Shown here: positions 1 through 64,000 of the stretch, in pieces
How the letters are laid out: every line of letters starts with the position of its first letter
Numbering within the stretch: the stretch's first letter is position 1
NCBI RefSeq assembly: GCF_900112405.1
Contig: NZ_FOLI01000004.1
Span: 1 to 64,000, forward strand
DNA: 64,000 nucleotides
Source: Fructobacillus durionis
GTDB lineage: Bacteria; Bacillota; Bacilli; Lactobacillales; Lactobacillaceae
Direction: 5' to 3'
Notes under the pieces: model-generated
Told to the model about the DNA's origin: nothing
Databases searched by the model: none
Seen by the model: the letters and a program-made list of their open reading frames with translations, nothing else
Translations under genes and position numbers: made by a program

Positions 1-125
1 GAGATGAGATTTCCCATCTAATTAATAGAGTAAGACCCCTCAGAGATGATGAGGTAGATAGGCTAGAAGTGAAAGTGCTGTGAGGCATGGAGCGGACTAG
101 TACTAATCGGTCGAGGACTTAACCA
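1..125 (+). rRNA. rrl: 23S ribosomal RNA, 3' end (partial)
   Basis: Only the last ~125 nt of the large-subunit rRNA lie in the window. The conserved 3'-terminal text is readable, including 'actaatcggtcgaggactta' at about 101-120, and the gene closes at 'aacca'. The exact 3' end is estimated by analogy with Bacillus 23S rRNA. It is followed by a ~75 nt spacer with a small hairpin (ttttgag/ctcaaaa, about 178-200) and then 5S rRNA, the normal 23S-5S-tRNA order of a Firmicute rrn operon. Confidence 0.95.
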
Positions 126-200
126 AAGAGTCAAATGAGTGGTTTGTTTAAGGAAAAAGAGAAGTAAGGATTATTTAGTTTTGAGTGTAAAAGCTCAAAA

Positions 201-320
201 GGTGTCGTGTCGATGGCAAAGAGGAACCACCTGTTCCCATCTCGAACACAGAAGTTAAGCTCTTTAGCGCCAAAAGTAGTTGCCGGAACGCTGGCTGCGA
301 GGATAGGACGATGCGATGCC
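201..320 (+). rRNA. rrf: 5S ribosomal RNA
   Basis: About 120 nt with the usual 5S core ('cccatctcgaacacagaag' near 236-254). The 5' end ggtgtcgt pairs with acgatgcc at the 3' end (about 201-208 with 313-320), forming helix I and fixing both boundaries. It lies between the 23S end and a tRNA cluster, as in most lactic acid bacteria. Confidence 0.93.
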
Positions 321-329
321 TGTACATAG

Positions 330-355
330 AAAACGAGGAGACTCGTTTTTATTTT
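330..355 (+). terminator. Hairpin with U-run between 5S rRNA and the tRNA cluster
   Basis: aaacgag (331-337) pairs with ctcgttt (342-348) around a gaga loop and is followed by tttattttt-type text. It looks like an intrinsic terminator, yet 14 tRNA genes follow at once with no obvious promoter between. It may be leaky, or act as a processing signal. Confidence 0.5.
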
Positions 356-428
356 GGACGATTAGCTCAGCTGGGAGAGCACCTGCCTTACAAGCAGGGG
401 GTCACAGGTTCGATCCCTGTATCGTCCA
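356..428 (+). tRNA. tRNA-Val (anticodon TAC)
   Basis: Cloverleaf with acceptor stem ggacgat/atcgtcc, discriminator A428 and anticodon TAC in the loop cttacaa. CCA is not encoded, as in all tRNA genes here. First of a 14-gene tRNA cluster. Confidence 0.97.
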
Positions 429-466
429 TTGACTAAGGTCAAAAGCGCCGCGTCGGGCAACATCCA

Positions 467-539
467 GCCGACTTAGCTCAGCTGGTAGAGCACCGCTCTT
501 GTAAAGCGGGGGTCGAAGGTTCGAATCCTTTAGTCGGCA
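467..539 (+). tRNA. tRNA-Thr (anticodon TGT)
   Basis: Acceptor stem gccgact/agtcggc, discriminator A539, anticodon TGT within cttgtaa, T-arm ttcgaat. CCA not encoded. Confidence 0.97.
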
Positions 540-545
540 TATTAT

Positions 546-617
546 GCGAACATAGTTCAGAGGTAGAACATCACCTTGCCATGGTGGGGGTCGCGGGTTC
601 GAATCCCGTTGTTCGCT
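546..617 (+). tRNA. tRNA-Gly (anticodon GCC)
   Basis: Acceptor stem gcgaaca/tgttcgc, discriminator T617 as usual for bacterial glycine tRNAs, anticodon GCC within ttgccat. Confidence 0.97.
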
Positions 618-622
618 TGGAT

Positions 623-706
623 GCCGGCGTGGCGGAATAGGCAGACGCACAGGACTTAAAATCCTGCGATGGAAACATCGTACCGGTTCGATCCCGGTCG
701 CCGGCA
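623..706 (+). tRNA. tRNA-Leu (anticodon TAA)
   Basis: Class II tRNA of 84 nt with a long variable arm (cgatggaaacatcg). Acceptor stem gccggcg/cgccggc, discriminator A706, anticodon TAA within acttaaaa. Confidence 0.96.
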
Positions 707-712
707 TATTAT

Positions 713-786
713 GCACCTATAGCGCAATTGGATAGAGTGTCTGACTACGAATCAGAAGGTTGCAGGTTCGACTCCTGCTAGGTGCA
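713..786 (+). tRNA. tRNA-Arg (anticodon ACG)
   Basis: Acceptor stem gcaccta/taggtgc, discriminator A786, anticodon ACG within ctacgaa. The first base would be read as inosine after TadA editing (known for this tRNA family). Confidence 0.96.
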
Positions 787-828
787 TCGTCTTCTTCCAG
801 AAGACAAGACTCAGGTCTTAAAAAGGAA

Positions 829-902
829 CGGGACGTAGCTCAGCTTGGTAGAGCACCTGCTTTGGGAGCAGGGGGTCGCAGGTTCGAATCCTGTCGTCCC
901 GA
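829..902 (+). tRNA. tRNA-Pro (anticodon TGG)
   Basis: Acceptor stem cgggacg/cgtcccg with the C1-G72 pair typical of proline tRNAs, discriminator A902, anticodon TGG within tttggga. Confidence 0.96.
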
Positions 903-921
903 TGGCTGGAAACAGCGGAAT

Positions 922-995
922 CGCGGTGTAGCTCAGCTGGCTAGAGCGTTCGGTTCATACCCGAGAGGTCGAGGGTTCGATTCCCCCTGCCGCGA
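922..995 (+). tRNA. tRNA-Met, elongator (anticodon CAT)
   Basis: One of three CAT tRNAs in the cluster. The D-arm and anticodon arm text (tagctcagctggctagagc, ggttcatacccg) match the Bacillus elongator methionine tRNA type as recalled. Acceptor stem cgcggtg/tgccgcg pairs fully, unlike the initiator. Discriminator A995. Confidence 0.88.
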
Positions 996-1007
996 TAGAC
1001 TCGTACC

Positions 1008-1081
1008 GGACCATTAGCTCAGTTGGTTAGAGCAGACGGCTCATAACCGTCCGGTCGTTGGTTCGAGTCCAACATGGTCCA
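1008..1081 (+). tRNA. tRNA-Ile2 (anticodon CAT, lysidine-modified)
   Basis: Acceptor stem ggaccat/atggtcc and arm sequences (agacggctcataaccgtc) match the isoleucine-2 type whose CAT anticodon is converted to lysidine-AU by TilS to read AUA. Identity is assigned by resemblance to the Bacillus gene. Discriminator A1081. Confidence 0.87.
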
Positions 1082-1097
1082 TGACCACATATATTTC

Positions 1098-1187
1098 GGA
1101 GGATTACCCAAGTCTGGCTGAAGGGAACGGTCTTGAAAACCGTCAGGTCGGGAAACCGGCGCGAGGGTTCGAATCCCTCATCCTCCT
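1098..1187 (+). tRNA. tRNA-Ser (anticodon TGA)
   Basis: Class II tRNA of 90 nt with long variable arm (aggtcgggaaaccggcgc). Acceptor ggaggat/atcctcc, anticodon TGA within cttgaaaa. The discriminator base is T1187, whereas serine tRNAs commonly carry G73. Confidence 0.95.
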
Positions 1188-1221
1188 TAGGGCGCAAGCC
1201 CCACAATACAATTAATATTAT

Positions 1222-1295
1222 CGCGGGATGGAGCAGTTCGGTAGCTCGTCGGGCCCATAACCCGAAGGTCGTAGGTTCAAATCCTACTCCCGCAA
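1222..1295 (+). tRNA. tRNA-fMet, initiator (anticodon CAT)
   Basis: Shows both initiator hallmarks: a C1:A72 mismatch at the acceptor end (C1222 against A1294) and three consecutive G:C pairs next to the anticodon loop (ggg cccataa ccc). Discriminator A1295. Confidence 0.96.
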
Positions 1296-1297
1296 TT

Positions 1298-1371
1298 GGT
1301 CGCATGGTCTAGCTGGTTAGGACGCCTGCCTGTCACGCAGGAGATCACGGGTTCGAACCCCGTTGTGACCG
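1298..1371 (+). tRNA. tRNA-Asp (anticodon GTC)
   Basis: Acceptor stem ggtcgca/tgtgacc, discriminator G1371 as normal for aspartate tRNA, anticodon GTC within ctgtcac. It starts only 2 nt after tRNA-fMet. Confidence 0.96.
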
Positions 1372-1396
1372 TTTTCTTTTAGGAAATAAAAGAGAT

Positions 1397-1469
1397 GGCT
1401 CTGTAGCTCAGTTGGTAGAGCAATGCATTGAAGCTGCATGTGTCGGCGGTTCGATTCCGTCCAGCGCCA
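1397..1469 (+). tRNA. tRNA-Phe (anticodon GAA)
   Basis: Anticodon GAA within loop ttgaagc, T-arm ggcggttcgattccgtc. The acceptor stem ggctctg/cagcgcc has a U:C mismatch at the fourth pair (T1400 against C1465); the other six pairs are normal. Discriminator A1469. Confidence 0.93.
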
Positions 1470-1496
1470 TAGGGGAGACCCTTAGGGAAAAATAAT

Positions 1497-1567
<71 letters not shown>

Positions 1568-1570
1568 TAT

Positions 1571-1644
1571 GGGCCATTAGCTCAGTTGGTTAGAGCGCTG
1601 TGTTGATAACGCAGAGGTCCCTGGTTCGAATCCAGGATGGCCCA
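1571..1644 (+). tRNA. tRNA-Ile (anticodon GAT)
   Basis: Acceptor stem gggccat/atggccc, discriminator A1644, anticodon GAT within ttgataa. Last tRNA of the cluster; a terminator follows within 6 nt. Confidence 0.97.
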
Positions 1645-1649
1645 TCATC

Positions 1650-1674
1650 AGTCGACTTCGGTCGGCTTTTTTTG
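1650..1674 (+). terminator. Intrinsic terminator of the rRNA-tRNA operon
   Basis: agtcgac (1650-1656) pairs with gtcggct around a ttcg loop and is followed by seven Ts. It closes the 23S-5S-tRNA transcription unit just before the serS promoter. Confidence 0.85.
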
Positions 1675-1694
1675 TGCTTTCTTTTAGTTTTTAC

Positions 1695-1723
1695 TTGTCA
1701 AAAGCTACTTTCTAGCATAGAAT
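1695..1723 (+). promoter_or_regulatory. serS promoter
   Basis: TTGTCA at 1695-1700 and TAGAAT at 1718-1723 with a 17 bp spacer fit a sigma-A promoter. Transcription would start near 1730, directly ahead of the T-box leader. Confidence 0.75.
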
Positions 1724-1727
1724 ATAG

Positions 1728-1943
1728 GCAAGAGCTCATCATAAGTAAGCCAGTTCAGAAAGGTAGCGGTCGCTGTAAGCTACCAGGCTGAAACTCCAAT
1801 GAGTCACGTTTAGCGGGCAATGCCGCTCGGGTCCCACCGTTATCGGAAAATGAGTGCTGCATGTATATGCAGAAACTGGGTGGTACCACGGATTGCGTCT
1901 TTTTCGTCCCTGACTTTTGTCGGATGAAAAGGCGCTTTTTATA
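1728..1943 (+). promoter_or_regulatory. Serine T-box riboswitch leader of serS
   Basis: The T-box core lies at 1874-1890 (aactgggtggtaccacg). Stem I is closed by gctcat (about 1734-1739) with atgagt, and the specifier position holds TCC (1795-1797), a serine codon. A competing terminator is formed by gcgtctttttcgtcc and ggatgaaaaggcgc followed by Ts (about 1894-1941). Uncharged tRNA-Ser is expected to stabilise the antiterminator and switch serS on (known T-box mechanism). The bulge reads TGGT, which pairs best with an A or G discriminator. Confidence 0.9.
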
Positions 1944-1958
1944 TAAAAGGAGATTATT

Positions 1959-3269
1959 ATGCTTGATTTGAAGTATTTACGTAAGAACAAGGAAACTGCT
2001 GCAAAGCAGTTGCAGGACCGCGGTGTTGAAGCTGGTGCTTTAGAAGCATTGCTTGCTAAGGATGAAGAACGCCGTGCCTTGATTGCCAAAGTCGAAGAGA
2101 TGAAGGCAAAGCGTAATGAAGCTTCTGACAAGATTGCCTTTGCAAAGCGTCAAAAGGAAGATGCTAGCGAAGCCATTGCAGAAATGCAAAAGGTTGCTAA
2201 AGAAATTAAGGAAATGGACCAAACTTTGGCCGATTTGGATGCCGAAGTACAAGAAGCCGCTGCTCACTTGCCAAACATTGCTGAAGCAGATGTGCCTGTT
2301 GGTCCTGATGAATCAGCGAACATTGAAATGCGTAAGTGGGAACCAACAGACTATGAAGGTCGTGTTCACGCTTTGACTGAAGCACCTGCCTGGTTGAAGC
2401 CTCACTATGAAATCGGTGAAGACTTGGGTATTTTGGACTTCGAACGTGGCGCCAAGGTTTCAGGTGCCCGTTTCCTTTACTACGTTGGTGATGGCGCCCG
2501 TTTGGAACGTGCCGTGTACAACTTTATGTTGGACGAACACCGTAAGGAAGGCTACACGGAAATGATTACCCCAATCGTTGTTAACGATTCAGCGATGTTT
2601 GGAACTGGTCAGTACCCTAAGTTTAAGGATGATGCCTACCGTGTTCGTGACCTTGATCAAACTTACATTCCAACGGCTGAAGTGCCTTTGACTAACTACT
2701 ACTCAGGCGAGACTTTGCCAGCCGAAGATTTGCCAATCTCATTCACTGCCTTGTCACCATCATTCCGTAAGGAAGCCGGTGCCGCTGGACGTGACACCCG
2801 TGGTTTGATTCGTTTGCACCAGTTTAACAAGGTGGAAATGGTGAAGTTCGCTAAGCCTGAAGATTCAGACAGCGAATTGGAAATCATGACAAACAACGCT
2901 GCCAACATTTTGGAAAAGCTTGGTTTGCCTTACCACATCATCACTTTGTCAACTGGGGACATGGGCTTCTCAGCTGCTAAGACACACGATGTTGAAGTTT
3001 GGATTCCAGCCCAAAACGTTTACCGTGAAATCTCTTCATGTTCAAACACCCGCGACTTCCAAGCCCGTCGTATGCACATCACCTACCGTAACGACGAAGG
3101 AAAGCTTGAATTGGTTCACACGTTGAACGGTTCAGGATTGGCTGTTGGTCGTACGGTTGCGGCCATCTTGGAAAACTACCAAAACGAAGATGGAACGGTT
3201 ACAATTCCTGAAGTTTTGCGTCCTTACATGGGCGGTCAAGAAAAGTTGAACAAGACGCCTCACCACTAA
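1959..3269 (+). CDS. serS: Seryl-tRNA synthetase
   Basis: Cytoplasmic class II aminoacyl-tRNA synthetase that charges tRNA-Ser with serine using ATP. The 436 residues are slightly longer than the usual ~425. Residues 1-110 form the charged coiled-coil arm that grips the long variable arm of tRNA-Ser. Motif 2 ([15 protein letters not shown], about 268-282) and motif 3 ([17 protein letters not shown], about 390-406) are intact. The ATG follows aaaggag (1946-1952). Expression should rise on serine starvation through the T-box leader. It is a single-gene unit ended by the terminator at 3282. Confidence 0.97.
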
Positions 3270-3281
3270 AATTACGCTTTT

Positions 3282-3332
3282 AAAAAGCTTGTAATTGGAC
3301 TAGCTGCTATCTGTCCTTTTCAAGCTTTTTTT
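3282..3332 (+). terminator. serS terminator
   Basis: aaaaagcttg pairs with caagcttttttt across a loop that itself contains ggac/gtcc. Its T-run runs into the extended -10 element of the next promoter. Confidence 0.75.
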
Positions 3333-3340
3333 GCTATAAT
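3331..3340 (+). promoter_or_regulatory. Probable secA promoter (extended -10)
   Basis: TGCTATAAT at 3332-3340 is a perfect -10 hexamer with the TGn extension; there is no good -35 at 17 bp. It abuts the serS terminator. A separate TTGACA occurs at 3364-3369 but has no matching -10. Confidence 0.55.
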
Positions 3341-3422
3341 TAGACTTAGTTTCTAAAATAATTTTGACATTAATAACTTTAATGAAAGGGGCGTATCTAG
3401 AAAACTAGGTACCGAACATTCG

Positions 3423-5834
3423 ATGGCAAATCCAATTCGTAAGCTTGTTGATAACTCCAAGCACAAATTAAAGAAAATTGACAAGGTAGCTAACCAAGTT
3501 GAAGCTCTCTCTGAGCAAATGGCTGCTATGTCCGATGAGGCCTTGCAAAAGAAGACCCCAGAATTCCAAATTCGTATCCAAAAGGCCTTAGCTGGTGTTA
3601 AGACTGAAAAGGAACAGCAAAAGGCAACGGCCAAGGTTCTTGATGAACTTTTGCCAGAAGCCTTTGCCGTTGCCCGTGAAGGGGCCAAGCGTGTGCTTGG
3701 ACTTTACCCTTACCACGTGCAGGTTATGGGTGCCATCGTTTTGCACGGTGGTAACATCGCCGAAATGAAGACTGGTGAAGGTAAGACTTTGACGGCCACG
3801 ATGGCGGTTTACTTAAACGCCTTGGCTGGCAACGGTGTTCACGTTGTCACGGTTAACGACTACTTGTCAAAGCGTGATGCCGAGCAGATGGGACAACTTT
3901 ACAACTGGTTGGGCCTTTCTGTTGGTATCAACGTTGGTGACGATTCACCTGAAAAGAAGCGTGCTGCTTACGACGCTGACATCACTTACTCAACGAACTT
4001 CAACATCGGTTTCGATTACTTGCGTGATAACATGGTGACCCGTGCCGAAGACCGCGTCATGCAACGTGGCTTGAACTACGCTTTGATTGATGAAGCGGAT
4101 TCAATTTTGATTGATACGGCCCGTACGCCTTTGATTATTTCTGGACCTGGTTCAGGAATTTCACCACTCTACCAACGTGTTGACCGTTTTGTTAAGACTT
4201 TGACGCGCGACGAGGATTATAAAGTCGATGAAGAAGCAAAGAACACTTCTTTGACGCCTGAAGGTATCAAGAACGCTGAAGTCTTCTTCAACTTGGATAA
4301 CATCTACGATAGTGAAAACACGGCCTTGACTCATCACATTGATCAAGCACTCCGTGCCAACTTCAACTACTTGCGCGACAAGGATTACGTTGTGCAAGAC
4401 GGTGAAGTAAAGTTGATTGACCAATCAACTGGACGTATTTCTGAAGGTACCCGTTTGTCTGATGGTTTGCACCAGGCGATTGAAGCCAAGGAAGGCGTTG
4501 AGATTAAAGAAGAAAACAAGTCGATGGCCCAAATCACTTACCAGAACCTCTTCCGTATGTACAAGAAGTTGTCTGGTATGACTGGTACGGCTAAGACGGA
4601 AGAAGAAGAACTTCTTGAAATCTACAACATGGAAGTTATCGAAATTCCAACCAACCGTCCAATTCAACGTGTCGACATGCCTGACCTCTTGTATCCATCA
4701 TTGAAGGCCAAGTATAACGCGGTGGTTCAGCGTGTTGCTGAATTGCACAAGAAGGGACAACCCGTTCTTTTGGGAACTGGATCAGTTGAATCTTCTGAAT
4801 TGGTTGATAAGTTGTTGACGGCGCACAACATTCCTCACAACGTGTTGAACGCCAAGAACAACGAAAAAGAAGCCGAAATCATTGCCAACGCTGGTCAAAA
4901 GGGTGCCGTTACGGTTGCCACCAACATGGCTGGTCGTGGAACCGACATCAAGTTGGGCCCTGGTATTGATGAACTTGGTGGCTTGGCTGTCATTGCAACG
5001 GAACGACACGAATCACGTCGTATCGATAACCAGTTGCGTGGACGTGCCGGTCGTCAGGGTGACCACGGATTCTCACAGTTCTACTTGTCTTTGCAAGATG
5101 ACTTGATGATTCGTTTCGGTGCCGAAAAAGTCCGTGCGCTATTGCAACGCATGAACATGGACGATGAAGACACAGTGATTACCCACCGTTGGATTACTCG
5201 TTCGGTTGAATCAGCTCAGAAGCGTGTTGAAGGAAACAACTACGATACTCGTAAGAACGTCTTGCAGTATGATGATGTTGTCCGTGAACAACGTGAATTG
5301 ATTTACCGTGAACGTGACCAAGTCTTGGATGAAAAGAAGTCTTTGGATAACGTTTTGATGCCAATGGTTAAGCGCACCATCGACCGTGTGGTTGATGCGC
5401 AAACACCAGGTAAGGATTCCGAAAAGTGGCACTTGGATGCTATTAACAAGTTCATTGAGTCATCTTTGACCTCACCAAAGCACGGTTCAGTGCGTTTGCA
5501 AAACTTGAACCGTGATGAGATTAAGGACAAGCTCTATGAGATTGCCAAAGAAAACATGGAAGACAAGAAGAAGGACTTGTACGATGCTGACCAACTGTTG
5601 GCCTTCGAACGAGTTGTCATCCTTCGAGCTGTCGACCAACACTGGACGGACCATATCGATGCCCTTGACCGTTTGCGTCAGGGAGTTGGACTCCGTGGAT
5701 ACGGACAGTTGAACCCATTGGTTGAATATCAAAACGAAGCCTTTGAAAACTTTAACAAAATGATTGCTGATATCGAATACGATGCAACTCGTACCTTCAT
5801 GAAGGCCGAGATTCGCACCAACATGTCAGCTTAA
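3423..5834 (+). CDS. secA: Preprotein translocase ATPase SecA
   Basis: Peripheral membrane ATPase that drives unfolded preproteins through the SecYEG channel (secY is at 28617). Visible motifs are the Walker A region TGEGKT (about 117-122), DEADS (about 222), [12 protein letters not shown] (about 501) and [10 protein letters not shown] (about 537). At 803 residues it lacks the C-terminal CxCxnCH zinc domain found in many homologues and ends AEIRTNMSA. The start is fixed by the family's typical N-terminus, but no Shine-Dalgarno lies within 12 nt; aaagggg at 3385-3391 is 31 nt upstream, separated by a 7 bp hairpin. Confidence 0.97.
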
Positions 5835-5847
5835 GTAATGAAGGATA

Positions 5848-5874
5848 AAGCGAACGATGAGTTCGCTTTTCTTA
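5848..5874 (+). terminator. Hairpin between secA and prfB
   Basis: agcgaac pairs with gttcgct around gatga, followed by tttctt. The stem is short and the T-run imperfect, so it may only attenuate secA read-through into prfB. Confidence 0.5.
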
Positions 5875-5887
5875 TGGGAGGATCGCC

Positions 5888-7006
5888 ATGGAAGTAGTGG
5901 CAGCCAAACAGGCACTGGCGGCAATTCGCGAAGAAGTTGCTCGCTTTGAAAAAACATTGGATTTAGATGCCTTAACGGAAGAAATCGCTGACTTTGAAAA
6001 CCAGATGACCGAACCGGGTTTCTGGGATGACCAGCAAAAGGCTCAGGGTGTGATTGATGAAACGAACGTCTTGAAGAAACGTCGTGATTCATTCTTAGCC
6101 CTTGGCGAAGCCGCTGATGAAATCGAAATGTTGATTGAAATCGTTAACGATGATCCTGAGGATGCTGATTCTGCAGAAGAATTGGGTAACCTTGTCGAAA
6201 AGACAAACGATGCCGTTCAAGCTTATAACTTGGAACAGTTGTTGACGGGTGAGTACGATGCTAATAACGCCATCTTGGAAATTCATCCAGGTTCTGGTGG
6301 GACGGAATCAACGGATTGGGGCGAAAAGCTCTACCGTATGTACACTCGTTGGGCCAATGCCCATGACTTCAAAGTCGACGTCTTGAACTACAGCGCCGGT
6401 GATGAAGCCGGAATTGATTCAGCGACATTGAAGATTTCTGGTCACAACGCCTATGGTTTCTTACGTTCAGAAAAGGGTGTTCACCGTTTCGTTCGTATCT
6501 CACCATTTGATTCAGCCGGACGTCGTCATACCTCTTTCGTTTCCGTTGATGTCATGCCAGAATTGGATGACTCAATTGAAGTTGAAGTGCGTGATGATGA
6601 TATTAAGATGGATGTCTTCCGTTCCGGTGGAGCCGGTGGACAGAACGTCAACAAGGTTTCAACTGGTGTCCGTTTGACCCACGAACCAACGGGTATCGTT
6701 GTGTCATCAACGGTTGAACGTACACAATACGGTAACCGTGATTACGCCATGCGACTTTTGAAGGCCAAGTTGTACCAGCTTGAGTTGGAAAAGAAGGAAG
6801 CCGAACGTGCTGCCTTGGCTGGTGAAAAGAAGGAGAACGGCTGGGGATCCCAGATTCGTTCTTACGTTTTGCACCCCTACCAGATGGTCAAAGACCACCG
6901 TACGGGTTACGAAACCAACCAGCCACAGGATGTTTTGGATGGGGACTTGGATCCATTCATTAACGCCTACTTGCAATGGCAATTATCATTAAAGAATCCA
7001 GATTAA
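5888..7006 (+). CDS. prfB: Peptide chain release factor 2
   Basis: Recognises UGA and UAA in the ribosomal A site and triggers peptide release. The stop-recognition SPF (about 207-209) and the catalytic GGQ (about 250-252, in [10 protein letters not shown]) are present. The reading frame is uninterrupted over 372 codons. The in-frame stop and +1 programmed frameshift found near codon 25 of most bacterial prfB genes are absent: the equivalent codons read aca-ttg-gat (T23-L24-D25). The ATG follows gggagg at 5876-5881. A strong terminator follows at 7008. Confidence 0.96.
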
Positions 7007-7007
7007 G

Positions 7008-7036
7008 AAAAAGCAGGGGATATTCCCCTGCTTTTT
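7008..7036 (+). terminator. prfB terminator
   Basis: aaaaagcagggga pairs with tcccctgcttttt around tat, a 13 bp stem with U-run. Confidence 0.88.
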
Positions 7037-7118
7037 ACGTCTCCCTTTATGAAGGGGCCGGACTGCGTTATAATAGTAGCCAATTAGAAGACGTATTAAA
7101 GTAAAAAAGGAGCAGAAT

Positions 7119-9593
7119 ATGGCAGATCAATATACAAATTCAGCAAAGACTGTCCTGGCAATTGCCCAGGACCAAGCCAAGTATTTCCGCCACTTAGCCG
7201 TTGGGACGGAACATCTGCTTCTCGCACTAGCTATGGAACGACAGGGAGTTGCTGGAAAGATTCTTTCCGAATTCTCCGTTACGGCCAAGGATGTGCAAGA
7301 AGAAATCGAGCACTACACGGGCTTTGGGGTCCAGCAGAACTTTGACCCTGACCTCTACTTGCCCTACTCACCAAAAGCTGGCTCTGTTTTGAACTGGGCA
7401 AGGGAACAGGCAGAGACGCTCGGCCAGCAGGAAATCGGCACGGAGTTAATTCTGTTGGCTTTGATCCAGGACCAGAGTATTTTGGCCGGTCGTGTTTTGT
7501 TGGCACTTGATGTTAATTTGACTGACCTGCAGAAGGCTATTCTCCGTCGTCTGGGTATTTCTGACTTGCGTAAGCAGTTGAAGCGGGCAAAGCCACACCA
7601 AAAGCCAATCGAAGGCACACCTACCTTGGATAAGCTGGGGCGTGACTTGACCCAGGTTGCTCGAACAGAGCACTTGGATCCCGTTATCGGCCGTGACAAC
7701 GAAGTTCGTCGTGTCGTCCAGATTTTGTCACGTCGTACAAAGAACAACCCCGTTTTGGTTGGCGAGCCGGGGGTTGGAAAGACTGCCATTGCTGAGGGAT
7801 TGGCCCAGCGAATTGTCAAAGGACAAGTGCCTGATAACCTGAAGCACAAACGCCTGATGGTCTTAGACATGGGTTCTTTGGTCGCTGGGACCAAGTACCG
7901 AGGCGAATTCGAAGCTCGGTTGAAGCAGATTATCGATGAAATCGAGGCGGACGGCCAGGTTATCTTGTTCGTGGATGAGCTTCATACGCTTGTCGGGGCC
8001 GGAGGAGCGGAAGGTGCGATTGACGCAGCTAACATCCTGAAGCCGGCTTTGGCCCGTGGTGATTTGCAGATGCTTGGGGCGACGACTTTTGATGAATACC
8101 AGCAATCGATTGAATCCGATGCCGCTTTGGAACGTCGTTTTGCCAAAGTCACGGTTAACGAACCCTCAACCGAAGAAGCGATTGCCATTCTGAAGGGAAT
8201 TCGTCCAAAGTTTGAAAGCTACCACCGGGTCAACATTGAAGATGCTGCTGTCGAAGCAGCGGTTAAGCTGTCAGCCCGCTACATCACGGCCCGCTTCCTA
8301 CCAGACAAGGCCATTGACCTGATGGATGAAGCGGCTGCCAAAGTCCAAATCGATGCCGTGGACCGAGCAACACCGGTGCACAACGACCGTGCTGATTTGG
8401 CAGAAATTGTCAAAGACAAGGATGCGGCCATCGCTGAGATGGACTTTGAACTGGCTGCCGATTTGCGCTTGAAAGAAATCGCCCTCCGTCAGAAGATTGA
8501 CAAGGCCATGGTTCGGGCACAGAAGAAGGAAGCCAAGCAGGCTTCTTATCAAATGAAAGTCACGCCGGAAGACATTGCCGATGTTATCTCTGAACAGACT
8601 GGGGTCCCTTTGACTCAGGTTCAAGAAAGCGAATCCGACCAGTTGATGAACTTGGAAAAGGAATTGGGTAAGCGCGTGATTGGCCAAAAGGATGCGGTAT
8701 CTGCCGTTGCCCGTGCCATCCGTCGTTCCCGCTCCGGCTTAGCTGACCCTAAGCGGCCAATGGGCACTTTCCTCTTTCTTGGACCAACTGGTGTTGGAAA
8801 GACGGAGTTGGCCAAGGCATTGGCTGAACTGGTTTTCGGTTCTGAAGACAACATGATTCGAATCGATATGTCCGAGTACCAAGAGCAGTATTCTGCTTCC
8901 CGCTTGATTGGTTCAGCGCCTGGCTACGTTGGTTATGACCAGGGTGGTCAATTGACTGAACAGGTCCGCAAGCACCCATACTCAATCATTCTTTTGGATG
9001 AGTTGGAAAAGGCCAACAAGGACATCTACAACTTGATGCTGCAGGTCTTTGACGATGGATTCTTGACGGATGCCAAGGGACGTCGCGTCAACTTCCGAAA
9101 TACCATTATCATCATGACTTCAAATCTTGGGGCAACCCGTTTGCGTGATGAAAAGACGGTTGGCTTTGGTTCCGTTGACTTGGCGAAAAACAACGAGGCC
9201 GTGGCTAACAAGATTCGTGAGACGGTTAAGGAAACCTTCCGTCCTGAATTCGTGAACCGAATTGACGAGGTACTTGTCTTCGATGCTCTGGAAGAGCCAG
9301 AGGTTGAACAAATTGTTCGCTTGCTATCCAAGTCCCTCTTGGAGCGTGTGGCTGAACAGGGCGTAAAAATTAAGATTACAAAGGCGGCCGTTCAGGCCAT
9401 CGCCAAGGAAGGGTACGACCGTGAATACGGTGCCCGTCCAGTCCGCCGTTTGATCCAGACTGAAATCGAAGATAAGTTGTCAGAAGCTTTGCTATCTGGT
9501 GAAATCACGACTGCTGACATGGTAACGATTGGTGCCACGAAGGGTAAGATTACCTTGAAGGTACAAAAGGAAGCCGAAAAAGTCAGTAACTAA
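7119..9593 (+). CDS. clpC: ClpC-type AAA+ unfoldase of the Clp protease
   Basis: Hexameric unfoldase that feeds substrates to ClpP. Residues 1-145 form the duplicated Clp N-domain. AAA-1 has Walker A GEPGVGKT (about 215-222) and Walker [10 protein letters not shown] (about 281-289). A UVR-like segment ([15 protein letters not shown], about 446-460) marks ClpC rather than ClpB or ClpA. AAA-2 has GPTGVGKT (about 556-563) and [10 protein letters not shown] (about 624-633). VGFG near 680 is the likely ClpP-docking loop. It stands alone rather than in the usual ctsR-mcsAB-clpC operon. TATAAT at 7069-7074 is a probable -10, and I see no CtsR heptamer repeat or CIRCE element upstream. Confidence 0.93.
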
Positions 9594-9610
9594 TTAAATG
9601 ATTAAATAAG

Positions 9611-9644
9611 AAAAGTCTTGGAAGAATGCTTCCAAGACTTTTTT
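9611..9644 (+). terminator. clpC terminator
   Basis: aaaagtcttggaag pairs with cttccaagactttt around aatg, followed by Ts. Confidence 0.88.
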
Positions 9645-9651
9645 ACTGCAT

Positions 9652-9684
9652 AAAAAAAGAACCCGCCAAGGCGAGTTCTTTTTA
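9652..9684 (-). terminator. Terminator of the PTS_EIIC_2-family gene
   Basis: On the minus strand gaactcg pairs with cgggttc and is followed by TTTTTTT. Convergent with the clpC terminator. Confidence 0.78.
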
Positions 9685-9687
9685 TTT

Positions 9688-10797
9688 TTACATCATATCA
9701 AGGTGAAGGTCGTTTTCCTTAGTTAATCCTGCCTTCTTCAAGAAGAAGTAGAAGAACCAAGCGGCAACACCAGGTACAAGAACACCGAAGACCATAACAA
9801 GCATCAAAGCGTGTACGTTAGTACCAAGCAATGCCAATGGGGCAATCAATGAGTTCAATCCAAGACCGGCGATGGCGTAAGGAACCTTCAATTCGAAGAC
9901 ACCAACGGCAACCATGGCAGAAACACCAGCGATAAGGGCTGGACCGAAGAAGAGTAATGGGCTCTTCAACATGTTGGCAAATTGAACCTTAGGGGTAACG
10001 ATTGTTTGGGCAACGTTAGCACCCAAATCGTTTTGCGTGTAACCCATAACCGTATACATAACGAAAGCGGCAGTTGTTCCAACCAATGCGGCTCCACCTG
10101 AAAGTGGGTCCAACATAACGGCGATGGCAAGAGCGGCAGATGAAGCAGGGGTCATCAAGAAGGCGAACCAGAAGAAGGAAACGATGAAGGCTCCTAAGAA
10201 TGGGTTCACTGACATTGTGTCAGCCAACTTTTCTGAGATCCAGTTCAAGAAAGGCGTTGTATAAGTAGCAGCAACCAAACCAGTTAATGTACCAGTCAAA
10301 ACGGCTGCGAATGGCACCAAAAGCATGTCCAAGGCTGTCTTACCAGTCAAGTAGTTACCAACCAAAACGGCAACAACGGCTGCCAAAACGGCTGAAACTG
10401 GCTGACCAGAAGTCATGATGATTGAACCAGCTGGTTGGTTGGCTGCCCAGTGGGTCGCAGTGTGTGTGTTCGCAACGGCTGTGCTAGCAAAGTAAACGGC
10501 GTTTGATCCAACCGTTGCGGCAATCAATGCGGCACCGGTTGTCAAAACGGTTGAGTCCAAGGCCATGGCAACGCCGACCCCAAGGGCTGGGGCCAACATC
10601 TTTTGACCCATGGCACCGGCCTGCACCAAGGCAGGCAAGTGCAAGATGTTACCAAGGGAGCTGAGCAAGAGGCCCATTCCCAAAACGGACAAGATGGCGT
10701 ATGAGACACCTTGTGAAACAGCGTATACCGCTGACTTCTTCTTTTCTTGCGCAGGTTCTTGCGGGCGCGTATCCGCCTTTGTTAATGTTGCATCCAT
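9688..10797 (-). CDS. PTS_EIIC_2-family membrane permease, attenuator-controlled
   Basis: A 369-residue polytopic protein rich in Gly/Ala/Val helices (about ten predicted segments), resembling the PTS 'EIIC_2' family. No IIA or IIB domain or gene is nearby, so sugar phosphotransfer is doubtful. The start is the ATG at 10797-10795 (MDATLTKA), preceded by GGAGG at the right distance; an in-frame TTG at 10944 lies in the leader and is rejected. Upstream sit a strong promoter, an Ile/Val-rich leader peptide and a terminator/antiterminator pair, which suggests control by charged isoleucine tRNA and a substrate tied to branched-chain amino acids. That substrate is inference. The protein is probably in the cytoplasmic membrane. 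Confidence 0.82.
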   Translation of the reverse strand: MDATLTKADTRPQEPAQEKKKSAVYAVSQGVSYAILSVLGMGLLLSSLGNILHLPALVQAGAMGQKMLAPALGVGVAMALDSTVLTTGAALIAATVGSNAVYFASTAVANTHTATHWAANQPAGSIIMTSGQPVSAVLAAVVAVLVGNYLTGKTALDMLLVPFAAVLTGTLTGLVAATYTTPFLNWISEKLADTMSVNPFLGAFIVSFFWFAFLMTPASSAALAIAVMLDPLSGGAALVGTTAAFVMYTVMGYTQNDLGANVAQTIVTPKVQFANMLKSPLLFFGPALIAGVSAMVAVGVFELKVPYAIAGLGLNSLIAPLALLGTNVHALMLVMVFGVLVPGVAAWFFYFFLKKAGLTKENDLHLDMM

Positions 10798-10829
10798 TGT
10801 TACTTCCTCCGAAAATTCGTTCATGCCAA

Positions 10830-10856
10830 TAAAAAAACGCCAGGCAGCTGGCGTTG
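10830..10856 (-). terminator. Attenuator terminator in the leader
   Basis: Minus strand AACGCCAG..CTGGCGTT followed by seven Ts (read from 10856 down to 10830), about 33 nt before the ATG. Its 5' arm GCCAGCTGCC can instead pair with the upstream segment GGCTGGCAGC (about 10882-10891), giving a mutually exclusive antiterminator. Confidence 0.82.
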
Positions 10857-10881
10857 GTCTAAAGTCGTGGTTAATACGAAA

Positions 10882-10920
10882 AAAGAGGGCTGCCAGCCGG
10901 TGTTGTCTTTGCTGGCAGCT
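10882..10920 (-). promoter_or_regulatory. Attenuator segments 1 and 2 (pause hairpin)
   Basis: On the minus strand GCTGCCAGC (10919-10911) pairs with GCTGGCAGC (about 10890-10882). Segment 2 can alternatively pair with the terminator's 5' arm. This is the 1:2, 2:3, 3:4 layout of classical amino-acid attenuators. Confidence 0.75.
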
Positions 10921-10940
10921 AAAAAGGTGACCAGCATTTA

Positions 10941-11006
10941 TCAAATAATGATAATGCTAATCACAATGACGTTATTCAATTGAGTTGATTGCTTTGTAGT
11001 AGTCAT
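10941..11006 (-). CDS. Isoleucine/valine-rich leader peptide (21 residues)
   Basis: Minus-strand ATG at 11006-11004 with GAGGAG (11020-11015) as ribosome binding site; stop TGA at 10943-10941. The peptide begins MTTTKQSTQL and ends VIVISIIII, so eight of the last ten or so codons are Val or Ile, with four Ile codons just before the stop. That is the design of the ilv-type leader peptides whose stalled translation prevents termination. It has no expected function as a protein. Confidence 0.82.
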   Translation of the reverse strand: MTTTKQSTQLNNVIVISIIII

Positions 11007-11034
11007 AATCAATTCTCCTCGATTGGTTGTCTTA

Positions 11035-11063
11035 ACTATACTAAGATTAAAATTAAATGTCAA
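11035..11063 (-). promoter_or_regulatory. Promoter of the attenuated permease unit
   Basis: Minus strand TTGACA (11063-11058) and TATAGT (11040-11035) separated by exactly 17 bp, a near-consensus sigma-A promoter. Transcription should start near 11028, just ahead of the leader peptide. Confidence 0.85.
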
Positions 11064-11091
11064 CATTTTAATAAAAATATTTTTATTCTCA

Positions 11092-11760
11092 TTAAATCAA
11101 CTCTGTTATTATCCATGAAAATAAGAGAAAAGGAAGAAAAGGTATTTTCCTTTTCTTTATCATTAAAGGAACGCAAATTAATGTCGAAAAAGTAGAGGCG
11201 AAAATGAAGTTGGTAAAAGCTTCTCCGTCAAACATAACTGCGGCCAAAACAAAGACGGGAAAATCGCCAACGCCCATTTTTCGTAAATAAATTAGAGGAA
11301 AGTTTAGTAGAAGAAAGAAAACTTTGAGCAGAATGAATACTGGTTCGTCATGTGATATTCCATCATTGAAAAATAGGAAGTAGGGAATAAGTAGCCAGAC
11401 CATATCGGTGTGTGCTCGCTCTTTTTGACTGTCTTCCCTAGCTAAGAAGAATAGGAAGAAGTGGAGGAAGTAGGCAGCAGACCATTGAAAGGGGATGGTT
11501 AGCATCAAAAGGGGAAAGAGTCCTTCGAAGAAAAGCCACTCCGAAACTGAGGTAAAGACTTGGCCACAGTTACGACAGCGAAACTTCAATATTGGAGCGG
11601 ATAGTAAAGGAATGAGATCATACCAGGCGAGGGGATGACCACAGTTAAAACAATAGGAGCGGCTTGTCCAAAGAGCCTGTCCTGATATTGCCCGATCTGC
11701 TAAACAGCAAATGAATGAAGCGAGCGTAAATTGTGTGATAATTAATAATATTTCTTTCAT
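11092..11760 (-). CDS. comC: Type 4 prepilin peptidase, ComC-like
   Basis: Membrane aspartyl protease of family A24 that cleaves and methylates pilin-like competence proteins. The N-terminal cytoplasmic domain has the two zinc-type CxxC pairs (CFNC about 37-40; CRNC about 62-65). The catalytic aspartates are visible in HTDMVWLLIP (about 118) and in GVGD (about 164-167), and the rest is hydrophobic helices. At 222 residues it is close to the family norm. No good Shine-Dalgarno precedes the ATG at 11760. It is alone, as comC usually is in lactobacilli; its presence implies a comG pseudopilus elsewhere. Confidence 0.88.
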   Translation of the reverse strand: MKEILLIITQFTLASFICCLADRAISGQALWTSRSYCFNCGHPLAWYDLIPLLSAPILKFRCRNCGQVFTSVSEWLFFEGLFPLLMLTIPFQWSAAYFLHFFLFFLAREDSQKERAHTDMVWLLIPYFLFFNDGISHDEPVFILLKVFFLLLNFPLIYLRKMGVGDFPVFVLAAVMFDGEAFTNFIFASTFSTLICVPLMIKKRKIPFLPFLLFSWIITELI

Positions 11761-11851
11761 GCCAAGTTATACGAAGAAAGTTGGCAAGAGTTGTCGACTT
11801 TTCCATTAATAATTCTTAAGATTTTTTTGCTCAAAAAGCCGGTAAAATCCC

Positions 11852-11880
11852 TTGACTTTACCCTAGAAACTGTTATTATA
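11852..11880 (+). promoter_or_regulatory. str-operon promoter
   Basis: TTGACT at 11852-11857 and TATTAT near 11874-11879 (16-17 bp spacer) ahead of rpsL. The -10 region reads ttattata, so the exact hexamer is uncertain. Confidence 0.65.
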
Positions 11881-11884
11881 TTTG

Positions 11885-12020
11885 ACGTGCTTTTAAGACA
11901 TATGCTCTGAATGTCGCTATTGTTGCGACAAAGGGCGGTGTAAAGGCAAGTCTAAGCAGGACTTCCGGGAGCACTTTTGTTTAATGACAAAAATGATACA
12001 CCTGGAACTGTGAAAAGAAA
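11885..12020 (+). promoter_or_regulatory. Structured leader of rpsL-rpsG
   Basis: A ~150 nt untranslated leader with several complementary segments: gtgct (11887-11891) with agcac (11970-11974), gtcgc/gcgac (11913-11929), aagtc/gactt (11948-11964) and ggtgta/tacacc (11937-12002). Some exclude each other. Autogenous control by a ribosomal protein is plausible but not shown. Confidence 0.5.
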
Positions 12021-12037
12021 CGAAGGAGAATAGTAGG

Positions 12038-12451
12038 ATGCCTACAATTAACCAATTGGTTCGTAAGTCTCGTAAGTCTCAAGCGACTAAGTCAAACTCA
12101 CCCGCTTTGAACTTCGGCTACAACTCAATGAAGAAGAAAGCAACTAAGAATGCTGCGCCACAAAAGCGTGGGGTTGCTACCCGTGTTGGAACTTTGACAC
12201 CAAAGAAGCCTAACTCAGCCTTGCGTAAGTACGCTCGTGTACGTTTGTCAAACTTGTACGAAGTTACTGCTTACATCCCAGGTATCGGTCACAACTTGCA
12301 AGAACACTCTGTTGTCTTGATCCGTGGTGGTCGTGTTAAGGATTTGCCTGGTGTGCGTTATCACGTTATCCGTGGTGCGCTTGATACTGCCGGTGTTGAC
12401 GGCCGTATGACATCACGTTCTAAGTATGGAACGAAAGCTCCTAAGAAGTAA
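12038..12451 (+). CDS. rpsL: 30S ribosomal protein S12
   Basis: Decoding-centre protein of the small subunit. The 137 residues carry the invariant [16 protein letters not shown] and [12 protein letters not shown] segments. The lysines at the two classic streptomycin-resistance positions are present, so the allele looks wild type. The ATG follows aaggagaatagtagg. First gene of the str cluster, 17 bp before rpsG. Confidence 0.98.
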
Positions 12452-12468
12452 TAAGGAAAGGAAAACTC

Positions 12469-12939
12469 ATGCCACGTAAAGGTTATACAAAGCGTCAGGA
12501 AGTTTTGCCTGACCCAATTTACAATTCAAAGCTAGTTTCCCGTTTGATCAACAAGTTGATGGTCGATGGTAAGCGTGGAACTGCATCTACAATCTTGTAC
12601 GATGCGTTCGACCGTATCAAGGAAACAACTGGTAACGAACCATTGGAAGTTTTCGAACAAGCAATGGAAAACATCATGCCAGTATTGGAAGTTAAGGCCC
12701 GCCGTGTTGGTGGATCTAACTACCAGGTGCCTATCGAAGTTCGCCCAGACCGTCGTACGACTTTGGGACTCCGTTGGTTGGTTAACTACGCACGTTTGCG
12801 TAACGAACACACAATGGACGAACGTTTGGCCAAGGAAATCATCGATGCAGCCAACGAAAACGGTGCATCAGTTAAGAAGCGCGAAGACACGCACAAGATG
12901 GCTGAAGCCAACCGTGCCTTTGCACACTACCGTTGGTAG
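12469..12939 (+). CDS. rpsG: 30S ribosomal protein S7
   Basis: Nucleates assembly of the 30S head and contacts the E-site tRNA. It has 156 residues, the standard bacterial length, with the [16 protein letters not shown] start and a C-terminal AHYRW. RBS aaggaaagg upstream. A hairpin with U-run separates it from fusA. Confidence 0.98.
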
Positions 12940-12994
12940 GATTTACCGGTTAGCTTGCTGACCGATTGCTTCTTAGCAATGAATACTTTTTTTA

Positions 12995-13026
12995 AAAAGC
13001 GAACTGAACCTAGGTCGCTTTTTATT
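12995..13026 (+). terminator. Hairpin between rpsG and fusA
   Basis: aaaaagcga pairs with tcgcttttt around actgaacctagg. It could reduce read-through from rpsL-rpsG into fusA; a smaller hairpin (attgct/agcaat) lies just upstream. Confidence 0.6.
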
Positions 13027-13056
13027 GCAATAAACGAAAAAAATTAGGAGATCACA

Positions 13057-15168
13057 ATGGCAAAGCGTGAATATCCGCTTAACCGTACTCGTAACATTGG
13101 TATCATGGCCCACATCGATGCTGGTAAGACGACTACGACTGAGCGTATCTTGTACTATACTGGTAAAATCCACAAGATTGGTGAAACACACGATGGTGCT
13201 TCACAAATGGATTTCATGGACCAGGAAAAGGAACGTGGAATTACGATTCAGTCAGCCGCTACTACTGCCGTATGGCGTGGGTTCACTGACCAATATGAAA
13301 AAGATCCTTTCCGTGTTAACATCATCGATACCCCAGGTCACGTGGACTTCACTATCGAAGTTGAACGTGCCCTCCGTGTTTTGGATGGTGCCGTAGCCGT
13401 ATTGGATGGTGCTGCTGGTGTTGAACCACAGACCGAAACTGTTTGGCACCAAGCCACAACTTATAACGTTCCACGTATCGTCTTCGTTAACAAGATGGAT
13501 AAGTTGGGTGCTGACTTTGCAATGTCAGTTGAATCAATGCACGAACGTCTTCGCGTTAACGCCGAAGCCATCCAATGGCCAATTGGTGCCGAAGATGACT
13601 TCGCCGGTGTTATTGATTTGATTAAGGAAGAAGCTTACTACCCAACTGATGAACTTGGTTCAACTTGGGAACCAAAGCCAATTCCTGACGAATACAAGGA
13701 TATCGTTGCTGAACGTCGTGAAAAGTTGATTGAAGCTGTTGCTGATGTCGATGAAGCCTTGATGGACAAGTACCTTGAAGGTGAAGAAATTTCAGTTGAC
13801 GAATTGAAGGCAGCTATCCGTCGTGCCACTTTGGCACTTGAATTCTACCCAGTTCTTGCAGGTTCAGCCTACAAGGATAAGGGTGTTCAAATGATGTTGG
13901 ATGCCGTTGTTGACTACTTGCCATCACCATTGGAAGTTCGCCCATACGTGGCAACTGATCCAAAGACTGATGAAGAAGTTGACTTGATCGCCGATGACTC
14001 AAAGCCATTCGCGGCCTTGGCATTTAAGATCATGACTGATCCATTCGTTGGACGTTTGACATTTATGCGTGTTTATACTGGTTCATTGAAGGCCGGTTCA
14101 TACGTACAAAACACTTCTTCAGACTCACGTGAACGTGTTGGACGTTTGCTCCAAATGCACGCTACTTCACGTACTGAAATCGAAGAAGTCTTCTCTGGTG
14201 ATATCGCCGCTGCTATCGGTTTGAAGAACACTACTACTGGTGATTCATTGACTGATACTGCCCACCCATTGATTCTTGAATCAATGGAATTCCCAGAACC
14301 AGTTATCGAATTGGCCATCGAACCAAAGACGAAGGCCGATCAAGACAAGTTGGCTACTGCTTTGCAGAAGCTTGCTGAAGAAGATCCTTCATTCCGTGCT
14401 ACAACGAACCAGGAAACTGGTGACACGTTGATCGCCGGAATGGGTGAATTGCAGTTGGACATCATGGTTGATCGTATGAAGCGTGAATTCAACGTTGAAG
14501 CCCAAGTTGGTGCCCCTCAAGTTGCTTACCGTGAAGCATTCACTAAGGACGTTAAGGCCCGTGGATTCTTCAAGCGTCAGTCAGGTGGTAAGGGACAGTA
14601 TGGTGATGTTTGGATCGAATTCTCACCAAACGAAGAAGGTGCCGGATTCGAATTCGAAGACGCCATCGTCGGTGGTGTTGTTCCTCGTGAATACATCCCT
14701 TCAGTTGAAGCAGGTTTGAAGGATGCTTTGAACGCTGGTCCTGTTGCTGGCTTCCCATTGGTTGACTTGAAGGCCAAGTTGTACGATGGTTCTTACCACG
14801 ATGTCGATTCTTCTGAAGCTGCCTTTAAGATTGCCGCTTCATTGGCATTGAAGGAAGCTGCCAAGACTGCTGGTGCAGTTATCTTGGAGCCAATCATGGC
14901 CGTTGACATCGTTGTTCCTGAAGAAAACCTTGGTGATGTTATGGGACACGTCTCAGCACGTCGTGGTTTGATTGAAGGACAAGAAAACCGTGGACCTGTT
15001 TTGGCTGTTAAGGCTCAGGTTCCATTGTCAGAAATGTTCGGATATGCAACGACTTTGCGTTCAGCTACGCAAGGACGTGGAACGTTCCAGATGGTCTTCG
15101 ACCACTACCAGGCCGTTCCTAAGAACGTTCAAGAAGAAATCGTTAAGGCACAAGGTAAGGAAGCTTAA
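13057..15168 (+). CDS. fusA: Elongation factor G
   Basis: Translational GTPase that moves tRNA-mRNA through the ribosome and, with RRF, recycles it. 703 residues with G1 AHIDAGKTT (about 18-26), G3 DTPGH (about 91-95), G4 NKMD (about 145-148) and the C-terminal domain motif GYATTLRS. The ATG follows ttaggag. Codon use is strongly biased, as expected for a very highly expressed gene. tufA does not follow; the unit ends at the terminator at 15188. Confidence 0.98.
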
Positions 15169-15187
15169 TTCCTACCCCTTAATTGAT

Positions 15188-15219
15188 AACCAGACTAGTT
15201 TACTAGTCTGGTTTTTCTT
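15188..15219 (+). terminator. fusA terminator
   Basis: accagactag pairs with ctagtctggt around ttta, followed by ttttctttt. Confidence 0.9.
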
Positions 15220-15337
15220 TTGCCTAAAAACATTAGAAAAGTCGGGCTAGACCGTTCAGGAAAAAACGAGGGAAAAGGCTATACGCTGCAGGGTTACCGT
15301 TGTAAAATAGAAAGACTGAATGAAATGGAGAACAGGT

Positions 15338-16477
15338 ATGCAAGCAAGCGAGAAGATTCTAGAATTTAAGCAGGTTGCCTTATCATTCGGAGAGACAGAG
15401 GTCTTGAAGAACATTGATTTATCACTGGATTCTGGCCAGTTTTACACCCTTTTGGGACCATCTGGTTCTGGAAAATCGACGATTTTGAAGCTGATTTCCG
15501 GCCAGTTGCAACCCTCCGCTGGACAGGTGGTTTTTGACGGTAAGGTCATCAACGACTTACCTGCTGAGAAGCGCCGTGTGAACACTGTCTTCCAAAACTA
15601 CTCTCTTTTTCCAAACATGAACGTTTACGATAACGTGGCCTTCGGCCCCCGTTTGAAGAAGATGGCCGAGCCTTTGATTGAAGAAAAGGTGAAAGAGATG
15701 CTTTCTTTAGTGAAACTCTCTGGTTACGAAAACCGCGATATTAACGAGCTTTCTGGTGGCCAGCAGCAGCGTGTGGCCATTGCCCGTGCTTTGGCCAACG
15801 ACCCAGAGCTGCTTTTACTGGATGAGCCTTTGTCAGCCTTGGATTACAAGTTGCGTAAGGTCTTGCAGACTGAACTGCGGACCATTCAACGCCGTTTGGG
15901 CATCACCTTTGTTTTCGTTACCCACGATCAGGAAGAAGCGTTGGCCATGTCAGATTGGATCTTCGTCATGAACGACGGTGTCATCCAGCAGCAGGGAACA
16001 CCTGAAGATATATACGATGAACCCGTTAACAACTTTGTTGCCAATTTCATCGGGGAATCGAACATTGTGCCCGGCATCATGAAGTCTGACTACCTCGTCC
16101 ACTTTGTCGGTAAGGACTTTGAAAACGTGGATGCTGGCATGCGACCAAACGAGCAGGTTGAAGTCGTTTTGCGTCCCGAAGACTTGGATTTCACCACACC
16201 TGAAGAGGGAAAGCTGGTCGTGACCATTAAAAACCAGTCCTTCCGTGGTGATTACTACGAAATCATGGCTCAGGACGATGATTTGAACATCTGGCAGGTT
16301 CAGGTCACGAATCCGGCTAAAATTGGTGAACGAGTTGGCCTGACTTTTGACCCGGAAGACATCCACATCATGCGCTACGACGAATCAGAAGAAGAGTTCG
16401 ACGCTCGCTTGGAAGCCTATGAAGAGGACAATGCTGAGGCAGCCGGTTCAGGGGAGGGTACTCATGAATCGGATTAA
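15338..16477 (+). CDS. potA: Spermidine/putrescine ABC transporter ATPase
   Basis: ATP-binding subunit of the PotABCD polyamine importer. Walker [10 protein letters not shown] (about 41-49), signature LSGGQQQR (about 136-143) and Walker B LLLLDEP (about 158-164), then a C-terminal TOBE-type regulatory domain and an acidic tail (379 residues). The ATG at 15338 is chosen over the one at 15320 because GGAG (15327-15330) sits 7 nt before it. TGTAAAAT at 15301-15308 may be the -10. First of four overlapping genes. Confidence 0.95.
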
Positions 16478-17288
16478 GAAACGTTACACCGAGGCTTACT
16501 TGGGTGTCTACGGCCTTTGGTTGCTGGCCTTCGTTGTGGCACCAATGCTATTGCTGCTGATTCAATCGGTCAACGTGCCGGGGCATGGGTTCTCGCTGGT
16601 TAACTACAAGGACTTCTTTACGTCTGGCCCCTACTTGGCCATGACAGTGAACTCCGTCTGGTACGCCTTTTTGATTACGGTGGTGACACTGGCGATTGCC
16701 TATCCGCTGGCCTTGGTCTTGACGACCCTAAAGCACCGGCAACTCTGGTTGCTTTTGGTCATTTTGCCAACCTGGATTAACCTGCTCTTGAAGACCTACG
16801 CCTTTATCGGGCTACTTGGAAAGGGTGGACTCTTAAACCAGACCATCACCGGCATGGGCTTTGGCCCTAGTCAGCTGCTCTTTACAAACGGGGCCTTCCT
16901 GCTGGTTGCTGCCTATATTGAGTTGCCCTTCATGGTGCTGCCAATCTACAACGCCCTCCTGGATATCGACCCGCTGCTGCCAGCGGCGTCGAGGGATTTG
17001 GGTGCTTCCCGCTGGCAAACGCTTAAAAAAGTCATTTGGCCCTTATCAATGCCCGGTGTAAAAACCGGTGTTCAGACCGTCTTTATCCCCAGCCTTTCAC
17101 TCTTTATGATTACCCGTCTGATTGGTGGTAATAAAGTCATTACGCTGGGAACGGCCATTGAGGAACATTTCTTAGTTACACAGAACTGGTCCTTTGGGTC
17201 GACCATTGGGGTCGTGCTCATTATTGCCATGGCTTTGACCATGGCCTTAACATCTGACCGAAAGAAGAAGGGAGGTCGCCGCAAATGA
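16464..17288 (+). CDS. potB: Spermidine/putrescine ABC transporter permease PotB
   Basis: Six-helix inner-membrane permease of the importer (274 residues, [14 protein letters not shown] start). The permease-ATPase coupling motif is seen as [20 protein letters not shown] (about 175-194). The ATG overlaps the 3' end of potA by 14 nt and follows ggggaggg; an in-frame ATG at 16347 inside potA is rejected. Translational coupling with potA is likely. Confidence 0.93.
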
Positions 17289-18088
17289 AAATCATTCAAC
17301 GCTCATGGTTGACCTTCTGTTTCTTCCTTTTGTACGCACCCATTCTCTTTTTGGTTGTTTACTCCTTTAACTCAGGGGAGACAATGCAGACTTTTGAAGG
17401 TTTTTCCTGGGTTCACTACCAGGAACTCTGGCAGGATACCCGCCTGTTGCAGATTGTGCTGGGCACACTGGTACTAGCACTCACGTCGTCTCTGATTGCG
17501 ACTGCCATTGGAACAATCGGTGCCTTAGCCATTTACCGAACACCACGTAAGTTGTTGAAGCAGTCCCTCTTGGGTTTGAACAACGTCTTGCTGGTTTCAC
17601 CTGATGTCATTATTGGGGCTTCTTTCCTGATTTTGATGACGGCTCTGGGCTTGCAGCTTGGATTCTTTACGGTATTGCTCGCCCACGTTGCCTTTTCAAT
17701 TCCAATTGTGGTCTTGATGGTTTTGCCTAAGCTGCAGGAAATGAACCGGGACCTGGTCTTGGCCGCTCAGGATTTGGGCGCCACGCCGACGGAGGTACTG
17801 ACGAAAGTCACGCTGCCTGTTATCTCACCGGGAATCTTTGCTGGATTTTTCATGGCTTTGACCTATTCCTTGGATGACTTTGCCGTGACTTTCTTTGTTA
17901 CCGGTAATGGCTTTTCAACGCTAGCGGTTGAAGTTTACTCCCGCGCCCGTCGCGGTGTTTCGCTCGAAATCAACGCGCTATCTACTTTGATGCTCTTTGT
18001 GGCCTTTGTCCTGGTGTTGGGTTACTATGCCTACGGCCAGCGACACAAGGGGCAGAAAGCAAATAAGATAAAGGAGAAAGTTAAATGA
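17285..18088 (+). CDS. potC: Spermidine/putrescine ABC transporter permease PotC
   Basis: Second permease half of the polyamine importer, 267 residues with six hydrophobic segments and the coupling motif AAQDLGATPTEVLTKVTLPV (about 160-179). The ATG overlaps the potB stop (ATGA) and follows gggaggt. Confidence 0.93.
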   Translation: MKIIQRSWLTFCFFLLYAPILFLVVYSFNSGETMQTFEGFSWVHYQELWQDTRLLQIVLGTLVLALTSSLIATAIGTIGALAIYRTPRKLLKQSLLGLNNVLLVSPDVIIGASFLILMTALGLQLGFFTVLLAHVAFSIPIVVLMVLPKLQEMNRDLVLAAQDLGATPTEVLTKVTLPVISPGIFAGFFMALTYSLDDFAVTFFVTGNGFSTLAVEVYSRARRGVSLEINALSTLMLFVAFVLVLGYYAYGQRHKGQKANKIKEKVK

Positions 18089-19167
18089 AAAAAATTCTGA
18101 TGACTTTTTCCGGTGTCTTTCTATTGATTTTGGTTTTGCTTGGACTGCAATGGGGGCTTTCGGCCTCTCGTAATCAGGACAGTTCATCCAGCAAGGACAC
18201 CTTAACCTTCTATAACTGGGGGGACTACATCGACCCAAGTATCCTAAAGGACTTCACCAAGGAGACTGGCTACAAGGTAAACTATCAGACCTTTGATTCC
18301 AACGAGGCGATGTACACCAAGATTAAGCAGGGTGGAACGAACTTTGATTTGGCTGTTCCGTCTGATTACATGGTGTCCAAGCTCAAGAATGGTGGCCTAT
18401 TGGCCAAGCTCGATAAGAGTCAGCTGACGGGGATGGATAATCTGAATAAGCAGTTTCTGAACCAGTCCTTTGATAAGGGCAATCAGTATTCGGTTCCTTA
18501 CTTCTGGGGAACACTGGGTATTCTCTACAATAAAAAAGTCGTGAATGGTTCTGACCTAAAGGACTGGTCCTCCATCTGGTCAAGCAAGTACCGGCACCAA
18601 TTGCTGTTGGTGGATTCTGCCCGTGATATTTTGGGGATGACTTTGATATCCCAAGGCAAGTCCGTTAATGATCAGAACACAGCGGACCTAGCGGCGGCAC
18701 AGGGAAAGTTATCTTCTCTGATGCCAAACGTGAAGGCGATTGTGGGGGATGAGTTAAAGCTTTACATGGCCCAGGGGGAGGCGAACATCGCCGTGACCTA
18801 TTCTGGTGAGGCTAAGAACGCCATGGAAAAGAACTCGGACCTGGCCTACACGGTGCCGGAAGACGGTTCTAATCTCTGGTTAGATAACTTGGTCATCCCG
18901 AAGTCCGCTAAGCACAAGAAGGCGGCCTATGCATTGATTAACTATCTGAACCGTCCGGAAGTGGCTGCAAAGAACGCCGAGTACATTGGCTATGCCACAC
19001 CAAACCAGAAGGCCTATCAGTTACTTCCAAACTCAGTGAAGTCTGAGCAAGCCTTCTACCCAAAGCAAAGTATTTTAGACAAGCTGCAGGTTTACCAAAA
19101 CTTTAACCAATATTGGACTCAGAAATATAATGATGCCTTTTTGGAGTTTAAGTTGGGGAAGCAGTAA
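18085..19167 (+). CDS. potD: Spermidine/putrescine-binding protein PotD
   Basis: Extracytoplasmic substrate-binding subunit (360 residues). The N-terminus (MKKILMTFSGVFLLILVLLG) is a signal or anchor helix without a lipobox cysteine, so the protein is probably tethered by an uncleaved N-terminal helix. The mature part starts near LTFYNWGDYIDP, typical of polyamine-binding proteins, with conserved YSVPYFWGTLGILYNK. The ATG overlaps the potC stop (ATGA). Closes the operon. Confidence 0.93.
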   Translation: MKKILMTFSGVFLLILVLLGLQWGLSASRNQDSSSSKDTLTFYNWGDYIDPSILKDFTKETGYKVNYQTFDSNEAMYTKIKQGGTNFDLAVPSDYMVSKLKNGGLLAKLDKSQLTGMDNLNKQFLNQSFDKGNQYSVPYFWGTLGILYNKKVVNGSDLKDWSSIWSSKYRHQLLLVDSARDILGMTLISQGKSVNDQNTADLAAAQGKLSSLMPNVKAIVGDELKLYMAQGEANIAVTYSGEAKNAMEKNSDLAYTVPEDGSNLWLDNLVIPKSAKHKKAAYALINYLNRPEVAAKNAEYIGYATPNQKAYQLLPNSVKSEQAFYPKQSILDKLQVYQNFNQYWTQKYNDAFLEFKLGKQ

Positions 19168-19255
19168 AAAATATTGAGAAACTCATGGTAAAATAGCAGT
19201 AGATATTCAATAAAAGTTCTGTCATAAATTAATCGAAAATTTAATAGAAAATACT

Positions 19256-19284
19256 GAAAAACCCTTGTATACCAAGGGTTTTTC
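19256..19284 (+). terminator. potABCD terminator, overlapping the S10 promoter
   Basis: aaaaaccctt pairs with aagggttttt around gtatacc. The loop contributes the TTGTAT -35 of the next promoter. Confidence 0.82.
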
Positions 19285-19293
19285 TGCTATTAT
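19265..19293 (+). promoter_or_regulatory. S10-operon promoter
   Basis: TTGTAT (19265-19270), 17 bp, TATTAT (19288-19293). The promoter lies inside the potD terminator, so the two signals share sequence. A ~180 nt leader with GC-rich complementary text (gcgacacgcgcggccgcg near 19377-19394) precedes rpsJ. Confidence 0.7.
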
Positions 19294-19478
19294 ATTCAAG
19301 TACGCCTTTTGGGGTTGCCGATGCAAACCCCCTAAAAAGACTGGTGTATCAACGTTTAGCGATGATGATTAAGGTTGCGACACGCGCGGCCGCGTTGCCA
19401 TGGGCGCGCAAACACAACATGTGTTGTCGGTTTTTGATCGGAGTTAGCTGATTTACAAAATCAACGAGGAGGCAGAAA

Positions 19479-19787
19479 ATGGCACAAAAGAAGATCCGTA
19501 TCCGCTTGAAGGCATACGAACACCGCATCTTGGACCAATCAGCGGACAAGATTGTTGAAACGGCAAAGCGGACTGGCGCAGAAATCGCCGGCCCAATTCC
19601 ATTGCCAACTGAACGCTCTTTGTACACGGTGCTTAGCTCACCACACAAGTACAAGGATGCCCGCGAACAGTTCGAAATGCGGACACACAAGCGTTTGGTC
19701 GACATTGTGAACCCTACTGACAAGACAGTTGACGCATTGCGTAAGCTTGAATTGCCAGCAGGTGTTGCAATTGAAATCAAGCTCTAA
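19479..19787 (+). CDS. rpsJ: 30S ribosomal protein S10 (NusE)
   Basis: Head protein of the small subunit and component of the transcription antitermination complex. 102 residues starting [15 protein letters not shown], the standard form. ATG preceded by acgaggaggcag. First gene of the S10-spc-alpha array. Confidence 0.98.
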
Positions 19788-19841
19788 TTAAGTACCATCC
19801 CGCTGAGCATAAGCTTAGCGACGAAATGAAGGAGATAAGTC

Positions 19842-20525
19842 ATGACTAAAGGTATCTTAGGCCGTAAAGTCGGTATGACTCAGGTTTTCACTGAATCTGG
19901 TGAATTGATCGCCGTGACTGCTGTTGAAGCTACACCAAACGTTGTTTTGCAAGTAAAGACGCAAGCAACTGATGGTTACAACGCTTTGCAGTTAGGTTAC
20001 CAAGACAAGCGCGAGATTTTGTCAAACAAACCTGAACAAGGCCACGTTGCAAAAGCCAACACAGCCCCTAAGCGCTACATTCGTGAAATCCGTGATGCGG
20101 AAGGCGAATACGGCGTTGGGGATGCAATTGCTGTTGACACTTTCCAAGCCGGTGAATATGTTGATGTTACCGGTGTTACTAAGGGACACGGTTTCCAAGG
20201 TGCAATCAAGAAACTTGGACAATCACGTGGACCTATGAGCCACGGTTCTCGTTACCACCGTCGCCCAGGTTCAATGGGTGCCATCATTAACCGTGTATTC
20301 CCAGGTAAGCTTTTGCCTGGTCGCATGGGTAACAACAAGCGTACGATGCAAAACATCGCTATCGTTCACGTTGACGTTGAAAACAACCTCTTGTTGTTGA
20401 AGGGAAATGTCCCTGGTGCCAACAAGTCATTGTTGACAATCAAGTCAACTGTTAAGACAAACGCAAATCACCCTGAAATCAAGATGGCCGGTTCAAAGCC
20501 AGCTGCTGATTCAGAAGAAAACTAA
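19842..20525 (+). CDS. rplC: 50S ribosomal protein L3
   Basis: Early-assembly large-subunit protein that reaches towards the peptidyl-transferase centre. 227 residues, longer than the usual ~209 because of a C-terminal tail ([18 protein letters not shown]). Conserved loop [24 protein letters not shown] aaggagataagtc. Confidence 0.98.
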
Positions 20526-20551
20526 ACTAATAGAAAGGAGAACAATCAATC

Positions 20552-21175
20552 ATGACTAAAGTTGCTGTATTAAAGCAAGACGGTTCAAAGGCTGCTGATT
20601 TGGATTTGAACGAAGCAGTATTCGCCGTAGAACCTAACAACGCTGTGATTACGGAAGCCGTATTGATGCAACGTGCTTCAATGCGTCAAGGTACGCACGC
20701 CGTTAAGAACCGTTCAGCGGTTTCTGGTGGTGGACGTAAGCCTTGGAAGCAAAAGGGTACTGGTCGAGCACGTCAAGGTTCAATCCGTTCACCTCAATGG
20801 CGTGGTGGTGGAATCGTCTTCGGTCCTACTCCTCGTTCATACGCTTACCGTATTAACAAGAAGGCCTACAACTTGGCCTTGAAGTCAGCTTTGTCACAAA
20901 AGCTTTCTGACAACAAGTTGGTTGTAGTTGACGCTTTGGCCTTTTCAGAAGCTAAGACAAAGGACTTCAAGCAAGTTCTTGCTAACTTGGCTGTTGACTC
21001 AAAGGCTTTGGTAATCGTTGACGAAAACAACGAAAACGCATTGCGCGCTGCTCGTAACTTGGCTAACGTTCAAGTGATGACTGCTGCAGGTGTTAACGTC
21101 TTGGACGTGGTTAACGCGGACAAGCTGGTGGTTGTTCAATCAGCGATCGAAGAAATCCAAGGAGGTCTCGCCTAA
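20552..21175 (+). CDS. rplD: 50S ribosomal protein L4
   Basis: Lines the peptide exit tunnel; in some bacteria it also represses the S10 operon. 207 residues with the tunnel loop [20 protein letters not shown] (about 66-85). The stop overlaps the rplW ATG (TAATG). Confidence 0.98.
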
Positions 21176-21462
21176 TGGATGCACGCGATATTATCCGTCG
21201 CCCAATCATTACCGAAGCTTCAATGGCGCAAACAGAAATGAAGCGCTATGTCTTTGAAGTAGACGTACGGGCAACTAAGCCAGAAATCAAGCGAGCAATC
21301 GAAGAAGTCTTCGACGTTAAGGTTGCTAACTTGAACACCGCTAACGTAAGCGGAAAGAAGAAGCGTCAAGGTCGCTATGTTGGATTCACTCGTAAGATGA
21401 AGAAGGCTACAGTTACTTTGAAGGCTGACTCAAAAGATATTCAAATCTTTAACGAAGGTTAA
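21175..21462 (+). CDS. rplW: 50S ribosomal protein L23
   Basis: Exit-tunnel rim protein that docks trigger factor and SRP. 95 residues, start [16 protein letters not shown]. Translationally coupled to rplD by TAATG overlap, with ggaggtc inside rplD as RBS. Confidence 0.98.
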
Positions 21463-21483
21463 TTTTAATAGGAGGATAAGACA

Positions 21484-22320
21484 TTGGCTATCAAGAAGTA
21501 TAAGCCAACCTCAAACGGACGTCGTAACATGACTTCTTCTGATTTCTCAGAAATCACGAAGTCAACGCCCGAAAAGAGTTTGTTGGCAAAGAAGTCAAAG
21601 ACCGGTGCACGTAACTCACAAGGTCACATGACAGTTCGCCACAAGGCTGGTGGACACAAGCAAGCCTACCGTATTGTCGATTTCAAGCGTGTTAAGGACA
21701 CTAAGTCTGCAACAGTTAAGGCTATCGAATACGATCCAAACCGTACGGCTAACATTGCTTTGATCGTCTATGAAGACGGAATCAAGAGCTATATCTTGGC
21801 GCCTAAGGGATTGAAGGTTGGCGATAAAGTTCAATCTGGTCCTGATGCCGATATTAAGATCGGTAATGCCTTGCCATTGAGCGCTATTCCTGAAGGTACT
21901 TTGATTCACAACATCGAATTGAAGCCTGGTAAGGGTGGTCAATTGGCACGTTCAGCCGGTGCTTCAGCACAGGTTTTGGGACGTGACGGTAAGTACGTTA
22001 TCGTTCGTTTGACTTCAGGTGAAGTACGTTTGGTTATTGAAACTGCACGTGCAACTATCGGTGAAGTTGGAAACGCAGAACACTCATTGATTAACTGGGG
22101 TAAGGCTGGTCGTAACCGTTGGCGTGGAAAGCGCCCACACGTTCGTGGATCAGTTATGAACCCTAACGATCACCCTCACGGTGGTGGTGAAGGAAAGGCC
22201 CCTGTTGGTCGTCCAAGTCCACTTTCTCCATGGGGTAAGAAGACTGCTGGTAAGAAGACTCGTAACGCGAAGAAGGCTTCAACGAAGTTCATTATTCGTG
22301 GCCGTAAGAAGAGTAAGTAA
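21484..22320 (+). CDS. rplB: 50S ribosomal protein L2
   Basis: Required for subunit association and peptidyl transfer. 278 residues with the conserved C-terminal [20 protein letters not shown] containing the key histidine region ([10 protein letters not shown]). It begins with TTG at 21484, well placed after aggaggataagaca, giving [15 protein letters not shown]; no ATG is available at the conserved N-terminus. Confidence 0.97.
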
Positions 22321-22337
22321 GGGAAAGGAGATAACTA

Positions 22338-22613
22338 ATGGCTCGTAGTTTGAAAAAGGGACCATTTGCGGACCCACACTTGCTTAAGAAGATCGAGGCC
22401 CAAGCGGACCAAGAAAAGAAGTCAGTGATCAAGACATGGTCACGTCGTTCAACGATTTTCCCAAGTTTTATCGGGTACACAATCGCAGTTTATGATGGAC
22501 GTAAGCACGTTCCTGTTTATGTTCAAGATGACATGGTTGGTCACAAGTTGGGCGAATTCGTTCCAACACGTACTTTCCGTGGACACAAAGTAGACGATAA
22601 GAAGACTAAGTAA
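22338..22613 (+). CDS. rpsS: 30S ribosomal protein S19
   Basis: Head protein that contacts the A-site finger region together with S13. 91 residues, [18 protein letters not shown] start. RBS gaaaggag. Confidence 0.98.
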
Positions 22614-22627
22614 GGAGGAAATGCAAA

Positions 22628-22984
22628 ATGGCTGAACAAGTAACATCAGCTCGGGCGACTGCCAAGATCGTTCGCGTTGCCCCTCGTAAGGCGCGCTTAG
22701 TTCTTGATACGATTCGTCGTAAGAATGTAAACGAAGCCTTTGCAATCCTAAAGTTCTTGCCAAATACTTCAACTGAAGATATTTACAAGGTATTGAACTC
22801 AGCAGTTGCAAACGCAGAAAACAACTTTTCACTTGACCGTGAAGATTTGATTGTTAAGGAAGCATTCGCAAACGAAGGACCTACGCTTAAGCGTTTCCGT
22901 CCACGTGCGAAGGGATCTGCTTCTGCAATTAACAAGCGCACAAGCCACATTACTATTGTGGTAGCTGAGAAGGAGGAAAAGTAA
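22628..22984 (+). CDS. rplV: 50S ribosomal protein L22
   Basis: Its beta-hairpin lines the exit tunnel where macrolides bind; the loop [20 protein letters not shown] (about 83-102) is normal. 118 residues. The stop overlaps the rpsC start (TAATG). Confidence 0.98.
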
Positions 22985-23652
22985 TGGGTCAAAAGATTAA
23001 CCCTACTGGCTTCCGTGTCGGCGTCATCCGTGATTGGGATGCAAAGTGGTTTGCTAACAAGGCAGACTTCTCAAACCAACTTCTCGAAGACTTGCGTATT
23101 CGTAAGTACATCGAAGAAAACTTGACGGATGCTTCAGTTGACCGTGTTGAAATTGAACGTTCAACGAAGTCACGTATCGATTTGACTTTGCACACTGCCA
23201 AGCCAGGAATGGTAATTGGTAAGGGTGGTTCAGAAGTTGAAAAGCTACGTACTCAATTAGCTAAGTTGACTGATGTCGATGCACGTGGCCGTCACAAGCG
23301 CGTATTCATCAACATCGTTGAAATCAAGAAGCCTGACTTGTCAGCTCACCTTGTGGGTCTACAAGTTGCAGGTGATTTGGAACGTCGTGTTGCCTTCCGT
23401 CGTGCAATGCGTGGTGCTATTCAACGCGCCCGCCGTGCCGGTGCTAAGGGTATCAAGATTGTTGTTTCAGGTCGTTTGAACGGGGCAGATATGTCACGTA
23501 TCGAACAGTACACTGAAGGAACTGTTCCACTCCACACACTCCGTGCCGACATTGATTACTCATGGGACGAAGCAGCTACTGCTTACGGTAACTTGGGTAT
23601 CAAGACTTGGATCTACCGCGGTGATGTGTTGCCAAAGAAGAAGAACAAGTAA
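22984..23652 (+). CDS. rpsC: 30S ribosomal protein S3
   Basis: mRNA entry-channel protein with helicase function. 222 residues; KH domain motif [15 protein letters not shown] (about 73-87) and [22 protein letters not shown] gaaggaggaaaag within the end of rplV. Confidence 0.98.
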
Positions 23653-23666
23653 GGAGGGAAGCAAAC

Positions 23667-24080
23667 ATGTTAGTACCAAAGCGTGTTAAATTCCGTCGTG
23701 TACACCGTGGCCACATGCGTGGTGAAGCAAAGGGTGGAAAGACGGTTGCCTTCGGTGACTACGGCTTGCAAGCAACAACTTCAAGCTGGATCACTAACCG
23801 GCAAATCGAAGCTGCCCGTATTGCAATGACCCGTTATATGAAGCGTGGTGGTAAGGTCTGGATCAAGATTTTCCCACACAAGTCATATACATCTAAGGGT
23901 GTTGGTGTTCGAATGGGTAACGGTAAGGGTGCACCTGAAGGATGGGTTGCCCCAGTTAAGCGTGGTAAGGTAATGTTCGAAGTAGGTGGCGTTGATAAGC
24001 CAGTTGCTGTTGAAGCATTGCGTCTTGCCTCACACAAGTTGCCTGTACGTACGAAGATTATTGCTCGGGAGGCTGAATAA
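23667..24080 (+). CDS. rplP: 50S ribosomal protein L16
   Basis: Contacts the A-site tRNA near the peptidyl-transferase centre. 137 residues, [19 protein letters not shown] start, [16 protein letters not shown] motif. The stop overlaps the rpmC start (TAATG). Confidence 0.98.
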
Positions 24081-24286
24081 TGACTAAAGCAAACGAATTA
24101 AAGGCTTTGTCACTTGCGGATTTGCAAAAGCGCGAAGCCGAATTCAAGGAAGAATTGTTCAACCTTCGTTTCCAATTGGCTACTGGTCAATTAGAAAACA
24201 CGGCCCGTATTTCAAAAGTTCGTAAGGACATTGCACGTGTGAAGACTGTCATTCGTGCACAACAGTTGGCAGAAGCCAACAAATAA
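24080..24286 (+). CDS. rpmC: 50S ribosomal protein L29
   Basis: Small two-helix protein near the exit tunnel, adjoining L23. 68 residues with the family core [18 protein letters not shown]. Coupled to rplP by TAATG overlap. Confidence 0.97.
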
Positions 24287-24308
24287 GACGAAAGGAAGAA
24301 GCTGAAAA

Positions 24309-24575
24309 ATGAGTGAAGAACGTAACGCTCGTAAGGTCTACCGTGGCCGTGTCGTTTCCGACAAGATGGAAAAGACAATTACTGTTGCTGTTGACACATA
24401 CGTCAACCACCCAGTTTATGGTAAGCGAGTTCGCTATACGAAGAAGTTCAAGGCCCATGATGAAAAGAATGTTGCCAAGCAAGGTGACATCGTCCAAATC
24501 ATGGAAACTCGTCCTTTGTCTGCAACGAAGCACTTCCGTTTGGTTAAGGTCATTGAAGAGGCCGTTATCCTTTAA
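24309..24575 (+). CDS. rpsQ: 30S ribosomal protein S17
   Basis: Primary 16S rRNA-binding protein of OB fold. 88 residues with [19 protein letters not shown] and [18 protein letters not shown]. Confidence 0.98.
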
Positions 24576-24626
24576 TCTTAGGATTAACCAATCGTCGTAA
24601 ATTATTGCTAACAAGGAGGATGAACC

Positions 24627-24995
24627 ATGATTCAACAAGAGAGTCGTTTGAAAGTGGCTGATAACTCTGGCGCACGTGAAATCTTGACGATTAAAGTGCT
24701 CGGTGGTTCTGGCCGTAAGGTTGCTGGCATCGGTGACATGATTGTTGCTACTGTTAAGCAAGCTATCCCTGGTGGTACAGTAAAGAAGGGTGACGTCGTT
24801 AAGGCTGTCATCGTACGAACTGTTTCTGACGTACGTCGTACTGACGGTTCATACATCAACTTCGATGAAAACGCTGCTGTTATCGTAAAGGATGACAAGT
24901 CACCAGTTGGTACGCGTATCTTTGGCCCTGTTGCACGTGAATTGCGTGACAACAACTACACGCGTATCGTTTCATTGGCACCAGAAGTGCTCTAA
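24627..24995 (+). CDS. rplN: 50S ribosomal protein L14
   Basis: Interface protein forming intersubunit bridge B8. 122 residues, [20 protein letters not shown] start. RBS caaggaggatgaacc. Confidence 0.98.
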
Positions 24996-25017
24996 TACTG
25001 ACAAGGAGGAGCCAATC

Positions 25018-25326
25018 ATGTTTGTAAAAACAGGTGATAAGGTTCGCGTCATTGCTGGTAAGGACAAGGGTAAGGAAGGAACAGTTACAAAGACTGTTGC
25101 TGCCAAGAACCGTGTCGTTGTCGAAGGCGTAAACCTCGTTAAGAAGCATCAAAAGCCTTCTAACGAATATCCACAGGGTGGTGTTATCGATACTGAAGCA
25201 CCTATCCATGCATCAAACGTGCAAGTACTTGACCCTTCAACTAACGAACCAACTAAGGTTGGATTCAAGTTTGAAGACGGCAAGAAGGTACGTTTTGCCA
25301 AGAAGTCTGGCAACAAGCTAGGCTAA
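25018..25326 (+). CDS. rplX: 50S ribosomal protein L24
   Basis: Assembly initiator with a KOW motif ([20 protein letters not shown], about 4-23). 102 residues. The start at 25018 follows acaaggaggagccaatc; an upstream in-frame extension inside rplN is rejected. Confidence 0.97.
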
Positions 25327-25361
25327 TTAAGCTAACCATTTGAAAGGTAGAAATCATTATC

Positions 25362-25904
25362 ATGGCAAATGAATTAAAAGTAAAATATGTTAATGAAGTT
25401 CAACCTGCTTTAATCAAGAAGTTTAACTTCACATCATCAATGCAAGCACCTAAGATCGAAAAGATCGTTTTGAACATGGGTGTTGGTGATGCTGTGTCAA
25501 ACTCAAAGAACCTCGATGAAGCGGTTGAAGAATTGAAGCAAATCGCTGGACAACAACCAGTGATTACGCGAGCAAAGAAGTCAATCGCCGGATTCCGTTT
25601 GCGTGAAGGTATGGCAATCGGTGCGAAGGTTACTTTGCGCGGAGAACGTATGTACGAATTCTTGGACAAGTTGATTAACATCTCTTTGCCACGTGTTCGT
25701 GACTTCCACGGTGTTTCTGGTAAGGCCTTTGACGGTCGCGGAAACTACACGTTGGGTATCCGTGAACAGTTGATTTTCCCAGAAATCGACTTTGACAAGG
25801 TGAACAAGGTTCGCGGTTTGGACATCGTTATTGTAACGACTGCACAAACTGATGAAGAAGGTCACGAATTGTTGGCTCAACTTGGCATGCCATTTGCTAA
25901 GTAA
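25362..25904 (+). CDS. rplE: 50S ribosomal protein L5
   Basis: Binds 5S rRNA and the P-site tRNA elbow. 180 residues with [20 protein letters not shown] (about 68-87). In most Firmicutes rpsN follows directly; here a structured 127 bp spacer leads to rpsH. Confidence 0.98.
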
Positions 25905-25920
25905 GACAACGATTTAAGGA

Positions 25921-26005
25921 CGGCCACTCATTCGGGTGGCACGTTCTTAAGTCCGGTAGACTTCGGTCTGCTTGACTTAAGAGCGTAACAATTGTTGCTA
26001 CGTTC
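25921..26005 (+). other. Structured spacer between rplE and rpsH (rpsN absent)
   Basis: Two nested or adjacent hairpins are readable: gccactc/gggtggc (about 25923-25940), and a long stem acgttcttaagtc/gacttaagagcgt whose loop holds gtagac-ttcg-gtctgc (about 25941-25987). A third, cgtaacaa/ttgctacg, follows. No T-run follows, so these are not terminators. No S14 reading frame is present here. Confidence 0.7.
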
Positions 26006-26031
26006 AAAATATATAAGGAGGATATCGATAG

Positions 26032-26430
26032 ATGTCTATGACTGATCCAATTGCTGATTTTTTGACTCGTATTCGTAACGCCAACTTGGCGCGTCACGCT
26101 TCCGTTTCAATTCCAGCATCAAAAATGAAGAAGAGCATGGCTGAGATCTTGAAGCAAGAAGGTTTCATCCGCGACTACGAATTCGTTGAAGACAACAAGC
26201 AAGGTGTTATCAACGTATTCTTGAAGTACGGGGAAGATCAACAGCGTGTTATCACTGGTATCAAGCGTGTTTCTAAGCCAGGTTTGCGTAAGTACGCCAA
26301 GGCCGAAGAAATGCCAAAGGTTTTGAATGGCCTTGGTATCGCGATCGTTTCAACATCAATGGGTGTTGTAACTGACAAAGTCGCACGCGCTAACCAAGTT
26401 GGTGGCGAAGTGCTGGCTTACGTTTGGTAA
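26032..26430 (+). CDS. rpsH: 30S ribosomal protein S8
   Basis: Central-domain 16S rRNA-binding protein and, in E. coli, repressor of the spc operon. 132 residues with [16 protein letters not shown] and the C-terminal [12 protein letters not shown] taaggagg. Confidence 0.98.
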
Positions 26431-26454
26431 TATATCTAAGAAAGGAGACTTACC

Positions 26455-26991
26455 ATGAGCCGTATTGGTAATAAAGTAGTTACGATTCCTGCTGGCGTTG
26501 AAGTTAAGCAGGACGGACAACACGTCACGGTTAAGGGACCTAAGGGAGAGTTGTCATACAACATCAACCCTGAAATCACGATGCACATGGACGGAACTGA
26601 AGTTCGTTTCACTCGTGCAGCCGAAGACAAGAAGCACCGTGCTTTGCACGGTACAACCACTGCTAACTTCCTCAACATGATTGAAGGAGTTACAGAAGGT
26701 TTCTCAAAGACTTTGAAGATGGTCGGTGTTGGTTACCGTGCCGCTAAGAAGGGTTCAGTATTGAACTTGTCAGTTGGATATTCACACCCAGTTGACTTTG
26801 AAGACCGCGAAGGTTTGACTGTTGAAGTACCTGATGCTTTGACTATCAAGATCTCTGGAATTTCTAAGCAAGCCGTTGGTGACTTTGCAGCCGAAGTTCG
26901 CGCCGTACGCCCTCCTGAACCATATAAGGGTAAGGGAATTCGCTATGAAGGCGAAGTTGTTAAGCGTAAGGAAGGTAAGACTGGTAAGTAA
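26455..26991 (+). CDS. rplF: 50S ribosomal protein L6
   Basis: Located near the factor-binding site. 178 residues, [17 protein letters not shown] start and [20 protein letters not shown] end. RBS aaaggagac. Confidence 0.98.
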
Positions 26992-27043
26992 GCTTAAGGC
27001 TCACTTATTCGTTTTAACCGTATTAATTAATAATTATTTTGAA

Positions 27044-27062
27044 AAGGTGACTAAGGTCACCT
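27044..27062 (+). other. Hairpin between rplF and rplR
   Basis: aggtgac pairs with gtcacct around taag, in the 90 bp rplF-rplR gap. No U-run follows, so it is not a classical terminator; a processing or stability role is possible. Confidence 0.5.
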
Positions 27063-27081
27063 AGAAAAGGAAAGCACAGCT

Positions 27082-27435
27082 ATGATTTCAAAACCAGATA
27101 AGAACAAGCTCCGTGCACGTCGCCACAAGCGCGTCCGCGGAAAGGTCTCTGGTACTGCTGCTCGCCCACGTTTGAACGTTTTCCGTTCTAATGTAAACAT
27201 CTACGCTCAATTGATTGATGACGTAGCGGGTGTAACGCTAGCAAGTGCCTCATCACAATCTGCCGATGTTACCGGTACTAAGGTTGAACAAGCCGTTAAG
27301 GTTGGTGAATTGATCGCCAAGAACGCTAAGGCTGCTAACATCGAAGAAGTTGTCTTCGATCGTGGTGGTTACGTATATCACGGACGTGTGAAGGCTTTGG
27401 CCGACTCAGCTCGTGAAAACGGCTTGAAGTTCTAA
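27082..27435 (+). CDS. rplR: 50S ribosomal protein L18
   Basis: 5S rRNA-binding protein of the central protuberance. 117 residues with [20 protein letters not shown] and [20 protein letters not shown]. Confidence 0.98.
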
Positions 27436-27454
27436 GGAAAGGAGGAATAAACAA

Positions 27455-27961
27455 ATGGTTGAATTCGTAAACCCTAAAGAATTAGGTGAATTAGAAGAAA
27501 ACGTTGTCGCAATTAACCGTGTTACCAAGGTTGTTAAGGGTGGACGTCGTTTGCGTTTCGGTGCTTTGGTTGTCGTTGGTGACAAGCAAGGACACGTTGG
27601 TTTCGGAACTGGTAAGGCACAAGAAGTGCCAGAAGCTATCCGTAAGGCTGTCGAAGATGCAAAGCGCAACTTGATCACAGTCCCAATGGTTGGTACGACT
27701 ATTCCTCACGATGTTCTTGGAGAACACGCAGGTGGTAAGATCTTGATCAAGCCAGCTGAAGAAGGTGCCGGGGTTGCCGCCGGTGGTTCTACTCGTTCCG
27801 TAATGGAATTGGCTGGAATCGCTGATGTGACTGCTAAGTCACTTGGCTCATCAACTCCAGTTAACGTTGTCCGTGCAACTTTTGATGGTTTGTCAAAGTT
27901 GAAGGATGCTAACGACGTTGCAAAGTTACGTGGTGTTTCATTGGAACACTTGGCTGAATAA
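27455..27961 (+). CDS. rpsE: 30S ribosomal protein S5
   Basis: Fidelity protein at the mRNA entry. 168 residues; double-stranded RNA-binding N-domain with [18 protein letters not shown] (about 27-44), the spectinomycin loop, which looks wild type. RBS aaaggagg. Confidence 0.98.
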
Positions 27962-27972
27962 GGAGCGATAAC

Positions 27973-28155
27973 ATGGCTGATTTGAAGATCACTTTGATTA
28001 AGAGTGCGGCTCATCGCTTGCCTAAGCAACGTGCCATTGTTAAGTCACTTGGACTTAACCGTGTGTCAAGCTCAGTGGTGAAGCCTGATAACGCAGCAAC
28101 ACGTGGTGCAATTTTCCATATTGCTCACCTAGTTTCTGTTGAAGAAGTAAAGTAA
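27973..28155 (+). CDS. rpmD: 50S ribosomal protein L30
   Basis: Short bacterial L30 of 60 residues ([18 protein letters not shown]). Follows rpsE by 11 bp with RBS taaggag. Confidence 0.97.
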
Positions 28156-28182
28156 AAAAAATAAAAAAGGAGGGACCAAACC

Positions 28183-28617
28183 ATGGATTTGAACGAATTA
28201 CAACCTGCTGCAGGCTCACGCTTTGTACGCAACCGTGTTGGTCGTGGTACATCATCTGGAAATGGTAAGACTGCTGGTCGTGGTCAAAAGGGTCAAAAGG
28301 CTCGTGGTAAGACACGTCTTGGCTTCGAAGGTGGACAGATGCCTTTGTACCGTCGTATTCCAAAGCGTGGATTTACTAACATCTCACGTAAGGAATTCGC
28401 TGTTGTTAACTTGGAAAAGTTGAACAACTTCGATAACGGTACTGAAGTTACTCCAGCTTTGTTGATTGAATCTGGTCTCGTTAAGAACCAAAAAGATGGT
28501 GTTAAGATCTTGGGTAACGGACAACTTGATAAGAAGTTGACTGTTAAGGCTAACAAGTTCTCTGCATCTGCTGTAAAGGCAATCGAACAAGCTGGTGGTA
28601 AGACCGAGGTGATTTAA
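28183..28617 (+). CDS. rplO: 50S ribosomal protein L15
   Basis: Late-assembly protein. 144 residues with the Gly/Lys/Arg-rich N-terminal extension ([20 protein letters not shown]). The stop overlaps the secY start (TAATG). Confidence 0.98.
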
Positions 28618-29915
28618 TGTTTCGCACGTTATTTAATGCCATCCGACAAAAAGATATTCGCAAAAAGTTGCTCTGGACTGTGTTCCTAATCTTCGTTTAC
28701 CGAATTGGAACGCATATCACGGTGCCAGGTGTTAACGCTGCTGCTTTGCAGTCAGTTGCTAACTCTGGCCTTTTGAACATCTTAAATATCTTCTCGGGTG
28801 GGGGATTGTTGAACTTCTCCCTCTTTGCGATGGGAGTTTCACCCTATGTTACTGCGCAAATTGTTGTGCAGTTGCTGCAATTAGATATCGTGCCACGTTT
28901 TGTCGAATGGAGTAAACAAGGTGAAGTTGGTCGACGGAAGCTTAATCAAGCAACCCGTTATTTGACCATTATCTTTGCCTTTTTGCAATCTGTTGGTATT
29001 ACAGCAGGTTTCAACTCCTTAGCCGCCTATGGCTTGGTCCAGCAGACCAATAACGTGACCTCCTTCTTATTGATTGGGTCGGTCATGACAATGGGTACTT
29101 TCTTTGCCATGTGGCTCGGTGAAATGATTACTGAAAAGGGATTGGGAAACGGTGTTTCCATGATCATCTTCTCTGGAATTATTTCTCAGGCTCCTAGTTC
29201 ATTTAAGGAAATCTTTAATGAAAACGTTTTGCAGGCTTCAAAGTCACAGACGTTGAATGGTTGGATTTTCGTTACTGTTTTGATTTTGGCAATTATTCTC
29301 GTTATCGGGATTACGACTTGGTTCTACGAAGCATCTCGTAAGTTGCAAATTCAATACACACGTTCCGCTGCATCCTATGGATCAGAGGCATATCTACCAT
29401 TGAAGTTGAACGTTTCTGGTGTTATTCCAGTTATCTTCGCTTCATCATTGATTTCAACACCACAAACAATTTTATTTGCCTTCCAGAGTAAGTACGCCAA
29501 TGATCAGTGGTTTAAGGTATTGAAGGAAGTCTTCTCAATGCAGACGACAACCGGAGCTATCTTCTACACGGTTATGATTATTCTCTTTACTTACTTCTAC
29601 GCCTTTGTTCAAGTTAACCCAGAAAAGCTTTCTGAGAACTTACAAAAGCAGGGAGCATACATCGTGTCTGTTCGACCTGGTATCGAAACACAGAAGTTCA
29701 TTACGAAGCTTTTGCTTCGTTTGTCCTTCGTAGGTTCTTTGTACCTTGGCTTTGTTGCCTTGGTACCATTGATTGCCTCCGATGTATGGGGATTGAACGA
29801 AAAGATTGGTCTTGGAGGAACCTCCTTGCTAATCACGATTGGAGTTACCCTTGATTTGCTTCGTCAAATCGATGGTTTGCTACAAAAGAAGAACTACGTT
29901 GGATTCATCCACTAG
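28617..29915 (+). CDS. secY: Protein translocase channel subunit SecY
   Basis: Ten-helix pore of the Sec translocon, partner of SecA (3423). 432 residues with the plug/helix-2 region (GGGLLNFSLFAMGVSPYVTA, about 61-80) and the C-terminal GQ-like IDGLLQKKNYVGFIH. Coupled to rplO by TAATG, the normal spc-operon location. Confidence 0.98.
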   Translation: MFRTLFNAIRQKDIRKKLLWTVFLIFVYRIGTHITVPGVNAAALQSVANSGLLNILNIFSGGGLLNFSLFAMGVSPYVTAQIVVQLLQLDIVPRFVEWSKQGEVGRRKLNQATRYLTIIFAFLQSVGITAGFNSLAAYGLVQQTNNVTSFLLIGSVMTMGTFFAMWLGEMITEKGLGNGVSMIIFSGIISQAPSSFKEIFNENVLQASKSQTLNGWIFVTVLILAIILVIGITTWFYEASRKLQIQYTRSAASYGSEAYLPLKLNVSGVIPVIFASSLISTPQTILFAFQSKYANDQWFKVLKEVFSMQTTTGAIFYTVMIILFTYFYAFVQVNPEKLSENLQKQGAYIVSVRPGIETQKFITKLLLRLSFVGSLYLGFVALVPLIASDVWGLNEKIGLGGTSLLITIGVTLDLLRQIDGLLQKKNYVGFIH

Positions 29916-29935
29916 TTTGAAAAAGGAGTCTCATC

Positions 29936-30502
29936 ATGACAAAAAACTTAATTCTTTTGGGCCTGCCTGGTGCAGGTAAGGGAACACAAGCAGAAAAGAT
30001 TGTTGCCGATTATCCGATGGTTCACATCTCAACCGGTGACATCTTCCGCGCTAACCTCCGTGATAAGACAGCGTTGGGCGAAAAGGCCCGTGCTTTCATG
30101 GACGCTGGAAACTTGGTACCCGATGAAATCACAAACGCCATGGTTGCTGATCGTTTGACTCAACCTGACGTTGTGAAGAACGGCTTTATGCTGGACGGGT
30201 ATCCCCGAAACGAAGAACAAGCGAAGTTCTTGGATCAATTCCTTGCTGAGCATGAAGAAGCGGTTTCCGCTACTTTGTACTTCAAGGTTTCAGACGATGT
30301 ATTGGTTCAACGACTCTTGGGTCGTGGACGTGCTGATGACACGAAAGATGTTATCGCACATCGCTTGGAAGTCAACAAGAAAGCAAACTTACCATTGGTT
30401 GACTACTATGAGAAGCACAATGTCTTGCATACCATTGACGGTGAAGGCGATTTGGATACAATCTATTCAAACGTTAAGACTGTCTTGGATGGCTTGAACT
30501 AA
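29936..30502 (+). CDS. adk: Adenylate kinase, short-LID form
   Basis: Converts AMP + ATP to 2 ADP. P-loop [10 protein letters not shown] (about 8-17), AMP-binding STGD and DGYPRN. 188 residues, roughly 27 shorter than the usual Gram-positive enzyme because the zinc-binding LID (two CxxC pairs) is replaced by the short [14 protein letters not shown] turn. Lies between secY and infA, as in other Firmicutes. RBS aaaaggag. Confidence 0.97.
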
Positions 30503-30509
30503 GGCTTTC

Positions 30510-30538
30510 TTGTCAGCTATTGATAATTCTGGTATAAT
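30510..30538 (+). promoter_or_regulatory. Internal promoter upstream of infA
   Basis: TTGTCA (30510-30515), 17 bp, TATAAT (30533-30538) with the TGG extension. A strong promoter that would start an infA-rpmJ-rpsM-rpsK-rpoA-rplQ transcript within the larger array. Confidence 0.82.
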
Positions 30539-30597
30539 TTGATAGGTTAAGCACTTATCAATTATGTTGAAGTATGGTTACATAGGAGGTAATCTGC

Positions 30598-30813
30598 GTG
30601 GCCAACGATGTCATTGAAATTGAAGGCAAAGTCAAAGAGACGATGCCAAACGCAATGTTTCAAGTCGAACTTGAAAACGGGGCGGTAATCTTGGCGCATG
30701 TTTCCGGTAAGATTCGTAAGAACTACATTCGTATCTTGCCTGGTGACCGCGTCACAGTTGAAATGTCACCCTACGACTTGACAAAGGGTCGTATTACTTA
30801 CCGTTTCCGTTAA
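30598..30813 (+). CDS. infA: Translation initiation factor IF-1
   Basis: OB-fold factor that occupies the 30S A site during initiation. 71 residues ([20 protein letters not shown]). The start codon is GTG at 30598, 8 nt after aggagg; no ATG fits the conserved N-terminus. Confidence 0.96.
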
Positions 30814-30858
30814 TTCGGAGCGGTCTATAATCAGTTAACCGAATAGGAGGAATAGATT

Positions 30859-30978
30859 ATGAAGGTACGTCCATCAGTAAAAAAGATGTGTGAATCTTGT
30901 CGCGTAATCAAGCGTAACGGCCGGACAATGGTTATTTGCCCAGCTAACGCTAAGCACAAGCAACGCGCAGGTAAGTAA
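30859..30978 (+). CDS. rpmJ: 50S ribosomal protein L36
   Basis: Zinc-ribbon protein, 39 residues starting [14 protein letters not shown]. Zinc ligands Cys11, Cys14, Cys27 and His33 are present; the spacing between the third cysteine and the histidine is five residues (CPANAKH) rather than the usual four. RBS aataggagg 6 nt ahead. Confidence 0.96.
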
Positions 30979-31054
30979 AACTTACCAAACATTAATTAAT
31001 GCTTGAAAATGAACTTAAAAGTTCTTTCAAAATATCAAAAGGAGGTAAATTGTT

Positions 31055-31426
31055 ATGGCTCGTATTGAAGGTATCGATTTGCCACGTGACAAGCGAATTG
31101 TCATTGGCTTAACATACATCTACGGAATCGGTGCAAACACTGCACAAAAGATCTTGAAGACGGCCGGTGTGTCAGAAGACATCCGTGTTCGCGATTTGTC
31201 AGTTGATGACGAAGACAAGATCCGTGAAGCAATCGCTTCATTGAACTTGCAGTTGGAAGGTGACTTGCGTCGTAAGATTTCTCTTGACATCAAGGGATTG
31301 CAAGAAATCGCCTCATACCGTGGTATTCGTCATCGTAAGGGATTGCCTGTTCGTGGACAACACACGAAGAACAACGCCCGTACACGCAAAGGCCCAGCTA
31401 CGGCAATTGCAGGTAAGAAGAAGTAA
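31055..31426 (+). CDS. rpsM: 30S ribosomal protein S13
   Basis: Head protein forming bridges to the large subunit and touching P-site tRNA. 123 residues with [16 protein letters not shown] and the basic C-terminal tail [18 protein letters not shown] aaaggagg. Confidence 0.98.
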
Positions 31427-31483
31427 TTTTTCTTACCATCTCTTTACTAAAAAAGCGGCTTAAGCCATTTTTTAAAAGAGCCT

Positions 31484-31558
31484 CACTTTCGTGAGAAATG
31501 ATTATCACAACCAAAGTTGTGTAATGTTGATGAGTTTCGCTCATCCGAGAAATTATAA
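31484..31558 (+). other. Three tandem hairpins between rpsM and rpsK
   Basis: ctcac/gtgag (about 31482-31496), cacaac/gttgtg (31506-31521) and gatgag/ctcatc (about 31529-31545) occur in series in a 152 bp gap. Loops are ttt(c) or caaa. None is followed by a U-run. The cluster may be a protein-binding or processing site inside the alpha operon. Confidence 0.6.
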
Positions 31559-31578
31559 GAAAAAGAAGGAGGCATATT

Positions 31579-31965
31579 ATGGCAGTTCGTACTACACGCA
31601 AGCGTCGTGTCAAGAAGAACGTTGAATCTGGTGTGGCACATATCCACGCAACTTTCAACAACACAATCGTCATGATTACCGATGCACAAGGTAACGCTGT
31701 TGCCTGGTCATCAGCTGGTGCCCTTGGATTCAAGGGATCCCGTAAGTCAACACCTTTCGCAGCCCAAATGGCAGCGGAAGCAGCCGCAAAGTCAGCATTG
31801 GACGTTAACATGCGTACCGTTGCTGTTACGGTTAAGGGCCCTGGTTCAGGTCGTGAATCAGCAATTCGTGCATTGGCCGCAGCTGGTCTTGAAGTAACGT
31901 CAATCAAGGATGTTACCCCAGTTCCCCATAACGGATCACGCCCACCAAAGCGTCGTCGTGTTTAA
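31579..31965 (+). CDS. rpsK: 30S ribosomal protein S11
   Basis: Platform protein near the mRNA exit. 128 residues with [20 protein letters not shown] and [12 protein letters not shown] at the end. RBS agaaggaggca. Confidence 0.98.
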
Positions 31966-32015
31966 TTGATTTTCATTGCGCTTTGCTTTGAAAAGAGGGG
32001 GGTTAGAGTTAACAG

Positions 32016-32960
32016 ATGATTGAATTTGAAAAGCCAGATATTCATAACATCGAAGAGGATGCCAACTACGGTAAGTTTATCGTAGAACCTCTTGAGCGTG
32101 GCTATGGGACGACTTTGGGAAATTCCCTACGTCGTGTCTTGCTGTCATCGCTTCCTGGCGTAGCAATCAACACAGTTCAAATTGACGGTGTTGTTCACGA
32201 ATTCTCCACCGTTGATGGTGTTGCAGAAGACGTTACACAGTTGATTTTGAACTTGAAGAAAGTTGTTTTTGCTACGGATTCTGCTGAAGAGCACACTTTG
32301 GAAATTGATGTTCAAGGACCAAAGGATGTTACTGCTGCCGACTTCGTCGGTTCAGCTGACATCGAAGTGTTGAACCCTGATTTGCATATTGCAACCTTGG
32401 CTGCCGGTAAGTCATTGCACATGACTGTTACGGTAGTAAAGGGTCGCGGTTATGCTTCAGCTGAAGAAAACAAGCAATTACGTGATGAAATGCCAATCGG
32501 TGTTTTAACGGTTGATTCAATTTACACGCCAATTGAGCGAGTAAACTACCACGTTGAACAAAAGCGTGTTGGTTCTCGTGATGACTTTGATAAGTTGACG
32601 ATGGAAGTTTGGACTAACGGTTCAATTAAGCCATCTGACGCTTTGAGTCTTGGTTCAAAGATTCTAACAGAACACCTGAACTTGTTCACGGATATTTCCC
32701 CAGTAGCACAAGAAACCAAGGTGATGGTTGAAGCTGAAGCTCCTGTTAACGCAGCTGCTGATGCCGCTCCTATCGAAGACTTGGACTTGTCAGTTCGCTC
32801 ATACAACTGCTTGAAGCGCGCCGGTATCAACACTATTGAAGAGTTGACCGACCGTTCAGAAGCCGACATGATGAAGGTTCGTAACTTGGGCCGTAAGTCA
32901 TTAGACGAAATTCAAGAAAAGTTAACTGAGATGGGCATGGGCTTCCGTCAAGAAGATTAA
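32016..32960 (+). CDS. rpoA: RNA polymerase alpha subunit
   Basis: Assembly platform of RNA polymerase. 314 residues: N-terminal dimerisation domain ([21 protein letters not shown], split about 29-49) and the C-terminal domain that binds UP elements and activators ([19 protein letters not shown], about 249-267). Standard alpha-operon position between rpsK and rplQ. Confidence 0.98.
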
Positions 32961-32995
32961 TTCATCAAAAGTTTAGAAAAAAGGAGGATTAACCG

Positions 32996-33379
32996 ATGTC
33001 ATACCGTAAGTTAGGCCGTACTTCATCACAACGTAAGGCAATGATGCGTGATTTGACTACTGACTTGTTGATTAACGGCCGGATTCAGACCACTGAAGCC
33101 CGCGCTAAGGAAATCCGCAAGACAGCTGACCAAATGATCACGCTTGGTAAGAAGGGTGATTTGGCTGCTCGTCGTAAGGCTGCTGCCTACGTTCGCAACG
33201 AAGTTGCTGACGTCAAGGAAGATGGCGACAACATCCGCATCCAAACTGCTTTGCAAAAGTTGTTTGAAGATATCGCACCACGCTTTGCAGAACGCAATGG
33301 TGGATACACGCGTATCATGAAGACTGTTCAACGTCGTGGAGACGCTGCACAAATGGTTATCTTGGAGTTAGTTGACTAA
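32996..33379 (+). CDS. rplQ: 50S ribosomal protein L17
   Basis: Exit-tunnel surface protein. 127 residues, [20 protein letters not shown] start. RBS aaaggagg. Last gene of the ribosomal array, followed by a strong terminator. Confidence 0.98.
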
Positions 33380-33391
33380 TTTCTAGTAACC

Positions 33392-33427
33392 AAAAACCTC
33401 TGACCATCCGGTCAGGGGTTTTTCTTT
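33392..33427 (+). terminator. Terminator of the alpha operon
   Basis: aaaaacctctgacc pairs with ggtcaggggttttt around atcc, followed by ctttt. Confidence 0.88.
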
Positions 33428-33434
33428 TGCTCTT

Positions 33435-33507
33435 TTTTACCGCTTAGTGCAGTCATTTTACCGCTTAGCGTTAAATCGACTTTTAAAAAGTCAAAGGCTC
33501 CTATACT
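33435..33507 (+). promoter_or_regulatory. LytTR-type direct-repeat operator and promoter
   Basis: tttaccgcttag occurs twice, with ACCGCTTAG at 33439-33447 and 33460-33468, start-to-start distance 21 bp (two helical turns). This is the layout of LytTR regulator sites. A -10 TATACT lies at 33502-33507 without a good -35, as expected for an activator-dependent promoter. The operon encodes its own LytTR protein at 35282. Confidence 0.75.
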
Positions 33508-33531
33508 AGTGAATGTAAAGGAGCAATACAT

Positions 33532-34410
33532 ATGTTAATTCAAACCAAAAACCTCTGCCAGCAATACGGTGATTACCAGGCAGTTAAAAACTTAAATATT
33601 GAAATTGATAAGGGTTCTCTTGTCGCCTTGCTTGGGCCAAACGGTGCGGGTAAGTCCACCACAATGCGGATGTTAACCGGGTTGAAGAAGCCCTCATCTG
33701 GTCAGGTTATCTATGCACCCCATACCAAGATTGGTCTTGTCTTCCAAGAGTCAGTGCTTGATGCTAACCTAACGGTAAAAGAGAACCTGGAAATCCGGGC
33801 TAAGCAGTACCGACACGTTGCTGCCTCTCGGATTCCTCAGTTAATCCAAGAACTCGGCTTGAGTAACTTCCAAAATCAGAAGTACGGCTCCCTTTCCGGT
33901 GGACAAAAGCGCCGTGTCGACATTGCCCGTGCGCTCTTGAATCAGCCGGATGTGCTTTTTTTAGATGAGCCAACGACCGGTTTGGATATTCAGACCCGTA
34001 ATGCTATTTGGACGCTCTTGCATAACCTGCAAAAGAAGCAAGGGCTTACCATCGTCCTAACGACCCATTACCTGGACGAGGCCGACCACGCCGATAAAGT
34101 CTTTGTCGTCGACCACGGACAGTTGATTGCCTCCGGTTCCGCCATTGATATCAAAGACAAGTACGCAGAGAACCAGCTAATCATCTGGCCTAAGAAGTCA
34201 GCCGAGTTAGCTAAACTTCAAGCAACCCTAAAACAGGAACAGATCAACTGTAATACTCTCTCCGACGGTTCGCTACAAATAGCCGGCCTCGCGACTCCGG
34301 CCGTCCTCAAGCTGCTGAATCAAAACAGCCAAGCAATCGAGAACTTTGAATACCGTCCGGGAACGATGGACGACGCCTTTGTCGCACTGACAGGAAAGGA
34401 GATGCGCTAA
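33532..34410 (+). CDS. ABC transporter ATP-binding protein (exporter type)
   Basis: ATPase partner of the membrane protein that follows. Walker A GPNGAGKST (about 36-44), signature LSGGQKRR (about 121-128), Walker B VLFLDEPTTGLD (about 143-154). 292 residues, CcmA/DrrA-like. The ATG follows aaaggagcaatacat and the 3' end overlaps the permease start by 1 nt (TAATG). The linked LytTR/DUF3021 pair suggests export of a drug, bacteriocin or peptide; the substrate is unknown. Confidence 0.9.
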   Translation: MLIQTKNLCQQYGDYQAVKNLNIEIDKGSLVALLGPNGAGKSTTMRMLTGLKKPSSGQVIYAPHTKIGLVFQESVLDANLTVKENLEIRAKQYRHVAASRIPQLIQELGLSNFQNQKYGSLSGGQKRRVDIARALLNQPDVLFLDEPTTGLDIQTRNAIWTLLHNLQKKQGLTIVLTTHYLDEADHADKVFVVDHGQLIASGSAIDIKDKYAENQLIIWPKKSAELAKLQATLKQEQINCNTLSDGSLQIAGLATPAVLKLLNQNSQAIENFEYRPGTMDDAFVALTGKEMR

Positions 34411-35264
34411 TGTTTTCACTCGTAAAACGAAACCTCATGTTATACTTCCGCAACAGGTCGGGGGTCTTCTTCTCGCTCTTTGGCGCGCTGATCTCCTTTG
34501 TGCTCTATCTGGTCTTCTTGAAGCAGACAATTAAGAGCTCTTGGTCAGCAATCCCAGACGCCTTTCAGTTATTAGACAACTGGTTGATTGCCGGTACCTT
34601 AACCATTACCGCTATCACGACATCTTTGACTGCTTTGTCTCAGATGGTAAAAGACGAGGAACAAAAGATTGATTTGGACCTTCGATTAACGGACATTGGG
34701 CCATTAGCCGTTCGGTCTTCCTACTTGATCGCGGCAGCCTTTATCGCTTTCATCATGCAAGCCATTGTCTACGTGGTGATGGTAGCCTATTTCGCGGTCA
34801 CGGACTCACTGGCCTTCCAAATTCAAGTGCTGCCCGAGCTCATTCTCATCATGGCACTTTCTGCCCTATTATCAACAGCTATCAACGCCATCATCGTCAA
34901 CTTCATTCATTCGGTGGATTCACTAGGTAAACTGGCTTCACTCGTCGGAACGGCTTCCGGATTTCTTGTTGGCACCTACGTGCCAATTGGAACCCTGCCC
35001 GACTTTGCCCAGCTACTGATGAAGTTAACACCCGGCACCTACATCGCCTCCCTCTACCGGCAAACACTGATGACGCCAAAGCTCAATGACGTCTTCGCCC
35101 ATGCCTCAACGCAACTGACTCAGTTCGAACGGTCGATGGGTGTTAAAATAGAGTGGTCAGGCCTTCTGACCCAGGGCCAGAGCTACCTGATCGTCATCGC
35201 CGTCCTGATTGTTTCGGCTGGCATTCTCAGCATCCAAAGTTTAAAGAAGGGGCGTTACGCCTAA
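34410..35264 (+). CDS. ABC-2 type permease
   Basis: Membrane half of the exporter, 284 residues with six hydrophobic segments. The segment LVGTASGFLVGTYVPIGTLP (about 182-201) resembles the ABC-2 family. Coupled to the ATPase gene by TAATG overlap. Confidence 0.87.
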   Translation: MFSLVKRNLMLYFRNRSGVFFSLFGALISFVLYLVFLKQTIKSSWSAIPDAFQLLDNWLIAGTLTITAITTSLTALSQMVKDEEQKIDLDLRLTDIGPLAVRSSYLIAAAFIAFIMQAIVYVVMVAYFAVTDSLAFQIQVLPELILIMALSALLSTAINAIIVNFIHSVDSLGKLASLVGTASGFLVGTYVPIGTLPDFAQLLMKLTPGTYIASLYRQTLMTPKLNDVFAHASTQLTQFERSMGVKIEWSGLLTQGQSYLIVIAVLIVSAGILSIQSLKKGRYA

Positions 35265-35281
35265 GTTAGGTTTTAGAAGTC

Positions 35282-35734
35282 TTGAAAGTCGAATTCATTA
35301 CAAAAGAAATGCCAGATGGCGAAGTGGAAGTGACCGTTGCCGCCGCTGAAAAGAACCAGCAGGTCGCCCGGGTGATTAACGCGCTATCCGAGTTGGAAAA
35401 AAGCAGTCCGGAGGTGCTCTCCTTCAAAACGGAGGAGGGGATTCAGCTGATTAAGATTAAGGACATTATCTATATCGATGTCTCAGAAAATGATCTTCTG
35501 ATTTATACCAAGCAGGAGTTAATGGTCACCAAGGGCCGCCTTAGCAAAGTCTTAGAGAGAATCAAGAATACCAACTTTGTTCAGGTATCCAAGCACGCGG
35601 CCGTCAATATTAACCATCTCGACCGCCTGGAGAATTCCTTTTCAGGTTCGATGTTGGCTAAGTTGAGCCAGGGTAACGAAACCATGGTCAGCCGCCGCTA
35701 CGTGAAGAAACTAATTGAGCATCTGGGGGTCTAG
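35282..35734 (+). CDS. LytTR-family DNA-binding regulator
   Basis: 150 residues. The C-terminal LytTR domain (about 55-150) shows the family pattern IKIKDIIYIDVSENDLLIYT, FVQVSKHAAVNINHLDRL and MVSRRYVKKL. There is no receiver domain, so this is the stand-alone LytTR type usually paired with a DUF3021 membrane protein. Starts with TTG at 35282 (MKVEFITKE), matching related N-termini; the RBS is weak and an ATG at 35309 is the alternative. Probably autoregulates the operon through the repeats at 33435. Confidence 0.85.
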   Translation: MKVEFITKEMPDGEVEVTVAAAEKNQQVARVINALSELEKSSPEVLSFKTEEGIQLIKIKDIIYIDVSENDLLIYTKQELMVTKGRLSKVLERIKNTNFVQVSKHAAVNINHLDRLENSFSGSMLAKLSQGNETMVSRRYVKKLIEHLGV

Positions 35735-35738
35735 GAGC

Positions 35739-36164
35739 ATGACGATGAAAAAGATTTTGCAACACATGATAGCCGGGCTGGGATTTGGTTCGGCTTCCTA
35801 TCTCATTATCTTGATGATGAATGCGGCAGCGTATCACTTGGACGGGGTCTACCTACCACTTGAAGATATGCTGGCAGTGCTGACCATGTCGGTCCTAATT
35901 GGTCTACTGTCATTAATCTTTGATAGCGACCGGCTGACTTTTCTGACTGAATTCATCATTCACTTGCTGGGAACGTCTGTCCTCTTCTGGGTCACCGGTC
36001 AGTTAACTAACTGCTTCCACACCAACATGAATAATCCTCTGCTCTGGTTCTACTTCTTGCTGTCCTATGCCATTATCTGGGGTATCATCCGCTTGAACCA
36101 GGAGAAACAGGTGGCAGCAATTAATGCGGCCTTGAAAAAGCGCCATCAAGATTTAAAGAATTAA
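35739..36164 (+). CDS. DUF3021 family membrane protein
   Basis: 141 residues with four hydrophobic helices (about 8-27, 42-62, 72-90, 102-118) and a charged tail. DUF3021 proteins commonly sit next to LytTR regulators and, in known cases, act as membrane inhibitors of them. The start ATG at 35739 follows ctaggagc; it begins 4 nt after the LytTR stop. Confidence 0.82.
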   Translation: MTMKKILQHMIAGLGFGSASYLIILMMNAAAYHLDGVYLPLEDMLAVLTMSVLIGLLSLIFDSDRLTFLTEFIIHLLGTSVLFWVTGQLTNCFHTNMNNPLLWFYFLLSYAIIWGIIRLNQEKQVAAINAALKKRHQDLKN

Positions 36165-36198
36165 AAAGGGCCCGGCCATTGCGCGGGTCTTTTTTCTT
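36164..36198 (+). terminator. Terminator of the ABC-LytTR-DUF3021 operon
   Basis: agggcccg and cgcgggtct form an imperfect stem around gccattg, followed by tttttc. Confidence 0.72.
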
Positions 36199-36337
36199 AC
36201 CCTGAGAGTAGTTGTCTGGTTGACCAACCACCGTGCTTTTTCTCTACCGACCTACCTGCTGGCCGATATCCCAGCTAGCACAATCCGCCCATCTGTAACC
36301 CTAAGGCTCTAGTCTAGTCGTCTCAATCCCAGCAATA

Positions 36338-36354
36338 TGGTAAAATAGCAGTTA
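36338..36354 (+). promoter_or_regulatory. ecf promoter, probably giving a leaderless mRNA
   Basis: TGGTAAAAT (36338-36346) is an extended -10. The ecfA1 ATG starts at 36355, only 9 nt later, so transcription would begin at or within a few bases of the start codon. No Shine-Dalgarno precedes the ATG. Confidence 0.6.
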
Positions 36355-37176
36355 ATGACAGACGCAATTACAATCAAAAATTTAAATTATGGTTACCCCG
36401 AACAGGGTGAGCTTTTCAAGGATTTTAACTTCTCCGTTCAAGAGGGGGAGTGGCTGGCAATCGTTGGTCATAATGGATCCGGTAAGTCCACGCTTTCAAA
36501 GCTGGTTCTCGGCCTACTCGACTTTGACAAGGGTGAAATCGATGTCTTTGGCCAACGGCTCTCGGAAGACACGCTGGCAAGCATCCGCGCTCAAGTGGGG
36601 ATGGTTTTCCAGAACCCCGACAACCAGTTCGTGGGGGCAACGGTCGCTGACGACGTCGCTTTTGGACTCGAGAACCGACAGGTGCCATCCAAGGAGATGC
36701 CCGCTAAGATTGAGGCAGCGCTGCAGCAGGTTGGCATGGAAGCCTACGCTGAACGCGAGCCGCACACTCTTTCTGGTGGCCAGAAGCAGCGAGTAGCCCT
36801 GGCCTCCATCCTGGCCTTAAAGCCCCGTGTCATCATCTTAGACGAGGCAACAGCCATGCTGGACCCAGAGGGAAAGCAGGCGGTCATGGCCACGCTCAAG
36901 GAACTGAAGGCCCGTTATCAAGATCAGCTGACCCTCATCATGATTACCCATGACATGGAAGAGGCGGCTTTGGCTGACCGTGTCGCCGTGATTAACGACG
37001 GGCAGCTTGTTTTTGATGAGCAACCGGAAACACTCTTTTTAAAGGGAAAACAACTTGAAGAGCTGGGACTGGCCCAGCCCTTCGCCATGGCCTTACAGTC
37101 GGCCCTGGGCGTTACACCCGCAACCTATCGAACAAAGCAGGAGCTAGCCACATGGTTATCAACATTGAAGGCTTAG
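36355..37176 (+). CDS. ecfA1: Energy-coupling factor transporter ATPase EcfA1
   Basis: One of two ATPases of the shared ECF module that powers vitamin and cobalt/nickel uptake by interchangeable S components. Walker A GHNGSGKST (about 37-45), Q-loop NPDNQF, signature LSGGQKQR (about 139-146) and Walker B VIILDEATAMLD. 273 residues. The next gene starts 25 nt inside this one. Location after the ribosomal array and before truA is typical for Lactobacillales. Confidence 0.95.
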   Translation: MTDAITIKNLNYGYPEQGELFKDFNFSVQEGEWLAIVGHNGSGKSTLSKLVLGLLDFDKGEIDVFGQRLSEDTLASIRAQVGMVFQNPDNQFVGATVADDVAFGLENRQVPSKEMPAKIEAALQQVGMEAYAEREPHTLSGGQKQRVALASILALKPRVIILDEATAMLDPEGKQAVMATLKELKARYQDQLTLIMITHDMEEAALADRVAVINDGQLVFDEQPETLFLKGKQLEELGLAQPFAMALQSALGVTPATYRTKQELATWLSTLKA

Positions 37177-38060
37177 ACTTTGCCTACGGGGCCGGGAAGC
37201 AAACGGTTCCCGTGCTGAAAAACATTAATTTAAACTTTCCGGAAGGGGAGATTACGGCCATCATCGGTCAGACTGGTTCTGGTAAGTCCACACTGGTTCA
37301 GCAGCTAAACGTCCTGTTGAAGCCAACAGCCGGCGAGGTCCACATTGGCGACCACGTTGTGACTAGCAAGACCAAGGAAAAGGCGCTGACGCCCATCCGT
37401 GCGGAAGTGGGGATGGTCTTCCAGTTCCCTGAATCCCAACTCTTTGCCCCAACGGTCTTAGAAGACGTGATGTACGGACCTAAGAACTTTGGTGCGACTG
37501 AAGAAGAAGCCAAGCAAGCGGCCGAAGAGGCCCTTGCCAAAGTCGGATTTGACGCGAGCCTGTTTGAGCAGTCGCCCTTCAACCTGTCCGGGGGGCAGAT
37601 GCGCCGTGTCGCCCTAGCCGGTGTGCTCGCCATGAATCCTCAGACCATGGTCTTTGACGAACCAGCGGCCGGACTTGACCCACAGGGACAGGCCGAACTA
37701 CTCGACCTCTTGAAGACTTTGCGAGACGAGGGCAAGACCATTGTCCTGATTTCCCACCAGATGGAGCAGGTGCTCGCACTAGCCGACCAGGTCGTGGTCA
37801 TGAAGGACGGTCAGGTGGCTGCCCATGAGCCGGTCGAAGAACTCTTCGCCCGCCCACAGGCCTGGTTTGCCGACCAGCATTTGGACCTGCCGGAAACCAT
37901 CGCCTTCCAAAAGCAGATGGAAAAGCAGGGCTTTACCTTTGAACACCTAGCCAAGACGGTGGATAATTTGGCCGAGCAATTGGCTGGTCAATTGGATCCG
38001 GCCGCACTGGCCGACCAGTCAACTGTTCAAAAGCAGACAGGAGGTTCTCAGCATGAATAA
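37152..38060 (+). CDS. ecfA2: Energy-coupling factor transporter ATPase EcfA2
   Basis: Second ATPase of the module. Walker [10 protein letters not shown] (about 38-46), signature LSGGQMRR (about 145-152), [12 protein letters not shown]. 302 residues; the C-terminal extension after residue ~240 is helical and glutamine-rich. The ATG follows gcaggagctagccac and overlaps ecfA1. Its end overlaps ecfT by 8 nt. Confidence 0.95.
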
Positions 38061-38853
38061 CCTCGTTATTGGTCAATTTGTACCGGGCTCTGGTATTCTC
38101 TACCGGATGGACCCCCGTACCAAGATTTTAATGACCATTGTCTACGTCTTTCTGCTGGTCTTTGCCAATAGCTGGCCAACCTACCTCTGGGCGGCCATCT
38201 TCCTACTGGCAGCTCTGATTCTCACCAAGCAGGGGTTAGGGCTTTACTGGCGGGGAATTAAGCCAATCCTCTGGCTGATTCTCTTTACGGTTGTCCTGCA
38301 GTTACTCTTCTCGGGCGGTACACCGGTGCTCTTCCAATGGGGGGCCATCAAAGTGACCCAACCGGGCTTGATTAACGCCTTCTACGTCATCGTTCGCTTC
38401 GTCCTCATCGTTTTGATGTCGACCATTCTGACGATTACGACGCCACCAACGGCGATTGCCTCAGCCATCGAATCCTTGTTGAAGCCGTTAAAGGCCATCA
38501 AAGTGCCGGTCGCTGAACTAGCCCTGATGCTCTCCATCGCACTGCGTTTCGTCCCATTGTTGATGGGCGAGACCGACAAGATTATGAAGGCGCAAAAGTC
38601 GCGGGGGATGTCCCTGTCAACTGGCTCTCTAATCAAGCGTGCTAAGGCCGTGATTCCACTGCTGGTGCCACTCTTCGTGGGGGCCCTCCAGCGAGCACTA
38701 GACCTGGCCAACGCCATGGAAGTCCGGGGCTTCGAGTCCGCCGAAGGGCGTACCCGTTATCGTGAGCTCTCCTATGGACGAGACGACGTCCTGGCCTTCA
38801 TCGCCATCGCCGTCTTCGCTGTCGGCTTCCTCGCACTATCATTCATTAAATAA
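38053..38853 (+). CDS. ecfT: Energy-coupling factor transmembrane protein EcfT
   Basis: Scaffold membrane subunit that links EcfA1/A2 to S components. 266 residues with N-terminal helices and the two coupling motifs, here SRG (about 182-184) and VRG (about 224-226). RBS caggagg. Last gene of the ecf operon. Confidence 0.95.
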
Positions 38854-38854
38854 G

Positions 38855-38886
38855 AAAAAGGCTGGCGCTCTCAGTCAGCCTTTTTA
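38855..38886 (+). terminator. ecf operon terminator
   Basis: aaaaaggctg pairs with cagccttttt around gcgctctcagt. Confidence 0.82.
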
Positions 38887-38917
38887 CTTCCAATCATCTT
38901 AGAAAGGAGGCAACGCC

Positions 38918-39700
38918 ATGCCACGTTACCGTGCAGTTGTTGCCTACGATGGCTCGGACTTTCTGGGCTTTCAAGTTCAATCGAAAAACGGCGTTGAGCG
39001 CCACCGAACGGTGCAAGGGGAACTCATCAAAGCCGTCAACCAGATGGGGAAGAATCCAGCCGAACGAATCAAAGTCGTCGGTGCTTCCCGCACCGACACC
39101 GGTGTTCATGCCAACGGTCAGGTTATTCACTTTGACTTGCCCTATGACATTCCGGGTGAAGGGGTTCGTAAGGGGCTCAACACCATTCTGCCCCGTGACA
39201 TCCTGATTCACGAGGTCCGTCAGGTGGACGATGACTTTCACGCCCGCTTCTCCTCCCACAATAAGCGCTACTACTACCGGGTTTCGACCCAGGACTATGT
39301 CGATCCCTTCAAGCGTCGTTATACTGGCCACTTCCATTGGAAGTTGGATGCCGCCCGTATCGAACAGGCACTGCCGGACCTAATTGGCGAGCAGGACTTC
39401 ACGACTTTTGCAGCATCAGGAAATCAAACGGCCACAAACGTCCGGACCATTACTAGGGCGGAAGTGCAGGTTAAAGAAGACGAGCATGAACTGGTCTTCA
39501 CCTTTGAGGGGAACGCTTTCCTATACAATCAGATTCGCATCATGGTCGGCGTCCTCCTCGAAATTGGGACCGGTCGTCGGGAGCCTGACTGTATTCCAGG
39601 GCTGATTGCTGCTAAGGACCGTGAAAAAGCACGGTACACGGCACCAGCTGCTGGTTTATATTTGGACCACATTGACTATAATGGAAGTAGCGATATCTAA
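38918..39700 (+). CDS. truA: tRNA pseudouridine(38-40) synthase TruA
   Basis: Converts uridines 38-40 of the tRNA anticodon arm to pseudouridine. 260 residues; the catalytic aspartate lies at residue 60 in GASRTDTGVHA, as in E. coli TruA. FAASGNQTATNVRTI and FLYNQIRIMVG are also conserved. RBS aaaggaggcaacgcc. The usual ecfT-truA order of Firmicutes. Confidence 0.97.
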   Translation: MPRYRAVVAYDGSDFLGFQVQSKNGVERHRTVQGELIKAVNQMGKNPAERIKVVGASRTDTGVHANGQVIHFDLPYDIPGEGVRKGLNTILPRDILIHEVRQVDDDFHARFSSHNKRYYYRVSTQDYVDPFKRRYTGHFHWKLDAARIEQALPDLIGEQDFTTFAASGNQTATNVRTITRAEVQVKEDEHELVFTFEGNAFLYNQIRIMVGVLLEIGTGRREPDCIPGLIAAKDREKARYTAPAAGLYLDHIDYNGSSDI

Positions 39701-39712
39701 AAGGAGAGTGTT

Positions 39713-40123
39713 ATGACTTTATTTGAAGAGTACGCCCAGGCCGCACGCGGTCTGCTCTACGTTGCCACTGAAAAGGACGGCCAGCCCAGCCTACGTATCA
39801 TGGGCTTTGGCTTGGACCCTGAGCATCCCAACCACTGGTACCTAGTGAGTCAGCCTAATACGGGTAAGATGGCCGACTTGAAGGCCAACGACAAGGTGGC
39901 TATCATGACGGTCATGAACGAGAACGGGGCCCGCATCGAGTCAAACCGTGCGACGTTGAAACCTTCCGATAAAGTCTGGGACGACGTAAAGGATTTCTTT
40001 ACCAACCCTGTCTTCCATAAGAACCATCCACACCCCGAAGAGGAAGTGCTACTTGAGTTGACGATTCATGCGGCTCGCTTGGCATCCTACGCAGGGAACG
40101 AAGTGATGACTTTTGAAGCATAA
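39713..40123 (+). CDS. PNPOx-like split-barrel flavoprotein
   Basis: 136 residues resembling the pyridoxamine 5'-phosphate oxidase / general stress protein 26 family of FMN-binding split barrels (LLYVATEKDGQPSLRIMGFG, about 15-34; VAIMTVMNENGARI). The enzymatic role is unknown; relatives are putative flavin or heme-linked oxidoreductases. RBS aaggagagtgtt, 12 bp after truA, so probably co-transcribed. Confidence 0.8.
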   Translation: MTLFEEYAQAARGLLYVATEKDGQPSLRIMGFGLDPEHPNHWYLVSQPNTGKMADLKANDKVAIMTVMNENGARIESNRATLKPSDKVWDDVKDFFTNPVFHKNHPHPEEEVLLELTIHAARLASYAGNEVMTFEA

Positions 40124-40132
40124 AATAAATAG

Positions 40133-40165
40133 AAAAAAGCGGGGTTTTAGCCTCGCTTTTTATTT
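40133..40165 (+). terminator. truA-unit terminator
   Basis: aaaaagcgggg pairs (one G-U) with cctcgcttttt around ttttag, followed by attttg. Confidence 0.82.
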
Positions 40166-40244
40166 TGATTACAAATAGGACTTGGCCGATTCAATGGAAT
40201 TCTGGTATAAAGAAAGGAGCGAATACTAAAGAAGGAGAGCTTTT

Positions 40245-40904
40245 ATGAACATTAAGAGTCGGCACCTAAACCGTTTCCCAGTGATCATTATCCTACTGGT
40301 TGTTTTGGCATTGGATTTAAAGCAAAACTGGTTTGGACAATTTAGCCATTTGGATACTTTCGTCATTGGCCTCATTTTACTTGGTACTTTTTATGATAAA
40401 AAGACGATTAAAAGGATTTTTCAGCCGATGCAAGAATCCGGCTGGCTCGTTTTTTTCTTCTTTTTAATCAATTATATTTTTGACGTTTTATGGCGACTGT
40501 TTAGCTTTTCTTTGGGCGTAAAGCAAGAAGAGCTCGGCCATAGCTTTGATCAATTTTTTAATAGCCAACACAGCCTGTGGCAGTTAATCTTTGTGAACGG
40601 CCGTTTTCTTTTCTCAGCCGTCAACGAGGAACTGGTCATGATACCGATTCTGCTGGTTCTTTATCAGGCATTTGGTAGGGGGAAAGCAGCCTTTTACGGT
40701 GCCAGTCTTATAGTGGCTGTTGGTTTTGCGCTACTACACTTTTCGGCCTACCAGATGGCCTTTTGGATTTTTGTACCACTCTTTGTGAGTCGACTCATAT
40801 TGAATCAAGTTTTTTGGCTGGCAAAGTCTATTCGCGCGAGTATGTACTTGCACTTTGTGCTGGATGCCCTTCAAGTTCTGATTCTATTAGCCGGCTCTAA
40901 TTAA
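40245..40904 (+). CDS. CPBP-family intramembrane protein (degenerate motif 1)
   Basis: 219 residues with about seven hydrophobic segments. Motif 1 of the CPBP/Rce1-like proteases (EExxxR) appears as NEELVMIPIL (about 127-136), so the arginine is missing. Motif 2 is present as FALLHF (about 165-170) and motif 3 as LHFVLDAL (about 204-211). Relatives include bacteriocin-immunity (Abi) proteins; proteolysis is uncertain here. RBS agaaggagagc; a TATAAA -10 lies near 40214. Confidence 0.72.
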   Translation: MNIKSRHLNRFPVIIILLVVLALDLKQNWFGQFSHLDTFVIGLILLGTFYDKKTIKRIFQPMQESGWLVFFFFLINYIFDVLWRLFSFSLGVKQEELGHSFDQFFNSQHSLWQLIFVNGRFLFSAVNEELVMIPILLVLYQAFGRGKAAFYGASLIVAVGFALLHFSAYQMAFWIFVPLFVSRLILNQVFWLAKSIRASMYLHFVLDALQVLILLAGSN

Positions 40905-40968
40905 TACAATACATTTATTTAAATATTGTATATTATATCCATTATATTTAATATTTTAAATAATTTTC

Positions 40969-40998
40969 TTGCTCAATTACCACTAATCATGGTATAAA
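40969..40998 (+). promoter_or_regulatory. Promoter of the putative ncRNA
   Basis: TTGCTC (40969-40974), 18 bp, TATAAA (40993-40998) with TGG extension. Predicted start near 41001-41005, exactly where the P1 helix begins. Confidence 0.72.
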
Positions 40999-41000
40999 TA

Positions 41001-41344
41001 GGCGAGAACAAATTACCTTTTACTCTCACCAAACGGATTGGTCACTAGCGCTGAGTAATTGTCGAGCATTCTTTGGCGCTTCCTTGAAACTCTCTCAAAG
41101 TGCTAATTGAGCATTGGCGTGATGATCCAGTGGGTTATTAGCAACTCCGGCTATAGACCTGTTCGACTTTGTGGGATGAGTTACTTAGTAGTTGGTACTT
41201 TCTGTTTGGGGAATCGTTATGATGTATTTCTCTTACAACCGACCCTACTCCTAAACTTGTCTTGTTGTAAGCATAGGATTCCTGAGAATAACGGGGAAAC
41301 TTGTTCTCGCAATAAATCGGCGCTGTTTCAGCGTCGGTTTTCTT
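41001..41344 (+). ncRNA. Putative structured non-coding RNA, about 340 nt
   Basis: No convincing reading frame lies between 40905 and 41428. Complementary segments are: P1 gcgagaacaa (41002-41011) with ttgttctcgc (41301-41310), perfect; accaa/ttggt (41028-41042); ctgagtaa (41051-41058) with ttacttag (41181-41188); gtcgagca (41061-41068) with tgttcgac (41160-41167); gcgct..ttga with tcaa..agtgc (41076-41103); tcgttat (41214-41220) with ataacgg (41288-41294); cttacaac (41232-41239) with gttgtaag (41264-41271). gtttgggg (41204-41211) could add a pseudoknot with tcctaaac (41249-41256). A terminator, cggcgctg/cagcgtcg plus Ts, ends it at 41318-41344. I do not recognise tmRNA, RNase P, SRP or 6S RNA signatures. 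Confidence 0.72.
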
Positions 41345-41365
41345 TATCAAAATAAAAGCAAACAA

Positions 41366-41403
41366 AAAAAGAAGCAACTCTTTTTCAGAGTTACTTCTTT
41401 TTT
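41366..41403 (-). terminator. Bidirectional terminator of the LPATG surface protein gene
   Basis: On the minus strand agaagtaactct pairs with agagttgcttct (one mismatch) around gaaaa, with A and T runs on both sides. Confidence 0.8.
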
Positions 41404-41428
41404 AGCTTTGCGCTACTTGAACAAGTGA

Positions 41429-42739
41429 TTAGTACTTACGGGTTAGTACAAAGGCACCTGTTGCAGCAACGAATGTCAAAGCCAAACCTGTCAACAAGAC
41501 TGGACGAGCAGTTGCACCAGTTGCAGGCAAGACAGCGTTGCTCTTCTTTGTAGAAGGCTTTACTGTGTTGTTTGAGCTAGATCCATCAGTTGAGTTAGAA
41601 CTCTTTGGTGTATCAGCGCTTGGTGTAACGTTGTTGTTTGATGGTGTGTTACCACCATTGTTGTTGGCTGGTGTGTTGTTTCCGCCGTTATTGTTGTTTC
41701 CACCACCGTTGTTGTTTGAAGGTGTGTTACCACCACCACCGGCGTTTCCACCACCAGCATACTTAGCGGTCCAAACGGTAAGGTCTTGGTGATAGTTGTT
41801 TGTACCATCTACGTGAATATTGTTACCGTATTCTTCGTTTGTTTTACCACCGTCAGTTAAACGACTGTAGTAGTAAATCAAGTAGGTATCGTCAATGTTA
41901 CCAAGGTTAAGATGGAACTTCGTATCTGAATCCATCACAATCTTGTCGCTGACATTGCCCAAGGTAGTGAAGCGATCACTACCATCGGCATAGTAGGAAA
42001 CCTTAAGCGCAACGAATGGATGAGTTGCAGTGTTCTCAAGCTTTTGGTTAGCAGCTAATTGATCGGTTACTACGGCATTATCAATGTGTTCTTTGGCAAC
42101 GTTGACACGAACGGTCCAGTCAACCAAGGTTGGATCGTCCTTGTCATACCAACCAAACTTGGCTAACTTTTCATCTTTACCAGGTCCGTTATCAGGGTTA
42201 ATATTTACAATAATTTGTCCAGGCTTTGTGTGGTCACTGTCTGGAAGGTTCCAGTAAATCGTTGTTGGAGTATTTACTGGAACAACTGACATATTCCAAT
42301 TGCAGGCCACAAACAAGTTACCTGAGTAGTCACCGTTTGCATTAGCAGCAATGGCGTTATCCTTCATGATAACATGGACGTGGTTGTTTGATGGGTCAGC
42401 TGTCGCTGTTCCCACAACGGCTCCACTACTGTCCGTGATATTAAAGGTTAAACCATTGGCCATTGAGAACTGACTTGGTAGAACAGCATCAAAGCTGTTG
42501 TTGCTAGCACTCAAAGAGCCCTTTGGAATCTTGAACGTATAATCAACACGCAGTGAATCGTGTTGATCATAATTTGTTGTTGCGTTTGGATTAGTCAAGT
42601 CCTTTAGCTCGGCGCTCGTAATCCATTGATTATCGTTCGCGGATGCTTGGATATTTTGACTACATGCGATGGCACCCATCGTTAGGACAGCCAAAATAAG
42701 GAAGAATAGGCGTTGACGATTTAATTTCTTAATCATCAT
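41429..42739 (-). CDS. LPxTG-anchored surface adhesin-like protein
   Basis: 436 residues: signal peptide (LFFLILAVLTMGAIACSQNIQA, cleaved near 32), two Ig-like adhesion domains of the collagen-binding/SdrC type (about 33-170 and 185-320), an Asn/Gly/Pro-rich wall spacer (about 330-390) and the sorting signal LPATG (about 403-407), hydrophobic helix and RKY tail. A sortase A substrate; ligand unknown. RBS aaggag before ATGATG; the second ATG at 42736 is equally possible. Paralogue of the gene at 42902, in the same direction, and of the one at 52315. Confidence 0.88.
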   Translation of the reverse strand: MMIKKLNRQRLFFLILAVLTMGAIACSQNIQASANDNQWITSAELKDLTNPNATTNYDQHDSLRVDYTFKIPKGSLSASNNSFDAVLPSQFSMANGLTFNITDSSGAVVGTATADPSNNHVHVIMKDNAIAANANGDYSGNLFVACNWNMSVVPVNTPTTIYWNLPDSDHTKPGQIIVNINPDNGPGKDEKLAKFGWYDKDDPTLVDWTVRVNVAKEHIDNAVVTDQLAANQKLENTATHPFVALKVSYYADGSDRFTTLGNVSDKIVMDSDTKFHLNLGNIDDTYLIYYYSRLTDGGKTNEEYGNNIHVDGTNNYHQDLTVWTAKYAGGGNAGGGGNTPSNNNGGGNNNNGGNNTPANNNGGNTPSNNNVTPSADTPKSSNSTDGSSSNNTVKPSTKKSNAVLPATGATARPVLLTGLALTFVAATGAFVLTRKY

Positions 42740-42845
42740 CTCATCTCCTTCGGTTCCATTCTAACACTTTATATTAAAAATGTTTCAATTTTGTGAGAAA
42801 TATGTCTGGAATTCTCTTTTATTTTTAAAACTTTTGAGTAAAAGA

Positions 42846-42890
42846 AAAAGGGACAAGTCACTTTCGTGAGTTGTCGCCTTTTATTTTTTT
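42846..42890 (-). terminator. Terminator of the LPQTA surface protein gene
   Basis: On the minus strand ggcgacaactcac pairs with gtgacttgtccc around gaaa, then TTTTTC. Separates the two surface protein genes, which therefore have separate promoters. Confidence 0.82.
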
Positions 42891-42901
42891 ATCGAGTTGT
42901 T

Positions 42902-44152
42902 TTACTTCTTATTTGACATCTTGTAGAGGCCAAACGAAGCGACGACTGCAATCAAGCTAATTGATAACCAGGAAGCAGCAGTTTTGGCTGTTTGAGGAAG
43001 GGGCTGTGCTTTAGCGTTTGAAGAAGTACCAGACTGTGCCTGTGAGCCGTTTGAATTGTTCGAATTCTCCGGCGTGGCAGGGGTGGCCGGTGTTGGTGTG
43101 CTTGGTACAGCCGGTGTATTTGGCACGTCTGGTGTACTTGGTGTATCGCCACCACCGTGGTAGTCGGCATTACCGCCAGCTGAGTAGCTAGGTGAATCCA
43201 CATAGTGTGATTCGGTCTTGATATTGTCACCGGTCAAAGTCGCGGTATTACCGTAAACCTTTTGTGCACCACCGTCAGTCAACTGTGATTCATAGTAGAT
43301 GAGGTAAGTGTCATCGATATCACCCAATCGACCATGGAAAGTCGTGTCGCTATCCTTCACGAAAGTGGCGGGATCAATGGTTGCCAAGGTATCAAAGTTC
43401 GTTCCATCTTCATGGTACTTGACCTTGATAATCTTGAAGGTTCCAATGAGCTTCTGGTTTGCCGCCAAAACATCCTTTACAACCGCATTATCAATGTGCG
43501 TGCGTGAATAATTAACACGGACACACCAGTGCAGGTAGGTTGGGTTTTGGGGATCGTACCAAGACCACTTCTTGAGCTTTTCATCAGAATCCGGCGTGGT
43601 AGCTGGGTTCACAATGACAGTGTCACTGTTTGGTTTTGTACCGTCGTTATCAGGTAAGTTCCAATCAATGACGGTCTTCTTCTTCACGTTGACCTTGTCC
43701 AAATTCCAATGGAGTGTAATGTTGAAAGAACCCTCGATTGAATTTTTCGTACTCATGGAAATGGCCAAATCCGTGTAGTGAATGGTGATGCGGCGAGTGG
43801 CTGAATCGGTTGTTCCCTCTGCAACGACTTTGCCATCCTTATCCTTAATCTCAAAGGTAAAGTTGGACAAAATGTTGAACTGCTCAGGCAGTACAACGGA
43901 ACTGTCACGGTTCCCTTCGGTAATCGCTCCCTGAGGGATTTTGAATCCGTAGGTCACCTTCATGTTGTCGGTTGGCCCATAGGGCTGTGTGTTGTTATTT
44001 GAAGTGTCTTCTAAGCTGGCACTTGTAATCCACTGGTTATCGCTGTTGGCTGCTGAAATCTGTTTGTTTTGACTGAGCCCCCATACGGTCAGAGTAAGGG
44101 CGGCCAGAACAAGGAGAAGCAGCTGGCGGAATGATACCTTATTTTTAATCAT
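42902..44152 (-). CDS. Surface adhesin-like protein with LPQTA sorting signal
   Basis: 416 residues: N-terminal signal (about 1-33), two adhesion domains (about 34-175 and 190-315) parallel to those of the 41429 gene (both share SYNNQW-type starts DNQWITSA and a DDTYLIYY strand), a Pro/Thr-rich spacer with PSTPDVPNTPAVP-like repeats and a C-terminal LPQTAKTA sorting signal, helix and NKK tail. The motif is LPxTA, not canonical LPxTG. RBS aggagaaaaatt. A minus-strand TTGAAA (44202-44197), 18 bp, TACAAT (44178-44173) is a plausible promoter. Confidence 0.85.
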   Translation of the reverse strand: MIKNKVSFRQLLLLVLAALTLTVWGLSQNKQISAANSDNQWITSASLEDTSNNNTQPYGPTDNMKVTYGFKIPQGAITEGNRDSSVVLPEQFNILSNFTFEIKDKDGKVVAEGTTDSATRRITIHYTDLAISMSTKNSIEGSFNITLHWNLDKVNVKKKTVIDWNLPDNDGTKPNSDTVIVNPATTPDSDEKLKKWSWYDPQNPTYLHWCVRVNYSRTHIDNAVVKDVLAANQKLIGTFKIIKVKYHEDGTNFDTLATIDPATFVKDSDTTFHGRLGDIDDTYLIYYESQLTDGGAQKVYGNTATLTGDNIKTESHYVDSPSYSAGGNADYHGGGDTPSTPDVPNTPAVPSTPTPATPATPENSNNSNGSQAQSGTSSNAKAQPLPQTAKTAASWLSISLIAVVASFGLYKMSNKK

Positions 44153-44388
44153 AATTTTTCTCCTAAAGTGATATTGTACTCCCTATTTAGAAAATATTTC
44201 AAATTTATTCCAAAATCCTTAGTAGCCTTGTAGCAGGGAAAAGTCCGGCTGCTGGTTTTGACTTTTATAGGACCCCCTAAAAAACGGGTGCATATAATAG
44301 AAGAAAAGTTTGCGATTCTATTCCAAAAGTCTTAACTTAAAAGATATTAACAAATGGTAAAAAAGCCCAGCAAAAACTGCTTTTTTCA

Positions 44389-44417
44389 TTGACAGGGGCC
44401 CCTATATTTTATATACT
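44389..44417 (+). promoter_or_regulatory. rplM-rpsI promoter
   Basis: TTGACA (44389-44394), 17 bp, TATACT (44412-44417): near-consensus sigma-A promoter, as expected for ribosomal protein genes. The rest of the 44153-44388 gap holds the divergent promoter of the surface protein gene and AT-rich text. Confidence 0.88.
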
Positions 44418-44423
44418 GAACAT

Positions 44424-44505
44424 CGGTATTGTTTACCTCACGATAAGCCCCGGAAACTTATTGTAACCGTTCGAGAAGGAACGCTCGAACATTGTAAACA
44501 ACTAA
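44424..44505 (+). promoter_or_regulatory. L13-type ribosomal protein leader
   Basis: A three-way junction can be drawn: closing stem ttgtttac (44429-44436) with gtaaacaa (44494-44501), and two hairpins cgataag/cttattg (44441-44463) and gttcgag/ctcgaac (44469-44490). Leaders in this position are known in Firmicutes to be autoregulatory L13 binding sites; that role is inferred here. Confidence 0.72.
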
Positions 44506-44520
44506 TTAAAGGAGCGCGCT

Positions 44521-44964
44521 ATGCGTACAACATTTTTAGCAAAGCCAGGCGAAATCGAAAAGAAGTGGTACATCATTGATGCAAAGGACGTCGTATTAGG
44601 ACGTTTGTCAACTGTTGTTGCTGCAATTTTGCGTGGTAAGAACAAGCCAACTTTCACACCAAACGTTGACATGGGTGATAACGTTATCATCATCAACGCT
44701 TCAGAAGTGAAGTTTACTGGTAAGAAGGCAACGGACAAGATTTACTACCATCACTCAAACCACCCAGGTGGCTTGAAGGAACGTACTGCTGGTAACTACC
44801 GTCAATACGATTCTGAAAAGTTGTTGGAATTGTCAATCAAGGGTATGTTGCCTAAGACTACTTTGGGTCGCAAGCAAGGTTTGAACCTCCACGTTTACGC
44901 TGGAGCAGATCACAACCATGCTGCACAAAAGCCTGAAGTGCTTGACATCAACAAGTTAGTTTAA
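44521..44964 (+). CDS. rplM: 50S ribosomal protein L13
   Basis: Early-assembly large-subunit protein. 147 residues with [20 protein letters not shown] and [23 protein letters not shown] aaaggagcgcgct. Forms the usual rplM-rpsI pair. Confidence 0.98.
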
Positions 44965-44981
44965 GAAAGGAGACCAAGAAT

Positions 44982-45377
44982 ATGACTGAATCAGCTCAAT
45001 ATCGTGGAACCGGTCGTCGTAAGAACTCAGTTGCCCGTGTACGTTTGGTACCCGGAACTGGCGCAATTACGATGAATGGTAAGTCTATCGAAGACTACAT
45101 TCCTTTCCCTAACTTGCGTGAAGTTGTTTTGCAACCATTTAACGCTACTGATACGTTGGGTAACTACGACGTACTTGTTAACGTTAACGGTGGTGGATTC
45201 TCAGGACAAGCTGGTGCAACTCGTCACGGTATCGCCCGTGCCTTGTTGACTGTTGACCCTGACTTCCGTACTGCATTGAAGCAAGCTGGTCTTTTGACTC
45301 GTGACGCTCGTATGAAGGAACGTAAGAAGCCAGGTCTTAAGAAGGCCCGTAAGGCATCACAGTTCTCAAAGCGTTAA
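44982..45377 (+). CDS. rpsI: 30S ribosomal protein S9
   Basis: Its C-terminal tail reaches the P-site anticodon. 131 residues with [14 protein letters not shown] and the basic end [15 protein letters not shown] aaaggagacc. Confidence 0.98.
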
Positions 45378-45397
45378 TCTACGGATTATCTCTTTAC

Positions 45398-45427
45398 AAA
45401 AAGCTCGCATTCGCGGGCTTTTTTTGT
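45398..45427 (+). terminator. rplM-rpsI terminator
   Basis: aaaagctcgc pairs with gcgggctttt around attc, then Ts. Confidence 0.87.
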
Positions 45428-45582
45428 GTCTAAAAATGATTAAGGCGCAGGGAATGCTAACGAACGGGTCCAGAAAAATCGTCAGCAGGTGTCAGCATTT
45501 TTCCGGAGCATGTGTTATGCTTTTACAAGATATTCGCACTTCGCATCTTTAAAAGAAATGAATTTTACGGGGTTACCTTTTT

Positions 45583-46674
45583 ATGAATCAACAGGAATGG
45601 CGTGCTGCCTTCAAACAAGAAAACGGTCGCGAACCATCATTTGATGAGTTTAAGATGGCCAAGGAACAGGGCTTTCCAACGCCCATCGTGAACTACGATG
45701 CCATGCCGGATGGTGTGCAGGAGCAATCGGCAGCGATGCCAGCTCGACAGCAGGTCAAGAAGGCCAAGAAAAAGAAGGGCAAGCTAGTATTCATCATTAT
45801 CATTTTGTCGCTAGCTGCCGGCTACTTCTATGGCGCTCACTACTATTCTTACAGTGAATCCCTGGACCGGGCGACGGTGACTTTACAAGACCGCGACAGT
45901 GATCAGTTGAAGAAGGTGGCGGTCTGGGCTAGCTCGAATAAGAGCCTATCATCAAAGGAAGCCAGCACCTTGGCGGACGACCTGAAGGATGCGGATTACA
46001 GCAAGAGTAAGATTCGCTCCCTACTCGATGATTCGAACAGCGATTTGACTCTTAAGAAAGTCGGTCAGAAGTTCGTCATCTTCCCTGATTACAAGGTGGT
46101 TTTGTCCTCTTCTTATAAGGACCGGACGAGTGGCGACTCTTCTTCGTCCGATTCCGACTCCGATTCATCCTCCTCATCGAAAGATAGCTCGGATGAGCTT
46201 GATAACGTGGATACCGATATTTCTGGCAGTGATATTACCTCAACCGTTTCGGACATGGAACAAGCGGTGAACGAGGATTCCCACGTTGATGGTGATACAA
46301 AAGACAATAGTAATAGTGAATTGTCGTTGATTTTTGAAAAGGGAAAGAAGAACAAGGCTTATACGACAATGATTAAGCTGCTTCAGGATGGTAAGAAAGT
46401 CGCAATTGACGGCCGTACGCCGGATGCCGTTGGCTTTTCAAACTACGCTGCTAAGGACTATAAGCAAACCGGTAAGTTAACCGCTGATGCTAATTTCGAA
46501 GTAGTGGTTGAATCGGACTACTTGCCAAGTGGGGATGTTCATACCTCTGGTTCCGTTGTGCAAACTTACCTAGTAAAAAGTAAGATGAAGTACGATGCTA
46601 GTTCTGGTCGTTGGCTCATTGTCAGCATCGACCCCAACCTTCAAAAAACAGACGAAAAGAATGGTGTGAATTAA
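45583..46674 (+). CDS. TcaA-like single-pass membrane protein with N-terminal WxxxF motif
   Basis: 363 residues. Residues 1-31 carry the motif MNQQEWRAAFKQENGREP..DEF shared with the genes at 48560, 49726 and 50633. A Lys-rich stretch and one transmembrane helix (about 68-86, LVFIIIILSLAAGYFYGAHY) follow, so the N-terminus is cytoplasmic. The outer part has a TcaA-like first domain (about 88-170), a Ser/Asp linker (about 183-210) and a C-terminal NTF2-like region (about 240-355, ending MKYDASSGRWLIVSIDPN). TcaA-type proteins affect the cell envelope in staphylococci. The RBS is weak (acggggttacc). Function unproven. Confidence 0.75.
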   Translation: MNQQEWRAAFKQENGREPSFDEFKMAKEQGFPTPIVNYDAMPDGVQEQSAAMPARQQVKKAKKKKGKLVFIIIILSLAAGYFYGAHYYSYSESLDRATVTLQDRDSDQLKKVAVWASSNKSLSSKEASTLADDLKDADYSKSKIRSLLDDSNSDLTLKKVGQKFVIFPDYKVVLSSSYKDRTSGDSSSSDSDSDSSSSSKDSSDELDNVDTDISGSDITSTVSDMEQAVNEDSHVDGDTKDNSNSELSLIFEKGKKNKAYTTMIKLLQDGKKVAIDGRTPDAVGFSNYAAKDYKQTGKLTADANFEVVVESDYLPSGDVHTSGSVVQTYLVKSKMKYDASSGRWLIVSIDPNLQKTDEKNGVN

Positions 46675-46689
46675 ATTGCGATTAGTAAG

Positions 46690-46718
46690 AGACGCTCCGG
46701 TCAGGGAGCGTCTTTTTT
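46690..46718 (+). terminator. Terminator of the TcaA-like gene
   Basis: gacgctcc pairs with gggagcgtc around ggtca, followed by six Ts. Confidence 0.85.
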
Positions 46719-46884
46719 GTTGGTGAAATTTTGTAGAAAAAAGGTTTTATCTTTGAAGTTAAGGATGGATATGTTAAAAAAGTGACGGATTTTGCCATTA
46801 CCCATCTTGCAAGTGGGCTCTTTATGACAATATCGCTATTATTTGTATAAAGACGAGTACTGGAAATGGAAATAAGGAGATTCT

Positions 46885-48186
46885 ATGGCAAAATATCAGT
46901 CATTATTAAAGATGAAGTATAACGGCCGGGGAAGAACGTTGTCCGATAACGAAATTCACCAAGAGTATCAGAGACGTTACCAGTCTTGGTCTGCCCATCG
47001 AACGGAAATGTTTCCAGTCCTGAATAACTATCGAAACCGTTATGATCAAAGCCAACGTTATCCACTCTTTTATACGTTGACAAAGAAAATGGAGAGTCTA
47101 CTGACTGATTTTGGGGATAACTCCTTGGAAATCAAGGAGTTAATCCAGTATTTACCGGTGATTGCTCAACAAACCTACATCCGACAAAACTTAGTTGAAG
47201 AAATCTATCGGTCAAATGAAATTGAGGGAGTGAAAACAAACCGCTATGAATTGAACACGATTGCCAGTGAATTGGTAGAAGGGACTGGTCCAGTCAAAAG
47301 GGGGCGACGTTTATTGTCAACGGTTCTTCTCTACCTAGACAGTATTGAGGGTCGACCAATTTCAATTCATGAGACGACGGATTATCGAACACTGTACGAT
47401 GAGTTGCTCCGGGGTGAGATTCCAGAAGAAAGCCAACCAGATGGTCGACTTTTTCGAAACAGCGAAGTCTACGTGGGTTCCGCAACACAGGTTCGGCACG
47501 TGCCAGTCAGCTCAGAAGGTGAGATTGAACAGGGGTTATCTTCATTGATTGATTATATGAAAGAGGATAAATCTTTTCCTGTCATCAAGGGGATTGTCAG
47601 TCATTTTATTTTTGAAAACGTTCATCCCTTTTTGGACGGTAACGGTCGAATAGGCAGGTACTTACTGTCTGCTTACCTATCCGAACAAGTCGATATGTAT
47701 ACGGGGATGGCGATTTCTTCCGCCATTTTCTTTGAACGAAGCCGTTACTACACGCTATTTAAAGAAGCGGGCGATGTATTAAATTTTGCTGATTTAACCA
47801 TGTTTATTGAAGGCTTATTAGCGATTATTGTGTCAGGTCAGGAACGAGTCATCACAGATTTAAAACAGCGGAAACAGGAGTTAGAGGAAGCAAGGAAAAA
47901 GTTAATGATGAAAATGCAATCGTATTTTCAAAACTGGACTTTATCGGATTGTGAAGAAGAGTTCGTTGCGGGAATCTTATCCCTTCTTTTGCAGTCTCAG
48001 ATGTTTGAAAACGACTTTAATCAAGGACTGAAGCTACAAAAGATTGTGACACGATTGAAGAAGGACTATCGTTTTCCGGAAGTGCAGGTTCGGCGCATCT
48101 GTCACTTTCTCGAAGAGAAGGGGCTACTGATTCGACAGCAAAACCGTCCCGTCCGTTATACATTGGCCGATGATTTGCATTCATGA
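46885..48186 (+). CDS. Fic-domain protein, class II (self-inhibited)
   Basis: Fic enzymes transfer AMP or related groups to target hydroxyls. The full catalytic motif HPFLDGNGRIGR lies at about 247-258. The inhibitory helix motif SNEIEG (about 110-115) is N-terminal to the Fic core, which defines class II. A DUF4172-like/N-terminal region precedes it and a winged helix (about 395-430) ends the 433-residue protein. No antitoxin gene adjoins, as expected for an intramolecular inhibitor. RBS aaggag. Target unknown. Confidence 0.9.
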   Translation: MAKYQSLLKMKYNGRGRTLSDNEIHQEYQRRYQSWSAHRTEMFPVLNNYRNRYDQSQRYPLFYTLTKKMESLLTDFGDNSLEIKELIQYLPVIAQQTYIRQNLVEEIYRSNEIEGVKTNRYELNTIASELVEGTGPVKRGRRLLSTVLLYLDSIEGRPISIHETTDYRTLYDELLRGEIPEESQPDGRLFRNSEVYVGSATQVRHVPVSSEGEIEQGLSSLIDYMKEDKSFPVIKGIVSHFIFENVHPFLDGNGRIGRYLLSAYLSEQVDMYTGMAISSAIFFERSRYYTLFKEAGDVLNFADLTMFIEGLLAIIVSGQERVITDLKQRKQELEEARKKLMMKMQSYFQNWTLSDCEEEFVAGILSLLLQSQMFENDFNQGLKLQKIVTRLKKDYRFPEVQVRRICHFLEEKGLLIRQQNRPVRYTLADDLHS

Positions 48187-48245
48187 TGCCGGAGGGGATG
48201 TGCTAGACTATTATTAGTAGAAAAAGAAATTAGGTAAAGAATAGC

Positions 48246-48365
48246 ATGAGATTAATCAATCGAATCGTCAATGACTGCAAACAAATTCGTCCACTAACTT
48301 GGATTATTGTGGTCATTTTATTGGTGGCCATTATTGCCATTGCGCCATCAGCACTTAAGGGTTAA
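48246..48365 (+). CDS. Small single-pass membrane peptide (39 residues)
   Basis: ATG at 48246 preceded by taggtaaag (AGG about 11 nt away), TAA at 48363-48365, terminator 11 nt later. The peptide has a polar N-terminus (MRLINRIVNDCKQIRP) and one helix rich in Ile, Val and Ala (about 19-33), ending APSALKG. I do not recognise a family. It could be a small envelope peptide or a type I-toxin-like peptide, but no antisense RNA is evident. Confidence 0.6.
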   Translation: MRLINRIVNDCKQIRPLTWIIVVILLVAIIAIAPSALKG

Positions 48366-48375
48366 TTAAGTACAG

Positions 48376-48404
48376 AGCCTGCTTAGATAGCAGGCTTTTT
48401 TATT
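48376..48404 (+). terminator. Terminator after the small membrane peptide
   Basis: agcctgct pairs with agcaggct around tagat, followed by six Ts. Confidence 0.83.
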
Positions 48405-48559
48405 TTTCAACAACGTTCACTTATTTCGATTGAAATCATTTAAATAAGTAGGAAAATACGTAATTTGCACGTAAAAAGAGCCAATAATTTAATAAATGAC
48501 CGTTTTTGTGGTAGACTTTTCACTGTTTATAGAGCTTTTATGAAAGCAGAGGAGAGAAC

Positions 48560-49540
48560 ATGACAAGTAAGAAAGATTGGGAAGACTATTTCGAACTATT
48601 GAACGGTCGAAAGCCAACCCCTGATGAAGTTGCAGCAGCCTTACAAAAGGGTGAATTTGAAGCGGAGCAACCAGCAGCACAGGTTAGCCAGCCACAAGCG
48701 CAAGTTAGTCAGGCACAGCCATCACAAGCAGCGGCAGCACCAACCGCAGCAGCACCAGCTGCTAACCAAGAAGGCAAGTTTAAGGGCTTCTTGGCCTGGT
48801 ATAAGGATGCGCTTTTGCATCCAGTGAATGCAGCTAGCCGAGCAGAGCAGCCACACTTTGGCTATGCCATCATTTCTTATTTGATTACGGTGCTTTTGTC
48901 AGCTGGTATCTTCTGGAACATCACTCGCCGTATCTTTGCCTGGGCGAAGGAACAGCAGGGAGCGGATACTTCACTGATTAACAAGATTTCTGATCAAGTG
49001 ACATCGCCAATCTTTACAACCTTCTTTATTACCTTTATCTTTTTGTTCTTAGTGGCTTTGCCAGGACTATTCCTGACAGCTAAAAATGGTAAGGGATTCA
49101 AGAACCTTTGTGCTGACTACCTGTCATGGTTCCCAGCCATCTCATTGATTGCCTTGATTGGCTTTGTTTATTCATACATTGCTGCCATGCCATCGACTAG
49201 CGAATGGGAAAACATGTTGGAATCCGCCTTCGAAAACGGTAACTTCACACCATTGATGAACGGTATTTCAAGCGTGCTTCTTACCATCTTGCCTTTGATT
49301 GCCATCCCATCTTTCGCCATCGGTTTGACCTACTATAAGGCCTTCCAAATGGTCATCGAAGCCCGCATCCAGGGACAAAAGTTTGATGCCTTTTGGTGGT
49401 TCATCATCCAAATCGTGATTACAGTTGTGATTACGATGATTGTGATGGCTGTTATCGTGGACCCACAGTTTAGTTCTTTGGGTAATAAGATTGCCAACAC
49501 GATTTCGAATGCGACATCATCAAGTTCATACTCGTACTAA
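48560..49540 (+). CDS. Polytopic membrane protein with N-terminal WxxxF motif
   Basis: 326 residues. The N-terminal motif (KDWEDYFELLNGRKPTPDEV, about 5-24) is followed by a Gln/Ala/Pro linker (about 36-72) and a membrane domain with five hydrophobic segments (about 105-124, 150-172, 188-210, 232-256, 272-300), ending in a Ser/Tyr tail. It resembles the uncharacterised DUF6574-type proteins of lactobacilli; function unknown. RBS gaggagagaac. Paralogue of the gene at 49726, but a terminator separates them. Confidence 0.75.
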   Translation: MTSKKDWEDYFELLNGRKPTPDEVAAALQKGEFEAEQPAAQVSQPQAQVSQAQPSQAAAAPTAAAPAANQEGKFKGFLAWYKDALLHPVNAASRAEQPHFGYAIISYLITVLLSAGIFWNITRRIFAWAKEQQGADTSLINKISDQVTSPIFTTFFITFIFLFLVALPGLFLTAKNGKGFKNLCADYLSWFPAISLIALIGFVYSYIAAMPSTSEWENMLESAFENGNFTPLMNGISSVLLTILPLIAIPSFAIGLTYYKAFQMVIEARIQGQKFDAFWWFIIQIVITVVITMIVMAVIVDPQFSSLGNKIANTISNATSSSSYSY

Positions 49541-49567
49541 TTATTAGAATCATTCGATTTTATTTAG

Positions 49568-49594
49568 AAAAAGCCGGTCAGACCGGCTTTTTTA
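49568..49594 (+). terminator. Terminator after the first polytopic paralogue
   Basis: aaagccggtc pairs with gaccggcttt around a single-base or tetra loop, followed by Ts. Confidence 0.83.
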
Positions 49595-49725
49595 CTGCCC
49601 TAAAAGTTAAGCTTTCATAAAAAGTCGAACAATTGGCCTAAAATGTCGGTTATATTTTTAATAAAACTCTGATAAGTGGTACAATTTTAACTGTTATTTA
49701 ATATAAATGAAATAGGAGAGAAGAT

Positions 49726-50628
49726 ATGTCAACTCGTAAAGAATGGGAAGAATATTTCCAAGCTGTTAACGACCGCATGCCAAATGATGCGGAAGTAGCA
49801 GAAGCCTTGCAAAAGGGTGAATTCCAAGAAGCTACAACAGCACAAGCAGCACCTGCACAGGAAACTGCTCAACCAGCTCAAGCTGCACAGGCACAACAAG
49901 CACAACCAAACGAAAAGGTTGAAGAATTCAAGAAGCAAGCCGGTAACTACTTTGCTTGGTTCAAGGAACGTGCGATGGCACCAACAAAGTTCATGAACGA
50001 TGAAAAGCCAAACAAGATGTTCTTGTGGATTTCATTTGCATTGGCTGTTATTTTTGCAGCTTTGACACCATGGAACTACTTGCGCCGTGTCTTGGATCAA
50101 TTGAACAGCCAATCAGGTGGTGCTAGTTCATCAACTAAGTCAGCGATGAGCTCATTCTTGAACTCAACATTCATCGATTCTGCTTTGATTAGCATTGTTC
50201 TTTTCTTGGCTGCCTTCGTTGGAATGGCCATTTTGTTGAACAAGAAAGAAAACTTCCAAGTGATGTTGAACAAGTACTTGGTGATCTTCCCAGCCGCTAC
50301 TGTTTTGACTTTCATCGGCTTCTTGTACTCATTCTTTGCAAGCACACCATCATTGTCAGACTACAGCGCCTTCAAGTCAGCAATCGATGACCCAATGTCA
50401 TTTAACATGTCAATTGCAGGTATCGTTGTCTTCGTCATTACAATGATCGTTGCCTTCCAATTCATCCAAAAGAACTTGGCTTCAAACCAGAAGATGGACA
50501 TCATCTGGTGGCAGTTGCTTCAATTTGTTATCACTGCCGTTGTCTTTGTTGTTTTGGTAAGCTGCGTCTTCCAACCAATGTTGGACTCAGCTGCCACAAC
50601 ATTCATGAAGTCATCAATCTGGTACTAA
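49726..50628 (+). CDS. Polytopic membrane protein with N-terminal WxxxF motif (paralogue)
   Basis: 300 residues with the motif KEWEEYFQAVNDRMPNDAEV (about 5-24), an Ala/Gln-rich linker and five hydrophobic segments in the same order as the 48560 protein. TGGTACAAT near 49673-49681 is an extended -10; RBS ataggagag. The codon bias is strong, with near-ribosomal preference for gaa, aag and ttg-type codons, suggesting high expression. The next gene starts 4 nt after its stop. Confidence 0.75.
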   Translation: MSTRKEWEEYFQAVNDRMPNDAEVAEALQKGEFQEATTAQAAPAQETAQPAQAAQAQQAQPNEKVEEFKKQAGNYFAWFKERAMAPTKFMNDEKPNKMFLWISFALAVIFAALTPWNYLRRVLDQLNSQSGGASSSTKSAMSSFLNSTFIDSALISIVLFLAAFVGMAILLNKKENFQVMLNKYLVIFPAATVLTFIGFLYSFFASTPSLSDYSAFKSAIDDPMSFNMSIAGIVVFVITMIVAFQFIQKNLASNQKMDIIWWQLLQFVITAVVFVVLVSCVFQPMLDSAATTFMKSSIWY

Positions 50629-50632
50629 TACC

Positions 50633-52078
50633 ATGACGCAACAAGAATGGCTCGACGCCTTTAAAAGTCAAAATGGTCGTGAACCTTCGCTTGACGAATT
50701 CAAGCAAGCAAAGCAAAATGGTTTTGCCTTGTCTCAACCAGCTCAATCGGTTTCGCCTCAAAACGAACTAAAGAACTGGGTCGCCCAATTCGAAAAGCAA
50801 TATAACCGTAAGCCTTCATTCGACGAAGTGAAGCAACGTCGTTTCTTGGGGGATGCTAAGCCATCGCAGCCTACTCAGCCTGTTCAAGCTCAGCAGCCAA
50901 CTCAAGCAACACAACCAGTACAGACTCAGCAACCTGTACAACCACGCCGTCAAAAGTCTGCTCAACAAGCGACACCGGCAACGCCACACCGGAATCAGAA
51001 GAAGTCTGGTAAGGGTAAGAAGTGGGGTGTTCGCTCATTGATTATCATCATCGTGCTCTTGGGTGCTGGCTACTTCTTTGGCCAGAACTACTACTCATAC
51101 GATTCATCAATGGATCGTGCCGCCACAATGTTGAACAGCCACAGCTTGGACAAGTATAGCAAGAACGTAGTTTGGGCGGATAACGAGAAGAAGTTGACTG
51201 GTAGTGAAGCGGCTCCATTGGCTGACCTCATGAAGTCAAGCAAGTACAACAGCAAGTCCGATGTGAAGGACTTGTTGAAGTCAAACGCCTACGGCGTTCA
51301 GTTGAAGAAGTCTGGTAAGAAGTTCCTAATCTTTGACGACTACAAGGTGGTTGTTCGTCCAGTGACGGTTAAGGTTTATACCGACCAATCTGGATTAACA
51401 GTGAAGGCCAACGGTAAAGTCTTGGACAACGACTCGGATTCAGACAGCGTGATTACGGTTAAGCACCAAGCACCTGGACTCTACGAGTTTACAGCATCTG
51501 GTACATCAGACGGTGACTCATACAAGGGTACAGACAGCGAACAATTGGGTGATAGCTCAACTGCCCGTGTCTACATCTACACTGAGAAGTCATCATCTAG
51601 TTCATCTTCTTCATCAAAGAACAAGATGACGAAGGATGATGCCACAGAAACCCTTCAATCAATGGCTTCTTTGCTTTCATCAATCGGTGCAAGCAGCGAC
51701 TCAGATAGCTCAAGTTCAACGACCGCATCAGACGTCTTCACGGACGGTTCTGATAACAAGGCCTACACGGACTTCACTGAGATGATTAAGAACAACAAGA
51801 CGACGTCAAAGCGTACGGCTGATTCCATTAACTTCGGTTCAATCGACGTTCAAGACGTGAAGTCAACTGGTAAGAAGACAGCGGATGCTACCTTCAAGAT
51901 GCAAGAAGACTTCAACTACACGGCAGACACTGATCCTGACAAGCACACTTCTGGAACATTGACGCAGGTATTCTTGCTCAAGGCCCACATGAAGTATGAC
52001 AAGGACGCTGGTAAGTGGTTGATTGATAGCATCGATTCTAATCAACAGAAGATTTCTGAACAAGACAATACCAAGTAA
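50633..52078 (+). CDS. TcaA-like membrane protein with two N-terminal WxxxF motifs
   Basis: 481 residues. The motif occurs twice (QQEWLDAFKSQNGREPSLDE, about 3-22, and LKNWVAQFEKQYNRKPSFDE, about 46-65), then a Gln/Pro/Thr linker and a transmembrane helix (about 140-158). The outer part has a TcaA-like first domain (about 160-240), a second domain (about 241-310), a Ser-rich linker and a C-terminal NTF2-like region (about 360-475, MKYDKDAGKWLIDSIDSN). Parallel to the 45583 protein but with the extra middle domain. No RBS lies in the 4 nt gap, so translation is probably coupled to the gene before. Confidence 0.75.
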   Translation: MTQQEWLDAFKSQNGREPSLDEFKQAKQNGFALSQPAQSVSPQNELKNWVAQFEKQYNRKPSFDEVKQRRFLGDAKPSQPTQPVQAQQPTQATQPVQTQQPVQPRRQKSAQQATPATPHRNQKKSGKGKKWGVRSLIIIIVLLGAGYFFGQNYYSYDSSMDRAATMLNSHSLDKYSKNVVWADNEKKLTGSEAAPLADLMKSSKYNSKSDVKDLLKSNAYGVQLKKSGKKFLIFDDYKVVVRPVTVKVYTDQSGLTVKANGKVLDNDSDSDSVITVKHQAPGLYEFTASGTSDGDSYKGTDSEQLGDSSTARVYIYTEKSSSSSSSSSKNKMTKDDATETLQSMASLLSSIGASSDSDSSSSTTASDVFTDGSDNKAYTDFTEMIKNNKTTSKRTADSINFGSIDVQDVKSTGKKTADATFKMQEDFNYTADTDPDKHTSGTLTQVFLLKAHMKYDKDAGKWLIDSIDSNQQKISEQDNTK

Positions 52079-52096
52079 TTGATATTTCTTAAATAT

Positions 52097-52130
52097 AAAA
52101 ATCCCCCTCTCCGGGGGATTTTTTATTTTT
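52097..52130 (+). terminator. Terminator of the 49726-50633 pair
   Basis: aaaatccccc pairs with gggggatttt around tctc(c), followed by Ts. Confidence 0.88.
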
Positions 52131-52174
52131 GTTAAATCTTCATTCGAGATAATCGAGATTTTGTCGAAACACCT

Positions 52175-52203
52175 TTGACATATTCCAAATAAAGGTGCAA
52201 AAT
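52175..52203 (+). promoter_or_regulatory. Promoter of the third surface protein
   Basis: TTGACA (52175-52180), 17 bp, CAAAAT (52198-52203). A ~100 nt leader follows. Confidence 0.6.
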
Positions 52204-52314
52204 AAAGTTAGAAAAAGGGTTGTCCTAGCCTAGTGCTAAGGAACTAAACTGAATAGCTACCGGAACAGAGTGGCAGGTCAGCTTAGAATTAAGCAACCGT
52301 TTTGGAGCACTGCT

Positions 52315-53652
52315 ATGACAGTTAATCAACATTCACAATATAAGAGCCAACAGAAGGCGATGATGGCAAAGTTCTTTATCTTGCCAGTCGTTGTTCTCTT
52401 GGCACTGTTCTCAATGGCCACTTTGGGGATGAAGGGTCTGACAAATGCGGATAGTATGGTATCTGCTAAGGCCTTAAACCCAAATGACTGTGTGAGCGGC
52501 GTTAAACTGTCCGATCTTTCTCACCCATCTGATACGACCTATAGTTATTACGATACGGTGCAAGCAAAGTGGACTTTTAACATTCCAACCGACCAAGACA
52601 TCGAGGCCGGTGATACTTTGACGCTTCCAATCCCTAGCGGATTGACACCTTTGTCTGATGATTCCTTCGATATTAAGTCACCAAATGGTGACGTCTTTGC
52701 CCACGTTGTCGTGGATAAGGAATCTGGAACCGTTAAGTTGACCTTTGAAGAACCAGCTTCCATCGCCAACAAGGATCACGCGGTCAAGGGTGACATGGAA
52801 TTACCACTGACCTTTAAGGGCGGTGCGGTAACACCAGGTGCTAACAACAACATCGACTGGGGAATTAACGGTTGGGTAACACCAGTTCACATTGATCCAA
52901 ATGACACACCTGATGCCACAGAAGAAATCTTCAAGTGGTCATACTTCGATCAAACTGATGAGAACCTAATCCACTGGCGTGTTCGTTACAATGCTTTGAG
53001 CAACATGACGACAACCAACGGAACGATGACCGATACGGTTTATGGTACGAACCACTCCTTGGTTGCTAGTTCAATCCATGCCTACGTGGTAAACTATACC
53101 GCTGGTGCACAGCACTACAACGTGGTTTCTGAAATTCCAGCTAGCCAGGTTCACCAAACTGGTACCAACAGCTTTACCGTTAACATCGGTAACCTTCCTT
53201 CTAATGAAGGTGTTGTCCTTGAATACGATACCCGCATCACGGATGGTCGTATCTCACCAGCTTATGGTAATGGTGCAACCTTCACCAACAACGGTGTTCA
53301 AGGTCCTACTGCCGATGCTTGGCAGGCTGTAACAAAGGGTGGCGGTGGCGCTGATAACAACGATACACCAGTTAACCCAACGCCAAATCCTACGCCAACA
53401 CCTACACCAACGCCTACACCAGCACCAACCCCTAACAAGGGCGGCGGTGATAACGACAACGGTGGCAATGGTGGTAACGGAAACGATAACACCAATACCA
53501 AGAAGGCTACGAACCAAAGCAAGAACCGTACCCGCAATTACACGGCTTTGCCATCAACTGCTAAGCAGGATAACCATGCCGGCTTAATCTTCATGTCAAT
53601 GGCAACAGCAATTGCTGCAGGCTTAACTGGATTGTTTGGACGTAAGCACTAA
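52315..53652 (+). CDS. Surface adhesin-like protein with LPSTA sorting signal
   Basis: 445 residues from ATG 52315, chosen over a GTG at 52270 because GGAG (52304-52307) lies 7 nt ahead. N-terminal signal anchor (about 19-45), two adhesion domains (about 55-190 and 210-340) related to those of the genes at 41429 and 42902, a proline-threonine spacer with repeated PTPTPT (53376-53440), a Gly/Asn/Asp stretch and a C-terminal LPSTAKQ sorting signal, helix and GRKH tail. Ligand unknown. Single-gene unit. Confidence 0.85.
   Translation: MTVNQHSQYKSQQKAMMAKFFILPVVVLLALFSMATLGMKGLTNADSMVSAKALNPNDCVSGVKLSDLSHPSDTTYSYYDTVQAKWTFNIPTDQDIEAGDTLTLPIPSGLTPLSDDSFDIKSPNGDVFAHVVVDKESGTVKLTFEEPASIANKDHAVKGDMELPLTFKGGAVTPGANNNIDWGINGWVTPVHIDPNDTPDATEEIFKWSYFDQTDENLIHWRVRYNALSNMTTTNGTMTDTVYGTNHSLVASSIHAYVVNYTAGAQHYNVVSEIPASQVHQTGTNSFTVNIGNLPSNEGVVLEYDTRITDGRISPAYGNGATFTNNGVQGPTADAWQAVTKGGGGADNNDTPVNPTPNPTPTPTPTPTPAPTPNKGGGDNDNGGNGGNGNDNTNTKKATNQSKNRTRNYTALPSTAKQDNHAGLIFMSMATAIAAGLTGLFGRKH
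53376..53441 (+). repeat. Pro-Thr codon repeat in the wall-spanning spacer
   Basis: Alternating cca/acg or aca codons encode a PTPTPTP-type tract. Such tracts vary in length between strains by slippage or recombination. Confidence 0.7.
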
Positions 53653-53663
53653 TAAGTAACTTC

Positions 53664-53700
53664 AAAAGTCGCTGGCTCGAAAGAGCGGGCGGCTTTTTTG
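53664..53700 (+). terminator. Terminator of the LPSTA surface protein gene
   Basis: aaaagtcgctggctc pairs (with G-U) with gagcgggcggctttt around gaaa. Confidence 0.82.
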
Positions 53701-53831
53701 TGTGCTTTGAAGGTAAAAAGAGGAATAGCAGTTTTATTAAAATACTTTAAAAATATTAATTATTGACATCTCATATTAACAAAAGTAATAAAAGTGTTAT
53801 TATAAAAATAACAGATTATTGGAGGAGAATG

Positions 53832-55211
53832 ATGGACGAGAATCAAGAGAAGATGCTGAATCAAGTCAAAGGTGAGATGCAGTACGTTGGGGCGTATTTA
53901 GACGCTGTTGATGGTAAGGACAAGTTGACCGATGAATATTGGTCTTTAAATTCAAAGGCGGATGCTTTAAAGAGTCAGCGCTCAAAAACAAGCAATCAAA
54001 TTAATAATATTGCACGACGTCTTAAGTTAGGTGATGTTGGTGATATCAGTAAGCCTCGCCTCCTTGGGAGCAATTCTTCTTACTATGGACAAGTTGATCT
54101 TTCAGAATCAAAAAAGATTGGCCATGGTATTTTCGCTACTCTATTCGTTCTTGGTGCAGCGATTGCAATTATTTATCTAGTAATTACTATGGCTGTTATT
54201 GGTCAAGCGAAAGAAAACCTACAAACCGGGGTTATTCCAACACCACCAATGAGCCTCATGATAATTTCGATGTTACCTGTTTATGTTGCTTGGTTCCTTG
54301 TTTTTTGGTTAAAAAAACATCACAGTATGTTTGATAAGGTTAATCATTATTTGCCAATTCAACCTATCGTTAACTGGACTCGTTTAGCATTGCTGGTTTA
54401 TTCTTTTCTTTTTGTTGAAATCATTTTATCGGGTGCGTCATATACTGGAAAAGGATCTATTATTTATCCAATTCTTACGTGGGGGATGCTTGCAGTACAT
54501 CTCTTTCTTCCTATTTATGCTATTAAGCGTGGAAATCAAAAAGTTGATGATCGTTTTACCAATGAACGAAAAGCATTAAATGATAAAAATCAACGTCAAT
54601 ATGATAAGAAAGTCCAAGATGCCACTGAAGAATTGCAGGGTGTCCAACAAAAGCTAACCAATAACTTGCAATCATTGGATCAGGTTATTAGTAAAGTTGA
54701 TGAACAAATGGAAAATGTTAAAGAACACGAACTTGTCAAGATTTCTGAAAACATCGAAAAGATTAAAGAAAGCTTACCCCAAGCCTTTCCAATGGCGGAC
54801 AAGTATCGTCTAACTTTGCCATATTACCAATTGATGCTTGAAGCTATTCAAAGTCAGCAAGCCACTAACTGGGGGCATGCCAATGAATTAGCGACAGACC
54901 GTTTTGTTGAAGCTCAACATCATACAGAGTTGATGGAAGAATTGCATCACAATCAAGAGCAAACGATGGAGGGACTTGCAACGCTTGGCGCACAGATGGC
55001 ACAAAATGCAAAACAAGCGCATGATGATCTAACTCAAATCGACATATCAGTTCAATCTGGTTTCTCAAATGTTCAAAGTGATTTGAAGGATGCTTCCGAG
55101 CAAATTCAAGCAAGTAACCGGGAAGTTGCTGCTGCTCAACGTGAAAGCAACGACATTGCCGCGGACACGAATCGTACATTGAACGAGATGAATGATCGCT
55201 TCAAGCGATAA
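53832..55211 (+). CDS. Uncharacterised four-helix membrane protein with long coiled coil
   Basis: 459 residues from ATG 53832 (ATG 53829 is adjacent); GGAGG at 53821-53825 favours the second. Residues 1-80 are charged and helical. Four transmembrane segments follow (about 95-117, 140-158, 178-197, 205-225). The cytoplasmic C-terminal half (about 235-459) is a near-continuous coiled coil rich in Gln, Glu, Lys and Asn, resembling tape-measure or methyl-accepting-type helices. I do not recognise a family. A TTGACA at 53763-53768 may be its -35. Confidence 0.72.
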   Translation: MDENQEKMLNQVKGEMQYVGAYLDAVDGKDKLTDEYWSLNSKADALKSQRSKTSNQINNIARRLKLGDVGDISKPRLLGSNSSYYGQVDLSESKKIGHGIFATLFVLGAAIAIIYLVITMAVIGQAKENLQTGVIPTPPMSLMIISMLPVYVAWFLVFWLKKHHSMFDKVNHYLPIQPIVNWTRLALLVYSFLFVEIILSGASYTGKGSIIYPILTWGMLAVHLFLPIYAIKRGNQKVDDRFTNERKALNDKNQRQYDKKVQDATEELQGVQQKLTNNLQSLDQVISKVDEQMENVKEHELVKISENIEKIKESLPQAFPMADKYRLTLPYYQLMLEAIQSQQATNWGHANELATDRFVEAQHHTELMEELHHNQEQTMEGLATLGAQMAQNAKQAHDDLTQIDISVQSGFSNVQSDLKDASEQIQASNREVAAAQRESNDIAADTNRTLNEMNDRFKR

Positions 55212-55234
55212 GAATTCTTTTTATTAACTATTTT

Positions 55235-55267
55235 AGCTGTTAGCTTGAAAAAGCTGACGGCTTTTTG
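55235..55267 (+). terminator. Terminator of the coiled-coil membrane protein gene
   Basis: agctgttagctt pairs with aagctgacggct around gaaa, then five Ts. Confidence 0.8.
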
Positions 55268-55395
55268 TGTGGACTAAGACTAGCTAACTAATCAATTTGT
55301 AAATGAAAAAGTCAAAACAGGTTGTATTCATTTCTTAAATAACCAATGTTCTCTCTTTTTCTTGCTCCTGTGGCCCCTACCTGTTTAACTAATAG

Positions 55396-55506
55396 CAGGA
55401 ATTAAGACAGTACTCATCAATAAAAACAGACGTCGATGATCTGGATTTTAAATTACCTAGAAATTATACGTTTGAGGAAATGGAGGAGTTGCTCAATGAA
55501 AAATGA
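55396..55506 (+). pseudogene. Truncated gene remnant (C-terminal fragment)
   Basis: The frame 55396-55506 is open from just after a TAG to TGA and reads ..TDVDDLDFKLPRNYTFEEME..LLNEK, clearly protein-like (acidic, helical end) but without a start codon upstream. The stretch 55268-55395 holds no coding continuation that I can see. It is probably the tail of a deleted gene, possibly antitoxin-like. Its stop overlaps the next small ORF as in an operon. Confidence 0.45.
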
Positions 55507-55654
55507 AATGCTGGCTAAATCTATCGCCAATAAATATCACAATAGTTATGCTGAATTACAGGTTAAAGCTAGTCAGGAAGAGTTTGATATTGTCTTAGGG
55601 TATATTTCGGCACTAACAAATGAAAAAATGCGTCAAAATGTCGGATTAGAATAG
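55496..55654 (+). CDS. Hypothetical 52-residue protein
   Basis: ATG at 55496 preceded by ggaggagttgctca; begins MKNEMLAKSIANKYHNSYAE. Predicted all-helical and soluble, with no recognised family. It overlaps the 3' end of the gene remnant in another frame, so it was probably the second gene of a small operon. Ends before a bidirectional terminator. Confidence 0.5.
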   Translation: MKNEMLAKSIANKYHNSYAELQVKASQEEFDIVLGYISALTNEKMRQNVGLE

Positions 55655-55672
55655 GATAAAATCCATCACAAC

Positions 55673-55710
55673 AAAAAGGCCACCAGATCATCTGGTGGCC
55701 TTTTAATTTT
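55673..55710. terminator. Bidirectional terminator
   Basis: aaaaaggccaccagat pairs perfectly with the following atctggtggcctttt. Serves the plus-strand small ORF and the minus-strand gene at 55716. Confidence 0.88.
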
Positions 55711-55715
55711 AATTA

Positions 55716-56747
55716 TTAATCCTGAATTATATTTTCCATCTGCTTCAACTTGTCGCTGTTCTTATACTGCTTGTAGAGAGCAGATAGAGAAGCGGTACCT
55801 TGTGTTTCGGCATCTGCCTCTTGCTCCGCACCTTCAACTAGGGTTCCTTCCTTCTTGTAGGTCACTTGGTCCCCGTTGATGTAGAAAACACCACGAACAT
55901 CGGACTGGTTTTCAGTGCCAGATGGGATGTTCTGCAAACGTAGAATGTACTTGCTATTTTGCTGTTCCAACTTAATGCCATGGAAAGTCGTATCCTTTGG
56001 CACGTAGTTTTGGTTATCGTTAACGATTGGATGTGCCTTCCCGTTAATCAAATCGTCTGGGCTGGTTGCTCCCCAGTCAGACTGGAATCCGCTAGGCATA
56101 CCGAGCAAGGCTAAGGCCTGCTTCTCTTTAAGAGAAAGCTGATCAACGCTAGAACTATCATCCTTAGTTTGAGAACTGTTCGATTGTGAAGTAGAGGTAG
56201 ATGAATCAGCTACTTTATAGAAGTAGTTTTCATCACCCATGCTTTGTCCACAGAAGATGCGATCCTTTGATTCTGATGGGAATGAATCGGTTGAAGCCCC
56301 CTTAGGAATAAAGACAAATGGTGTAGCTGCTGATGGGCCATCTAGATTGCCATCCTTTGGTCCAACATCTGTCTTGAAAACGCCGTCTTTAATAGCAGGT
56401 GGCGTCATTGATCCCACGGCTTTCGTGTAGACAGCTAGGCTATTGGTTGTCCCACTACTCGTGTAGTTGGCTGATACTAGCCCTTTCTTATCAAAAGTGT
56501 AGCTATCACCCTTACTATTCTTCCAAGTCCCCACAACAGATGAGAAGTTCCCAGACTTAATGGCCTGAATGTCCATCGCCTTACTCTTCTTGTCGCTAGA
56601 CTTTGATGTCTTCGTCTTGGTGACCTTGGCCGAAGAACTGCTGTTATTTGAAGAGCTTGAGTGGTTAGCACCCACGAAATAAAAACCACCAGCCCCAGCA
56701 ATAATGACGGCACCGGCAATGCCTAATATACCTGCTTTTGAAATCAT
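55716..56747 (-). CDS. Secreted or membrane-anchored DUF6287-type protein
   Basis: 343 residues from ATG 56747-56745 (AAGGAG just upstream); an in-frame ATG at 56801 is rejected. N-terminal hydrophobic helix (ISKAGILGIAGAVIIAGAGG) followed by a Ser/Lys/Thr linker, a DUF6287-like domain (about 58-105, IKSGNFSSVVGTWKNSKGDS) and a C-terminal domain (about 205-343) of unknown type. No lipobox cysteine after the helix, so it is probably anchored by the N-terminal helix. Function unknown. Confidence 0.72.
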   Translation of the reverse strand: MISKAGILGIAGAVIIAGAGGFYFVGANHSSSSNNSSSSAKVTKTKTSKSSDKKSKAMDIQAIKSGNFSSVVGTWKNSKGDSYTFDKKGLVSANYTSSGTTNSLAVYTKAVGSMTPPAIKDGVFKTDVGPKDGNLDGPSAATPFVFIPKGASTDSFPSESKDRIFCGQSMGDENYFYKVADSSTSTSQSNSSQTKDDSSSVDQLSLKEKQALALLGMPSGFQSDWGATSPDDLINGKAHPIVNDNQNYVPKDTTFHGIKLEQQNSKYILRLQNIPSGTENQSDVRGVFYINGDQVTYKKEGTLVEGAEQEADAETQGTASLSALYKQYKNSDKLKQMENIIQD

Positions 56748-57162
56748 ATTCTCCTTCTTACTTCCAATTAAATGGATTTTTATTCGTGAATAGTATAGCA
56801 CTGTGGTGGGGATAGGACTTATGAAGGTAACTATGTTTATTTAAAAAACATTTCAGAAAATGATGCCTTAAATTAGAAAATAATTCTAATTAAAAATATA
56901 GATGTTTAATAGGCTACAAAACTAGGAAGAAAAGCGCTATTTGTTATTTAATTATACGAAATGGGGTGTAGAATAAAATAAATTAAATGTTGTATTGTTC
57001 AACAAGAAATTGTCAAAAGATTAAATTTTTAAAATCTAATAATCTATGATTGTTACTAAACTAAAGCTACTAGATGTTTATTAATAGAGCGTATGCAACG
57101 ATTTTTGAAAATGGGCAATGATAAAATAAAAGTATGTATTTAAATAGGAGTTTAAGAGCAGT
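56748..57162. other. AT-rich intergenic region at the island's left edge
   Basis: Markedly AT-rich. It holds an aattagaa/ttctaatt palindrome (about 56873-56893), other short inverted repeats, and an extended -10 TGATAAAAT (57119-57127) for the methyltransferase gene. No gene, tRNA or clear direct-repeat attachment site is visible. Confidence 0.6.
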
Positions 57163-59916
57163 ATGTCATTAATTGAATTGGAAGATAAATTAATTGAATT
57201 ATTACGAACTGATAAACCTAATCAGTTTATATACGACTTTACAGAAATAATGGGGATACCTAAAGCTACGATAAGTCGTGCTAAGAAAAGCAATCAAGAA
57301 CATGATAATTTATTTATAAAAAATAAGGTGTTTTATAGGTTAACTGAAAAAAACGTTTGGGAAGAGTTTAAAAAGGCTGAATTACTATTAAAAGACTATA
57401 AGAATATTCCAAGATTTACTATTATAACAAATTACAAATCTTTTTTAGCTAAAGATAATAAGACGATGGATACACTATTTCTTGATGATATTCAACAGTT
57501 GCCTTTTAATTATGATTTCTTTTTACCATGGCAAGGGATTGAAAAAATCGATCATGATAAAGAAAATCCAGCAGACGTAAAGGCTGCGGAACGATTTGCG
57601 AAACTTTATCAGCAGTTACAAAAAGATAATCCTAATCTGTCAGAAAAGCAGGAAGAAAATTTTAATATCTTTTTGATACGTATCTTGTTTATGTTATTTG
57701 CTGAAGATACAAATATCATCCCTCCTTCTTTATTCACCGATTCTATTCAGCGGATGACTGCTGAAGATGGATCTGATATGAATCAAGTCATTACAGATAT
57801 TTTTTCTTTACTTGATAATAAAAACCGTGAAAATGTACCAACATGGCTTGAAAAATTTCCTTATGTTAATGGCCAATTATTTACTAATCCTCATGAAAAA
57901 ATTAATTTTAGTGCAAAGTCACGAAGAATGATTATTGAGGCTGGAAACAGATTGAATTGGAAAGAGATTAATCCTGATATTTTTGGATCCATGGTTCAGT
58001 CTGTGGCTAGTGAGGATAATCGTAGTCATCTAGGAATGCACTATACAAGTGTTCCAAATATCATGAAGGTAATCCGTCCATTGTTTTTAGATGAATTAAC
58101 GAATAAATACCATGACATTATTCAGTTAACAGATAGGCATGAGCAACAAAAAAGATTAAAACAATTACAAGTTCGTATTGCACAAATTAAACTTTTCGAT
58201 CCAGCATGTGGTTCAGGTAATTTTTTGATTATCGCATATAAAGAGTTGAGAAAACTTGAAATTAATATTATAAAGCAACAAATACATTTAATTGAAAGCA
58301 GTGATTTAAAAGAAAAAAATAAATCAAGACAAATTAGGGAAATATTAGATTCAATTAATGAAATTAATTTACTTCATAAAGATAAATTAAATACTGTACA
58401 CATGGGACAGTTATATGGTATTGAAATTGATTCTTTTGCTCATGAAGTTGCTAGGCTTTCTTTGTGGATAGCAGAGCATCAGATGAACGTCGAATTATCC
58501 AAGGTGATACCATATGCGGTTCGTCCTACACTACCATTACAAACAGTAGGAGATATTAAACTTGGTAATGCACTGAAAATTGATTGGCAAGAATTATTGC
58601 CCCATGAATTGAATGATGAAGTTTATATTTTTGGAAATCCGCCATATTTGGGTGGAAAAAAACAAGGGAAGAGTCAAAAAGAGGATATGAAAAATATTTT
58701 TTCTAGTTTGGTGAAAGGCTGGAAAAATATGGACTATATTTCAGGATGGTTCTTTTTGGGGAGCCAGTATATTTCTAATTCAAATGCTAAAATGGCTTTC
58801 GTTTCTACGAATTCTATTTCTCAGGGAGAACAGGTAGAAATGTTATGGCCGCTGTTATTAAAAAATAATGTAATTAGTTTTGTTTATCCTTCCTTTAAAT
58901 GGAAAAATTCTGCTAGAGGAGTTGCAGGTGTGACGGTTACTATTGTTGGAATGGAGAGTGGAAACATGAAAAATATTCAACCAAGAATATATAAAGATGG
59001 ATTAGTAGAAAAGGTAGATCATATCAATGCTTACTTGACAGCTGGGAATGATGTTATTGTGCAGAAAAAAAATAAACCATTATCCAAATTACCTGAGATG
59101 GATCTGGGTAGCATGCCAAAAGATGGTGGTGCCTTTAGTGTGAGTGAAGAAATGTACCTTAAAATGGTTGATCAGTATCCTAAGGTTAAAAATATATTAC
59201 GTCCCTACACGGGATCAGCTGAATATATTAAAGGTACAAAGCGTTTTGTAATATGGCTCCCTAACCAAGAAGTGTACGATGAATATAAGGGAATACCTTT
59301 TATTAAAGAGCGTATTGATGCGGTTCGAGATTTTCGAAAGAATTCAAAAGCTGAATCAACACGTGAGGCGGCGAAGTACCCTTGGGCCTTTAAGCAAAGG
59401 GGAAACCAAATTAAGGCGGATGAAAAAGGTTTTAAACGGAATATCATTGTTCCGAGAGTTTCTTCAGAAAAAAGAGATTATGTTCCTTTTGGTTATGTGA
59501 GTGGGGAAACAGTAGTGTCTGATTCTGCAATGGTTATTTTTGATGCACCATTGTGGGTATTGGCTTTGTTAGAATCAAATATTCATATGGTTTGGTTGAA
59601 AGCCATAGGTGGAAAATTGGAAACTAGGTACCGATATTCTAAAGTCCTTGTTTATAATACTTTCCCAGTACCTGCAATTTCTACTCAAAGAAAAAATATG
59701 ATGAGTGAGGTTATGGAAGAAATCCTAGACTTAAGAGATCAGTATGGGACAAGTTTAGCAGAACTTTATAATTCAGAGACAATGCCAGCAGATTTGAAAA
59801 AATTACATAAAAAATTAGATGGCATTGTTGAACGAGCTTATCGTCAACGACCCTTTGAAGATGATTCAGATAGGCTAAGCTTATTATTAGATTTATATGA
59901 AGATATGTCTAAATAA
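57163..59916 (+). CDS. MmeI-like DNA adenine methyltransferase with target-recognition region
   Basis: 917 residues. Predicted winged helix at 1-60 (MGIPKATISRAKK), an MmeI-type helical spacer (about 120-300) with MHYTS (about 292-296), SAM motif I FDPACGSGNF (about 346-355), catalytic motif IV NPPY (about 492-495), and a target-recognition/C-terminal region (about 620-917, RPYTGSAEYIKGTKR and FPVPA typical of MmeI). MmeI enzymes carry an N-terminal PD-(D/E)xK nuclease; I see none here. Expected to modify N6-adenine at a specific site. AT-rich codon use differs from the flanks. RBS ataggag 12 nt ahead. Confidence 0.85.
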   Translation: MSLIELEDKLIELLRTDKPNQFIYDFTEIMGIPKATISRAKKSNQEHDNLFIKNKVFYRLTEKNVWEEFKKAELLLKDYKNIPRFTIITNYKSFLAKDNKTMDTLFLDDIQQLPFNYDFFLPWQGIEKIDHDKENPADVKAAERFAKLYQQLQKDNPNLSEKQEENFNIFLIRILFMLFAEDTNIIPPSLFTDSIQRMTAEDGSDMNQVITDIFSLLDNKNRENVPTWLEKFPYVNGQLFTNPHEKINFSAKSRRMIIEAGNRLNWKEINPDIFGSMVQSVASEDNRSHLGMHYTSVPNIMKVIRPLFLDELTNKYHDIIQLTDRHEQQKRLKQLQVRIAQIKLFDPACGSGNFLIIAYKELRKLEINIIKQQIHLIESSDLKEKNKSRQIREILDSINEINLLHKDKLNTVHMGQLYGIEIDSFAHEVARLSLWIAEHQMNVELSKVIPYAVRPTLPLQTVGDIKLGNALKIDWQELLPHELNDEVYIFGNPPYLGGKKQGKSQKEDMKNIFSSLVKGWKNMDYISGWFFLGSQYISNSNAKMAFVSTNSISQGEQVEMLWPLLLKNNVISFVYPSFKWKNSARGVAGVTVTIVGMESGNMKNIQPRIYKDGLVEKVDHINAYLTAGNDVIVQKKNKPLSKLPEMDLGSMPKDGGAFSVSEEMYLKMVDQYPKVKNILRPYTGSAEYIKGTKRFVIWLPNQEVYDEYKGIPFIKERIDAVRDFRKNSKAESTREAAKYPWAFKQRGNQIKADEKGFKRNIIVPRVSSEKRDYVPFGYVSGETVVSDSAMVIFDAPLWVLALLESNIHMVWLKAIGGKLETRYRYSKVLVYNTFPVPAISTQRKNMMSEVMEEILDLRDQYGTSLAELYNSETMPADLKKLHKKLDGIVERAYRQRPFEDDSDRLSLLLDLYEDMSK

Positions 59917-59967
59917 TATCTATAGGTATTGTGCTGGAATGAAAAAATGGAGCTTTTAAGAAAATAA

Positions 59968-61932
59968 ATGACTGAAAATATAGTTGATGTAGATTATCAT
60001 GCTACTGGTAAAAGTACAAATACAAATAAACTTGGAATGCGTGAAATGCAGGCTAAGGTATATGAAAAACGAAATAGTAAATATTTGCTAGTAAAGGCTC
60101 CTCCTGCTTCCGGAAAATCACGTGCATTGATGTTTGTGGCAATTGATAAGTTAAAAAATCAGGGAATAAAAAAGGTTATCGTTGCTGTTCCTGAAAAGTC
60201 TATTGGTTCTAGTTTTAAGACAACCAATTTAAAAAAATATGGATTTTATGAGGATTGGGAGATAAAACCACAAAATAATTTAACCGCTCCCGGTAGCGAT
60301 AAGGGGAAGGTGAAATCTGTTATTCGTTTTATGGAATCAGATGATCAAGTACTCGTATTGACACATGCAACATTGCGATTTGCGTATCAGGAGATACTAA
60401 ATGACTCTGTATTTGATGATTGTTTAATTGCGATTGACGAGTTTCATCATGTTTCAGCTGCAGAGAATTCCGTTTTAGGTGAAGCTCTTAGAAATATCAT
60501 GAAGAATTCTTCGGCTCATATTTTAGCGATGACTGGTTCTTATTTTAGAGGAGATGATACTCCTATCCTATCACCTGAGGATGAAGATAAATTTGATAAA
60601 GTAACGTATTCGTATTATGAACAATTAGATGGGTATCAGTATTTGAAATCTTTTGGTATTGGTTATAATTTTTATCAAGGAAAATATACGGACTCTATTG
60701 CTGATGTAATTGATGTGAATAAAAAAATGATTATCCATATTCCTAATGTTAATTCTTCAGAATCTTCGAAGGATAAATTGAATGAGGTAGACTCAATTAT
60801 TGACACTATTGGTGACGTTGAGAGTGTTGATGATGAAACTGGAATAATATTTGTTCGAAGTAAAACAAATGGGAAACTTCTTAAAATTGCTGATTTAGTT
60901 ACTGTTGAAGGCCGAGACAGGGTAGCAGAATATCTAAGGACAAAAGTAAATTCTGTAGATGATTTAGATATATTAATTGCACTTGGAATGGCTAAGGAAG
61001 GGTTTGATTGGCCATGGGCTGAATATGCATTAACAATTGGGTATCGAGGCTCTCTGACTGAAATAGTACAAATTATCGGAAGAGTTACGAGAGATAGTCC
61101 AAATAAAACGCATGCACAGTTTACTAATTTGATTGCTCAACCTGATGCGAAAGATGATGAAGTGAATTATACGGTTAACACTATGTTGAAGGCTATCACG
61201 GCATCCTTACTTATGGAACAGGTTTTGGCTCCGGACTTTAAATTTAAACCTAGGAGAAACAAAACACAAAAGTCAGATTTGACAGGCGAGCTGTTTGTTA
61301 AAGGAATTAAAGAGCCAACAACTACTGCAGTAAAAAATATTTTGAGTTCAGATTTAGTTGAGTTAAAAGAAAAAATACTATCAGATAAGAGTGTGCAGCA
61401 GTCGATGAAACTAAATATTCCGAATAGTGCTCAAATAATGAATCAAGTTCTTGTGCCAAAAGTGATTCAGGCACAATATCCTAATTTATCATCTGATGAA
61501 GTCGAGACAGTGCGTCAGCATGTTGTTGCGGATATGGTGATGCGCAATGCTAAATTTGAAACAAATAGCAACCCAGATAGTTCGGAAAGTGATGAACAAA
61601 AGTTCATTAAAATGGGGAAGAAGTTTATTAAGGTGGATGAACTTGATATAAATCTTATTGACCAAATAAATCCACTTGATAAAGCATACGAAGTGTTGTC
61701 GAGAGCAATTGATGTGCCAACTTTAAAGATTATTCAAAATGCTATTGATGCAGATAAGTATCATTTTGATAATGATGAATTAGTATATTTGGCCCCAAAA
61801 ATTTTACAATTTAAGCAGGAAAACGGGTACTTGCCCCGTAAAAATAGTTCTGATGAAATGGAAGTCCGTTATGCGTATGCGTTGGCAAAATTGCAAGAGA
61901 TAAAAGCTAAACGAGGCGTTAATAATGAATAA
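59968..61932 (+). CDS. SF2 DEAD/DEAH-type helicase of the island system
   Basis: 654 residues. Motif I APPASGKS (about 44-51), motif II DEFH (about 157-160), motif III MTGSY (about 188-192), motif V ALGMAKEGFDWP (about 330-341) and motif VI QIIGRVTRDS (about 368-377) define a complete ATPase. The C-terminal 250 residues are helical and unassigned. Helicases of this type translocate DNA in type I, III and ISP restriction enzymes. The RBS is poorly placed (ggag 15 nt upstream). Its 3' end overlaps the nuclease gene by 8 nt. Confidence 0.85.
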   Translation: MTENIVDVDYHATGKSTNTNKLGMREMQAKVYEKRNSKYLLVKAPPASGKSRALMFVAIDKLKNQGIKKVIVAVPEKSIGSSFKTTNLKKYGFYEDWEIKPQNNLTAPGSDKGKVKSVIRFMESDDQVLVLTHATLRFAYQEILNDSVFDDCLIAIDEFHHVSAAENSVLGEALRNIMKNSSAHILAMTGSYFRGDDTPILSPEDEDKFDKVTYSYYEQLDGYQYLKSFGIGYNFYQGKYTDSIADVIDVNKKMIIHIPNVNSSESSKDKLNEVDSIIDTIGDVESVDDETGIIFVRSKTNGKLLKIADLVTVEGRDRVAEYLRTKVNSVDDLDILIALGMAKEGFDWPWAEYALTIGYRGSLTEIVQIIGRVTRDSPNKTHAQFTNLIAQPDAKDDEVNYTVNTMLKAITASLLMEQVLAPDFKFKPRRNKTQKSDLTGELFVKGIKEPTTTAVKNILSSDLVELKEKILSDKSVQQSMKLNIPNSAQIMNQVLVPKVIQAQYPNLSSDEVETVRQHVVADMVMRNAKFETNSNPDSSESDEQKFIKMGKKFIKVDELDINLIDQINPLDKAYEVLSRAIDVPTLKIIQNAIDADKYHFDNDELVYLAPKILQFKQENGYLPRKNSSDEMEVRYAYALAKLQEIKAKRGVNNE

Positions 61933-63103
61933 GATGTTTCATAGCTTAGATGACATTTTTTTAGATAAAGATTTTCAAAATATTTTAGATGAACAAGGGG
62001 AAAAAAACAATTCATCGAAAAAACATCCTGAAAACCCAGATATTGATAAGATAATTTCTTTGAATGCATGGTTTGAGAAAAATGGGAAAGAACCAACTAA
62101 GGCTGAAGTTGGATCTGAAGAGAGAAAACTTTATAACCAATTGGCTGGTATTCGAAACGATAAAGGTGGAAATAGAAAATCGGCACTTGCTAAATATGAT
62201 CTTTATAACTTGCTGAATACAGAGAATTTTAACAACGGCGGTATTGAACAAGATACTGTTATTCCTGATCATTTTGATAGCCTTGATGATGCACTTAAAG
62301 GAGTATCTTCCCTCTTCCAAGAAGATGATGATATTAATGAAATATCTAAAAAAATTTTTGATATAAGTCAGGTAAAAAAACCGATTAAATCTCCTAAGCA
62401 CGTGGGAACACGGATTGCTTCAAAAGAATTTGCTAAATATGAATCAATGTTTGAAAAGGTTCAGAAGGAAATCGCTAGTGGACAAAGAAAAATTATAAAA
62501 TTTAAGAATTATGATATTCATGCTGGAAGATTTTATATTCTAAAAGGTTTAATCTGTTATATCGAGGTAATTGGTGAAGAATTTCAAGGAAGTGATAATC
62601 AACCTAATGCACGAATGAGAGTTATCTTTGAAAACGGTACGGAAAGCCAAATGTTGAGAAGAGCCTTTGGAGCCTCTATGTACTCTCGTGGTGGAAAAAT
62701 TATTACTGACATTGAATCAGGAACCGTTGAGTTAAAAAATGATATTTGTTCAGGATCAATATATGTAGTGAAGAGTCTGTCCAGTAACCCTGAGATTTCT
62801 AAAATCGATAATCTATATAAAGTCGGGTATACTAGTGAATCGGTTCGACATCGAGTTGCTAATGCAGAGAACGAAGATACATATTTATATGCACCAGTGA
62901 AAATTGTTAGAGATTATCAAGTGATGAACGTTGATGCGCATAAATTTGAAACAGTATTACACCATGTTTTAGCACCAGCACAATTACAGGTTGAAATATT
63001 AGCGCCAAATGGAACTCTAATCAAACCGAGAGAGTGGTTTGTACTTTCCCTAAAAGAGATTGATGATGCCATAAATAAAATTATAGTAGAAATGCAAAAA
63101 TAG
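61925..63103 (+). CDS. GIY-YIG nuclease (T5orf172/MUG113 type)
   Basis: 392 residues. The C-terminal GIY-YIG domain (about 275-388) shows GSIYVV (about 277-282), YKVGYT (about 298-303), the expected arginine in SVRHRVANAE, and a catalytic-type glutamate in KFETVLHHVL (about 340-349), closing with KPREWFVL. Residues about 45-80 (LNAWFEKNGKEPTKAEVGSE) resemble a helicase-associated helical motif. The start overlaps the helicase stop, so the two are translationally coupled. Probable cleavage subunit. Confidence 0.83.
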   Translation: MNKMFHSLDDIFLDKDFQNILDEQGEKNNSSKKHPENPDIDKIISLNAWFEKNGKEPTKAEVGSEERKLYNQLAGIRNDKGGNRKSALAKYDLYNLLNTENFNNGGIEQDTVIPDHFDSLDDALKGVSSLFQEDDDINEISKKIFDISQVKKPIKSPKHVGTRIASKEFAKYESMFEKVQKEIASGQRKIIKFKNYDIHAGRFYILKGLICYIEVIGEEFQGSDNQPNARMRVIFENGTESQMLRRAFGASMYSRGGKIITDIESGTVELKNDICSGSIYVVKSLSSNPEISKIDNLYKVGYTSESVRHRVANAENEDTYLYAPVKIVRDYQVMNVDAHKFETVLHHVLAPAQLQVEILAPNGTLIKPREWFVLSLKEIDDAINKIIVEMQK

Positions 63104-63184
63104 TATACGCAATTGAATTGGACACTTATTTTAAAGTTTTATCACCTATAATTTAATATTCTGCGTATGATTTATACGTAATTT

Positions 63185-63212
63185 AAAAAGGCACCCGTAA
63201 AGGTGCCTTTTC
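63185..63212. terminator. Bidirectional terminator at the island's right edge
   Basis: aaaaggcacc pairs with ggtgcctttt around cgtaaa; A-run before and T-run after. Ends the nuclease gene and the convergent gene at 63216. Confidence 0.83.
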
Positions 63213-63215
63213 TCA

Positions 63216-63779
63216 TCAATCCTGATGATGCTTTGAATCAATCTTATGTACTGCTTTTTTGACGTCGGTTTCGACTTTTTCGGCGGCAACTTCGACCTTT
63301 TTGATTTCGTCGGGCATGGCGAAGCGGTTGACGACCATGGCGAAGAGAACGCCGACGAAGACGTCGAGAACACGAAGGAAGACGTAGTCGATGGTGGCAT
63401 CCATGGGGATGGTCAGGGCGATCATGAGGAAGGCTGCCATACCACCAACGATGCCGACGCTTTGGTCGAGCTTGTTGTGGATGATGATGCCGAGCATGAT
63501 GAGCAGGGGAACCAAGATGATGGAAACCCAGTCGGCGTTATGTGTGTACTGCCGGATGAGGTAGTAGATGATGGCGAGTCCACCACCAACGACGTTTGAG
63601 ATGACACGGACTTTGGCAAAGGCCATGGTGTTGTCCCAGTTTTCGCGTAGGGCGAAGACGGCGGCAAGGGCCGGAACAAAGGCGGGTCGGTCGATGAAAT
63701 GGTAAACGAGCATGACGAGCATGACGGTTAGGCCAGTTTTAAAGGTTCGTAAACCAATGTGAACGTGGAAAAAATTCAT
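63216..63779 (-). CDS. Aromatic acid exporter-family (FUSC-like) membrane protein
   Basis: 187 residues from ATG 63779-63777 (AGGAGAGG upstream; an in-frame upstream ATG at 63851 is rejected). About six hydrophobic segments, with GLRTFKTGLTVMLVMLVYHF and FALRENWDNT near the N-terminus, as in the ArAE_1/YqjA-type proteins, and a charged coiled-coil C-terminus (about 155-187, KKVEVAAEKVETDVKKAVHK). Substrate unknown. Confidence 0.78.
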   Translation of the reverse strand: MNFFHVHIGLRTFKTGLTVMLVMLVYHFIDRPAFVPALAAVFALRENWDNTMAFAKVRVISNVVGGGLAIIYYLIRQYTHNADWVSIILVPLLIMLGIIIHNKLDQSVGIVGGMAAFLMIALTIPMDATIDYVFLRVLDVFVGVLFAMVVNRFAMPDEIKKVEVAAEKVETDVKKAVHKIDSKHHQD

Positions 63780-63869
63780 TACCTCTCCTAGATATCTATT
63801 TTTTGAAAGCGTAAAATGGCTGTAGAGCCACCCAAATATATAAGTATACAACGAAAGCAGGAGGTTGTC

Positions 63870-64000
63870 ATGGTTGATAATGAAGTCTTAAAACAATTGC
63901 GTGAACACGAGTCCATTCGTGCCTTTCAGGAGAAGGAGGTGTCCGATGAAACGATGGACACCATCTTCGAAGCGGCCTTTGCCGGACCAAACATGCAAAA
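63870..64000 (+). CDS. Nitroreductase family protein (5' part only)
   Basis: The first 43 codons are in the window: LKQLREHESIRAFQEKEVSD, then AAFAGPNMQ, the N-terminal pattern of NfsA/NfrA-type flavin nitroreductases (HxSxRxF and AAxxxPxxxN). RBS gcaggagg. The rest lies beyond the window. Confidence 0.8.
   Translation, partial: MVDNEVLKQLREHESIRAFQEKEVSDETMDTIFEAAFAGPNMQ

Follow-up and report, generated by a model that had tools for sequence, protein, structure and literature searches.

A putative five-segment leader-peptide attenuator precedes a PF13303 permease that probably imports branched-chain amino acids

What does a membrane permease carry if its Pfam family bears the label of a sugar phosphotransferase component and its gene lies behind a short reading frame that ends in isoleucine and valine codons? 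This question is raised by a locus of Fructobacillus durionis, located within a stretch of 64 kb that is referred to as the window. The original prediction, made from the sequence alone, had read the locus as an attenuator following ilv-type logic and inferred that the permease may transport branched-chain amino acids or their keto acids. On balance, we consider it likely that the locus encodes a five-segment leader-peptide transcription attenuator controlling a permease for the import of branched-chain amino acids, chiefly isoleucine and valine in this case.

Inspection of the minus strand recovered the consensus promoter, the 21-codon leader ending in VIVISIIII before its stop codon, and the U-run terminator followed by the permease gene, all as initially described (Table 1). 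A translatable-looking short ORF with control codons thus lies directly downstream of a promoter, meeting, at the level of sequence signals, what an attenuator demands. When both strands of the window were filtered for ORFs with a Shine-Dalgarno sequence, an ATG, 12-35 codons and at least seven Ile, Leu or Val codons among the last ten, the leader ORF alone was returned. Dinucleotide shuffling of its 353-nt region produced a filter-passing ORF in 9 of 20,000 cases, with the filter having been defined only after the leader had been seen. Upstream on the same strand, a 222-aa gene (11092-11760), whose sole Pfam match is the prepilin peptidase N-terminal domain (A24_N), stops 28 bases short of the -35 box. 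On the plus strand, the window further holds a cluster of 14 tRNA genes (356-1644), located after the 23S end and 5S rRNA genes, and an Rfam L13 leader (44425-44504), a ribosomal protein cis-regulatory element.

Table 1 Features of the permease locus, in window coordinates.
Feature	Position	Strand	Basis or remark
Whole element (promoter to permease start)	10795-11063	-	all originally predicted elements present
Sigma-70-type promoter, TTGACA-17-TATAGT	11035..11063	-	11/12 consensus matches; consensus only
-35 box TTGACA	11058-11063	-	17-nt spacer to -10 box
-10 box TATAGT	11035-11040	-	consensus match
Shine-Dalgarno GAGGAG of leader ORF	11015-11020	-	sequence signal
Leader ORF MTTTKQSTQLNNVIVISIIII, ATG, 21 codons, TGA	10941-11006	-	terminal Ile/Val control codons; translation inferred from signals
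Segment 0, TGCTGG, partner of 1; segment 2 is free when 0:1 forms	10931-10936	-	100% of cells paired, 23 sequences
Segment 1, GCTGCCAGCA, partner of 0 or 2	10910..10919 (GCTGCCAGC = 10911-10919)	-	conservation, folding
Segment 2, CGGCTGGCAGC, partner of 1 or 3	10889..10899 (GCTGGCAGC = 10889-10897)	-	conservation, folding
Segment 3, AACGCCAGCTG, partner of 2 (antiterminator) or 4 (terminator)	10845..10855	-	conservation, folding
Segment 4, CTGGCGTT plus T-run, completes intrinsic terminator	10831..10843 (T-run 10831-10837)	-	folding, pairing
Stretch AACGCCAGCTGCCTGGCGTT	10836-10855	-	originally predicted element, present
Permease Shine-Dalgarno	10803-10810	-	sequence signal
Permease, 369 aa, PF13303 PTS_EIIC_2	9688..10797 (ATG at 10797)	-	222.5 bits, cut-off 28.9; probable importer of branched-chain amino acids or keto acids

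Four segments able to pair 1:2, 2:3 or 3:4 had been proposed downstream of the leader. The three pairings are indeed present, but the number of segments has to be revised to five, as the element that we term segment 0, which begins four bases past the leader stop codon, had been missed. Folding energies amounted to -16.5 kcal/mol for the 1:2 hairpin, -11.0 kcal/mol for the terminator hairpin, -17.3 kcal/mol for the 2:3 pairing and -10.4 kcal/mol for the pairing of segment 0 with CCAGCA (10910-10915), and were equalled by 0, 1, 2 and 4 of 200 shuffles, respectively. Antiterminator and terminator hairpins are mutually exclusive and the terminator lies upstream of the gene, again as expected of an attenuator.

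Pairing conservation was assessed on 23 clade-A sequences (see below), aligned from the leader stop to the terminator (alignment A1). Segments 0 and 1 paired in 100% and segments 2 and 3 in 91.8% of the aligned cells; absence of the latter pairing from relatives would have refuted the original prediction. Together, the two pairings of the antiterminator state were formed in 95.3% of cells versus 19-63% when slid. Shuffle tests were weak for this state (5 to 37 of 500 shuffles attained the observed values) and double changes were few (3), as is expected when each of segments 1, 2 and 3 is constrained by two partners. The terminator state (1:2 and 3:4) was paired in 92.2% of cells and comprised 42 double-change cells versus 15.8 in shuffles, with none of 500 shuffles as high. 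Further pair types were fewer than in shuffles (491 of 500 as high), the number of pairs showing two-sided change was ordinary (78 of 500 as high), and pair 34-65 was broken in 11 of the 23 sequences.

Folding of the window transcript up to segment 4 (ViennaRNA) yielded a minimum-energy structure with 0:1 and 2:3 paired when segment 0 was free, and one with 1:2 paired and segment 3 free when ten bases were masked to mimic a ribosome at the stop codon. By an ensemble criterion, a 10-nt mask after the stop switched 27 of 39 clade-A/B loci, the window included, from 0:1 and 2:3 towards 1:2, leaving 12 that fell short of the switch criterion; with the first 18 nt shuffled, the flip occurred in 15 of 195 cases. 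This locus set excludes a near-copy of the window (L007), L016, L070-072 and all clade-D leaders. A 4-nt mask, intended as a negative control, still flipped 24 of the 39 loci, which leaves the ribosome's exact reach unresolved. In the window itself, the masked ensemble retained some 2:3-class pairing (3.2 expected pairs versus 5.8).

Read against these folds, a scarcity of charged tRNA-Ile or tRNA-Val would cause a ribosome to stall within VIVISIIII, leaving segment 0 free to pair with segment 1. Segment 2 could then pair with segment 3, no terminator would form and the permease would be transcribed. With amino acids plentiful, a ribosome at the stop codon would be predicted to cover segment 0, in which case 1:2 and 3:4, followed by the T-run, would end transcription. 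It is the segment directly past the stop codon that seems to do the sensing. While anatomy, conservation and genomic association are matters of observation, the stalling, the read-through, the direction of import and the substrate are inferred from them.

To place the locus among its relatives, the permease was sought in 120 related genomes (75 with a match at E <= 0.001) and across 397 from the family (161 with a match at E <= 1e-30). The closest named permeases came from Fructobacillus sp. CRL 2054 (99% identity) and F. papyrifericola (85%). A tree of 90 chosen proteins separated the clade of the window gene, A/B (100/100), from a paralogue clade D (100/100), both nesting in a larger leaderless group of which three members have T-boxes. 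The tree omitted by hand 28 near-duplicate loci, edge-cut rows, L001, L003 and the loci from L114 onward, of which nine clade-D rows were added back; six of its labels were hand-set, three rows marked as leaderless (two from L030, one from L108) have twin rows with leaders, and the D2 leader of genus g39 was found only after the tree had been built.

An Ile/Val-rich leader, such as MKSLSSTNFTQVIKINVVIII, preceded all 24 evaluable clade-A orthologues (25 genomes were found, one of them unevaluable due to a contig edge), so that the leader codons are conserved in relatives, the check that the original prediction had proposed for itself. Together with the conserved pairings and the many two-sided changes in 1:2 and 3:4, this supports the ilv-type logic. 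Clade-B leaders, mostly mixed ones such as MTKTVMNNANNGLLLGLILDLIIIN, were present in 20 of 23 genomes; the three without (genus g11) lack a leader although an aminotransferase gene follows the permease. Leucine leaders, e.g., MTKNVQAHQNNALLLNLLLI, preceded the clade-D copy in 18 of 18 genomes examined of genus g16, which by kinship we take to be probably Leuconostoc. In a codon-position comparison aimed at selection on the leader within g16, 5, 9 and 7 of 12 columns vary at positions 1, 2 and 3, respectively. Clade-C members had no such leader by the filters used. Some leaders were added by eye after having been missed by one or another of the filters (L035, L103, L016/L070-072, L030/L108 and the D2 leader of g39), another (L062) was found in one leader survey and is missing from the later leader table, and two filter-passing ORFs (L020, L117) were judged spurious by eye. 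At L199 (G010:C9, about 660-1165), the clade-A permease is reduced to an internally deleted remnant of 98 aa that retains an Ile/Val leader (NVQISVVIII) and a terminator-like hairpin.

At the phylum level, the PF13303 family was present in 63 of 299 genomes. None of 30 such loci contained a T-box motif, an Rfam search on 20 of them gave no T-box, and the sole filter-passing ORF (L146) was judged spurious, leaving no convincing leader. A search of viral contigs returned no relative. A distant PF13303 member from another family of the order (L113, genome G108) has the leader MKTTTEAVNSRSQLNVSLVIINLLI, hinting that the branched-chain link may extend beyond Lactobacillaceae.

Leader codons are divided between paralogues. 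Each of the 34 two-copy genomes tabulated carries one Ile/Val-majority and one Leu-majority leader, and two different duplications each yield one Ile/Val-controlled and one Leu-controlled copy. One-copy leaders combine both codon kinds in 16 of 19 cases. A/B copies with at least two Leu codons made up 1 of 27 when partnered versus 16 of 17 when unpartnered (Fisher p about 7e-10, uncorrected for kinship). Tandem duplication of clade D itself was observed in genus g39 and in five Fructobacillus genomes that gave no clade-A hit, with a Leu leader (FALLLSLLMYS) on one copy and an Ile/Val leader (VIIIISLLNN) on the other; two further Fructobacillus genomes without a clade-A hit (G003, G009) have a single copy with a Leu leader. 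Excluded from the tabulation were G050, which is almost identical to G129, and G394, which is affected by a contig edge; G010 was included despite having only a remnant of the clade-A gene. ‘One-copy’ remains provisional because copy numbers mostly derive from scoring at most five candidates per genome. Such a split is expected if the codons follow the cargo of each copy, and leader codons may hence be readable for assigning substrates across paralogues.

Upstream of the window permease, no match to the Rfam T-box model (RF00230) was found. In genus g22, three of the four orthologous loci examined (L073, L074 and L081, but not L023) harbor a T-box motif 108-212 nt upstream of the assigned start. 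Its specifier reads CTC (Leu), as judged from its placement against the closing helix and from two GTC T-boxes used for comparison. Given that these T-boxes score 45-74 versus an Rfam gathering threshold of 93 and that their stem I departs from the consensus, confidence in the CTC reading is only moderate. A T-box with GTC was also observed after the clade-D copy in Fructobacillus (L004:2633-2861, L029, L032 and L035), a specifier for Val by position in L004 and L035. The gene behind it is of the ABC type, by eye a fusion of a polar amino acid binding protein with a permease, which makes for an unexpected pairing.

BrnQ is a known family of branched-chain amino acid carriers. Among 18 brnQ regions fetched, seven had a leader, four a T-box motif and seven neither; examples of the leaders are MNKNLTINSAVVVSVVIR (window genome) and MTYQSTTTEQIIISIIIIR (G064). 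The Val-/Ile-rich brnQ leaders lie at L148, L150, L152, L153, L156, L157 and L159; no report of brnQ leader peptides was found among the literature matches listed.

With respect to neighboring genes, a branched-chain aminotransferase follows the permease on the same strand, about 34-198 nt downstream, in 24 of 171 loci, and lies near it in nine more (upstream in seven, opposite in two). Its identity was supported by NCBIfam models NF009897 and TIGR01123, above cut-off, for four proteins and by tblastn for the others. With flanks of between about 0.3 and 1.5 kb, absence of the gene is not demonstrated at the remaining loci. One aminotransferase locus, L114, stems from another family of the order, at 34% identity. 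In 9 of 16 g16 loci, livJ starts about 30-45 nt past the Leu-leader (clade-D) permease, at L230 followed by two BPD_transp_2 permeases and two ABC ATPases, and eight of the livJ-bearing loci have brnQ and upp upstream. Regulation and neighborhood are thereby tied to branched-chain amino acids, the neighborhood in relatives rather than at the window's own gene, which lacks an aminotransferase neighbor. Leu leaders on the paralogue, the g22 T-boxes, the aminotransferase and LIV neighbors and the brnQ leaders all support the transport inference of the original prediction. Regulation and neighborhood do not prove cargo, however, and transport and expression are both inferred: the permease is probably a starvation-induced carrier of branched-chain amino acids, and possibly one of their keto acids.

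The keto acid variant is the alternative that survives best, even though we regard it as unlikely. It holds that the attenuator works as described, that branched-chain 2-oxo (or 2-hydroxy) acids are the cargo of the permease, and that an aminotransferase converts them to amino acids, with the end product being sensed. In its favor is the co-oriented aminotransferase right behind the permease. Genome content, which fits a need for uptake in the leading reading as well, bears on it too: strong matches to ilvC (>220 bits) and ilvD were detected in only two of 19 genomes (G064 and G056) and were absent from the other 17, and so from the window genome (93% complete). Weak hits (<=31 bits) in 15 other genomes were taken for other NAD-binding proteins, that of the window genome being a D-2-hydroxyacid dehydrogenase. 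Three genomes (G040, G018, G030) have the adjacent aminotransferase without strong ilvC/ilvD matches; a starvation-induced aminotransferase without the biosynthetic pathway would make sense only with keto acids from outside, as this arrangement suggests. The window genome has an aminotransferase gene elsewhere. It also encodes a third PF13303 paralogue, about 24% identical (L003:355-2592; G000:C11), directly after a D-2-hydroxyacid (D-lactate type) dehydrogenase gene and without a detected branched-chain leader, a pairing that coordinates suggest for several relatives.

Against keto acids, an aminotransferase query at E 1e-20 gave no hit in 3 of 29 genomes, among them two of genus g26 (G258, G120) that have a leader-controlled permease; there, keto acids could hardly be put to use, which favors amino acids in these genomes at least. 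The location of the Leu copy beside a LIV-type amino acid ABC system likewise counts against them. Other carriers are unevenly distributed, which again bears on the need for the permease: BrnQ was absent from 2 of 19 genomes (G027, G191) and from 9 of 23 further ones, the BrnQ-less set comprising G027, G191, G141, G235 and seven further g18 genomes, with APC-type permeases not excluded, and the LIV binding protein was absent from 18 of 22 genomes, including G027, G191, G141 and G254. We place amino acids ahead of keto acids as cargo, a choice that the evidence leaves open. Generalized to the family, the keto acid variant would make PF13303 proteins of Lactobacillaceae 2-oxo/2-hydroxy-acid permeases instead of sugar carriers, through which starving cells without the biosynthesis would, under an amino acid attenuator, scavenge branched-chain keto acids for amination by the adjacent aminotransferase, with the dehydrogenase-linked paralogue handling a related acid; this remains a doubtful extension.

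Less probable still is that the attenuator is real and the permease, merely coupled to branched-chain supply, has another substrate, for instance a sugar. The Pfam name PTS_EIIC_2 and the lack of a convincing leader in all 30 phylum-level family members would speak for it. The permease does match PF13303, and PF13303 only, so that part of the original description stands (with no match to BrnQ/LIVCS, PF05525); the EIIC label itself is unsupported in a small comparison, as hhalign against 14 classical EIIC domains (PF02378; small profile) returned a probability of 3.8 %. The earlier remark that no IIA or IIB partner is present was confirmed for the ORFs at 5-16 kb, based on Pfam for two neighbors (a ClpC-like ATPase and the prepilin-peptidase N-domain protein) and on inspection by eye for the others. 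A sequence-profile search of the PDB gave no relative at E up to 1, and an AlphaFold2 model from three near-identical sequences was useless (pLDDT 32). Moreover, leader codons split between copies as different substrates predict (34 of 34), and the T-boxes together with the aminotransferase and LIV neighbors indicate branched-chain metabolism. That the permease exports branched-chain amino acids, or exchanges them, seems very improbable: sequence cannot reveal direction, but a switch turned on by starvation in genomes without strong ilvC/ilvD matches fits import. Nothing was found in favor of leader ORF and hairpins being a chance arrangement before an unregulated gene, a notion that the rarity of such ORFs in shuffles and the conservation of leader and pairings in relatives allow us to dismiss.

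If the attenuator indeed controls a branched-chain amino acid importer, a Pfam family that bears a sugar PTS EIIC label gains a testable function, namely uptake of branched-chain amino acids (or keto acids). It also suggests leader-peptide attenuation in lactic acid bacteria to reach from biosynthesis to transport, that is, to PF13303 permeases and some BrnQ carriers. By inference, carriers of this kind could limit growth and shape aroma formation in lactic acid bacteria that seemingly cannot synthesize these amino acids.

The ilv attenuators of E. coli combine an ORF of branched-chain codons, mutually exclusive hairpins and an intrinsic terminator before the gene. Among the literature matches listed, we found no report of such control or function for the permease, subscription journals lying mostly outside the search; PF13303 is mentioned in passing in the available part of PMC6952197. 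According to the accessible portion of PMC5794164, S. aureus ilvD is preceded by an attenuator peptide with branched-chain codons; leaders of this type control biosynthesis genes in E. coli and Salmonella, with further ones predicted for L. lactis, Corynebacterium and Streptococcus. Histidine leaders are known in other bacteria (PMC9413887, PMC2965389; both available in part). As far as its available text goes, a T-box study from 2008 (PMC2494555) likewise assigned transporter substrates from regulatory codon specificity, naming ABC, APC, DAACS, LIVCS, MFS, NHAC and NSS transporters, with ‘EIIC’ absent from the main text as available; the g22 orthologues share its device, whereas the window uses a leader peptide. 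Comparable Ile/Val leaders, or T-box motifs, occur in 11 of 18 regions of BrnQ/LIVCS carriers (PF05525) from the same lineages; these carriers have the same presumed job, but no sequence match to the window protein. Classical PTS EIIC (PF02378) shares with it a Pfam family name and the nature of a membrane permease, without clear profile similarity in a small test and without IIA or IIB beside the window gene. The type of control device is known; the transporter assignment appears new in the literature searched. In common with the ilv-type attenuators of E. coli, L. lactis and S. aureus, the window has a short branched-chain ORF, exclusive hairpins and a terminator. Those attenuators control biosynthesis operons, whereas the one described here controls a transporter from a family not found linked to these amino acids, and its switch differs from theirs by an extra segment directly past the stop codon.
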